Shown here: positions 1 to 40,084 of the stretch, in pieces | Position numbering within the stretch: position 1 is the first letter of the stretch | Layout of the letters: each line of letters opens with the position of its first letter | Assembly (NCBI GenBank): GCA_945871085.1 | Contig: CAMBVX010000017.1 | Coordinates: 1 to 40,084, forward strand | Source of the DNA: Opitutus sp. GAS368 | GTDB lineage: Bacteria; Verrucomicrobiota; Verrucomicrobiia; Opitutales; Opitutaceae | DNA: 40,084 bases | Direction: 5' to 3' | Notes under the pieces: model-generated | Database searches by the model: none | Seen by the model: the letters and a program-made list of their open reading frames with translations, nothing else | Told to the model about the DNA's origin: nothing | Program-made: the position numbers and the translations under genes

Positions 1-39
1 CGCGGCGACCGAAAAGTCCAGAGTTCAAACGACGTTGGT
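1..39 (-). repeat. Truncated copy of dispersed palindromic repeat
   Basis: The reverse complement of these bases matches the left flank and first bases of the palindrome found at 22369-22490 and 35223-35345. The order ACCAACGTC, then GAACTCTGGAC, then TTTTCGG followed by GCCGCG is shared with only a few substitutions. The copy is cut by the window edge, so most of its palindrome lies outside. It is inverted relative to the other two copies. Confidence 0.7.
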
Positions 40-44
40 ATAAT
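36..44 (+). promoter_or_regulatory. Extended -10 promoter candidate (TGGTATAAT)
   Basis: TATAAT at 39-44 is a perfect -10 hexamer and is preceded by TG one base upstream, the extended -10 pattern. No convincing -35 box sits 16-18 bases upstream. It would start a transcript near 51 and leave a leader of about 130 bases before the regulator gene at 182. The TG comes from the end of the truncated repeat copy (GACGTTGGT), so the promoter straddles the repeat boundary. Confidence 0.4.
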
Positions 45-181
45 CCCCGATTTGCGGATCAGGTTTGGAGGAGATGAATTGCGTTTGGCGCATTCTTTCA
101 TGGAGTCTCCGACTCGTCCCGGTGGTTCGCGCGCGGTTTCAATCGAACCGTGTTGGCAGCGACGGTGGGGGCGACTCTTCC

Positions 182-1579
182 ATGTCAAAATCTCTGTTGT
201 CCGGTCTGAATGTGTTGGTGCTCGAGGACGAGTTGCTGCTGCGCAAACGCTTGGCTGGATTTTTGGAGAGTGAGGGGGCGGCGGTGACGGCGGTGGGTAC
301 GGTGGCGGCGGCGAGACAAGCGGCCGAGTCACTGCCCTTCGACGCGGCATTGTTGGACGTCAACCTGCCGGATGGACGCGGCACCGATTTGTTGCGCGAC
401 AAGGTCTTTTCCGCCACGACCAATGTTCTGGTGATGACGGCTGAAGGAGGGGTGGCGGGGGCGGTCGAAGCGGTTCGGGCCGGGGCGTCGGATTACCTCG
501 TGAAGCCCTTTGATCCGGAGGAATTGCCCGTGAGATTGGCCCATGCGCGGAAGAGTTTGCAGGCGAAACGCGCGGATGAATTTCGCCGCGGGCAGGAGGC
601 GGAATTGGTGTTTGGCGCGAGTCTGGCGGGGGTGCGGGAGCAGTTGCAGAAAATCACAACGGCGGATCGTCGGCTGGGCAGCCACTTGCCGCCGGTGTTG
701 ATCGAGGGCGAGACGGGCACGGGTAAGACGGCGATTGCGCGTTGGATTCATCGCAATGGCCCGCGGGCCGATGGACCGATGGTGGAGCTCAATTGCTCGG
801 CCATGCCGGAGGCCTTGGCCGAGGCGGAATTATTTGGCCATGAGCGGGGGGCCTTTACCGATGCAAAGACGGCGCGGATTGGACTCATGGAAGCAGCGGA
901 TGGCGGGTCGTTATTTTTGGATGAGTTGCCGAGCCTCGCTCAATCCCTGCAGGCAAAATTACTGACGGTGTTGGAGGACCATTCACTCCGGCGGGTGGGT
1001 GCGACGAGACCGATCGCGGTCGACTCGCGCATCATCGCGGCGACCAATGCCGATCTTGGGGTGCTGGTGGCGGCGGGAAAATTCCGCGAAGATCTTTTGC
1101 ATCGCCTCGATTTGTTTCGGGTGCGGCTGCCCCCGCTGCGCGAACGAGGGAACGACATTATCGTGCTCGCTGACGCGCTGTTGGCGCGGGTCTGCAAACG
1201 CTACGGTCAGAAGCCGCCGGTGATTCCGGCGGAGGGGCGAGCGCGCCTGCTGGCCCATGGTTGGCCAGGAAATGTGCGTGAACTCGCGCACGAACTGGAG
1301 CGGGCGGTGGTCTTTGGTGGTGAGCGGGGACTCACCTTTGGACATCTGGGCGGAGCGCAGGCGACCGGTGCCGCGGAGAATACCGCCTGGATGCGGCCGG
1401 GCTTTGTTTTTCCGGAGAGCGGATTTTCTTTGGAGTCTGCGATTGATCGAATTGTGGCTCAGGCCGTGCAACAAGCCGAAGGTAACGTGTCGGCGGCCGC
1501 GCGTTTGCTCGGGGTATCACGGGACGTGGTGCGCTACCGGATCAAAGGCGGCGGGAATGCTGAAAAGGTTGGGGAATAA
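182..1579 (+). CDS. Sigma-54-dependent response regulator (NtrC family)
   Basis: This is a 465-residue cytoplasmic transcription activator. A receiver domain (about 1-125) has the acidic pair at the start, phospho-acceptor Asp59 in LLDVNLPDG and Lys108 in LVKPF. The AAA+ domain (about 140-380) carries Walker A GETGTGKT (176-183), the sigma-54 contact loop as GAFTDA (223-228, a variant of GAFTGA) and Walker B GGSLFLDE (241-248). The last 45 residues form a Fis-type helix-turn-helix (EGNVSAAARLLGVSRDVVRY). The frame stays open upstream to a TTG at 65 and an ATG at 74, but the receiver fold begins right after the ATG at 182, which I chose. A -24/-12 promoter lies 115 bases downstream of the gene, and the histidine kinase at 3445 is the likely partner; that pairing is inferred from position only. 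Confidence 0.93.
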   Translation: MSKSLLSGLNVLVLEDELLLRKRLAGFLESEGAAVTAVGTVAAARQAAESLPFDAALLDVNLPDGRGTDLLRDKVFSATTNVLVMTAEGGVAGAVEAVRAGASDYLVKPFDPEELPVRLAHARKSLQAKRADEFRRGQEAELVFGASLAGVREQLQKITTADRRLGSHLPPVLIEGETGTGKTAIARWIHRNGPRADGPMVELNCSAMPEALAEAELFGHERGAFTDAKTARIGLMEAADGGSLFLDELPSLAQSLQAKLLTVLEDHSLRRVGATRPIAVDSRIIAATNADLGVLVAAGKFREDLLHRLDLFRVRLPPLRERGNDIIVLADALLARVCKRYGQKPPVIPAEGRARLLAHGWPGNVRELAHELERAVVFGGERGLTFGHLGGAQATGAAENTAWMRPGFVFPESGFSLESAIDRIVAQAVQQAEGNVSAAARLLGVSRDVVRYRIKGGGNAEKVGE

Positions 1580-1693
1580 TCCTCGGGTCGGGCATTGATC
1601 GGGTGGGATTCCCCGTGCCTTTGGCGATGGCCGATGACGTCTTGAAAACCCCTAACCGTTGATTTGTAACGTGAAAAGATTGAACATCGGGTT

Positions 1694-1709
1694 TGGCACA
1701 ACGGCTGCA
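1694..1709 (+). promoter_or_regulatory. Sigma-54 (-24/-12) promoter
   Basis: The sequence TGGCACAACGGCTGCA places the invariant GG (1695-1696) and GC (1707-1708) at the exact spacing required by RpoN, and matches the consensus TGGCAC-N5-TTGCA except for C in place of the first T of the -12 element. Transcription would start near 1720, about 40 bases before the ATG at 1760. It lies between an RpoN-dependent activator gene and its putative target genes, which makes a chance match unlikely. Confidence 0.75.
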
Positions 1710-1759
1710 ATCGGAGAAGAGTAACTCAAGTCAACACTGTCCTGACCGAACACACTCTT

Positions 1760-2095
1760 ATGAAAGCCACCCTGCTCAACAAGTTGATCGTCACGGCCGC
1801 TCTCGCGGCCGCTGGCAGCTTGTATGCGGCAGATGCTCCTGCCGGTAAGCCGGCGGATAAACCGGTGACAAAAGCCCAATCTCCCGCAGTCGGTGATGTT
1901 AAAAAGGACGTGGAGAAATTCGGTGCGCAGCGCGACACGATGCTCGCCGAGCGTCAGGCTCTGATCAACCAGTTGAAGACCGCGAGTGAGGAGCACCGCA
2001 AAGCGATTTTGGAGAAGATGAAGGCACTCGGTGATGCGCAGCGCGAGCTGAGCAAGCAACTCCGTGACGATCTCCGGAAACAGCGCCAACGGTAA
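1760..2095 (+). CDS. Small exported alpha-helical (coiled-coil) protein
   Basis: This 111-residue product has a clear Sec signal peptide (LIVTAALAAAGSLYAA, cleavage near residue 24). A Lys/Pro/Ala-rich linker (about 25-45) follows, then a continuous charged helix to the C-terminus with heptad-like spacing of Leu, Ile and Ala, probably a coiled coil ending in KQRQR. I recognise no family. It is the first gene after the sigma-54 promoter, so it is the most direct candidate target of the regulator at 182-1579. It is probably periplasmic; the basic helical end could bind a polymer or a partner protein, but that is speculation. The ATG has no Shine-Dalgarno sequence. Confidence 0.7.
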   Translation: MKATLLNKLIVTAALAAAGSLYAADAPAGKPADKPVTKAQSPAVGDVKKDVEKFGAQRDTMLAERQALINQLKTASEEHRKAILEKMKALGDAQRELSKQLRDDLRKQRQR

Positions 2096-2256
2096 CGTCG
2101 TTTGGCGGGTTTGAGATGGTTTGCGCCGCGATAACGGACGCCAAGGCAGTTGCTCCGTGGCGCCGGCCCCTTTCGTTTACTACCACCGCGACGCGAACAT
2201 GGCTTGAGTGAGGCGGCCAGCCACCGCACGATGGTCGCGTTATTCATTCACCGTTT

Positions 2257-3429
2257 GTGACAAAATATTCCTATCCCATCGCTACCTTTACGGTTTTGAC
2301 CTGGCTCGCGCAGGGACAGGTATGCGGCCAGGGACTGGGGGCGGTTCCGGTGAGCACGGCGAAAAGTGGGGACGAGGTTGCTGCTCTCGTAGCGGCACCG
2401 CTGCGGTGGATCAGCTGGGGCAGCGTGCAAACGGGTTTTGGATTCCGGGACAACGTGCTGCTGAGTAACGCGGGAGAGGAGCGCAGTGGATTTGTGCGCA
2501 GCGGGCTCGATGCGACGGTTTGGCGGGCGCCGCAAGGGCGCGCGGATTTTTTCGCTGCGCTCAAGGCCGAGGGCACGCGGTATTTTTCCGCCCGGACGGT
2601 CAACGAAGAGTCGGCGGCCATCTTGCTCACCGAATGGCGCTATCTGATCGCCGACGTTTTTAAGTTTTCACTGGATGCTCGCGGCTACTCGTTTGACCAA
2701 ATTTACGACGCTTCAGATACCGATCTGCAACAGGTGGTGACGGAAGTGAAGACGTTGGGTGCGAGCATCGGTCCGAAGGCCCGCTGGACGGTGCGGCCAA
2801 CTTGGTGGATTGAGGCTCAGGCTGATGCGAAGCGGTTAACTTATCCGGATGGCGCGAATAATCGCAGCGTCCGTGAAGGGACGCTGCGGCTGGGCTGGCA
2901 GCCGGGCACCCGTTTCGAGGCAAGTGTGGCCGGCACGGAGGGCCGCCGGAACTATGACCTGCGCGAGCAGAATTCGGTCAGCGGGCGTCTGCTGGCGGGC
3001 ACCCTCCTCAGGATCGCCGAGCGCGAGGGTGAGTTCAGGATTGATGCCACGTGGGACGCGGCGGGTCGGTGGAAGACCAGCACGCGCGCGAGCGTTTTGC
3101 GGTTCCTCGACAATGGCGTGGGCTACCTCAACTACCGCCAGCGAAAAATCACGCACGAGGTGGAGTTGACGACGGACGATTGGCTGGTGGCGCTCAGAGG
3201 CTCGGCCCGGCGGGTCGAGTTCGGGCTGCAGACGGTCGGAACGGGACCCTCTCCGACGCCACAAATCAGGGATGACATTTCCGCCGAACTCCACATCGAG
3301 CGAAAACTCAGTGCGCGGTGGACGGCTTACGCGGAATATAAATGGGAACGCAACCGCTCCAATGACGTGCTCGCTTCATATTATCTGAACGAAGGCTTGC
3401 TAGGTATCCGCTGGAATTGGGAAAAATGA
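2257..3429 (+). CDS. Putative outer-membrane beta-barrel protein
   Basis: The product is 390 residues with a GTG start at 2257. The N-terminus reads as a signal peptide ending near residue 25 (TWLAQGQVCGQG). The rest is rich in alternating hydrophobic/polar strands with aromatic residues (for example TAYAEYKWERNRS near 360), and the chain ends in a short strand with aromatic residues (GIRWNWEK). This is the pattern of an outer-membrane barrel of about 14-18 strands. I cannot assign a specific family. It sits between the small exported protein and the sensor kinase, 15 bases before the kinase start, so it is likely co-transcribed with them. It may be a surface porin or anchor whose state the kinase monitors (inference). 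Confidence 0.6.
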   Translation: MTKYSYPIATFTVLTWLAQGQVCGQGLGAVPVSTAKSGDEVAALVAAPLRWISWGSVQTGFGFRDNVLLSNAGEERSGFVRSGLDATVWRAPQGRADFFAALKAEGTRYFSARTVNEESAAILLTEWRYLIADVFKFSLDARGYSFDQIYDASDTDLQQVVTEVKTLGASIGPKARWTVRPTWWIEAQADAKRLTYPDGANNRSVREGTLRLGWQPGTRFEASVAGTEGRRNYDLREQNSVSGRLLAGTLLRIAEREGEFRIDATWDAAGRWKTSTRASVLRFLDNGVGYLNYRQRKITHEVELTTDDWLVALRGSARRVEFGLQTVGTGPSPTPQIRDDISAELHIERKLSARWTAYAEYKWERNRSNDVLASYYLNEGLLGIRWNWEK

Positions 3430-3444
3430 TGCGAGCTTTTCTTG

Positions 3445-4842
3445 ATGACCGTCCCTGCCAGTCAGTCGCCGCCCGGCCGCGCCACGCAATTCACCGTGGT
3501 GGGACTGACCGTGGCCGTTTTTGCGGCTGTGGTGGCGTTTGTGACGCTGCAACTCCGGGCGGGGCTCCGGGAGCAGATCTTAGCCGGTAAGGCGGAGACG
3601 CTGGCCGCCGTCGCCTCGATGCAGTTGGCCAACGGGGCGGAAGCTCTGGCGGAAGTCGGGCTGACGGATGCGCCGGGCGAGTTGTTGGCCGCAGTGCTCA
3701 AGACCTCAAAGTATCGCGGCGTGCTGGCGATTCGTGTCTTCGACGCCGGACGGCGATTCAGTGGGGCGCTGCCGCTGGAACTCTCGGACGAGCCGCCATC
3801 GGCCGAGGAGTGGACGACGCGACCGTTTGCACGAATGAGGGCGCGAGAAAAATTGCAGCTGTTGGCCGGCACGCCATCACCCGCCAACTCACACCCAACG
3901 AGCGAACGGCTGATCGAGGCTTGGGTTCCGCTCCGGCGAAGCGAAGGCGCCCCGCTCGCCGGTGTCGCTCAATTTTGGATTGCGGGAGACGAACTCGCCG
4001 CCGAGTTCAGCTCGCTTGATCGTCGGCTGGCCCTGCAAGCGGGGATCGCCTGGCTCGCGGGCGCGGCGGTCATCGTGCTTGTTTTAGGTTGGGCGTTTCG
4101 TCGGCTGGCGGTAGCGAACCTCATCCTCGCAGGGCGGACCGAGGATTTGCAGCGGGCCAATCGTGAGCTGGTGCTGGCGGCGAAAACCTCGGCGCTCGGG
4201 GCCGTGACGGCGCACCTCATTCATGAAATCAAGAACCCGCTCGCCGGACTCGAAGTCTTCATGGCGGCACAGGCTGAACCGGGCGGACGGGAGGAAAGTG
4301 GGCGGGAACTTGTCGCGGCCACGGAGCTCACACGTCGTTTGAGAACCATGATCAACGACGTCGTCGGTGTGCTGCGCGATGAACAGCATGGCGCTCATTT
4401 CGAGCTGACGGGCGCGGAGCTCGCGCAACTGACAATCGAGCGCGTGCGCCCGGCGGCTAATTTAGCCGGTGTGCGGCTCGTGGCGGAAATGGGCGCGGAG
4501 GCGTCCTTGCCGGGTCGGAGAGCAAATCTCACTGGTCTCGTGTTGCGCAACCTGCTGCAGAACGCGGTCGAAGCGTCGCCGCCAGCAGGAATCGTTCGGC
4601 TCACGGGTCGCGCCACGAAGGAAGGGCGCTGGGAATTTTCGGTGGAAGACAGCGGCCCGGGGTTGGCTGAAGCGGTGCGGGCGCGCTTGTTTCAACCCTG
4701 CGCCAGCACGAAGCCCGGCGGCAGTGGGCTCGGCCTGGCCCTGAGCCAGCAACTCGCCCAACAGGCGGGCGGGCGCATCGAGTTGGTGAAAAGCGACGCC
4801 GAGGGCACGTGCTTTCGTTTGGTGCTGGAACCCGGGATTTGA
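3445..4842 (+). CDS. Membrane sensor histidine kinase (NtrB-like core)
   Basis: This is a 465-residue inner-membrane kinase. TM1 lies at about 14-36 and TM2 at about 198-217, enclosing a periplasmic sensor region of roughly 160 residues with no domain I can name. A short linker leads to the H-box LIHEIKNPLAG with the phospho-accepting His260. The ATPase domain follows with the N-box (LRNLLQNAVEAS), G1 (VEDSGPGL) and G2 (GGSGLGLALSQQ). ATG 3445 is preferred over an in-frame TTG at 3442. The HEIKNPL form of the H-box is common in kinases paired with NtrC-type regulators, which supports pairing with the regulator at 182. The gene lies downstream of the sigma-54 promoter, so the pair may be positively autoregulated. 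Confidence 0.9.
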   Translation: MTVPASQSPPGRATQFTVVGLTVAVFAAVVAFVTLQLRAGLREQILAGKAETLAAVASMQLANGAEALAEVGLTDAPGELLAAVLKTSKYRGVLAIRVFDAGRRFSGALPLELSDEPPSAEEWTTRPFARMRAREKLQLLAGTPSPANSHPTSERLIEAWVPLRRSEGAPLAGVAQFWIAGDELAAEFSSLDRRLALQAGIAWLAGAAVIVLVLGWAFRRLAVANLILAGRTEDLQRANRELVLAAKTSALGAVTAHLIHEIKNPLAGLEVFMAAQAEPGGREESGRELVAATELTRRLRTMINDVVGVLRDEQHGAHFELTGAELAQLTIERVRPAANLAGVRLVAEMGAEASLPGRRANLTGLVLRNLLQNAVEASPPAGIVRLTGRATKEGRWEFSVEDSGPGLAEAVRARLFQPCASTKPGGSGLGLALSQQLAQQAGGRIELVKSDAEGTCFRLVLEPGI

Positions 4843-4847
4843 TCCGT

Positions 4848-6896
4848 ATGCGCACCGATCCCCTGCGAGTTTTTTCAGGAGCCGGCCGGCCGGGAAACCG
4901 CGGGGTGGTGAAGGGGCGTCGCTCCTCTGGTTGGCCGGCGTGGTGGGCGTTACTGGTGTGCAGCGCAGTTGTGGGAAGAGTATTCGCGCAGGCCGATGGC
5001 TCGTTGCGCTGGGCGTCGAAGCTGGCGAGCACTCGCGGCTATGTTTATTCGTCTCCGGCGATCGGAGCCGATGGCACAATTTTCGTCGGCGTGGAGGTGG
5101 ATAGCACTCCGCAGGATGGCATGCTTCAGGCGGTCAACGGCCGGGACGGTTCCATCAAGTGGACTTTCCGGACCCGACAGTGGGTGGACTCGGCGCCGGC
5201 GATCGGAGCGGACGGAACGGTCTACTTCGGGTGTTGGAATGGAAATCTCTATGCGGTGAATGGAGCGGATGGACGGGAAAAATGGAAACTGTCCGTGGGG
5301 GCGATCGTGGTCAGTTCGCCGGCCATCGGCCCGGATGGAACGATCTACATCGGCTCGGACGATTTCGGGTTGCATGCGGTCAGCAAGGACGGGGTTGAGC
5401 GGTGGAAATTTCTGGCCCGCAACTCGATCGAGTCGTCGCCGGCGGTGGCGGCGGACGGCACTATTTATTTTGGCTCAAACGATCGTTCAATTTATGCGAT
5501 CAATCCCGACGGTTCCAAGAAGTGGCAGGTCGAGACGCTGTCGACCGTCGCTTCATCCCCCGCGATCGACGTCGATGGCACCATCTACGTGGGATCTTAT
5601 GATGGTTTTCTTTACGCGCTCGCCCCAGCGGACGGCGCCATCAAATGGAAATTTCAAACCGGTGGCCAAGTGCAGGCGTCGCCGGCCATCGGGCCGGACC
5701 GCACCCTCTATTTTGGGAGCTTCGATAAGAATTTCTATGCCGTGCACCCGGACGGAAGGATGAAGTGGAGCATTGGGGTGGGCGGAGCGATTTTTTCCAG
5801 CGCCGCCGTGCGGAGCGATGGCACGATTATTTTTGGCTCGGACGATGGTCGCGTGCGGGCGGTCTTCCCGGAAAGCGGCTTGATCAAGTGGGCCTATGAC
5901 ACGGGTGATTTGATTGAGTCGTCACCGGTGGTGGCGGCCGACGGAACCGTCTATGTGGGATCGATCGACGGGAAGCTCTATTCGTTTCACGGCTCGGGTG
6001 CCGCGGCATCGGCTCAGTCGGGTTGGCCGATGTTCCGACGCGATGCGATGCGTGCGGGGCAAGTGCCCGTGCCAGCCGACGGTGGACGGTTGATCAATCT
6101 CGCGACGCGGGCGCAGGCCGGAAATGACGTGCCGCTCATTGCGGGGCTCGTGACGAAAGGCGCGGGCACCAAGAACTACTTGATTCGAGGCATTGGTCCG
6201 ACCTTGGAACAACTGGGGGTGGCCACGCCGCTGCGCGATCCCGCGCTGGTCGTGAAACTGTTGGGCTCAGCGGAGGTATGGTTGGCCAATGGTGATTGGG
6301 GGAGCGGCAGTAACGCGGCGCAAATCATGACGACGGCGGCGGCGGTCGGGGCTTTTGCCCTGCCGGTGGAGAGCAAAGATGCCGTGGTGCTCGGGGCGCT
6401 TCCGGCCGGTGCTTACACCGCTGCCCTGGCCGGTCCGGCCGGCGATGCGGGGGTTGCTTTGATCGAGGCCTACGACGCCTCCGTCAGCGTGCAGGGCGCG
6501 CGGCTCGTGAATCTTTCGACGCGGGCGCAGGTCGGGACGGGCGACAAAATTCTCATTCCGGGACTCGTGATCGGCGGCAGTGATCCGGTCCGGGTGCTCG
6601 TGCGAGCGGTCGGGCCGGGCTTGGCGGGCTTCGGTGTGACGGGCGCGTTGGCGCGGCCGAGTATGACGGTCTTTGCGGGACCGACCCAGCGGCTGGCAAA
6701 TATTGGGTGGTCGGCGAGTGTCCAGAAAGCGGATATCGCAGCCGCTGCGGCCGCCGTCGGCGCGTTTCCTCTGCTGGAAGGCAGCGCGGATTGCGCCGCA
6801 CTACTGACGCTCGCGAGCGGTTCCTATACGATCCAAGTCTCCGGGGTGGGCAACACGACCGGGGAGGCTTTGGTGGAGGTCTACGTTTTGCCGTAG
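4848..6896 (+). CDS. Exported PQQ-type beta-propeller protein with tandem C-terminal module
   Basis: The product has 682 residues from the ATG at 4848, only 5 bases after the kinase stop; the frame also stays open upstream inside the kinase gene. A signal peptide (ALLVCSAVVGRVFA) precedes eight repeats of about 40 residues with the signature SSPAIG-DGT-Y-GS-DG-LYA, up to about residue 390, consistent with an eight-bladed propeller. Two copies of a roughly 130-residue module follow, beginning RLINLATRAQAG and RLVNLSTRAQVG and each containing a (I/V)RG/AVGP turn. I know this module from Opitutaceae exported proteins, but its function is not established. No PQQ-dehydrogenase catalytic signature is visible, so a binding or sensing role is more likely than an enzyme. 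It is probably periplasmic or on the surface. Confidence 0.8.
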   Translation: MRTDPLRVFSGAGRPGNRGVVKGRRSSGWPAWWALLVCSAVVGRVFAQADGSLRWASKLASTRGYVYSSPAIGADGTIFVGVEVDSTPQDGMLQAVNGRDGSIKWTFRTRQWVDSAPAIGADGTVYFGCWNGNLYAVNGADGREKWKLSVGAIVVSSPAIGPDGTIYIGSDDFGLHAVSKDGVERWKFLARNSIESSPAVAADGTIYFGSNDRSIYAINPDGSKKWQVETLSTVASSPAIDVDGTIYVGSYDGFLYALAPADGAIKWKFQTGGQVQASPAIGPDRTLYFGSFDKNFYAVHPDGRMKWSIGVGGAIFSSAAVRSDGTIIFGSDDGRVRAVFPESGLIKWAYDTGDLIESSPVVAADGTVYVGSIDGKLYSFHGSGAAASAQSGWPMFRRDAMRAGQVPVPADGGRLINLATRAQAGNDVPLIAGLVTKGAGTKNYLIRGIGPTLEQLGVATPLRDPALVVKLLGSAEVWLANGDWGSGSNAAQIMTTAAAVGAFALPVESKDAVVLGALPAGAYTAALAGPAGDAGVALIEAYDASVSVQGARLVNLSTRAQVGTGDKILIPGLVIGGSDPVRVLVRAVGPGLAGFGVTGALARPSMTVFAGPTQRLANIGWSASVQKADIAAAAAAVGAFPLLEGSADCAALLTLASGSYTIQVSGVGNTTGEALVEVYVLP

Positions 6897-6916
6897 TGCG
6901 GCACGCGGCAATCGGT

Positions 6917-8854
6917 TCAGACGTCGGCGCCGACCCGCTCGGCGCTGAGGTTGCGCCAACGGGCGACGACGCGGCGACACATGTCGTCGGGCGAGAGTCC
7001 GTAGGCGGCGCGGAGGATTTCCACGCTGCTCCCGTGTTCGACAAATTTGTCGGGCCAACCGAGACGCTCGACGGCGACCGGGCAGTCGGCTTCGTGTAAT
7101 GCTTCCAGAACGGCGCTGCCAAAACCGCCGGCGACCACATGATCCTCCATGGTCACGAGCAAGGGGATACAGGCCGCATGACTGAGGAGGAGGGCGCGGT
7201 CGAGGGGCTTGACGAAGCGGGCGTTGACGACCCCGACAGAAATATTCTCTTCCAGGGCGAGGCGCGCGGCGAGTTTGAGCGCGTCGTGCACCATGCTGCC
7301 GAGGGCCCAGATCATGATGGTGGAGCCTTCGCGTAAAACTTCAGCGTGACCGATGGGCAGCGCCGTCGGCTGTGGCTTTATTTTTGCGCCGGTGCCGGCG
7401 CCGCGCGGATAGCGGATGAAGCCGGGGCCGGGCAGTTGGAGACTCGTATGGAGCATATCCACGAGTTCGTCTTCGTCCTTCGGTTGCATGATCGTCGCAT
7501 TGGGCACGCAACGCAGATACGACAGGTCGAAGAGGCCGTGGTGAGTCGGGCCGTCGTTCGGGGAAAGTCCGGCGCGATCCATACAAAAGGTAACCGGGAG
7601 GTTTTGCAGAGCGACGTCGTGGATGATCTGGTCGTAGGCGCGTTGGAGGAAGGTGGAGTAGATGGCGCACACGGGGCGGAATCCCTTCGTGGCCAATCCG
7701 GCGGCGAAGAGGACGGCGTGTTCCTCTGCGATCCCGACGTCAAAGAACTGCTTCGGCACGGCGGTCGCGAGGTGCGACAAACCCGTGCCGCTGGGCATGG
7801 CACCGGTGATCCCGAGAATCTTTGGATTCGCCCGGGCAAACCTAACGAGGGCTTCGCCGAAGACGTCTTGGTAATTCGGTGGCACGCCGAGAGCGGCTTT
7901 CTTGCTCTCGCCGCTGACGGGGTCGAAGGGCGACGCACCGTGGAATTTCTCCGGATGCTCGACGGCGGCTTCGAGGCCTTTGCCTTTTTTTGTCAGGACG
8001 TGGATGATGACGGGCACGTCGCAATGCTTCGCGAATTCGAGATTTTTCTGGAGCGCGTCGAGATCGTGGCCATCAACCGGGCCAAGGTAGCGGAGTCCAA
8101 ACTTCTCGAAGAGCGAGGACTCGACAAAGAAGTCTTTGGTCTCCCGCTTCCACTTGGTGTAAACGCGGTTCATTTCCACGCCGGTGGGAAAGCTCTTGAA
8201 GAAGGCCTCGACGTCGTGGTGGAGCCGGTTGTAGGTCGGATTGGTGCTGATGCGGTTGAGGTAACTGGAAATCGCGCCGACATTTTTCGCGATCGACCAC
8301 TCATTGTCGTTGAGGATGACGATCAGGCGTTTCGTCGAAGAGACGACATTGTTGAGGGCTTCGAGGGTAATGCCGCAGGTGAAGGCCGCATCGCCGCAGA
8401 CGGCGACAACGTGCTCGTGCGAGCCGCGCAGATCGCGGGCCGTAGCCATGCCGAGTGCGGCGGATAGCGCGGTGCCGGCGTGCCCGGCGCCGAACGAATC
8501 ATGGGAGCTCTCACTGCGGTAGAGAAAACCGCTGGCACCCCCGGTTTGACGCAGTTTCCGGAAGAAGTCGCCGCCGCGGCCCGTCAGGAGTTTGTGGACG
8601 TAACCTTGATGGGCGACGTCGAAGACGAACTGGTCTTCGGGCGTGCTGAACGCGCGGTGGAGGGCGATGGTCAGTTCGACGACGCCGAGGTTGGGACCGA
8701 TGTGACCGCCGTTTTTCGCGGTCACGGCGATGAGCTCGGCGCGAATTTCCTCAGCGAGCTGCGGGAGTTGCGAAGAGGCGAGGGCTTTGACGCCTTCTGG
8801 GCCGTGGATGGCGTCCAGCAGGCGAGGGCGGAGGAGGGAAACGGGTGCGGTCAT
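6917..8854 (-). CDS. dxs: 1-deoxy-D-xylulose-5-phosphate synthase
   Basis: Dxs condenses pyruvate and glyceraldehyde 3-phosphate to DXP, the first step of the MEP isoprenoid pathway, using thiamine diphosphate. The 645-residue product matches the family in length. It has GGHIGPNLGVVELT with His51, AHQGYVHKLLTG with His82, the cofactor site GDAAFT...NN with NDNEWSI, the pyrimidine-domain stretch VGIAEEHAVLFAAGLA, and a C-terminal transketolase domain. The cofactor motif reads GDA instead of the usual GDG, and the following stretch is SSHDSFGAGHAGT, a divergent form of the family motif. It starts 6 bases after xseB, so the two form one minus-strand operon. It converges on the propeller gene with 20 bases between the stops. 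Confidence 0.93.
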   Translation of the reverse strand: MTAPVSLLRPRLLDAIHGPEGVKALASSQLPQLAEEIRAELIAVTAKNGGHIGPNLGVVELTIALHRAFSTPEDQFVFDVAHQGYVHKLLTGRGGDFFRKLRQTGGASGFLYRSESSHDSFGAGHAGTALSAALGMATARDLRGSHEHVVAVCGDAAFTCGITLEALNNVVSSTKRLIVILNDNEWSIAKNVGAISSYLNRISTNPTYNRLHHDVEAFFKSFPTGVEMNRVYTKWKRETKDFFVESSLFEKFGLRYLGPVDGHDLDALQKNLEFAKHCDVPVIIHVLTKKGKGLEAAVEHPEKFHGASPFDPVSGESKKAALGVPPNYQDVFGEALVRFARANPKILGITGAMPSGTGLSHLATAVPKQFFDVGIAEEHAVLFAAGLATKGFRPVCAIYSTFLQRAYDQIIHDVALQNLPVTFCMDRAGLSPNDGPTHHGLFDLSYLRCVPNATIMQPKDEDELVDMLHTSLQLPGPGFIRYPRGAGTGAKIKPQPTALPIGHAEVLREGSTIMIWALGSMVHDALKLAARLALEENISVGVVNARFVKPLDRALLLSHAACIPLLVTMEDHVVAGGFGSAVLEALHEADCPVAVERLGWPDKFVEHGSSVEILRAAYGLSPDDMCRRVVARWRNLSAERVGADV

Positions 8855-8860
8855 CTTGGC

Positions 8861-9136
8861 TTAGTCTTCGCGGGTGGTCTCGAATTTATCGAAGGCGATC
8901 TTGCCGTCCTTCTGTTTCTTGAGCTGCTCAATCTTGAGTTCGGCGTCTTTGAGCCGGGCCTCGCAGACTTTGAGCAACTTATTGCCCTCCTCGAATCGGG
9001 CGAGTAGCTCGGCCAGCGGCACGTCGCCGGACTCCATCGATTCGACGATGGACTCGAGTTTTCCGAGGGCGTGCTCGAAGGAGACTTTGGTTTCTTTGGC
9101 TTCCACGTGGTGGAAGATGCGACGGAGGGCGGGCAT
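8861..9136 (-). CDS. xseB: Exodeoxyribonuclease VII small subunit
   Basis: This 91-residue protein is the helical small subunit of exonuclease VII, which degrades single-stranded DNA together with XseA. The family core is clear: SFEHALGKLESIVESMESGDVPLAELL, then FEEGNKLLKVCEARLKDAELKIEQL, two helices forming the hairpin that binds XseA. ATG at 9136 is chosen over an in-frame TTG at 9145. It precedes dxs by 6 bases; the xseB-dxs neighbourhood is conserved in many bacteria, which supports both calls. xseA is not in the window. Confidence 0.92.
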   Translation of the reverse strand: MPALRRIFHHVEAKETKVSFEHALGKLESIVESMESGDVPLAELLARFEEGNKLLKVCEARLKDAELKIEQLKKQKDGKIAFDKFETTRED

Positions 9137-9189
9137 TTCAAACAATCTTTGGGCTGGCAGCTGGGACGGTTTCGCATGGATTGGGTGGC

Positions 9190-10434
9190 ATGTTGTTAGT
9201 CCTTTCGATTACTGCGGTGCTGATGGTGTTGCGGCTCGCCGGCGAACTCGCTCTCTCGGCGCTCAATCGCGCGGAAGTGCGCCGGCACGCGGAGGCCCCG
9301 CCCCCGGCTGCGGCGGCGATCATGGATTTGGAAACCTATCGGAAGTCGGTGGCCTACACCTTGGCGAAATCGCGCTTTGGGGGAATCACCGGGATTTTTG
9401 ACACAGGGGTGACCGCGTTGGTGCTGTTTAGCGGGGTGCTGCCGTGGTTGTTCGTCCGCGTGGCTGGTTGGGGCGCGGAGCAGGCTGTCTGGAGCCACGC
9501 GGTGTTCGTCTTGCTGGCCATGCTGCTGCTGTCGGTGCCCTCGCTGCCGTTTGAGTGGTGGGAGCAGTTCCGCCTCGAGGAAAAATTTGGGTTTAACAAG
9601 AGTACGGTGGGACTTTGGGTGATGGACAAAATCAAGGGCACGGTGCTGATGTTCGCGATCGGGTTTCCGCTGCTCTGGGCCTTGCTGTCGTTGGTGACGT
9701 GGACCGGCCCTTCGTGGTGGCTCTGGGGCTTCGGCTTAATGTTTGGTTTTCAGCTGCTGATGCTCGTGTTGTATCCTAAGTTAATCTTGCCGCTGTTTAA
9801 CAAGCTCACCCCGCTGCCGGAGGGCGAGTTGCGCGGGCGGCTCTTGGCGCTCGGCGATCGCACGGGATTTCGGGCGTCGACGATTGAGGTCATCGACGGA
9901 TCGAAGCGTTCGGGCCATTCCAACGCCTACTTCACTGGTTTCGGGCGGTTTCGGCGGATCGTTCTCTTCGACACGCTCATCGCGCAGCTGACGGCGGAAG
10001 AACTTGAAGCCGTGTTGGCGCATGAGATCGGGCACTATCGCCGCGGACACATTCCGAAGATGATCGCGATGTCGGCGGTCATGATGTTCGGCGGTTTTGG
10101 GGTCATCGCTTGGCTCGCGCGGAGTTCGTGGTTTAACCCGTCGTTCGGGTTTCCGGCGGGCGAGCTCGCTCCTTCCTTTCTGCTCTTCGGACTCTTGAGC
10201 GGCCTCGTGACCTTCTGGTTTTCACCGCTCATGAACGCGCTTTCCCGGAAGCACGAGTACGAAGCGGATGCGTTTGCCAGCCAAGCCGTCGGCGGGCCGG
10301 CGGCGATGGTCGGCGCGCTGCGCAAACTGGCGCAGAAAAATTTGAGCAACCTGACCCCACATCCCTGGTTCAGCGCCTTCCACTACTCTCACCCGACGTT
10401 GGTCGAACGCGAAGGCGCGCTGGCCAAGCTCTGA
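9190..10434 (+). CDS. M48-family membrane metalloprotease (Ste24/CAAX protease-like)
   Basis: The 414-residue product is an integral membrane zinc protease. Several hydrophobic helices precede the active site. The zinc motif HEIGHYRRGH lies near residue 275, and the third ligand is expected in KHEYEADAFA near residue 350. The preceding FEWWEQFRLEEKFGFNKST is the hallmark N-terminal motif of the Ste24/CAAX prenyl protease 1 group. ATG 9190 is used; a TTG at 9181 would add three residues. Bacterial homologues are thought to take part in membrane-protein quality control. It is divergent from xseB-dxs and is followed after 20 bases by the hydrolase at 10455, probably as one transcript. Confidence 0.9.
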   Translation: MLLVLSITAVLMVLRLAGELALSALNRAEVRRHAEAPPPAAAAIMDLETYRKSVAYTLAKSRFGGITGIFDTGVTALVLFSGVLPWLFVRVAGWGAEQAVWSHAVFVLLAMLLLSVPSLPFEWWEQFRLEEKFGFNKSTVGLWVMDKIKGTVLMFAIGFPLLWALLSLVTWTGPSWWLWGFGLMFGFQLLMLVLYPKLILPLFNKLTPLPEGELRGRLLALGDRTGFRASTIEVIDGSKRSGHSNAYFTGFGRFRRIVLFDTLIAQLTAEELEAVLAHEIGHYRRGHIPKMIAMSAVMMFGGFGVIAWLARSSWFNPSFGFPAGELAPSFLLFGLLSGLVTFWFSPLMNALSRKHEYEADAFASQAVGGPAAMVGALRKLAQKNLSNLTPHPWFSAFHYSHPTLVEREGALAKL

Positions 10435-10454
10435 CCCGCCGTTTCGGGGAGCCA

Positions 10455-11375
10455 ATGAAGCCACGAGGGATGAGGCGCCTTGGTTGGGTTGGATGGCTTC
10501 TTAGCGGATTTTTTTTTGGGGCGCGGTTGCAGGCTGAAGTGCTGACGATTGCCACCTACAATATCGAAAATTACGTCTCGTCCAACCGGATGACGGAGGC
10601 GGGCTATCGCAAAGATTATCCGAAGCCGGAGCCGGAAAAACGCGCTTTGCGCACCGTGATTCACGCACTCCATGCCGATGTGCTCGTGCTCCAGGAAATG
10701 GGGCCGCGTGCTTACCTCGACGAACTCCAGCGAGATTTGAAGGCCGAGGGGCTCGACTACCCGCACCTGGCGCTCGCGGAGGCGGCCGACGCTGATCGCC
10801 ATGTGGCGCTGCTTTCTCGACGTCCGCTCAAGGCGGTGGCCACGCATGCCGACCTGGAGTTTACCTACTTCGGAGCGAAGGAACGGGTTAAGCGCGGGCT
10901 GCTCGAAGTGACCATCACGACCGTCGACGGCGACGTGACCATTTTTGGCGTGCATCTGAAAAGCCGATATACGGACCGTCCCGACGATGTGCTCTCAACC
11001 CTTCGGCGCACAGGGGAAGCGACAGCCGTGCGGGACCGGGTGCTCACGCGTTTTCCGGCACCGGCGAAGGCGCGTTTTGTGATTCTCGGGGACTGCAATG
11101 ACGGCAAAGCGAGTAAGCCGCTCGAACGGCTCCACGTCCGTGGAAAGACGATCATCGCCGAGCTCCTGCCGGCAGCTGATTCGCGGGGCGAAACCTGGAC
11201 CCACGCCTTTCGTCGGGATGATACCTATACGAGAGTTGACCATGTACTCGTCTCGCCGGGTCTGCGAGCTACGGTGCAAGGCGGCGTGGCGAAAATTTTT
11301 GACGGCGACGGGGTGCGGACGGCCAGTGACCACCGGCCGGTGACGGTGACGCTGCTGTTGGGGCAAAAAAAATAG
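10455..11375 (+). CDS. Exported endonuclease/exonuclease/phosphatase (EEP) family hydrolase
   Basis: This 306-residue protein has a signal peptide (WLLSGFFFGARLQA). It shows the EEP fold motifs in order: IATYNIENY, VLQEMG with the metal-binding Glu, VHLKSR, GDCND with Asp and Asn, and near the end TRVDHVLVS and the catalytic SDHRPV. These residues fit a Mg-dependent phosphodiesterase. The substrate could be extracellular DNA or a phosphoester; the sequence does not decide. A GGGGAG sequence precedes the ATG, one of the few Shine-Dalgarno-like sites in the window. The stop codon overlaps the hairpin of the terminator serving the opposite strand. Confidence 0.85.
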   Translation: MKPRGMRRLGWVGWLLSGFFFGARLQAEVLTIATYNIENYVSSNRMTEAGYRKDYPKPEPEKRALRTVIHALHADVLVLQEMGPRAYLDELQRDLKAEGLDYPHLALAEAADADRHVALLSRRPLKAVATHADLEFTYFGAKERVKRGLLEVTITTVDGDVTIFGVHLKSRYTDRPDDVLSTLRRTGEATAVRDRVLTRFPAPAKARFVILGDCNDGKASKPLERLHVRGKTIIAELLPAADSRGETWTHAFRRDDTYTRVDHVLVSPGLRATVQGGVAKIFDGDGVRTASDHRPVTVTLLLGQKK

Positions 11376-11396
11376 GGCAGGTCTGGCGACCTGCCC
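11365..11396 (-). terminator. Intrinsic terminator for the minus-strand lipoprotein gene
   Basis: GGGCAGGTC (11375-11383) and GACCTGCCC (11388-11396) form a perfect 9-bp stem with a TGGC loop. Read on the minus strand, the stem is followed by a run of eight T (complement of 11365-11372). It lies 30 bases past the stop of the lipoprotein at 11426-12349. Its outer base is the last base of the stop codon of the plus-strand hydrolase gene. Confidence 0.85.
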
Positions 11397-11425
11397 CACG
11401 GAACGGAGTGCGCTGATGGACGTTC

Positions 11426-12349
11426 TTATCGCGCCGTGACGTTCACCGCCACGTTGACCTCGCCAGAACCAAAGCCTTTGAGAAACAGACTGCCATTGCC
11501 GGGCTTGCCGCCTTCGACGGTCACGGTGACGCTGGTTTGGCCCTGAGCAATAATCACCTCAGGCATGATGATGCTGTCCGGCACGTTGGTCTGAATATCG
11601 AGCAAGGTGCCGCCGGGAGGGGCGGCGTTCGGTATGCTAAACGTCAGGGTTTGCTTGGCGCCGGTCTGAAGCGTGAGCGTAGACGGAGCGACCGAAACAC
11701 TGCTCGCATCGATGCGGAAGGAACCGATCGGTGAATTGCCGGCGGCGCTATTGAGCGTGATTTGATAATTTCGCCCGCTTTCCAGCGGCGGAACGAAAAA
11801 GCTGAGGGCGTTGGGGGATTCGCAAACCGTGCGGGCCGGCGAGCCGTTGAAGTTGACCGTATCCTGAGCGGTGAAGCCCCGACCCAGCACACTGACGCGG
11901 GAGCCGACGGGGCCACGGTTAACTTCCAGCGAGAGGACGTAGCGACGGACGATCTTCGTGCGAGTGAGGTCCGAGTAGACCTCGGAGGAGGTCTTCAGGT
12001 TGTTCCCCTCGACGAGGTAGTTCACGAGGAAATAATAGGCCAGCTCGTCACGGCCAGAGGGCACTTGATATTCGAATTCGTAAATGCCTTCGCCAATCGG
12101 GCTTTTTTTCATGTCGAAACTCTTGCCGTCGACGATCACGTGAGGCGCGACGGAGGCCAGAGGGACGGTATTCGTCCGCGGCGTCACCCGCAGGGTGAAC
12201 GTGTAGATTTGCGACGGATTTTCCGGCATCGATCCGGGCGTCAGGTTCGTCAGCGTGACGGTATCGCAGCCCGCAAGGAGCGCGAGCGCAGCGGTGGCGG
12301 CGAGCCAGGCGAGGATTTTTCTCGCGAGAGAAATTCGGTTGGTGTGCAT
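11426..12349 (-). CDS. Lipoprotein with IPT/TIG-like domain
   Basis: The product has 307 residues. The N-terminus is a lipoprotein signal with the lipobox LLAGC (Cys28), so the mature protein should be lipid-anchored. The middle (about 130-220) reads RGPVGSRVSVLGRGFTAQD with following strands ending in SFRI, the pattern of an IPT/TIG immunoglobulin-like domain. The N-terminal third and the C-terminal 80 residues also look like beta-sandwich modules (TVTVEGGKPGNGSLF). No catalytic residues are evident, so a structural or binding role at the cell surface is likely. It is transcribed alone, divergent from hemW, and ends at the strong terminator at 11365-11396. Confidence 0.75.
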   Translation of the reverse strand: MHTNRISLARKILAWLAATAALALLAGCDTVTLTNLTPGSMPENPSQIYTFTLRVTPRTNTVPLASVAPHVIVDGKSFDMKKSPIGEGIYEFEYQVPSGRDELAYYFLVNYLVEGNNLKTSSEVYSDLTRTKIVRRYVLSLEVNRGPVGSRVSVLGRGFTAQDTVNFNGSPARTVCESPNALSFFVPPLESGRNYQITLNSAAGNSPIGSFRIDASSVSVAPSTLTLQTGAKQTLTFSIPNAAPPGGTLLDIQTNVPDSIIMPEVIIAQGQTSVTVTVEGGKPGNGSLFLKGFGSGEVNVAVNVTAR

Positions 12350-12395
12350 TAGGTTCTAGAGTGAAAAAATCCTGGCGAATTAAAACGCGTTACTA

Positions 12396-13586
12396 ATGAG
12401 CGGCCTCGCCCCAGCGCAAGCCAAAGCTTCCGCAGCGCACGCCCCGCTGGGCTTTTACGTGCATGTGCCGTTCTGTGCCTCGACGTGTGATTTTTGTGCG
12501 TTCTACCAGACGCAACCGACCGCCGGCGGGATTGAGCGGTTCTTGGACTGCGTCGCGGATGAGGCCGCGCTGGTGGAATGGATACGTCCCGTCACGACCG
12601 TTTTTTGGGGTGGTGGGACCCCGGGTTTATTGGCGGCGCGAGATCTAGAGAAGTTGTGTGGAATCGTCCTGGCGCGGTGTGGTGGTGCGCCGCTGGAGTG
12701 GACGGTCGAGCTCGCCCCGGGTTCGGTCACCGACGAGCGCCTGACGGTGCTGCGGGCGGCGGGGGTGACCCGCGTGTCGATGGGGGTGCAGAGTTTTCAG
12801 CCGGCGCTCCTTGATGCCCTCGGGCGCCAGCATTCCGTCCAGCAGATCGACCGGGCCTACGACCGCGTGCGCGCGGCCGGGTTTCCCAGTGTGAACCTTG
12901 ATCTCATGTTCGCGTTGCCCGGGCAGACTGCCGCGGAGTGGGCGGCGGACGTGCGGGAGGCGGTTTCGCGGGCGCCTGATCATCTTTCGACGTATTGTCT
13001 GACCTTTGAGGAGGATACCAAGCTTTGGGTTAAGCTGTCGCAAGGTCGGGTAAAATTGGATCTGGATCATGAAGTGCGGCTCTACGAGCAGACTTGGGCG
13101 CAGCTCGCGACGGCTGGCTACGCCCAGTATGAGGTTTCCAACTTCGCGCGCCCGGGCCAAGCCTGCCTCCATAATCTGAACACGTGGCACATGAACGAGT
13201 GGGTTGGCCTCGGACCATCCGCCGCGTCGCAACACGGTGGTTGGCGGGGGGCCAATATCGCTGATTTGGAAAAATGGCAGACGCATGTCGCCCGCGGTAC
13301 GAGGGTGACGGAGGACCGCGTCGCGCTGACGCCGGCGTTACTCGCCGAAGACGCTTTGATTTTTGGTCTGCGGATGAACGCCGGGGTGGATGTCGCGCGC
13401 TGGCGCGCGCGCTGCCCAGACGCACCGTGGGCAGCGGTCGATGAACTGCTGAGCCGATTGGGGGAGGAACAGTTGGCTACTCGGGCTGGTGCGGTCGTCC
13501 GCCTGACAGATCGCGGACGATTGCTCGCCGACGCAGTTGGGGCGGAGATGATGAACGCGTTTGAGACGGAGGAGTCGGTTGGATGA
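12396..13586 (+). CDS. hemW: Radical SAM protein HemW (HemN-like, heme-associated)
   Basis: This 396-residue protein has the radical SAM cluster motif as CASTCDFC (Cys27, Cys31, Cys34) after GFYVHVPF. It also has the SAM-binding GGGTP motif (VFWGGGTPGLL), RVSMGVQSF and NLDLMFALPGQT. The spacing CxxxCxFC and the HNLNTWHMNEWVG region (the HemW HNxxYW-type heme-site motif, here HNLNTW) fit HemW, a heme-binding protein or chaperone, better than the true coproporphyrinogen oxidase HemN. The annotation 'oxygen-independent coproporphyrinogen III oxidase' is often transferred to such proteins and is less likely here. It has no heme-pathway neighbours. Confidence 0.85.
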   Translation: MSGLAPAQAKASAAHAPLGFYVHVPFCASTCDFCAFYQTQPTAGGIERFLDCVADEAALVEWIRPVTTVFWGGGTPGLLAARDLEKLCGIVLARCGGAPLEWTVELAPGSVTDERLTVLRAAGVTRVSMGVQSFQPALLDALGRQHSVQQIDRAYDRVRAAGFPSVNLDLMFALPGQTAAEWAADVREAVSRAPDHLSTYCLTFEEDTKLWVKLSQGRVKLDLDHEVRLYEQTWAQLATAGYAQYEVSNFARPGQACLHNLNTWHMNEWVGLGPSAASQHGGWRGANIADLEKWQTHVARGTRVTEDRVALTPALLAEDALIFGLRMNAGVDVARWRARCPDAPWAAVDELLSRLGEEQLATRAGAVVRLTDRGRLLADAVGAEMMNAFETEESVG

Positions 13587-13671
13587 AAACTCCTTTGCTG
13601 CTCTGCGCATGCGCCCCACTGAGCGTCGCAGACGGCGCGACCGGGATTATCTGGATGGAGTCAATCAAACC

Positions 13672-14154
13672 ATGATCAAATCGACCCTCAGTCTGTTCGG
13701 TCTGCTGCTCGCGTTCGCGGGCTGTCAGGCGCCCGCCTCTGCGGACTACACGCCGACCGTGGCGCGGTTTTTCCTCGAGGAGGCCGATGCACGCACCGTC
13801 AGTGCCACGTTACCCCAGAGTGGCGTGCGCGTCATGATCGGGCCCAAGCCCGTGCTCACCGAGGGCGATATTGTGAACGTCGAGTTAATGCAGGTGGAAC
13901 TGGGGAAATGCCTGATGTTTCAGCTCACCCCGGCGGCCGCGCGCGACCTCTACCGTGTCAGTGGCTCGAACCAAGGCCGGCGTCTGGTGCTGTTTCTCAA
14001 CGATGTCGCTCTGGGCGCGCGGCGGATGGAAGGTCCGCTGGCCGAGGGCCGGGTGTTTGTTTTCGTCGAAGTGGCGGACACGGCGCTGCCGACTCTGGTG
14101 GAAAACATCAAGAAGACCACGGCAGCCGTGCAGCGCGCGATGGCGCGCAAATGA
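13672..14154 (+). CDS. Lipoprotein resembling the SecD periplasmic head domain
   Basis: The product has 160 residues. A lipobox (LAFAGC, Cys18) follows a short signal. The body has the order of motifs seen in the P1 head of SecD: FQLTPAAARDLYRVSGSNQG, then RRLVLFLNDVALGARRM and GPLAEGRVFVFVEV. These parallel the SecD stretches around 'F...A......NVGR.LAIVLDG.V.SAP.I...I..G'. SecD has many membrane helices, while this is a stand-alone anchored domain. The frame is open upstream to 13561, but the ATG at 13672 is preferred because the lipoprotein signal starts there. Its stop overlaps the start of the M23 peptidase (ATGA), indicating translational coupling. The SecD link rests on pattern similarity only. 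Confidence 0.65.
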   Translation: MIKSTLSLFGLLLAFAGCQAPASADYTPTVARFFLEEADARTVSATLPQSGVRVMIGPKPVLTEGDIVNVELMQVELGKCLMFQLTPAAARDLYRVSGSNQGRRLVLFLNDVALGARRMEGPLAEGRVFVFVEVADTALPTLVENIKKTTAAVQRAMARK

Positions 14155-15170
14155 TGAGGACGGCCCTAGTATTTGCCGTTGCGGTTGCGTGCGGCGGGGC
14201 TCTGCCGGCGGCGGAGCGCTTGGACCTGGCGTGGCCGACCCCCAACCCGGCGTGGGCGGAAGGGAAAACCATCGGGGACTTTGTGCAGCACGCAGGTTCG
14301 GGTGATCCCGTGTCGGGGACGTTTGGCGGCGTGCGCAACGGCGGCGTGCAATTTCATGAGGGGCTCGACATCAGCGCCCTCACCCGGGACCGCCGCGGCG
14401 AACCCGTGGACAATGTCATGGCCGCGATGGCGGGCGTCGTCCGCCACATCAGTGCGAACCCCGGGGGCAGCAACTACGGTCGCTACGTTGTCTTGGAGCA
14501 CCCGGAGGTGTCGCCGCCGGTCTACACGCTCTATGCCCATTTGGCGCGGATTGCTCCGGGCTTGAGCGTCGGGAGCCGCGTCAACCGCAGCCAGGCGCTC
14601 GGCACAATGGGGCACAGTTCCGGGGCGACGCCGATCCCGCTCAGTCGGTCTCATGTCCATTTTGAAATGGGCGTCATGGTGACGAACGATTTTCAGTCTT
14701 GGTATGCGCGAAAGCAGTTTGGCAGCCGCAATGACCACGGCGCCTGGAATGGGATGAACCTCATGGGCATCGATCCGCTCGATTTTTTTAATCTATGGCG
14801 CCTGCGGAAAATCAACAGCGTGCAGGACTATTTTTCGAAAATGGAGACGGCTGTGCGGGTGCGGATCGCGACGAGACGCACGCCAGACTTTGTCCTGCGC
14901 TATCCGACGCTCGTTACGAAGCCACTCCCGATGGGGCCGGTGGCCGGGTGGGAGATTCAATTCAACTGGACAGGGGTTCCGTTTGCGTGGACGCCACTCA
15001 ATGCGGCGGAGGTGGTCGCTCTGCCGTATGAGCAACCGCGTCTGACGGAAGTGAACGCCGAACTGGAGAAACGACAGCGCAGCCGATCGCTAGCGGTGAA
15101 TCGACGGGGAGCCCTGGTCGTCGGCAAGGATCTTGAGCCGGTGCTGTCGCAGCTCTTTGGGCTGAGGTAG
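14151..15170 (+). CDS. Exported M23-family (LytM-type) metallopeptidase
   Basis: The 339-residue product has a signal peptide (ALVFAVAVACGGALPA). Zinc ligands are visible as FHEGLDIS (H...D) and HVHFEMG (HxH), with the intervening AHLARIAPGLSVGSRV and LGTMGHSSG typical of LytM peptidases. These enzymes cut peptide cross-links of peptidoglycan, and all catalytic residues are present, so activity is expected. The C-terminal 130 residues (after about 210) are unrelated to the peptidase core and may be a beta-rich binding domain. The start ATG overlaps the stop of the upstream lipoprotein; a second ATG follows at 14154. The pairing suggests that the lipoprotein may position or regulate the peptidase. 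Confidence 0.88.
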   Translation: MMRTALVFAVAVACGGALPAAERLDLAWPTPNPAWAEGKTIGDFVQHAGSGDPVSGTFGGVRNGGVQFHEGLDISALTRDRRGEPVDNVMAAMAGVVRHISANPGGSNYGRYVVLEHPEVSPPVYTLYAHLARIAPGLSVGSRVNRSQALGTMGHSSGATPIPLSRSHVHFEMGVMVTNDFQSWYARKQFGSRNDHGAWNGMNLMGIDPLDFFNLWRLRKINSVQDYFSKMETAVRVRIATRRTPDFVLRYPTLVTKPLPMGPVAGWEIQFNWTGVPFAWTPLNAAEVVALPYEQPRLTEVNAELEKRQRSRSLAVNRRGALVVGKDLEPVLSQLFGLR

Positions 15171-15295
15171 TGCTCGGTGGTGAGGCAGGGAGCGGCGAGA
15201 TTGCCGACCCGCCCCATCCGCAGGCCCCTCGTGGGTCCCTCGCCGGACGACTGGGCTCCGACGGATGTTTGGCCGATTTTACCTCTGAAAAGAGC

Positions 15296-15370
15296 TGGTG
15301 CGAGTGCCCGGAGTCGAACCGGGATCAATGGCTTCGGAGGCCACTACACTATCCATTGTGCTACACTCGC
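15296..15370 (-). tRNA. tRNA-Arg (anticodon CCG)
   Basis: Read on the minus strand, the acceptor stem GCGAGTG pairs perfectly with CACTCGC, followed by discriminator A and an encoded CCA (complement of 15296-15298). The T arm has the GGTTCGACTCC pattern. The anticodon stem GTGGC/GCCAT carries the loop CTCCGAA, giving anticodon CCG, which reads the Arg codon CGG. The total of 75 bases including CCA is normal. Confidence 0.95.
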
Positions 15371-15383
15371 GTGAGCTGCTGAA

Positions 15384-15412
15384 AAATTCGCGGTGCGACC
15401 GCAGGGTGTCGA
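15384..15412 (-). promoter_or_regulatory. Probable sigma-70-type promoter of tRNA-Arg
   Basis: On the minus strand, TCGACA (15412-15407) and GAATTT (15389-15384) are separated by exactly 17 bases. Transcription would begin near 15377, about 7 bases before the mature tRNA. Both boxes deviate from consensus, so the support comes from spacing and position. Confidence 0.4.
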
Positions 15413-15451
15413 GAGTAAAGACATTCCGGCGCCACCCGGTTTCTCCGCGCT

Positions 15452-16111
15452 TCAGGCCGTTTTTTTGTTTTCCCGCCAGGCACGCCAGCCTTCGACCACC
15501 ATGGGCAGCACGGACAAGAAGATGATGCCGAGGATGACGAGCTTAAAGTTTTTCTGGACTAGCGGGTGGTTACCGAAGGCATAACCCGCGTAAGTAAGTG
15601 AATAAATCCAAAGGAATCCACCGATGACGTTATAGGCGAGAAACTGACGGTAGTTCATCTGGCCGACGCCGGCCACGAACGGCACAAATGTGCGCACGAT
15701 GGGGGCGAAGCGCGCGAGGATAATTGCCCGGCCGCCGTATTTTTCAAAAAAAACATGGGCACGTTCCAAGTTTTTCTTGCGAAAGAAAAACGAATCTTCG
15801 CGTTTGAAGACCGCCGGACCGAGCTTTCCGCCGATCCAGTAGTTAAGCGTGTCGCCGATGACGGCGGCGATGAAGAGGAGAAGGGCCATCAGATGGACAT
15901 TTAAGCCGGAGTCGGCGCGGGCGCAGAGCGTGCCGGTGGCAAACAGGAGCGAATCCCCGGGCAAAAAAGGCGTTACCACGAGGCCCGTTTCCGCAAAGAT
16001 AATCAGAAAAAGGACGGCGTAAGTCCACACGCCGTAGTCGCGGGTGATCTCCACCAAGTGAACATCGATATGAAGGATGAAATCGATGAGTGTCTTCGTG
16101 AGGTCGATCAT
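15452..16111 (-). CDS. DedA-family membrane protein
   Basis: This is a 219-residue integral membrane protein of the DedA/SNARE-associated (VTT) superfamily. Family features are the motif FAETGLVVTPFLPGDSLLFATG near residue 40, GDTLNYWIGGKLG near 90, ARFAPIVRTFVPFVAGVGQM near 135 with the conserved Arg and Pro, and a C-terminal hydrophobic helix. DedA proteins of this type are linked to membrane potential, envelope integrity and recycling of undecaprenyl phosphate or phospholipids; which applies here is not visible. It is transcribed alone on the minus strand, bounded upstream by the terminator at 16155-16191 and followed by the tRNA-Arg gene. Confidence 0.92.
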   Translation of the reverse strand: MIDLTKTLIDFILHIDVHLVEITRDYGVWTYAVLFLIIFAETGLVVTPFLPGDSLLFATGTLCARADSGLNVHLMALLLFIAAVIGDTLNYWIGGKLGPAVFKREDSFFFRKKNLERAHVFFEKYGGRAIILARFAPIVRTFVPFVAGVGQMNYRQFLAYNVIGGFLWIYSLTYAGYAFGNHPLVQKNFKLVILGIIFLSVLPMVVEGWRAWRENKKTA

Positions 16112-16154
16112 GTCAGCGAGATGGAAGGGCGAGGAAAACGCGGAAGTTGGCTAC

Positions 16155-16191
16155 AAAAAAGGCAGGCAGCGGATAACTGCCTGCCAAAAAA
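16155..16191. terminator. Bidirectional intrinsic terminator
   Basis: GGCAGGCAG (16161-16169) and CTGCCTGCC (16177-16185) form a perfect 9-bp stem with a 7-base loop. A-runs flank it on both sides (16155-16160 and 16186-16191), so it has a T tract in either direction. It terminates the small basic protein gene and insulates dedA. Confidence 0.88.
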
Positions 16192-16206
16192 GGAGAGAGG
16201 GACGAA

Positions 16207-16362
16207 TTAGACGTCAGGCTTGGTCTTGCGGAGACCCTGCACGCGGTCGCCAGCTTTCCATTGACCACGTTTCTTCAAGATGTCGACGCGCTCGAAGCGT
16301 TTCAAGACGTTGCGTTTGACGACGAGACCGGAGGCGCCTTGGAGGCTTTTGTGCTGGGACAT
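16207..16362 (-). CDS. Small basic protein (Verrucomicrobia-type)
   Basis: A 51-residue very basic protein starting MSQHKSLQGASGL, then VKRNVLKRFERVDILKKRG and ending GLRKTKPDV. I recognise this as the conserved 'small basic protein' of Verrucomicrobia and Chlamydiae, suspected to be a ribosome- or RNA-associated factor; its biochemical role is not established. The ATG at 16362 is favoured over longer in-frame extensions because homologues begin MSQHKSL. It is monocistronic with its own strong terminator, which fits a highly expressed housekeeping gene. Confidence 0.9.
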   Translation of the reverse strand: MSQHKSLQGASGLVVKRNVLKRFERVDILKKRGQWKAGDRVQGLRKTKPDV

Positions 16363-16802
16363 GGGAGTTAAAGTGATGGTTCGGACGAGTGAAAGGGCGC
16401 AAACGTGGAGTTCGCCTCTGCCCATGACAAGTATTTTTCTCCCCCGTGTCCGGCTCGCCCCCCGCCGATTCACCAAGAAAAGCGTTTGGCGGTGAGGGCG
16501 CGGATCGCGGGGCGGTCGTGCCCGGCGGCGAAGTGGCCCAGGTGGTCGGTGGTGGTGAGGTGGCACCCGTTGGGCTGTTGCTGGCACCATTGGATGCACC
16601 GGCTGTTGGCCCAACGGGTGAAGGCGCCGTGCAGGTGCACGGCGTGGCGTTCGCGCGGGCGGCAGCGGTCGTCGGGCGGCTCGATGTTCCTCGCCGAAGC
16701 CCTGAAGGAGAACCGGGGTGAGTCGAGGGCGCTGGCGGGGTCTGCGTGGTGGGCACGAGGATTGACCGCCGGGTCCAGCGTGGGGCAGGGTGGGGCGCTC
16801 CG
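16363..16802. other. Intergenic region with an unplaced His/Cys-rich minus-strand reading frame
   Basis: About 440 bases between the small basic protein and tgt. The minus strand has an open frame ending at 16470 whose last 60 residues (for example SRCIQWCQQQPNGCHL and DHLGHFAAGHDRPAIRALTA) look protein-like with strongly GC-rich third codon positions. No start codon can be placed outside the tgt antisense. It could be a real small gene with an unusual start, a remnant or a chance frame. The promoters of tgt and of the small basic protein must also lie here, but I see no convincing boxes. Confidence 0.3.
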
Positions 16803-17966
16803 ATGCCCGAACACTTCCAGCTTCTCAAAACCGACACAGTTACGGCGGCCCGGCGCGCGCGGCTCCGCACGCGTCATGGCATGATCGAGACGCCGATTTT
16901 TATGCCGGTGGGCACGCAGGGCACGGTGAAGTCGCTCACCCCGGCGCATCTCAAGGAGATCGGCGCGCAGATCATTCTCGGGAACACGTATCATCTCAAT
17001 CTGCGGCCCGGCAGCGAACTGGTGCGCGATCTCGGCGGGTTGCACAAATTTATGGACTGGGACGGGCCGATCCTGACGGACAGCGGCGGCTTCCAAGTGT
17101 TTTCGTTGGCGAAGCTCCGCGACATTCGCGATGATGGCGTGGCGTTTCAATCACACCTCGACGGGAAGAAACTGTTCCTCGGTCCGAAGGAGGTCATGGG
17201 GATCCAGCAGAATCTCGGCAGCGACATCGCGATGGTGATCGATGAGTGTCCGCCGTGGCCGTGCGAGCGGGACGATTGCGCGAAGGCGGTCGCGCGCAGC
17301 TACAAGTGGGCGGGGCAGTGTAAGCAGATCGCCACTGACAGTGGGTTTCTCGCGAATGGGCACCATGTGTTTGCCATCGTGCAGGGCTCGACGTTCGACG
17401 ATCTGCGGCGCGAGGCGGCGGAGTCGCTGGCAGCGTTGGATTTTCCCGGCTACGCCGTGGGCGGGGTGAGCGTGGGCGAGCCGGAGCCGGAGATGTTGAA
17501 ACAAGTGGGCGCGACGACGCCGTTTATGCCAGTGGACAAGCCGCGCTACACGATGGGCCTCGGCACGCCGCCGCAGCTCCTGAAGATGGTGGCGCTGGGG
17601 GTGGACATGTTTGACTGCGTGCTGCCGAGCCGCGTCGCGCGCAACGGCCTCGTCTTCACGCCCGACGGGCCGATGAATTTGCGCAACGAAAAGCACCGCA
17701 CCGACGCTAAACCGATTGTCGAAAGCGGCGAGGGCTCGGGCAATTACACGGCGCGTTTCTCGCGAGCCTATCTGCGGCACCTGACGGTCGCGGGAGAGAT
17801 TTTGAGCTGCACGCTGCTGACGCTCCACAATCTCAGTTTCTACCTCGACCTGATGGCGTCTGCTCGAGCGCACATTGAAGCCGGCGACTACGGCCCGTGG
17901 CACCGCGCGTGGATCGAACGTTACGAAACGGGAGCGGCGGCGCGGCTGGCGAACCCTCTGAATTGA
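16803..17966 (+). CDS. tgt: tRNA-guanine transglycosylase lacking the zinc cysteines
   Basis: Tgt exchanges guanine 34 of GUN-anticodon tRNAs for a queuosine precursor. The 387-residue product matches the family throughout. The catalytic base Asp93 lies in LTDSGGFQVFSL, substrate-binding GGVSVGE is at 220-226, and the nucleophile Asp271 is in DCVLPSRVARNG. The family's zinc site CxCxxC, expected near 308-315 (17724-17747), is missing: the segment reads ESGEGSGNYTARFSRAYL, three residues longer than in E. coli. Only the His of the site (His342 in LHNLSFY) remains. PSRVARNG also differs from the usual PTRNARNG. The start is ATG 16803; the frame is open upstream to 16746. An intrinsic terminator follows after 7 bases. 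Confidence 0.9.
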   Translation: MPEHFQLLKTDTVTAARRARLRTRHGMIETPIFMPVGTQGTVKSLTPAHLKEIGAQIILGNTYHLNLRPGSELVRDLGGLHKFMDWDGPILTDSGGFQVFSLAKLRDIRDDGVAFQSHLDGKKLFLGPKEVMGIQQNLGSDIAMVIDECPPWPCERDDCAKAVARSYKWAGQCKQIATDSGFLANGHHVFAIVQGSTFDDLRREAAESLAALDFPGYAVGGVSVGEPEPEMLKQVGATTPFMPVDKPRYTMGLGTPPQLLKMVALGVDMFDCVLPSRVARNGLVFTPDGPMNLRNEKHRTDAKPIVESGEGSGNYTARFSRAYLRHLTVAGEILSCTLLTLHNLSFYLDLMASARAHIEAGDYGPWHRAWIERYETGAAARLANPLN

Positions 17967-17973
17967 TCCGAAG

Positions 17974-18007
17974 CCGGATTTTCTGGGGGCTCGAATCCGG
18001 TTTTTTT
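17974..18007 (+). terminator. Intrinsic terminator of tgt
   Basis: CCGGATT (17974-17980) and AATCCGG (17994-18000) form a 7-bp stem around a 13-base loop, followed directly by seven T (18001-18007). It begins 7 bases past the tgt stop. Confidence 0.88.
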
Positions 18008-18095
18008 AGCTGGGTCACGGCCCACGGCGTCGCCCCGTGCGTCGGCCTCGCTCGCACGTCTTGACCGCCGCCGCTGGGGTCATGACGTATTGATC

Positions 18096-18338
18096 ATGCC
18101 CACCCTCACCTTCAAAGTCTCGCCTGCGGAAGCGCGCGCGATTCGCGGCAAAGCCCGCGCCGAGCGTGGCACCGTCTCCGCCTTCCTGCGCACCCGGGCG
18201 CTCGATGCGCCACCCGCCCCGCGGAAAATCATCATCAAAAAACATCCGGGCTCCGGGCTGCTCTAGGGTGTCGGCGGCGTCGGCGGCCCGATGGTGGCAC
18301 GCGAACAAATCAAAGCGGCGCCCGCCGATTTCCCCTAA
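18096..18338 (+). pseudogene. VapB-type antitoxin with in-frame stop
   Basis: The first 56 codons encode a ribbon-helix-helix-like N-terminus (LTFKVSPAEARAIRGKARAERG, TVSAFLRTRALD) and a basic tail (KIIIKKHPGSGLL), then TAG at 18264-18266. The same frame continues past the stop as MVAREQIKAAPADFP and ends at TAA 18336-18338. That continuation is the normal C-terminus of such antitoxins, the part that neutralises the toxin. The gene is therefore an 80-residue antitoxin split by an amber codon. The truncated 56-residue form could still bind DNA. It lies directly before a broken PIN-domain toxin. Confidence 0.75.
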
Positions 18339-18690
18339 AATACCTCCGCGACGTGAATGCGCTGCTCGCGTGGCGGCATTTTGGCTCCATGGACCACGCG
18401 GCTTTCCACGCATGGGCGGCGCAGGAAAAGTCTGGTGCGCGCGCGACCTGCGCCCACTCCGAACTCGGCTTCCTGCGGGGGGCGATCCAAGGGTTCAGAT
18501 ATCCGGCCGAGGCCGCGGGAACAGCCCTTGCTGAAATCAAGCGGGATGTCGGCGGATTCGTCTCCGCCTCGCCCTCGCCCAAACTCCCGCGGTGGTGCCG
18601 GAAAGGCGCGCAGATCGCGGCCTCACCCTCGCGACCTTTGATACCGGCATACCCGGCGCGATTGACCCCGTTGGCTTGATCCGGACGGAA
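18338..18690 (+). pseudogene. Decayed VapC-type PIN-domain toxin
   Basis: The frame KYLRDVNALLAWRH begins where a VapC would start but has no start codon: the junction reads CCCCTAAAATACC, which a 3-base deletion would produce from CCCCTAATGAAATACC. The first acidic residue (RDVNAL) and second (HSELGFLR) are present. The text runs to SPSPKLPRW near 18597, where the stretch carrying the third Asp is lost and the frame shifts. The C-terminus GLTLATFDTGIPGA then continues in another frame (about 18616-18660). The loss of start, core and frame marks it as dead. PIN toxins cleave RNA, so an intact copy would need the antitoxin upstream. Confidence 0.75.
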
Positions 18691-18780
18691 GATGGCTCAG
18701 GGGTTACCCTTAGTTATGAGCAAATTTTTTGGAACTGTTTTCTGTTGATCAAACGGGAAAGCCGGTGGCAATCGAGGTGT

Positions 18781-21700
18781 ATGTCCCCATCCGGAGTCAG
18801 CGCTGCTATGCGGAAAGTCGGTCCCTTTGCCTTCGCTTGCCTTGGGTTCTTGGTGCTTGCCCGGATTGGAGCGCTGGCCGGGCTCACGGGGAAAACCGGG
18901 TATCCTTTTTGGGTCGCCAGCGGGTTCGGTCTCGCCCTGGCGTTGAGCGGCCGGCGCGCCGATCTGCTGGGTTTGGCCTGCGGGTCTTTCCTCGCGGCGC
19001 AGTGGGCGCTGGATACGCCGCTAGCTTTGGTTGTCGCGTTGAGTGATACCGCGTCGGCCTGGTTGGCGGCGTGGCTTTACCGGCGGATCTACAGTTCGTG
19101 GCCGTGGCTCGGCATCTTGCGCGAGAGTTTGGCTATTTCTGCGCCGGCCGTGATCGTGGCACTGTTGTCGTCTTGGACCGCGGCCAACGTACTTGTTTGG
19201 TCATACGCGTTGCCGGACAGTATCGCAGGTGAAATACGTTTAACGTGGTTTTTGGCCGACTCCCTGGGCGTGATCATTGCGGCGCCGGTTTTCATCCTGG
19301 TTCTCGAATGGGTCCGGCGCCCCGTGTGGCCGTCAGGAAGGAGTAGCTTGGGGCTGTTGGGGATGTTGCTGCTGACGGCCGTGGTCGCACTCGTCATCGT
19401 CATGTGGCCGGAGAGAAAAGGTTTCGTATTTCTCTTTTTCTGGGTCCCGCTCGTCGCGGGGTATTGGTCCGGGGTCCGGATGGGCACGCTGTCCGTCTTT
19501 TTTTCCGTGGCGGCGCTGATCTTTATTGTCGCGCGACATGACGTCTCGCTGGTCAATGCCGGTGCCGAGACGAACCGCCTGGTCCTGGCGATGTTTATCG
19601 GGGGACTTGGGGTGTCTTGGTTGGTGGTGGCAGCCGATGCGGTCGAAAAACTCCGGGGCCTGCCTTTAGCTATTTACCTAGGTGCGGGGTTAGTCGGTGC
19701 ACGGGTATTTGGGATAATCGAATGGACGGAACGGGAGCGGCAGAATCTGCAGCTGGAGCAGGTGGTCGTGGCGGGAACTAATTTGGCCAACGCGCATGCG
19801 AATAATTTCCTGGAGGCGCTGCGCCCCACCGCTTACGTACTGCGGGAGAACCCGCAGATAAGCTCCGCCAAGTGGAAGGACTATGTCGAGGGGATGAAAC
19901 TCACGGGCCACTACAAAGGCCTGGACGGCCTGGGTGTCATTTACCCGGTGGCCCCGGAAAAGCTCGCGGAATTCCGGTCGCAGAGTCGCGCGCGGGGGAT
20001 TCAGGTGGACGAGCGGGATGATCTGACGGGGCGGATTGCACCCAGCGGTGGGGCCGAGCACAAGATCCTCGCCCTGTGTAATGGGAACACCGGCGATCGG
20101 CCGACCGGGCTGGATCTGGCGGATTTCGCGCCGCAGTGCGCGGCGGCGGAAACGGCGCGGGATTCGGGGCAGCCCATCTTGGTGGCAGCACTGCCGGTGC
20201 GTGGCGGCCCGGGGACGCTGCCGAAGCGGAGACCAAGTATGCTGCTGCTGTGGCCGGTTTATGAGACCCGCGCTGCGGTCACGACGGTCGAAGCGCGCCG
20301 CCAGGCGTTCGTGTGCTGGCTAACGGCCGATTTTGACCTGTCTGGAGTGGAGGAGAATATCCTCAAAAAAATCGCACAACCGACGGAATTGGCGGTTTAT
20401 CTCGGCACGCAAATAAGACCCGAAGCCCGGGTTTTTTCGCATGTCGTGGAGAAGGTCAGCGAGACCTCCCTCATCCGCTCCCAGACGAGTACCCTGGTCG
20501 TCTTGAACCGCATCTTTATCTTGGTTTGGGGGTGTGTGCTCGAGGACGACGCACGCAGGCACCTGCAGCCGATGGCCGGCTCTCTTATGATCGTCTTCGC
20601 GGGGGCTTTTCTGAGCTCATTGGTGCTCAGTCTTCGCACCACCGCGCACAAGGTGGAGCGCGAGGTCGTGGTTCGGACCCGGGAGCTGCAGTTAGCCAAT
20701 TTGGCCCTCATCCAACAGCGAGCCCAAGTCCTAAAACTCGACCAAATCGCGAGGGAGGCGAAAACCCCCATGTTCCTGACCGGAGGCGATCTAAAGATAG
20801 AATGGGTCAATCAAAGCTTCTCCGATTTTTACGGCTACACGATCGATGAGGTTTTTGGTAAGCGGATAAGAGAAATTGTCGGACCGGGCAGCGACCGTGA
20901 CGCTTTTGATCTCCAGTGGGAGACTTTCAACGAGACGAAAGAGCCTGTGACCTTCGAAATTTTGCACACGACCAAGTCGGGTGGTAAAGTGTGGGTGTCG
21001 AACTCGATCCGACCTATTTTGGGCCCTCACGGCGAGATCGAGCGCATCATCGGAGTCATCACCGATTTGACGGCAGCGAAAGACTATCAGCATCGCCTGG
21101 AAGCGGCCACGGCGAAAGCAGAGCAAGCCAACCAAGCGAAAAGCAATCTGCTCGCCAACGTCAGCCACGAGCTTCGCACGCCGCTGAACGTGATCATGGG
21201 AAACCTGCAATTGTTGCAGGCGGGGAAATTTGGCCGGGTCGAGGAAGGGCTGCGGGCGCCATTGCAGAGCGTGGCGGCAAGCAGCCAGTACCTGCTGAAC
21301 TTGATCAATGATCTGTTGGACGTGAGCAAGGCGTCGGCGGGTATGTTCACGCTGGAAAAAGGCCCGGTAGACGTCACGCGCTTGGTGGAAAGTGTGGTCG
21401 ATTTCATGCGGGTTTCGGCCGAGGCCAAAAAAATAAACCTCACCGTGGAGCTCCAGCACCGGACCGTTCTCATCGCAGGGGATGAGCTGCGCCTGAAGCA
21501 GATTGTGATCAATCTCCTCAGCAATGCGGTGAAGTTCACCTCCGCAGGTGGCACGGTCACCGTGCGGGTCGAGGAGACCGCGCAACCGCCGGAATTGCAG
21601 ATTCACGTGAGCGACACCGGAAGCGGTATTCACCGCGACGATCACGAACGCATATTTTTGGAGTTCGAGCAGGGCGAACACGTCGGCCCCAGCGGTGGCA

Positions 21701-22266
21701 CGGGCCTCGGTTTGCCGATTGCCCGTCGGCTCGCGAAGATGCACGAGGGCGATTTGACGGTGGTCAGCGCGCCTGGTCGTGGCAGCACCTTTACCTTTCG
21801 CCTGCCGATCTGCCGCCCTTCCGCCCCGCCACCGCCGCCCGCCGATTCGCCGCCCGCCGATCCCGAGTTGCCCGGCGCGCGGTCGGTGCCGTCCGGTGCG
21901 CTCATCCTGGCGGTGGATGATTACGAGGTAAATCTGGAGATCCTGTGCATGTATCTGAAAGGCGAAGGCTACCGGGTGCTCCAAGCCACGAGGGGCGAAG
22001 CCGCGATCGCCCAAGCGCAGGAGCACCTTCCTAATCTGATATTGATGGACGTAAAAATGCCCGGCATCGACGGCCTCGAAGCCATCCGACTGCTCAAAGC
22101 AGATCCCAAGACCCGCGACATTCCGGTCATCTCGCTCACCGCCTTCGCCGCCGAGTCTGATACGAAGCGGTGCTTCGAAGCCGGTGCCGCCGACTACCTC
22201 TCGAAGCCGATCGATTTTGCCGAACTTGGCCGGAAGCTCACCCGCCACCTTACATCGCGTGCATAA
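18781..22266 (+). CDS. Hybrid sensor histidine kinase (MASE1-CHASE-PAS-HisKA-HATPase-REC)
   Basis: The product is a membrane hybrid kinase of 1161 residues. Residues 1-290 form about eight hydrophobic helices of MASE1 type. A CHASE-like extracytoplasmic domain spans roughly 300-560, followed by a further helix near 600. A PAS domain lies at about 650-775 (MFLTGGDLKIEWVNQSFSDF). The H-box NVSHELRTPLN has His796, the ATPase boxes are INLLSNAVKFTS, VSDTGSGI and GGTGLGLPIARR, and a receiver domain has Asp1090 in LILMDVKMPGIDG. ATG 18781 is preceded by GAGGTG, a good ribosome-binding site; the frame is open back to 18592 only through the toxin remnant. The ligand and output partner are unknown. 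Confidence 0.9.
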   Translation: MSPSGVSAAMRKVGPFAFACLGFLVLARIGALAGLTGKTGYPFWVASGFGLALALSGRRADLLGLACGSFLAAQWALDTPLALVVALSDTASAWLAAWLYRRIYSSWPWLGILRESLAISAPAVIVALLSSWTAANVLVWSYALPDSIAGEIRLTWFLADSLGVIIAAPVFILVLEWVRRPVWPSGRSSLGLLGMLLLTAVVALVIVMWPERKGFVFLFFWVPLVAGYWSGVRMGTLSVFFSVAALIFIVARHDVSLVNAGAETNRLVLAMFIGGLGVSWLVVAADAVEKLRGLPLAIYLGAGLVGARVFGIIEWTERERQNLQLEQVVVAGTNLANAHANNFLEALRPTAYVLRENPQISSAKWKDYVEGMKLTGHYKGLDGLGVIYPVAPEKLAEFRSQSRARGIQVDERDDLTGRIAPSGGAEHKILALCNGNTGDRPTGLDLADFAPQCAAAETARDSGQPILVAALPVRGGPGTLPKRRPSMLLLWPVYETRAAVTTVEARRQAFVCWLTADFDLSGVEENILKKIAQPTELAVYLGTQIRPEARVFSHVVEKVSETSLIRSQTSTLVVLNRIFILVWGCVLEDDARRHLQPMAGSLMIVFAGAFLSSLVLSLRTTAHKVEREVVVRTRELQLANLALIQQRAQVLKLDQIAREAKTPMFLTGGDLKIEWVNQSFSDFYGYTIDEVFGKRIREIVGPGSDRDAFDLQWETFNETKEPVTFEILHTTKSGGKVWVSNSIRPILGPHGEIERIIGVITDLTAAKDYQHRLEAATAKAEQANQAKSNLLANVSHELRTPLNVIMGNLQLLQAGKFGRVEEGLRAPLQSVAASSQYLLNLINDLLDVSKASAGMFTLEKGPVDVTRLVESVVDFMRVSAEAKKINLTVELQHRTVLIAGDELRLKQIVINLLSNAVKFTSAGGTVTVRVEETAQPPELQIHVSDTGSGIHRDDHERIFLEFEQGEHVGPSGGTGLGLPIARRLAKMHEGDLTVVSAPGRGSTFTFRLPICRPSAPPPPPADSPPADPELPGARSVPSGALILAVDDYEVNLEILCMYLKGEGYRVLQATRGEAAIAQAQEHLPNLILMDVKMPGIDGLEAIRLLKADPKTRDIPVISLTAFAAESDTKRCFEAGAADYLSKPIDFAELGRKLTRHLTSRA

Positions 22267-22368
22267 ACACGGGAGCGCGCCTTTCGCTCCGGCGATCCAC
22301 CCGAGGTCGGGGTCGAGACCACTAATAGGAAATCGGATTTGCCATGGGCTGACGGCCACCGGGTAAGG

Positions 22369-22490
22369 CCAACGTCCTTTGAACTCTGGACTATTCGGTA
22401 GCCGCGAGCGCCAGCGAGTGGACGGATCACCACTCGCTGGCGCTCGCGGCTACCCGGCAAATCAATGTCTGAATCATTTGGGCGATTGAT
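22369..22490 (+). repeat. Dispersed palindromic repeat, intact copy
   Basis: A 25-base perfect inverted repeat (22397-22421 with 22430-22454, arms starting GGTAGCCGCGAGCGCC) encloses the 8-base loop acggatca. Conserved flanks run from CCAACGTCCTT on the left to GGGCGATTGAT on the right. The whole 122-base unit recurs at 35223-35345 and, cut, at 1-39. It lies in the 531-base gap between the hybrid kinase and the sulfatase. Bases 22267-22368 hold only a short GGAGCG/CGCTCC hairpin just past the kinase stop. Confidence 0.92.
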
Positions 22491-22510
22491 ACTAGCCCGC
22501 AGACTTCCGT

Positions 22511-22574
22511 GTCGGTGGGGCTCGGCGACCCGCCCGCCAGACCGGCAGGAGGTCACGCCTGCCGCTCCACCGAC
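22511..22574. repeat. Nested inverted repeat
   Basis: The outer arms GTCGGTGG (22511-22518) and CCACCGAC (22567-22574) enclose an inner hairpin CGGCAGG (22543-22549) and CCTGCCG (22558-22564). It is separate from the palindromic repeat just upstream. No T run follows. From 22575 to the sulfatase start at 22798 I see no further feature. Confidence 0.6.
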
Positions 22575-22797
22575 CTGACGAGCTCAGCGATCTTCCAGGG
22601 TTGCAGGGGAACCGGAGGAAATCGGTGCTTTGGTTTTCCCCCTTGGCAACAGCCGGAGTGCCGCGATCGACGTGGGCGCGGGTGGTTGATGTTGTCCCGT
22701 GCGGCCCGACGTGATCGTGCGTGCGTGCGGGCCGGCCTGTCCTTGCCTTTGGCCGGTGCGGTGGCGTTGATCGTCCCTCTCACTCTTCGCGCCCCTC

Positions 22798-24429
22798 ATG
22801 AAATTATCCCTCGCCCTGTTCGCTGGCCTCTTTGTCGTACCGGTGGTTTCCGCAGCCCCGCCCAACATTATTGTCATCCTCGCCGACGATCTCGGTTACT
22901 CGGATCTCGGCTGTTATGGCGGCGAGATTGCGACGCCGAATCTCGATGCGCTCGCGGCGGGCGGGTTGCGGTTCACGCAGGCTTACAACACGGCGCGGTG
23001 CTGGCCGTCGCGCGCGGCGGTGATGACCGGCTACTACGCGCAGCAAGTGCGGCGCGACGTCGTGCCGGGGATTGCGAGCGGCGGCGGGAATCGTGGCATC
23101 CGTCCGGTGTGGGCGCCGCTGCTGACCGAGTTTTTGCGCACGGCGGGTTACCGGAATTATCACGCGGGGAAGTGGCACATCGACGGTCGCCCGTTGGGTA
23201 ATGCCTTTGACCACAGTTTCGAAATCGGCGGCGGCCAGAGCAATTTTTTCAAAGCGCCCGGCAATACCGACGACGGCGTGCCGAACGTGCAGACCCCCGA
23301 CTACTACGTCACGACCGCCACGGCCGACTACTCCGTGAAATATCTGCGGGAGCACGCGGCGAAGTTCGGTGCGCAGCCATTTTTCCACTACCTGTGTTTC
23401 ACCGCACCGCATTTTCCCCTGCACGCGCCGGCGGCCGACATCGCGAAATATCGCGACACCTACGGCAAAGGTTGGAACGTGATCGCCGAGGCGCGTTACG
23501 CGCGGCAGAAAAAAATCGGCCTCGTCACGCACGCGCTCCCCGCGATGGAGCGTGAGGTTGGGCCGCCGTATGCGTTTCCTGATGACGTCGTGAAACTCGG
23601 ACCCGACGAGGTGAATCGCCCGGTGCCGTGGAGCGAGCTGACGGGTGCGCAGCAAGTGTTTCAGGCGGCCAAGATGGCGATCCACGCCGCGATGGTTGAT
23701 CGCATGGACCAAGAAATTGGCCGCGTGGTTGCGCAGCTCAAAGTGATGGGCGCCTATGAAAATACGCTGATTCTGTTCGCCTCCGACAACGGCGCGAGTG
23801 CCGAGATGATGGTGCGCGGCGACGGCCACGATCCGGCGGTGCCGATGGGGTCGGCCAACTCCTTTTTGTGCATCGGGCCGGGTTGGTCGAGCGCGGCGAA
23901 CACGCCGTTTCGGCGTCACAAAACGTGGGTGCACGAGGGCGGCATTGCGACGCCGCTGATCGCGCACTGGCCCGCCGGCATCGCCGCGCGCGGGGAGTTG
24001 CGCCGCAGCCCGACCCACCTGATCGATTTCATGCCCACGGTGGTGGAGCTCGCCGGTGCGAAAATCCCGACCGAGATCAAAGGCTTTCCCGTGCCGCCGT
24101 CCCCGGGGCGGAGTTTTGCGGCAGCGCTTAAGCAGGACGTCCCCGTCGCCCATGATTTTCTTTGGTGGGAACACGAGGGAAACCGCGCGATTCGCGCCGG
24201 TGACTGGAAACTCGTGACGGTCAAGCAGGGCGAATGGGAGCTCTACAACCTCGCGCGCGATCGCGGCGAGTCGGAAAATCTCGCGGCGAAAAATCCCGCC
24301 AAAGTGCGCGAATTGGCAGCGCTCTGGACCGAGCACCTCGGAGCGACGGTGCAGCTCGCGCTGTCGGCGCCCGCCCAGGAAATGCCGTCGCCCGCGGTGA
24401 AAAAAGCGAAACGTGCGAAGCCGGAGTAA
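22798..24429 (+). CDS. Exported Cys-type sulfatase (arylsulfatase family)
   Basis: The 543-residue product has a signal peptide (ALFAGLFVVPVVSAAP). The sulfatase signature is clear: metal-binding NIIVILADDLGYSDLGCYG near 25-41, and the formylglycine motif CWPSR at Cys68 (Cys-type CxPSR, activated by a formylglycine-generating enzyme). AGKWHI lies near residue 122, and FASDNGA carries further metal ligands. The C-terminal KKAKRAKPE tail is basic. Such enzymes remove sulfate esters from polysaccharides such as algal or host glycans, or from aryl esters; the substrate is not evident. No sulfatase-maturing gene or glycan-degrading neighbours are present. The start ATG has no Shine-Dalgarno sequence. 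Confidence 0.92.
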   Translation: MKLSLALFAGLFVVPVVSAAPPNIIVILADDLGYSDLGCYGGEIATPNLDALAAGGLRFTQAYNTARCWPSRAAVMTGYYAQQVRRDVVPGIASGGGNRGIRPVWAPLLTEFLRTAGYRNYHAGKWHIDGRPLGNAFDHSFEIGGGQSNFFKAPGNTDDGVPNVQTPDYYVTTATADYSVKYLREHAAKFGAQPFFHYLCFTAPHFPLHAPAADIAKYRDTYGKGWNVIAEARYARQKKIGLVTHALPAMEREVGPPYAFPDDVVKLGPDEVNRPVPWSELTGAQQVFQAAKMAIHAAMVDRMDQEIGRVVAQLKVMGAYENTLILFASDNGASAEMMVRGDGHDPAVPMGSANSFLCIGPGWSSAANTPFRRHKTWVHEGGIATPLIAHWPAGIAARGELRRSPTHLIDFMPTVVELAGAKIPTEIKGFPVPPSPGRSFAAALKQDVPVAHDFLWWEHEGNRAIRAGDWKLVTVKQGEWELYNLARDRGESENLAAKNPAKVRELAALWTEHLGATVQLALSAPAQEMPSPAVKKAKRAKPE

Positions 24430-25184
24430 GCCGCGAGTGTTCGCCGAGAAATACCCGCAGGGATCTCGTCCTCGCGGGTCGGGAAACGCGCAACGGGGTC
24501 GTGTGTTTTAATCGGCCGTCGGGTGGATTCGGCGCAGGCGTGTCCGTCGATCAACAGGGGCCCGGCAGTTGAGCCGCCAATCCGCGCTAGTGCTCGCTCA
24601 TCCAAAACACGCGCGACGGGTTCGCGCTTGGTCGATCTGGCGAACCACGCACGCACTCCCCGGCTCGTGCTTTCAGAAAATCGGCGCAGATTCGCGGTTC
24701 CACGCTCAGGGGCGCTTTATGAGATGCAGTCGGAACACGTGAGTGCGGTCAAAACACGCCAAGCCTTGACTATTACAAACGCAAAGCCGTTCCAGCAGGG
24801 ATTCCGCCGAACCGGGTTGGGGGTGGCGGTTAATGAAAAGCGCTGATGATCGGCCGCAGAGGTTGAGCGCGTAGGATGCGGGGGGGCGGTTAGCTGGTTG
24901 CTGGCGCACGCAACCGTCGCCGCCCGAGTGCGGCATCGCCGCGTAGCGTGGATTTGAGCCGGCGGAAACCCGTAGCGGTCGCTGCGAGCGCCTAGCGGTT
25001 TTGGCGCGGGTGACTCGGCCCCGACGTTCGGCCGTTGCGCGCCCGGCAAGATCTGCCGGTGCCGGCGCCACGCCGGTCGGAAAAGTTTTCCGCAAGATTT
25101 TGAAAAAGTTTAGTCGGTTTCAAAACAATGACTTAAGCGCGCAGTGGGCGCGGCGGCACACGGTTGGCTTAAGGGATTCCGACC
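24430..25184. other. Non-coding stretch before the flagellar cluster
   Basis: About 750 bases without a supportable gene. Frames in it are short, mutually overlapping and lack family resemblance. It contains an imperfect hairpin near 24972-24996 (GGTCGCT-GCG-AGCGCC) and, close to flgF, the TTTTGAAA/TTTCAAAA inverted repeat. The flagellar promoter should lie here, but I found no clear sigma-54 or sigma-28 element. Confidence 0.5.
25098..25125. promoter_or_regulatory. Inverted repeat upstream of flgF, possible operator
   Basis: TTTTGAAA (25098-25105) and TTTCAAAA (25118-25125) are a perfect 8-base inverted repeat with a 12-base spacer. The half-site centres are therefore 20 bases apart, about two helical turns. 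It sits 60 bases before the flgF start in an AT-rich island within GC-rich DNA. Protein binding is inferred; the same bases also offer a TTGAAA -35-like box. Confidence 0.4.
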
Positions 25185-25934
25185 ATGAATATCGGACTCT
25201 ACCAAAGTGCCTCTGCTCTCTCCGCCTTGGAGCGTTGGCAGGACACGGTGTCCCAGAACATCACGTCGAGCCAGACTTCAGGTTATCGGAAGCGCACCAT
25301 CAATTTTTCCGCCGTGGCCGCCGGTGAGTTGCAGGCCGACCCCAAGGGCCGCATCGGCCACGGGGGCAGTATGCCGATGCTTTTTCCAAAAGTTGAGGGC
25401 GGCATCAATTTTACCCCCGGAGAGACGCAGCCCACGCGGCGCGACCTCGATGCCTCCATTCAAGGCGATGGTTTCTTTGAGATTCAACGTCCGGACGGTT
25501 CCAAAGTTTACACCCGCAGCGGCGAGTTTCGTATGCGGCCGGACCGCACCCTCGTCACGTCCAGTGGCGATGAAGTCATGAACAGCACCGGCTCGTCGAT
25601 TCTCCTCCTGCCGGGCGGCGGCAAGGTCGGCATCAATCAGGATGGCACGATTGTCCAGGGCTCTAGCGCGCTCGGGAAATTTTCCATTCAGAAATTTTCC
25701 GATAACTCCCGGCTCATTCCCATCGCCGGGGGGTTCTTCACCGCCCCGCCGGAAATGAAACCCGAACGCGTGGATGCCCCCGATCTCCTCCAGGGTTATC
25801 TGGAAGGCAGCAACGTCGCGCCGCTGCGCGAAATGGTCGACTTGGTCCTCATTTCCCGCGCCTACGAAGCCAACCAGAAGATCATCACCACGATCGATGA
25901 TCAGATGAACAAGGCGCTCCAAGCCCTCGGTTGA
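25185..25934 (+). CDS. flgF: Flagellar rod protein FlgF (proximal-rod type)
   Basis: This 249-residue protein belongs to the flagellar hook-basal body rod family. The N-terminal rod helix (SASALSALERWQDTVSQNI, then SQTSGYRKRTINF) and the C-terminal helix (REMVDLVLISRAYEANQKII) are diagnostic. The central LDASIQGDGFFEIQRPDGSKVYTRSGEF is shared by FlgF, FlgG and FlgE. I call FlgF because the next gene is a canonical FlgG and this one is shorter and more divergent (NITSSQTSGYR instead of NLANVNTPGFK). It opens the flagellar cluster. A weak AAGGGA precedes the ATG. Confidence 0.85.
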   Translation: MNIGLYQSASALSALERWQDTVSQNITSSQTSGYRKRTINFSAVAAGELQADPKGRIGHGGSMPMLFPKVEGGINFTPGETQPTRRDLDASIQGDGFFEIQRPDGSKVYTRSGEFRMRPDRTLVTSSGDEVMNSTGSSILLLPGGGKVGINQDGTIVQGSSALGKFSIQKFSDNSRLIPIAGGFFTAPPEMKPERVDAPDLLQGYLEGSNVAPLREMVDLVLISRAYEANQKIITTIDDQMNKALQALG

Positions 25935-26085
25935 ACCCGAATCCACCCATGAATTCCCCAGAGAGACAACCGCTAGAATCACGACTGCATGGCCGAGCGC
26001 GCGATGGGGGCGCGCCGGCCTCTTTTGTCGCTCCTCGCTGCGTCTCCGCGTTCACCGCGATCCTCGTTCGACTCCCCCTCGCCAC

Positions 26086-26871
26086 ATGAACCTTTCACTT
26101 TACTCCGCCGCCACCGGGATGGAGGCCCAACAGCTGAATCTGAATACGATCGCGAACAATCTCGCGAACGTGAACACGCCCGGTTTCAAGCGGAGCAAGA
26201 TTGAGTTTCAGGATCTTCTTTATCAGAAGCCCGCGCGCGCCTCCGGCACCGACTCGGGCGGCGGCAATCTTGTCCCCACCGGCGTTGAAGTCGGCAACGG
26301 CGCGCGCGTCGCCGCGACTTCAAAAGTGTTTACGCAGGGCCAACTCCACCAGACCGGCGAAAAACTCGACGTCGCCATCCAAGGCGATGGTTTCTTCGAG
26401 GTGCAGCGGCCCGATGGCACGATTGGTTTCACGCGCGACGGCTCCTTCAAACTTAACGCTCAGGGCCAGGTCGTCACCGTCGACGGTCTTCCGCTGCGCA
26501 GCGGCTTTCAGCCCATCCCGCCCGGGGCCAGTTCGGTGGCCGTCGCGGAAAACGGGCAGGTGACAGTGCAGAGCTCAAACGGGTCACAGACGTTTCGCCT
26601 TACGCTCGCCCGCTTCGCCAACCCCGCCGGCCTCCGCAGTCTCGGCGGAAACCTTTACGAAGAAACCGCCGCCAGCGGCACCCCCGAACTTGGCCAGCCC
26701 GGCGAACAGGGTTTCGGCAGCACTATCCAAGGCTATATCGAGTCCTCCAACGTCAACATCGTCGAGGAGATGGTGAACCTCATTGTCGCCCAACGCGCCT
26801 ACGAGATTAACAGCAAGTCCATCCAGACCTCGGACGAAATGCTCCAGAACGTCGCCGCGATGAAACGTTGA
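26086..26871 (+). CDS. flgG: Flagellar distal rod protein FlgG
   Basis: The 261-residue product is the distal rod subunit, exported by the flagellar type III system. The N-terminus LYSAATGMEAQQLNLNTIAN is followed by NLANVNTPGFKRSKIEFQDL, the family hallmark. QGDGFFEVQRPDGTIGFTRDGSF marks the middle, and the C-terminal helix ends VEEMVNLIVAQRAYEINSKS with IQTSDEMLQ. Length and motifs fit FlgG closely. The 151 bases between flgF and flgG contain no gene. No Shine-Dalgarno sequence precedes the ATG (leader CCCCCTCGCCAC). Confidence 0.95.
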   Translation: MNLSLYSAATGMEAQQLNLNTIANNLANVNTPGFKRSKIEFQDLLYQKPARASGTDSGGGNLVPTGVEVGNGARVAATSKVFTQGQLHQTGEKLDVAIQGDGFFEVQRPDGTIGFTRDGSFKLNAQGQVVTVDGLPLRSGFQPIPPGASSVAVAENGQVTVQSSNGSQTFRLTLARFANPAGLRSLGGNLYEETAASGTPELGQPGEQGFGSTIQGYIESSNVNIVEEMVNLIVAQRAYEINSKSIQTSDEMLQNVAAMKR

Positions 26872-26876
26872 TCACG

Positions 26877-27605
26877 ATGCGTACGCTGCAAAAAATTCTC
26901 CGCTTGGTCCTTGCCGTGCTCGTGCTCGGCGCCGGTGCGGTCTGCGCCGCCGAAGCCTCTGCCTCGACTGCGCTCACTGCGGACAAACTCGTCGCCGCGG
27001 TTGGGCGCGAGCTCACCGCTCACTTTAATCTGGAGGGCGATCTGCAGCTCGAACTCCTGCGTCCGTGGACCCCGCCGAGCCGCGCCGCCGCCGCGTGGAC
27101 CGTCACCGTCGTTGAGTTTCCGTCCGCTGCTTCGTCGGCGCTGCTCGTCCGCGTTCGGTTGTTCGCCGATGGCCAGCCCGTCGCCGCCCCCTCCGATGGC
27201 GCACTCGTGCTCCGCGCTGCGCTGTGGCGCGATGCGTGGGCGGCGCGTCTGCCGCTCACCCTCGGTGGTGCGTTCGATCCCGTCGCCCTCGAGGCTCGCC
27301 GCGTTGATCTCTTCCGCGAACGTGACGTGCTGCCCGCCGCCGTCGGAGACCGCACTTTTATCTTCACCCGCTCCGTCCCGGCCGGTCGCCTGCTCACGTG
27401 GCGTGACATCGCGCGCCGGCCGCTCGTGCGCAAGGGCGATTTTGTCGAAGTCTCGGCCTCCTCTGGTCTCCTCCTCGTCACGATGAAAGCGCAGGCCATG
27501 GAAAATGGTGCGCAGGGCGACACCGTGACCGTCCGCAACCCCGTGTCGCAGAAAAATTTCTCCGCTGTCGTCACCGATGAAAACCGTGTCCAAGTCCGTT
27601 TTTAA
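26877..27605 (+). CDS. flgA: Flagellar P-ring assembly chaperone FlgA
   Basis: The 242-residue exported protein is the periplasmic chaperone for FlgI. The signal peptide is ILRLVLAVLVLGAGAVCAAE. The C-terminal SAF-like domain reads FTRSVPAGRLLTWRDIARRP, then VRKGDFVEV and the closing GDTVTVRNPVSQKNFSAVV, which is the FlgA hallmark. The N-terminal half is divergent, as is common. The start is ATG 26877, 5 bases after the flgG stop; a TTG at 26868 is less likely. The end overlaps flgH by 29 bases. Confidence 0.9.
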   Translation: MRTLQKILRLVLAVLVLGAGAVCAAEASASTALTADKLVAAVGRELTAHFNLEGDLQLELLRPWTPPSRAAAAWTVTVVEFPSAASSALLVRVRLFADGQPVAAPSDGALVLRAALWRDAWAARLPLTLGGAFDPVALEARRVDLFRERDVLPAAVGDRTFIFTRSVPAGRLLTWRDIARRPLVRKGDFVEVSASSGLLLVTMKAQAMENGAQGDTVTVRNPVSQKNFSAVVTDENRVQVRF

Positions 27606-28221
27606 TGCTCGCGGCGGTCGCCGCATCAGGGGTGTCCTCGTGGCGCTGCTCGGCGTGGCGGCGGCGCGTGCCGATTCGCTCTGGCCCGCCACCGGCACAA
27701 GTTCACCGCGCAGTATGTTTGCCGACCGCAAGGCGGCTGCCACCGGCGATATCGTGACGATCGTCGTCGCCGAATCCGCCATCGCCTCGAGTTCGCAAAG
27801 CAAGAAGGCCACCCGCGAGTCCAGCCTCGACGACACGATCAAAAAATTTCTCTATAGCGGACTGGGGGCTAACAAGGGCGAGCTCCCGAATATGGCTTGG
27901 TCCGGGAAATCCTCGTTTTCGGGCGGTGGCGATGTGAGTAATTCGCAGACCCTCGCCGCCCGTGCCGCCGTCCTCGTCACTGATGTCTTACCCAACGGCA
28001 ATCTCGTGATCCAAGGCGTGCGCGTCGTGACGTTCTCCGGCGAAACCCAATACGTCGTCCTCCACGGCATCGTGCGCCGCGACGACATCGCCCCCGACAA
28101 TAGCGTTCAGTCCACCAACATTGCCGACGCCCGGGTCGAGTTTTACGCCGAGGGCGCGCTGACCGACGCGCAAAAACGCGGCTGGCTCGCAAAAATTTTT
28201 GAAAAAGTCCGACCGCTCTAA
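27577..28221 (+). CDS. flgH: Flagellar L-ring protein FlgH without lipobox
   Basis: The 214-residue product forms the outer-membrane L ring. The family core is present: SMFADRKAAATGDIVTIVV, NSQTLAARAAVLVTDVLPNG, LVIQGVRVVTFSGETQYVVL with GIVRRDDIAPDN, and the final WLAKIFEKVRP. FlgH is usually a lipoprotein with a Cys after the signal, but here the N-terminus (VLVALLGVAAARADSLWP) has no Cys and looks like a signal peptidase I substrate. No other ATG restores a lipobox. The ATG lies 29 bases inside flgA, so translation of the two is probably coupled. Confidence 0.93.
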   Translation: MKTVSKSVFNARGGRRIRGVLVALLGVAAARADSLWPATGTSSPRSMFADRKAAATGDIVTIVVAESAIASSSQSKKATRESSLDDTIKKFLYSGLGANKGELPNMAWSGKSSFSGGGDVSNSQTLAARAAVLVTDVLPNGNLVIQGVRVVTFSGETQYVVLHGIVRRDDIAPDNSVQSTNIADARVEFYAEGALTDAQKRGWLAKIFEKVRPL

Positions 28222-28268
28222 ACTCCCCGGGCTTTCGCCAGTAGGATTTGGAACGGATTCCACCGAAC

Positions 28269-29408
28269 ATGATGTTCACCCTGATCAGTCAAACTTCCCT
28301 TCGCCGCTCGCTCGGTCGCGCGTTGCTGACTTTCGTCCTCTGGCACGGGGCCGGGAGTTTTGCCCACGCTTCCCGCGTGAAGGATCTCTCCCTCGTCGAG
28401 GGCGGGCGGGATAACCAACTCGTCGGCTACGGCATCGTCGTCGGGCTCGCGGGCGATGGCGACAGCAGCTCCGCCTCCACGCTGCGCTCCATCGCCAACA
28501 TTCTCCAGCGCTACGGCCTCACGGTCAGCGCCACCGACATCAAGGCCAAGAACGTCGCCGCCGTCATGCTCACGACCGAGATCGGTGCGTTTCTCAAGCC
28601 CGGCGCCAAGATCGACGTCAACGTCGCCTCGATGGGTGATGCCAAATCGTTGCAGGGTGCGGTGCTCCTCCAAACCCCGCTGCTCGGTGCCGACGGTCGC
28701 GTCTACGCCGTCGCGCAAGGCCCGGTCGCCATCGGTGGTTTCTCCGGTGGCGCGGGTGGCGCCGGTGGCTCCACGGTGCAAAAAAACCATCCGACGGTCG
28801 GCAGCATTTCCAGTGGTGCCATCGTGGAGCGCGAAATCCCCGCCGTGTTTGTGCGCGATAACACCGTTCGGCTCCTCCTCCACAATCCCGATTTCACGTC
28901 CGCTTCGCGCATGGCCGACGCGATCAATGCGCAATGGCCGGCAGTCGCGACGCCGGTGGACGCCGCGACCGTCAGTGTCCTGCTCCCGCCGAACTATCGC
29001 GGTCGCGACGTCGCCTTTATTGCGGATCTCGGCCAGATCGAGAGCACGGCCGACACCCTGGCCCGCATCGTGATCAACGAGCGCACGGGCACCATCGTCG
29101 CCACCTCGACCGTGCGTCTCTCCCAAGTGGCCATCGCGCACGGCTCGCTCACCATCACCGTCACCAACCAACAGGGCGTCAGCCAGCCCAACGCGTTCAA
29201 TAACTCCGGTCAGACCGCGACGACGCAGAGCACCCAAACCGCCGTCAACGAGGGCAAAGGTGGCTTTAGCGTCTTGAACGAACCGCCCACGATTGAGCGC
29301 CTCGCCGCCGCCCTCAACGCCCTCGGCGTTTCCACGCGCGAGATGATGGCCATTTTCCAAACCCTGAAGCGCAGCGGAGCGCTCCAGGCCGAACTCGTGA
29401 TCAACTAA
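28269..29408 (+). CDS. flgI: Flagellar P-ring protein FlgI
   Basis: The 379-residue product is the P-ring subunit in the peptidoglycan layer. After the signal peptide it begins SRVKDLSLVEGGRDNQLVGY with GIVVGLAGDGDS, and contains RSIANILQRYGLTV, KNVAAVMLTTEIGAF, NERTGTIVATSTVRLSQVAI and a C-terminal LNALGVSTREMMAIFQTLKR with SGALQAELVIN. All are FlgI signatures and the length is normal. ATG 28269 is used; ATG 28272 is adjacent, and a TTG at 28248 would extend the frame. FlgA chaperones this protein. Confidence 0.96.
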   Translation: MMFTLISQTSLRRSLGRALLTFVLWHGAGSFAHASRVKDLSLVEGGRDNQLVGYGIVVGLAGDGDSSSASTLRSIANILQRYGLTVSATDIKAKNVAAVMLTTEIGAFLKPGAKIDVNVASMGDAKSLQGAVLLQTPLLGADGRVYAVAQGPVAIGGFSGGAGGAGGSTVQKNHPTVGSISSGAIVEREIPAVFVRDNTVRLLLHNPDFTSASRMADAINAQWPAVATPVDAATVSVLLPPNYRGRDVAFIADLGQIESTADTLARIVINERTGTIVATSTVRLSQVAIAHGSLTITVTNQQGVSQPNAFNNSGQTATTQSTQTAVNEGKGGFSVLNEPPTIERLAAALNALGVSTREMMAIFQTLKRSGALQAELVIN

Positions 29409-29412
29409 TTCC

Positions 29413-29814
29413 ATGAACGTCGCCGCTATCACCAATCCTTCGTCGCTGGCGTCGGTCGCCAAACTCGCGGAACTCTCCGGTGGACGCGGAGCGGATGGGG
29501 CCCGCAAGCCGATCACGAGCGCCGCCCTGCGCTCGGCCGATCCCGCCGAACAACGTGCGGCCGTCGCTTCCCAGTTCGAGGCCATCATCGTCCGCCAGCT
29601 CCTCGGCAAGACGATGTCGTCCATGCTCGGCTCCGAAAAATCCGGCCCCGCCGCCAACGTCTACGGTGATATGCTCACCGACGCGTTCGCCCAACAACTC
29701 ACGGCCGGTTCCGGTTTCGGGCTCGGCCGCATGCTCGAGAAACAACTCACGCCGCGCGGCAAAGTCCTTTCGCCGCCCGCGCCACCACCCGACGTTTCCG
29801 CCGCGCAGCCATGA
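29413..29814 (+). CDS. flgJ: Rod-binding protein, FlgJ N-terminal type
   Basis: The 133-residue product carries only the rod-binding domain of FlgJ: ASQFEAIIVRQLLGKTM followed by VYGDMLTDAFAQQLTAGSGFGLG. The C-terminal muramidase domain of the enterobacterial protein is absent, as in many bacteria where another hydrolase clears peptidoglycan for the rod. It caps the rod during assembly. A Pro-rich tail (PPAPPPDVSAAQP) ends the protein. The gene starts 4 bases after flgI and its stop overlaps the flgN start (ATGA). Confidence 0.88.
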   Translation: MNVAAITNPSSLASVAKLAELSGGRGADGARKPITSAALRSADPAEQRAAVASQFEAIIVRQLLGKTMSSMLGSEKSGPAANVYGDMLTDAFAQQLTAGSGFGLGRMLEKQLTPRGKVLSPPAPPPDVSAAQP

Positions 29815-30314
29815 CCACGACGATCCATTGGGAATATCTTGCGGAATGTCTCCGCGGCGAACTGGCGGATTACGGCGGCCTGCTCCATCTTTTCGAGACC
29901 CAGCAGCGCGCCCTCTTCGACCGCGATGCCAGCGTCGTGCTCCACCTGGCGCATGAAATTGAAAAACACGCCCACGCCCTCGTGCAGTCTCGCACTGTCC
30001 GCGAGGAGGCCGTGGCCGCCTTCGCCGTAGAAAATGACCAACCCGCGGCGTCCTCTCTCCGCTCGCTCCTCCCGTTCATCGAGTCCGCCGCGCGCCCGCT
30101 CATCGAGGCGCTGATCAACGAAGTGAATGCGCTCCTGCACCGCGTCCGCCGCACCAGCCGCCACAACCACTCGCTGCTGACGCGTACCGTCGAGACGCAC
30201 CAGGAGACGCTGTCTCTGTTGCGTCCGAACTCCTTCACCAAAACCTATTCGCCCGGCGGCCGGGTCTCCGTCGCGACCGCGCACTCCGCCACGACGCTCC
30301 GCGCTGCGGGCTAG
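29811..30314 (+). CDS. flgN: FlgN-type export chaperone for FlgK/FlgL
   Basis: The 167-residue protein is predicted all-helical with the FlgN layout: a long N-terminal helix (YLAECLRGELADYGGLLHLF), ETQQRALFDRDASVVLHLAH and a central helix ending in EVNALLHRVRRTSRHNHSLL. It sits immediately before flgK and flgL, the substrates of this chaperone. Sequence conservation is low in this family, so position counts for much of the assignment. The last 30 residues are probably unstructured. Confidence 0.75.
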   Translation: MTTTIHWEYLAECLRGELADYGGLLHLFETQQRALFDRDASVVLHLAHEIEKHAHALVQSRTVREEAVAAFAVENDQPAASSLRSLLPFIESAARPLIEALINEVNALLHRVRRTSRHNHSLLTRTVETHQETLSLLRPNSFTKTYSPGGRVSVATAHSATTLRAAG

Positions 30315-30358
30315 CCCGGCTCTCAGCACTTAACTCTCAGCTCTAGCCTCCCCGTCCC

Positions 30359-31777
30359 ATGTCCGGCCTGTTCTCCAGTTTAAGTTCGACCGTCAAAGCG
30401 CTCAATGCGCACGGTCGCGCGCTCGAGACCGCGGGCAAGAATTTGGCCAACGTCAACAACCCGGCCTACGCGCGCCAGCGGGTCCTTTACGGTGATCGCG
30501 GCACGGTCCTCACGCCCACCGGTGCAGAGAGCCTCGGTCTCGAAGCGCTCGGCATCGAGCAGCTCCGTGACTCGCTCGTCGATCGTCAGCTCATGCGGGA
30601 GATTTCGCTGAAATCATCGTTCACGGCCGAACAGGCCGGCTACCAACGCGCGCAGGCCGGCCTCGGCCAGAGCATTAGCGCTGCCGGTGCCACGGACTCC
30701 TCTTCGGCCTCCGGCAACGGTCTCGGTGCGGCCCTCGACCGCCTCTTCACTTCGTTTCAAGGCCTCGCCGCAAGCCCGACCGATGTGGGCGCACGCCAAT
30801 CTCTGCTCCAGACGGCGGCGATTCTCACCGACCGTTTCCAACTCGCCGATACGCGGCTCGCGCAGGTGCAGACCGATCTGGATGCACAGATCACGAGCGA
30901 CGTGAGCAGCGCCAACACGTTGCTCTCGACCATTGCCAGTCTCAACAGCCAGATCGGTCGCTTCGAAGTCAACGCCCCCGGTTCGGCCGTCGACCTCCGC
31001 GATCAGCGTCAGGCCAAACTGGAAGAACTGGCGGCTAAAATCCCCGTCGAGCTACACGATGTCGCCGGTGGGCAAGTCCAAGTCGTCGCCAAAGACGGCG
31101 CGGGTGCCGATGTCATTTTGGTCGACTTGGCCACGGTGCAAGGCCCGGTCGCTTTCGACGGCACCCAGCTCCTCGCGGGCACTCCCGCCACTCCGCTGGC
31201 ACTAGCTGCCGGTGCCATCAAAGGTTCGCTCACGGCGCGCGACGGCGCGGTGCAGGCGCTCCGGAGTAACCTCGACCTGCTCGCCCGTCAGCTCGTCACG
31301 TCCCTCAACGCCGCCTACAATCCCACGGGTGCGACCGGTGATTTTTTCCGCGCCACCGGAGTGACCGCCGGCACCATTCGGCTCGAGGCGGCCGTGACCA
31401 CCGTCAGTCTCAAGGCGAGCGATGGCGGCGCGGCGGGCGACAACACGATCGCCCTTGCCATCGCGCAACTCGCCACCCGCCCGTTTTCCACCGCGGGCGC
31501 GCCGCCCGATGTCATCGACGGCACGCTCGGGAGTTTTTACAGCAACGCGGTCAGCGACCTCGGTCAGGCCCTCGCTGGCGCGAACGCTCGCGTGGATGAT
31601 CAGGACAATATCGAGCGCCTCGTCCGTTCTCAGCGCGATTCGATCAGCGGAGTTTCACTCGATGAGGAGATGGCCGACCTCTTGAAATACCAACGCGCCT
31701 TCCAAGCATCCTCTCGTGTGTTCGGCGTCGTGGACGAACTCCTCGACCTCGTCGTCAACCGTCTCGGTCGCGGCTGA
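30359..31777 (+). CDS. flgK: Hook-filament junction protein FlgK (HAP1)
   Basis: The 472-residue product links hook and filament. The N-terminus LFSSLSSTVKALNAHGRALE followed by TAGKNLANVNNPAYARQRV and the C-terminal DNIERLVRSQRDSISGVSLD followed by EEMADLLKYQRAFQASSRVF are the terminal helices of FlgK. The internal stretch INSQIG-type (ASLNSQIGRFEV), then DLRDQRQAKLEELA, is also diagnostic. The variable middle is short compared with enterobacterial FlgK. It is followed directly by flgL. Confidence 0.94.
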   Translation: MSGLFSSLSSTVKALNAHGRALETAGKNLANVNNPAYARQRVLYGDRGTVLTPTGAESLGLEALGIEQLRDSLVDRQLMREISLKSSFTAEQAGYQRAQAGLGQSISAAGATDSSSASGNGLGAALDRLFTSFQGLAASPTDVGARQSLLQTAAILTDRFQLADTRLAQVQTDLDAQITSDVSSANTLLSTIASLNSQIGRFEVNAPGSAVDLRDQRQAKLEELAAKIPVELHDVAGGQVQVVAKDGAGADVILVDLATVQGPVAFDGTQLLAGTPATPLALAAGAIKGSLTARDGAVQALRSNLDLLARQLVTSLNAAYNPTGATGDFFRATGVTAGTIRLEAAVTTVSLKASDGGAAGDNTIALAIAQLATRPFSTAGAPPDVIDGTLGSFYSNAVSDLGQALAGANARVDDQDNIERLVRSQRDSISGVSLDEEMADLLKYQRAFQASSRVFGVVDELLDLVVNRLGRG

Positions 31778-31800
31778 TGCCGGCCCGCCGCTTTTCTCCC

Positions 31801-32697
31801 ATGCGCATTTCCACTCACACGGTTTCCGATAACATTGTCCGTCAGATTCAGCAGCTCAGCAGCCAGCAGGCGAAGTTGCAGCAGCAAGTCGCGACCGGCC
31901 AGCGCATCGCCGAACCCGAAGACGATCCCGCCGCGGTCGGTCGCGTCCTCAACCTGGAGAGTGAGCAACGCCAGCTCGCGCAGTTTCAAGCCAATGCCTC
32001 CCGCGCGCTGGAACTCAGCCAGGCCTCTTATTCCGGGCTGCGCGCGATCAAGAAAGTTTCCGACCGCGCGACTGAGATCGGCACCCTCGGTGCCGGCGCC
32101 ATCAATCCCGCGTCCGCCCGCGCCTACGCGTCCGAGTTGAATCAGCTCATCGAACAAACAGTCCAGCTCACGAACAGCCGTTTCGGCCACGACTATCTTT
32201 ACGCGGGCACCGCGGTCGGCTCGCCACCCTTCGTCGCCACCCGCGACGCCGCCGGTCAACTCACTTCGGTCGCTTATGCCGGTGATTCCGCGCGCGCCGC
32301 CATCCCGTTGTCCGAAGCGACCAACCTCGCGCCGAACACCGACGGCCCGACCAATCTCGGCCTCCGCGATTTCGTCAACCAGCTCGTCGCCCTCCGCGAC
32401 GCGCTGCAAATTAACAGCGCGACGGGCGTGACGGCTGCGCAGACCGACCTCATCACGACCGAGGATCTGCTCGTTTCCTCGATCGCGGAGCACGGCGGGG
32501 TGCAGACCCGCATTCAAGCCACGCAAGCCCAGCTTTCTGATCGGGCGGTGGGCCTTCAGTCGCTCGTATCTAACGAGACCGAGGCCGATCTGCCCTCGAC
32601 CATCGTCAAACTCAACCAGACTCAGACCGCCTATCAGGCCGCGCTCCAGTCGGCCGCGAACGTCATGAAAATCTCGCTCCTCGATTATATCCGCTAA
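31801..32697 (+). CDS. flgL: Hook-filament junction protein FlgL (HAP3)
   Basis: The 298-residue product has the flagellin-like N-terminal helix MRISTHTVSDNIVRQIQQLS, QQAKLQQQVATGQRIAEPED with DPAAVGRVLNLESE, and a C-terminal helix with LVSNETEADLPSTIVKLNQT then QTAYQAALQSAANVM. The ATG at 31801 is chosen; an in-frame ATG at 31777 overlaps the flgK stop and would add eight non-homologous residues. The internal stretch SRFGHDYLYAGT is typical of FlgL (F..YL.AG). Confidence 0.92.
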   Translation: MRISTHTVSDNIVRQIQQLSSQQAKLQQQVATGQRIAEPEDDPAAVGRVLNLESEQRQLAQFQANASRALELSQASYSGLRAIKKVSDRATEIGTLGAGAINPASARAYASELNQLIEQTVQLTNSRFGHDYLYAGTAVGSPPFVATRDAAGQLTSVAYAGDSARAAIPLSEATNLAPNTDGPTNLGLRDFVNQLVALRDALQINSATGVTAAQTDLITTEDLLVSSIAEHGGVQTRIQATQAQLSDRAVGLQSLVSNETEADLPSTIVKLNQTQTAYQAALQSAANVMKISLLDYIR

Positions 32698-32709
32698 CCC
32701 ATCCGCTCC

Positions 32710-33183
32710 ATGAAAGTCCTCCCCGAACTCTATCCGACCGATTTCGATACGCCCCCCGCGAACGAAATTATTCTCCCCCAGGGCCTCATCGGCTTTGCGG
32801 CCTACAAGCGGGCCGAGCTGCTCTACTTGCCGGACCACCTCCCGTTTCTCTGGATGAAGCTGAGCAATCCCGACACGGCTGATATCCTCCACTTTATTGT
32901 GATCGAGCCCGGTGGCATCGTGCCCGGTTACGAACCCGAGATTTTCGACCAAGACATCGAGCAACTCGGCATCACGAATCCGGCGGAGGCGATGATCATC
33001 AATATCGTCACCCTGCAGCGCCAGACGCCCGTCGAGGCCACCGCCAATCTCATCGGTCCCCTCGTCGTCAACCGGCGCACGCGCACCGGCCGCCAGCTCG
33101 TGATTTCCAATTACTCCCGCTACAGCGCCCACCACTCCCTCGTCGAGCATTCGCAGGCGGCCACGGTCGTCAGCACAACCTGA
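32710..33183 (+). CDS. fliW: Flagellar assembly factor FliW
   Basis: The 157-residue product is FliW, which binds both flagellin and CsrA. Signature stretches are [59 protein letters not shown] and [18 protein letters not shown]. In the known switch, free flagellin titrates FliW away from CsrA, so CsrA represses flagellin translation until secretion relieves it. The order fliW-csrA-fliC here has all three partners adjacent. The gene ends 7 bases before csrA. Confidence 0.95.
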
Positions 33184-33190
33184 GCCCACC

Positions 33191-33439
33191 ATGCTCGTCC
33201 TCTCCCGCAAAATTAACGAGTCGATCGTCATCGGCGACAATATCGAGATCCGCATCACGCGCATCGAAGGCGATGTGGTGAAGATCGGGATCGAAGCGCC
33301 GCGCGACATCGCGATCTTCCGCAAGGAAGTGCTCACCGCCATCGCCGCGAGTAACCATGCCGCTGCGGTGCGCGCCCCGAAGCCCGGTACACTGCCGGTG
33401 CTTTTGCCCAAACCCGCCGCCGCCATTGCGCGGTCCTGA
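33191..33439 (+). CDS. csrA: Carbon storage regulator CsrA with extended tail
   Basis: The 82-residue RNA-binding protein has the CsrA core [20 protein letters not shown] with Arg6 and [15 protein letters not shown] with Arg44 (Phe43 replaces the common His), the residues that hold GGA-containing RNA. It has a tail of about 25 Ala/Pro-rich residues ([13 protein letters not shown] onward), longer than the 61-residue E. coli form. FliW-regulated CsrA proteins depend on a C-terminal extension for allosteric control. It lies between fliW and fliC. The fliC leader contains no GGA motif (see findings). Confidence 0.96.
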
Positions 33440-33480
33440 AGTCTTCCCGCCCCCTCGTCACCTTTTAGCCCTCCACCTCC

Positions 33481-34359
33481 ATGAGCGTCATCAACACCAA
33501 TATCCAAGCCATCGCCGGCGCCCGCAACCTGAACCACAGTCAGGAAATGCTCGGCCGTTCCATCACCCGCCTCTCCTCCGGTTCGAAGATCGTCAACCCG
33601 TCCGACGATGCCGCCGGTCTTGCGGTCTCCGAAAAACTCGATGCTCAGGGGAAGCGCGTCAAAGCCGCCACCACCAACGTCCAGAACGCCGTCTCCTACG
33701 TCCAGACCGCCGATGGCTTCATGAGCGGCATGACGAAAATTCTCTCGCGGATGAGCGAGCTCGGCATTCTCGCCAAAGACGTCACCAAGAACTCGAGCGA
33801 CGTTGACCTCTACCAGCAGGAGTTCACGGCATTGCAGGACCAACTTCGCGCCACCATTGGCGGCGACACCACCGAGATTGGCGGCACGACGGGCGTGACG
33901 ACGCCGCTCGGTGCCTTTAATGGCATCACGCTCTTTGGGGCCAACGCCACCGGTCTCTCGGTGACGATCGGCCAAGCCGTCGGTCAGGATATGACGATTA
34001 ACGAGTCCAATTTGCGCAGTGGCGCGATGCTGGAGATCATCAATCAGGATGGGGCGGGTGCTTATACGCTCCTGTCCTCCGACAGTGACGCGATTCAGAA
34101 AATCACCGATTCGATCCAGCACGTCGCCTCGGAGCGCGCCACGTTGGGTGCCGCGCAGTCCCGCCTCGAGCTGGCGGCGACGACGTTGCAGGTTGAATAC
34201 GAAAATCTTTCCTCGGCCATCTCGCGGATCCGCGACGTCGATGTCGCGGAGGAGTCCACGCAATACGCGAAATACAACATCCTCGTGCAGTCCGGCACCG
34301 CGATGCTCGCGCAGGCCAATCAAACGCCGCAAAGCGTGCTCAAGCTGCTGCAAGGCTGA
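33481..34359 (+). CDS. fliC: Flagellin FliC, compact form
   Basis: The 292-residue product is the filament subunit. The D0/D1 N-terminus SVINTNIQAIAGARNLNHSQ, RLSSGSKIVNPSDDAAGLAV and the C-terminal SRLELAATTLQVEYENLSSA, then ISRIRDVDVAEESTQYAKYN with ILVQSGTAMLAQANQTPQSV, are canonical. The middle is only about 100 residues, so it has little or no outer D2/D3 domain; the filament should be thin and smooth. The leader CCCTCCACCTCC is a pyrimidine tract with no Shine-Dalgarno sequence. No sigma-28 promoter is visible upstream, so transcription may come from csrA or further up. Confidence 0.97.
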   Translation: MSVINTNIQAIAGARNLNHSQEMLGRSITRLSSGSKIVNPSDDAAGLAVSEKLDAQGKRVKAATTNVQNAVSYVQTADGFMSGMTKILSRMSELGILAKDVTKNSSDVDLYQQEFTALQDQLRATIGGDTTEIGGTTGVTTPLGAFNGITLFGANATGLSVTIGQAVGQDMTINESNLRSGAMLEIINQDGAGAYTLLSSDSDAIQKITDSIQHVASERATLGAAQSRLELAATTLQVEYENLSSAISRIRDVDVAEESTQYAKYNILVQSGTAMLAQANQTPQSVLKLLQG

Positions 34360-34373
34360 GTTTTTAAGTTCAC

Positions 34374-34409
34374 CGCCGCCATCGAGTCCAAGGCGGCGAC
34401 GGGTTTTTT
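34374..34409 (+). terminator. Intrinsic terminator of the flagellar cluster
   Basis: CGCCGCC (34374-34380) and GGCGGCG (34392-34398) form a 7-bp stem with an 11-base loop, and six T follow at 34404-34409. It lies 14 bases past the flagellin stop and closes the cluster. Confidence 0.8.
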
Positions 34410-34471
34410 CCCGGACCACACCGAGCCTGGCGGATGGGGGCCGCATCGTGGTTTTTGTGCGCACGAGAAAC

Positions 34472-34672
34472 TCACCGGCTGGAAAGCCCGTGCCACGTGC
34501 CCTGGGTTTCCAGCCCATGGCTGAAATGTGCGTCGCGTGAGCACCCGCGACGTCCTGAAGCGGAGGTATTTTCCACGGCGATCAGGAAACTGTCCTGACC
34601 CAAGACGTGCGCGGGATTGTCGCCGGTCAGATAGCGAAGGATGACGTTGGCGTCGATGGTGATGGATTTCAT
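34472..34672 (-). pseudogene. Truncated VapC-type PIN toxin remnant
   Basis: Reading from 34672, the first 35 residues (ITIDANVILRYLTGDNPAHV, LGQDSFLIAVE) are a normal PIN-domain N-terminus with the first catalytic Asp. After that the text becomes unrelated and runs into the hairpin repeat at 34478-34514; the other acidic residues are missing. It therefore cannot be a functional RNase. It starts 4 bases after the antitoxin remnant, the usual vapBC layout. The cause is probably insertion of repeat DNA, or a deletion with that junction. Confidence 0.65.
34478..34514. repeat. Hairpin repeat element
   Basis: GCTGGAAA (34478-34485) and TTTCCAGC (34507-34514) form an 8-bp stem around a GC-rich 21-base centre. 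Read on the minus strand it gives the spurious string MGWKPRARGTGFPAGEF, which I have seen as a recurrent junk frame in Verrucomicrobia and which suggests a dispersed repeat; only one copy is in this window. It lies inside the frame of the toxin remnant at 34472-34672. Confidence 0.5.
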
Positions 34673-34676
34673 CCGA

Positions 34677-34922
34677 TCAATTTGCCTGTAGAGCCTTCCG
34701 GGCGGCTTGAGTCATCGCTGCCGAAGCCCCACGTTTCATTTTTTCAACGCTCACCGAAGGACGACCCGTGCCGAGTGAGCCCGCGAGGGAATCCACGTTG
34801 TGCAGCGGCTCGAGGATGAGGCGGTTGCCTTCGACCGTCTGGCTGGGCCAGATGACACCGCCAAGCTCCGGCGCGGAACCGGTCCACGTCAGGGGCGTCT
34901 GCTGTAGGGCCAAGCCAAACAC
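34677..34922 (-). pseudogene. AbrB/SpoVT-type antitoxin remnant
   Basis: The 81-residue frame (GTG start) retains the C-terminal part of a VapB/MazE-type antitoxin: GNRLILEPLHNVDSLAGSLG, followed by RPSVSVEKMKRG and AAMTQAARKALQAN. The N-terminal strands of the AbrB DNA-binding fold are not recognisable; the first 30 residues (ALQQTPLTWTGSAPEL) look degraded or frame-shifted. It directly precedes the PIN toxin remnant. The assignment depends on its position and the 'RLILEP' pattern. Confidence 0.45.
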
Positions 34923-35222
34923 GTCAGGTCTTAAATCTGGACAGGTCGAGCGATCAGCCGCGGGCGAAGAGCGAGGAACAGGCGGACGGTTTTTTTGGGG
35001 GATTGGGGTTATGCCCCGATGTTTTCGTTGAGCCGCTCGCTCGCGCTCGCCACAAGGCTCACGCGACGAGGCGGCACGTCACGCGCCAGCGCTCCGTCGC
35101 AGACTCCTCCGCTCTTTTACGAGAGGGGGGGGCGAACGCACGGGGCTGGGTTTGACGGTTGAGGGGCAGCAGACCGGGCCGCCCTTGGACTAGACCGATG
35201 AGGGTAGGGCTAGACTCGTGAG
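34923..35222. other. Intergenic stretch without recognisable feature
   Basis: About 300 bases between the antitoxin remnant and the palindromic repeat. I see no gene, RNA or clear hairpin; a small CTAGAC direct repeat occurs near 35189-35215. Confidence 0.4.
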
Positions 35223-35345
35223 ACCAACGTCCTTCGAACGCTGGACTTTTCGGTAGCCGCGAGCGCCAGGGAGTGGACGGATCACCACTCGCGGGCGCTC
35301 GCGGCTACCCGGCAAATCAAAGTCTGAATCATTTGGGCGATTGAT
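35223..35345 (+). repeat. Dispersed palindromic repeat, second copy
   Basis: This copy has the same flanks and loop (acggatca) as 22369-22490. Its arms are 35252-35276 and 35285-35309. They differ from the perfect palindrome by one base on each side (GCCAGGGAG against GCCCGCGAG when aligned), so the stem has two mismatches. It is in the same orientation as the copy at 22369. It lies 86 bases past the stop of the minus-strand kinase gene, where transcripts leaving that gene would read through it. Confidence 0.92.
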
Positions 35346-35431
35346 ATGACATGTGGCCATGTTCGCCCGGGACGGCAGGCCGGGCACGGTTGGATTTGAC
35401 CGAAGGCGGTTGGGCGGCAGGTTGGGCCGCG

Positions 35432-38400
35432 TCACTCCGCGTGCAGCGCGCGGTGGACCGCGCGGGCGAGCTCGTCCGTCGTAAATGGTTTTGCGAGCAG
35501 TTCCACTTGCCCGAGTTCATCGAGGACGTTGGGCGCGATTTTGGAGATATAGCCCGACATGATGACGACGGGCAGGCGCGGATTGGCTTCGCGCAGTTTC
35601 TTCACGAGGTCGGTGCCCTGCAGGCCAGGCATGGTTTGGTCGGTGACCAGCAGCGAACAGCCGGCGGGATCGTTGCAGAGGGCTTCGAGACAATCCTCGG
35701 CCGTGCCGTATACGACGGTGCGGTAGCCCTTGCTCTCGAGGACGAGCCTCGAACAGTTCGCGACCAATTCCTCGTCATCCACAATGCAGATAAACTCGCC
35801 TGCGCCCTGCGGGACGCCGGTGAGTTCGGCTTCGTCGTGGAGGCGTCCGTCGGTGGCTACGGGCAGGTAGACGTGAAAGGTGGTGCCGAGGCCCGGGGTG
35901 CTGGCGACGTCAATCGCCCCGCGGTGGGCGCGCACGATGCCGTGCACGACCGCCAAACCCAACCCGGTTCCTTCCCGGGAGTTTTTGGTCGTGAAGAAGG
36001 GATCGAAAATCCGGCGTTGCGTCGCCTCGTCCATCCCATGGCCGGTGTCAGTCACGGTGAGCCGCACGTAACTTTCGGCGGCGTGGCCGCCGAGGGAGGT
36101 CGTGAGGTCGGGGGGGACTTCGGCGGGCTCAACGCCGATCTTGAGGGTGCCGCCGTGGTGCCGCATCGCGTGGGCGGCGTTGGAGCCAAGATTCAGGAGC
36201 ACTTGATTGATCTGCGTCGCGTCGCCGAATACATGGGGGCAGTTGGGCGCGAGGTGGTGCTCGATGGCCACGTTGGCCGGCAGCGTCGCCCGGAGGAAGC
36301 GGCGGGCTTCTTCGACGATGATCCCGGGGTCGAGGGCCACGCGGCCTCCGCCCGACGAGTGGCGACCGAAGGTGAGAATCTGTTCGACGAGTTCGCGGGC
36401 CCGGAGGCTGGCGTTGCGTGCTTCGGTGAGGCAGGCGCGGGCGGGGTGGTCCGAGGGGATCGAATCGGAGGCGAGCTCGTGGTAACCAATGATCCCGGTG
36501 AGCAGGTTGTTAAAATCATGGGCGATGCCGCCGGCGAGTGTGCCGAGGGTTTCCATTTTTTGGGCTTGGTAGAGCTGACCTTCCAACTCCCGGCGGGCCT
36601 CTTCGCTCTCATGGCGCACCGTGATGTCTTGGATGGCGCCCAAGACGGTGACCGCGACGCCGTTCCTGAATTTCACGAGGCCGATGACGCGCACCCAACG
36701 TTTGGTCTGGCGGGCCGTGACCATGGGCATCTCCAGTTCGTAGCTCGGATTGGCGGGTGTGGCCTCGGCCCGGGCCGCGCGGAGCAGATCGACGCCTCCG
36801 GCCGGAAAGAACTGATCGACGTTGGATTCGATGGGCACAAACGAGCTGTCGACTTCGTGCAACCGGCGGGTGTTTTCGGACCAAATAATTTGCGCGGTTT
36901 CGAGGTTGAGTTCCCAGCCGCCGATCAAGGCGATGCGGTTGACCTGTTCGCCAAACGCTTCGGTCTGGCGCAGGCGTTCTTCGAGCTCCTTGCGGGCGGT
37001 GACATCGGTGTGCGTGCCGACCATCCGGCGGGGGCGTCCGCTGCCGTCGCGGCTAACGACTTTTCCGCGATCGAGAATCCAGCGCCATTGTCCGTTCTTC
37101 GCGAGCATCCGGTGTTCGTGTTGATAGAAAGCCGTGCGACCTTCTTGGTGTTCCTGGGCGGCAGCGTCGCAGCTGCGGAGGTCTTCGGGGTGCACAAGAC
37201 TGCGCCAACCGCCAAACTCGGTCGACACCTCATGGCGGTCGTAGCCGAGCATACTGGTCCAGCGTTCATCGTGGTAAAACGTCCCCGCTGCCATGTCCCA
37301 ATCCCACACTCCGTCGTTGGTGCTCTCGAGGGCGAGTTGCCAACGTTGTTCAGCGAGGTCGAGGGCTTGTTGGAGCTTTTTTTCGGCTGTGACGTCGCGG
37401 TTGAGGCCGACGAGGCGCACGGGGCGACCGTCCGCATCGCGTTGGAGATAGCCGTGGGATTCGACGTAGTGCACGGAACCGTCGGGATGCACGATGCGGA
37501 ACTCGGTGTCGTAGGCGGGCAATTCGCCGATGATCACGCGATGGACGTAAGCTTCGGCGCGGGCGCGATCATCCGGGTGCAGGGCCGCCAGCCAAGTATC
37601 ATTGGTGCCTTGGAAGTCATCCCGACGAACACTGTAGATTTCAAGGATGCGATCGTCCCAGACGCGTTGGCCGGTGACCAGATCGAGTTCCCAGACGCCA
37701 AAATTTGAGGACCGCAGGGCGAGCTGCAAGCGTTCGTTCAATGCGTGGGTTTGCCGGATCGCCTCGCGTTCGTCGGTGATGTCGCGCTCGGTGCCGATGA
37801 TGCGCAGGAGGTGTCCGGCCGCATCACGCTGCGCGGTCGAGCGCGAATGGATGTAACGCACGGCACCGTCGTTCAGGCGGAGAATACGGAAGGTTTGATC
37901 GGATTCCGGTGCGCCACGGACGAGGCTTTGCCCGACGGCGACGGCGATCGCGCGGTCATCGGGATGGAGGCGGGCCTCCCAATCCGCCGCGCGACCGTGG
38001 TACTCGGCGCGGGCGAGGCCGTAGATTTGGAGGAGGCGGTCATCCCAGGTGTTTTCCTGCGTGGTGGCATCCCAATCCCAGACCCCGAGCGCGGCGGCGC
38101 GCGTGGCGAGTTCAAGGCGTTGGTGCAGGTGCTGGAGGCGGGCAGTGGCGGCCCGTTTCTCCGTGATATCGGTATGGATCGAGATGAAGTTGGTGACGCG
38201 ACCGCCGGGGTCGCGCACGGGCTGGACGTCGATCTCTTGCCAGTAGGGTCGGCGGTCCTTGGTGTAATTGAGGATTTCGACGTGGCACGCCGTGCCGGTC
38301 GCTTGGGCCTCGCGCAACCGCGCGACCGTCGCCGGCGCCGTCTCCGGACCTTGGAGCACGTGGCCGGGCTTACGGTCTTTGAGTTCCTCGAACGTGTAGC

Positions 38401-39448
38401 CAGTCATGCGTTGGAAGGCGGCGTTGATCCATTCGACGCGACCAGCGGCGCCGGTAATGACCACGCCATCGGTCGCGTGCTGCGCCACGAGGGCGAGGCG
38501 GGCATTGGCCTCGGCGACGGTCTGGAGGTGGGCGTTGGCTTCGCGCAATTCGCGAGTGCGCAGGCCGACGGTTTCTTGCAGTTGGGCGGCTTGCTCTTGC
38601 AGGCGCGCGGTCAGGAGCACGCGAGACTGGTCTGATTCCTCGCGCCGGAGGTCGATGCTGATCGCGTTATCGGCCGAGAGAAAGGCGAGTAACAGCCCGG
38701 AAAGAATCAGGGCAAACACGAGGAGCGTGACGCCGTAGCGTTGTTGGATCGCGCCGGAATGCATGGCGATCACGACGACGCCAATCAGCGCGGCGGGCAG
38801 GATGGTGAGCCCGTAAAACAACCGCCGCGCGAGCGAGCCGGCCACCGTCGAGGAAAACAAGATCCGCAATAGCTTGTCTCCGGGGCGCGCCATGAGCGTG
38901 CCGACGCCAATCGCCATGAGCGCACCGGCGACGGTCGACAAAATTTGGAGCGGTTGGGCAAACGCCACGACCGGCTGCAGCCCGTTGACGATGAGGGCCG
39001 CGCTCGCGGTGGCGATGACGAGGCAGGCGAGCAAGGTCGAGGGTGGACGGCGCGTCTTCAGGACGGTGCGACGCAGGGCGAAGAGGGCGAGCGCCGCGAC
39101 CGCGAGGGCGAGCGGCGCGTGGGGTAGCCGCGGCGGCGAAGCTCCCGCGAGGTGTGGCTCGGAATCACGGAGCGAAAGTGCGTCGAGACTCAGCGCGCCA
39201 TCGGCGGCCAGTTTACCCAGGGAGCCCAACGCGCAGGCGAGGGCGAGGGCGGCAAAGATCCGGCGCAAAGCCACGGGGCTCCCGTGGCCTTCAAACCAGA
39301 GGGCGGCCCCGGCGAGGGCGAGACCCAGAGCGACGAGTGATTGGTCCAGCTCGACCACCGGCCGGGCGGGCCAAGCCAAAGCGCCGAGCGCGCCGGCAGC
39401 CAGGCCGGCCCACGCCGACGCACGACAGAGTTTCTCCTCAAAGAGCAT
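35432..39448 (-). CDS. Hybrid sensor histidine kinase with multiple PAS domains
   Basis: This is a 1338-residue membrane hybrid kinase. Residues 1-270 contain about eight hydrophobic helices with no family I can name. A coiled linker (SRVLLTARLQEQAAQLQETV) leads to five PAS/PAC units between about 325 and 950; several show the GVWDWD and TDITEKR or TDVTARK joints. The H-box is TLAGGIAHDFNNLL with His977. The ATPase boxes are NLGSNAAHA, TDTGHGM and GTGLGLAVV, and a receiver has Asp1270 in LLVTDQTMPG. The first PAS has PGHVLQG where LOV domains have the flavin-binding NCRFLQ, so it is not a LOV photosensor. It is transcribed alone; its output partner is not in the window. Confidence 0.92.
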   Translation of the reverse strand: MLFEEKLCRASAWAGLAAGALGALAWPARPVVELDQSLVALGLALAGAALWFEGHGSPVALRRIFAALALACALGSLGKLAADGALSLDALSLRDSEPHLAGASPPRLPHAPLALAVAALALFALRRTVLKTRRPPSTLLACLVIATASAALIVNGLQPVVAFAQPLQILSTVAGALMAIGVGTLMARPGDKLLRILFSSTVAGSLARRLFYGLTILPAALIGVVVIAMHSGAIQQRYGVTLLVFALILSGLLLAFLSADNAISIDLRREESDQSRVLLTARLQEQAAQLQETVGLRTRELREANAHLQTVAEANARLALVAQHATDGVVITGAAGRVEWINAAFQRMTGYTFEELKDRKPGHVLQGPETAPATVARLREAQATGTACHVEILNYTKDRRPYWQEIDVQPVRDPGGRVTNFISIHTDITEKRAATARLQHLHQRLELATRAAALGVWDWDATTQENTWDDRLLQIYGLARAEYHGRAADWEARLHPDDRAIAVAVGQSLVRGAPESDQTFRILRLNDGAVRYIHSRSTAQRDAAGHLLRIIGTERDITDEREAIRQTHALNERLQLALRSSNFGVWELDLVTGQRVWDDRILEIYSVRRDDFQGTNDTWLAALHPDDRARAEAYVHRVIIGELPAYDTEFRIVHPDGSVHYVESHGYLQRDADGRPVRLVGLNRDVTAEKKLQQALDLAEQRWQLALESTNDGVWDWDMAAGTFYHDERWTSMLGYDRHEVSTEFGGWRSLVHPEDLRSCDAAAQEHQEGRTAFYQHEHRMLAKNGQWRWILDRGKVVSRDGSGRPRRMVGTHTDVTARKELEERLRQTEAFGEQVNRIALIGGWELNLETAQIIWSENTRRLHEVDSSFVPIESNVDQFFPAGGVDLLRAARAEATPANPSYELEMPMVTARQTKRWVRVIGLVKFRNGVAVTVLGAIQDITVRHESEEARRELEGQLYQAQKMETLGTLAGGIAHDFNNLLTGIIGYHELASDSIPSDHPARACLTEARNASLRARELVEQILTFGRHSSGGGRVALDPGIIVEEARRFLRATLPANVAIEHHLAPNCPHVFGDATQINQVLLNLGSNAAHAMRHHGGTLKIGVEPAEVPPDLTTSLGGHAAESYVRLTVTDTGHGMDEATQRRIFDPFFTTKNSREGTGLGLAVVHGIVRAHRGAIDVASTPGLGTTFHVYLPVATDGRLHDEAELTGVPQGAGEFICIVDDEELVANCSRLVLESKGYRTVVYGTAEDCLEALCNDPAGCSLLVTDQTMPGLQGTDLVKKLREANPRLPVVIMSGYISKIAPNVLDELGQVELLAKPFTTDELARAVHRALHAE

Positions 39449-39697
39449 AGTGCGGACAGGGGTAGGTCAGGAGCCGAGTCACGGCAACGGCAATGACAAC
39501 AACGCGGCCGGCTGGACGCGGAAAGAAAAAGAGGCGGCGCATGGGGCGGCCCGAGGAATCGACGCATCGACGGCGGAACTTGAGGGAAACTCTTTGAAAC
39601 GAGCACGCGATAATGGGCTCAAGTCGGTCCGCGTCTGTGCCGAACACGGCTCCTTCCTGCAGCCCTTCAACCCGCAACGATTGCCCGCACTCCGATC

Positions 39698-40045
39698 ATG
39701 AAGATTAACGATGCCCTCACGAAACTATCCTTCGCTTGTCTGCTCGCGGTTGCGCCCGTGGCGCTGGCCCAAACCAACGAGCCACCCGTTCCGGTTCGGA
39801 CCGTCGCCCCGGACTATCCCGATGAACTTCGCCGCGATGGCGTTTCCGGCGTCGTGACCGTGAAATGCACGATCGACGAAAAGGGCAATGTCACCGAACC
39901 CGAGGTCGAGAAATCAAGTAATGCCGCGTTCGAAAAACCCGCAATCGCGGCCCTGAAAAAATGGAAGTTCAAGCCGGCGAAGGTCGATGGCGCCCCCGTC
40001 GCGATCAAGGTCTCCATTCCGATCAAATTTATGTTCGAGAGCTAA
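39698..40045 (+). CDS. Small exported TonB C-terminal-domain protein
   Basis: The 115-residue product has a signal peptide (SFACLLAVAPVALAQ) and then a single TonB C-terminal domain: PVRTVAPDYPDELRRDGVSG, VVTVKCTIDEKGNVTEPEVE, AIAALKKWKFKPAKVDGAPV and IKVSIPIKF. It lacks the N-terminal membrane anchor and Pro-rich spacer of TonB, so it cannot couple ExbBD to receptors in the usual way. It is probably a soluble periplasmic TonB-like protein. It is divergent from the hybrid kinase across a 249-base gap where I see no clear promoter. Confidence 0.85.
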   Translation: MKINDALTKLSFACLLAVAPVALAQTNEPPVPVRTVAPDYPDELRRDGVSGVVTVKCTIDEKGNVTEPEVEKSSNAAFEKPAIAALKKWKFKPAKVDGAPVAIKVSIPIKFMFES

Positions 40046-40084
40046 ACTGAAGGTCCATTTTCACCGCCCATTTTACCTTGGCCC

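Follow-up and report, generated by a model that had tools for sequence, protein, structure and literature searches.

Can a tRNA-guanine transglycosylase (Tgt) work without its structural zinc? In the solved Tgts, as described in passages of PMC6165067, the ion is held by three cysteines and a helix-borne histidine, and this Cys3His site is there called a hallmark of the enzyme. The Tgt encoded in the window, the whole 40,084-nucleotide stretch of Opitutus sp. GAS368 DNA analyzed here, lacks all three cysteines. From sequence comparison, we consider it likely that this protein is a functional Tgt, predicted to exchange guanine for preQ1 at position 34 of GUN-anticodon tRNAs without structural zinc, a base exchange that would be the committed step of queuosine synthesis. 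The prediction is based on membership of the Tgt family, the catalytic, pocket and dimer-contact residues, the lack of cysteine ligands, inheritance throughout the order in the sequences read, purifying selection and the presence of later pathway genes in genomes with a single Tgt.

The zinc segment of the window Tgt

The protein scores 448.9 bits against TIGR00430, above the curated equivalog cut-off of 306.75 that defines the bacterial Tgt family, and 482.2 bits against PF01702. The archaeosine TgtA model TIGR00432 gives 122.4 bits against a cut-off of 350, and the window Tgt has cysteine and valine at the positions where eukaryotic queuine-type (QTRT1) enzymes have Val158 and Gly233. Of the CxCxxC-plus-His signature of zinc-type Tgts, which stands apart from the curated TIGR00430 cut-off, the histidine alone is kept; we take it to be His349 in Zymomonas numbering. 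The closest named records are those of Opitutales bacterium AM_1503 (88%), Opitutaceae bacterium bin26 (86%) and a groundwater Verrucomicrobia MAG (84%). Elsewhere in the window, a run of flagellar genes was recognized by eye at 25185-34359; from their motifs, we presume these to be FlgF/FlgG-like, FlgA, FlgH, FlgI, FlgK, FlgL, FliW-like and a short flagellin of 292 aa.

Table 1. Features of the window Tgt, at window positions, and the second Tgt of the same genome, at positions of its own locus.
Feature	Position	Strand	Basis
tgt, non-fused zinc-free tRNA-guanine(34) transglycosylase, 387 aa, ATG start	16803..17966	+	TIGR00430, PF01702, dN/dS
Asp93 (catalytic Asp102)	17079..17081	+	alignment
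Cys149 (Cys158), bacterial preQ1-type pocket residue	17247..17249	+	alignment; role from passages of PMC3660597
GGVSVGE pocket motif, Val233 (V224 of the window Tgt) kept, Ser232	17460..17480	+	alignment
Asp271 (nucleophile Asp280)	17613..17615	+	alignment
ESGEGSGNYTARFS, segment standing in for the CxCxxC zinc knuckle, aa 307-320	17721..17762	+	phmmer and 258-row alignment
Asn314 at the Cys320 position	17742..17744	+	Asn in 100/101 Opitutales Tgts, Cys in 106/106 canonical Tgts
F319 to H326, with dimer contacts F319/Y323/H326 (W326, Y330, H333)	17757..17780	+	alignment; hot spot from passages of PMC5395182
His342, sole zinc ligand retained	17826..17828	+	alignment; His in 101/101 Opitutales Tgts
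Fused Tgt, 676 aa, intact CDCHAC and catalytic residues, C-terminal Methyltransf_30 (MnmC2-like) domain	L002 568-2595 (G000:C199)	-	profile searches

In the 258-row alignment, the three columns that are Cys, Cys and Cys in canonical Tgts read Ser, Asn and a gap in the window Tgt, and both catalytic aspartates (Asp93 and Asp271) are in place. This bears out the sequence-only reading, which described a canonical Tgt without its CxCxxC site. The same reading counted three extra residues at the site; ESGEGSGNYTARFS is indeed three residues longer than the corresponding segment of most Opitutaceae relatives, but only two longer than that of Zymomonas-type PDB sequences in the phmmer alignment. An assembly or frame error as the source of ESGEGSGNYTARFS is ruled out, because a segment of the same length and of identical or nearly identical sequence recurs in five other genomes of the genus in which a non-fused Tgt was read (G026, G067, G091, G129 and G146).

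The pocket motif GGVSVGE had been taken for a mixture of bacterial and eukaryotic forms. That remark falls, because Ser232 is the common bacterial state, shared by 100 of the 106 canonical zinc-type Tgts. Passages of PMC3660597 likewise note serine at this position in many bacterial Tgts and consider a contribution to specificity unlikely; they report an Ala232Ser mutant of the Zymomonas Tgt that is about 100-fold slower, and they attribute substrate use in bacterial Tgts largely to Cys158 and Val233, for which eukaryotes have valine and glycine.

Distribution of the missing site

The first description implied an oddity of one protein; the site is instead missing across whole groups. Among non-fused Tgts, meaning those without an MnmC2-like domain (some in open frames of up to 638 aa), none of the 101 read from Opitutales has the full CxCxxC: 0/87 from family genomes (window included), 0/11 from four other families (L225-L235) and 0/3 from named relatives (L095-L097). 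The second-cysteine column is asparagine in nearly all of them (Table 1), and many retain the third cysteine. Among the matches listed, 143 of 150 family genomes have a Tgt match; the family loci were read starting with the 30 top-scoring ones and then by choice among the matches listed, not at random, and order genomes G241, G257 (no match), G268 and G292 were left unread.

The full site is also missing in 14 Verrucomicrobiales rows (6 named, 8 class-mates), a few of which still have one cysteine, in 13/13 Bacteroidota rows (Chitinophaga, Algoriphagus, Chryseobacterium and others) and in L112, which lies beside Opitutales in the tree. Five of the 14 Verrucomicrobiales Tgts (L236, L237, L242, L243 and L244), clustering with Akkermansiaceae, have glutamine in place of the histidine ligand as well. 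Five others (L101, L102, L103, L104 and L238) keep the histidine and have HPH at the old knuckle, which might form a different metal site. Some genomes take their order, class and Verrucomicrobiales labels from group codes and tree position, with L242 and L244 outside the tree. A further 106 non-fused Tgts, including every row read with a Firmicutes, Proteobacteria or Kiritimatiellae title, have the full site, as do 23 fused Tgts.

The sequence set comprised 265 entries (264 loci and the window), of which 258 rows were aligned. L093, L094 and L194 were dropped as QueA loci; L100 and L262, in which no ORF carries the search motif, are outside all counts; L001 and L002, duplicates of the window and L193, were left out of the alignment; and L265-L279 are outside alignment and tree.

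Number of losses

Trees of 132 and 62 rows, both quick searches with SH-aLRT support only, were built without the zinc columns. On the 132-row tree, the state of the zinc site needs to change three times, and the same holds on the 62-row tree. A single clade of all zinc-free rows is rejected on the latter (p-AU 1.2e-5), as is one origin for Opitutales and Bacteroidota (p 5e-10), while one origin for Opitutales and Verrucomicrobiales is unrejected (p 0.228); support for the Verrucomicrobiales group is weak at 82 in the 132-row tree and 38 in the 62-row tree. The results of these three comparisons support at least two independent losses of the zinc site, and the best tree would have three. A single zinc-free ancestor for all zinc-free Tgts, followed by spread through transfer, is in our view highly improbable: the unrejected common origin within Verrucomicrobiota would suit such a history, but the two rejections contradict it, and the Bacteroidota Tgts cluster with two zinc-type rows, one of them from Ignavibacteriales.

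Within Opitutales, the third cysteine column changes nine times among the 43 rows of the 132-row tree. We infer a stepwise loss, in which the first two cysteines would have gone at the base of the order, the third would have changed repeatedly afterwards, and the three extra residues would have been added near the genus of the window.

Catalytic residues, selection and fold

Residues D102, S103, D156, Q203, V233, E235, M260 and D280 (Zymomonas numbering) are invariant in 101/101 Opitutales Tgts, and C158 is present in 100/101. The dimer hot spot, which passages of PMC5395182 describe as Phe92 with Trp326, Tyr330 and His333 of the mate subunit, reads Phe, Phe, Tyr and His in all 101; canonical Tgts, too, most often have phenylalanine at 326 (69/106). 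Tyr330 is replaced by alanine in 3 of the 14 Verrucomicrobiales rows (L236, L242 and L243). The window Tgt is under strong purifying selection: dN/dS is 0.026-0.059 in comparisons with four genus-mates and 0.076-0.081 in those with Tgts from two other genera.

An AlphaFold2 model of the window Tgt has a mean pLDDT of 92.1, and of 91-93 over residues 301-320, values to be read with the fact that the program can yield the native fold of a metal-requiring protein and that the alignment supplied held zinc-free rows only (52). The model has an ordinary Tgt fold, superposing on the Zymomonas structure 1pud with a Z score of 53.4 and 1.4 Å over 368 residues; its best structural match is 1q2r (Z 53.9). 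Two helices come after the old knuckle: a short one (321-329), which bears the dimer contacts Y323 and H326, and a long one (333-360), which bears H342. The helices are unchanged in Opitutales, and the Asn and Tyr at the knuckle turn are nearly invariant (100/101 each). This Asn-Tyr turn, at the old Cys320 site and next to the helix carrying the dimer contacts, may be tied in place by packing and hydrogen bonds instead of the metal, in an enzyme that would dimerize and be active. If zinc-free Tgts do dimerize, Tgt dimers cannot generally depend on zinc.

Could a metal still be bound through other residues, either His342 together with newly recruited ligands or a Cys/His cluster that has arisen elsewhere? 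We consider this unlikely. His342 is retained throughout Opitutales, where C154 (94/101), C159 (86/101), C173 (91/101) and H187-H188 are common (range 86 to 94), and several Verrucomicrobiales have the HPH noted above. However, C154, C159 and C173 all vary among the 101, and canonical Tgts, too, often have C154 and C173; position 336, near His342, is cysteine in only 54/101, and the histidine itself has given way to glutamine in the five Verrucomicrobiales Tgts. The proviso of the sequence-only reading, that cysteines elsewhere in the fold might take over as ligands, likewise finds no support in cysteine conservation across the 101 Opitutales Tgts: only C149 and C272 are kept in at least 100 of them, and obvious replacement ligands are rejected, since both cysteines are present in canonical Tgts too.

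Zinc is therefore probably dispensable for Tgt, given that the cysteines are missing order-wide in the sequences read and that a separate loss occurred in Bacteroidota. Counting against zinc-independence, passages of PMC9508795, citing Chong 1995, state that the E. coli Tgt needs zinc for activity.

The queuosine pathway and a second Tgt

The genome of the window encodes two Tgts. It had been proposed that a second, zinc-containing Tgt carrying out the reaction would dispose of the case; such an enzyme does exist, fused to a methyltransferase domain and with a CDCHAC site (Table 1), but it does not explain the window Tgt, because 60 family genomes have a zinc-free Tgt as their only Tgt among the matches listed. 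With its zinc site and catalytic residues intact, the fused enzyme could in principle make the queuosine of this genome while the window copy decays or serves another purpose. This is quite unlikely in view of the 60 relatives, all with QueA, the strong purifying selection on the window Tgt and the invariant catalytic residues in Opitutales; moreover, just 46 of the 150 family genomes show the strong PF05430 match that marks the fused type.

Our preferred reading, a working zinc-free Tgt, agrees with the later pathway genes to differing degrees. QueA is present in 142/150 family genomes and in 60/60 of those in which the single Tgt among the matches listed was read as zinc-free (completeness is 90% or more and contamination 5% or less in 55 of the 60, and 7 are single-contig). 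QueA beside a zinc-free Tgt is weak evidence because the gene is near universal, occurring also in 6 of the 7 family genomes without a Tgt among the matches listed. Stronger than the QueA test is the evidence of QueF and of QueG or QueH in eight genomes, namely that of the window and the seven single-contig genomes with a single Tgt: QueF is found in 8/8, QueC in 8/8 (strong in seven, weak matches in G051) and an epoxyqueuosine reductase in 8/8, this being QueG in seven. A QueH search of the same eight genomes found it in G049 alone. In that single-contig genome, QueH stands in for QueG, a clean swap of epoxyqueuosine reductases.

Outside Opitutales, 18 genomes (12 Bacteroidota and 6 Verrucomicrobiales, from 19 named loci sought) have one full-length Tgt each, two of them with additional partial, weaker Tgt matches, and QueA is present in 17. 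Passages of PMC11130926 describe Akkermansiaceae and some Bacteroides as typically able to synthesize queuosine, judging by their genomes.

The fused Tgt

The methyltransferase domain of the second Tgt scores 43.8 bits against PF05430, above the cut-off of 22, and is the sole match to this profile in the genome; on the stricter NCBIfam MnmC2 model, the same protein reaches 57.8 against a cut-off of 136. Recent duplication is ruled out, as the two Tgts share 44% identity and the 12 fused Tgts of the 132-row tree fall into a single starred group, which a branch of 1.2 changes per column sets far apart from the non-fused Tgts. Contamination is ruled out as well, with genus-mates G067 and G091 carrying a copy that is 93% identical. 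By sequence, the fused Tgt is a distant enzyme, either separately acquired or old.

Fused Tgts with a full zinc site (L002, L175-L192, L277 and L278) occur in roughly one in three of the Opitutaceae-family genomes searched. PF05430 matches are present in 47/150 family genomes and are strong in 46, in 44 of which they fall in open frames of at least 637 aa. In all 21 strong-match genomes for which Tgt coordinates are also listed, the match shares contig and strand with the Tgt match and lies just downstream of it; five more PF05430 matches, with E values of 4e-6 to 5e-4, are weak and lie elsewhere. The methyltransferase half conserves WDVGLGAASNAM and DPFSxKTD, apart from L182, where it is frameshifted, and L190, where it is cut off. 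In L182 (4644-6533, + strand, G052), this half runs out of frame from just before the glycine motif and its PF05430 match lies in another open frame, a possible frameshift in the fused gene. A search of PDB sequences with the methyltransferase half returned only weak matches, to YfcK/MnmC and MnmC2 (E 0.058 and 0.1), and the structure of the fused protein is predicted with middling confidence (pLDDT 78.8, pTM 0.56).

The wobble base nm5U34 is methylated by MnmC2 on its aminomethyl group, and preQ1 has an exocyclic aminomethyl group of its own. These two facts make preQ1 methylation an attractive idea, which we put forward tentatively as a doubtful one: by analogy, the two active sites of the fused Tgt might place preQ1 at position 34 and then methylate its aminomethyl group, giving 7-(methylaminomethyl)-7-deazaguanosine as a branch of the queuosine pathway, beside a zinc-free Tgt feeding ordinary queuosine. 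If true, this would add a new nucleoside to those of the wobble position. G140 (95% complete; L277, G140:C54:10000-14500) would fit this idea, because the fused zinc-site Tgt is its only Tgt among the matches listed and QueA was not found there. Across the family, the fused type is not clearly enriched where QueA is missing (3/8 genomes without QueA vs 43/142 with it), and plain coupling of two enzymes acting on the wobble base would also explain the fusion.

Comparison with known systems

Among the titles and abstract openings of open-access papers searched, we found no report of a zinc-free Tgt, and the site is called conserved there; curated databases may already treat zinc as optional. The zinc-free Tgt may thus be a variant of a known enzyme that is apparently unreported in that literature. 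The same titles and abstract openings yielded no report of a Tgt-methyltransferase fusion, which curators may know. If whole lineages do use a zinc-free Tgt, zinc is in them a replaceable structural aid, and the link between metal and queuosine drawn for E. coli need not extend to Bacteroidota, Opitutales and Verrucomicrobiales. Tgt would then offer a natural series for the giving up of a structural metal, from proteins with the third cysteine kept, through those with no cysteine and those with no cysteine and an insert, to the five from Verrucomicrobiales in which the histidine is gone too.

Zinc-independent paralogues of zinc enzymes have been described, with QueD named among them in passages of PMC2770081. 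Like these paralogues, the window Tgt is the zinc-free version of an enzyme that has been described as needing zinc. It differs in being the standing enzyme of its lineage, a role as low-zinc back-up being unsupported here, and those passages name QueD, not Tgt.

With the Tgt of Zymomonas mobilis (1pud), the window Tgt shares the fold over nearly its full length, Asp102 and Asp280, Cys158 and Val233, and the contacts Phe92, Tyr330 and His333, but it lacks the zinc cysteines, has phenylalanine for Trp326 and has a knuckle that is longer by the two residues given above. The Tgts of Bacteroidota, such as those of Chryseobacterium (L170) and Algoriphagus (L128), are like the window Tgt in that the full CxCxxC is missing in every row, and theirs is the only full-length Tgt in the 12/12 genomes searched (a set that does not include the genome of L128). 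They differ from it in the residues at the site, where two of the 13 rows still have the second cysteine, and in having lost it separately.
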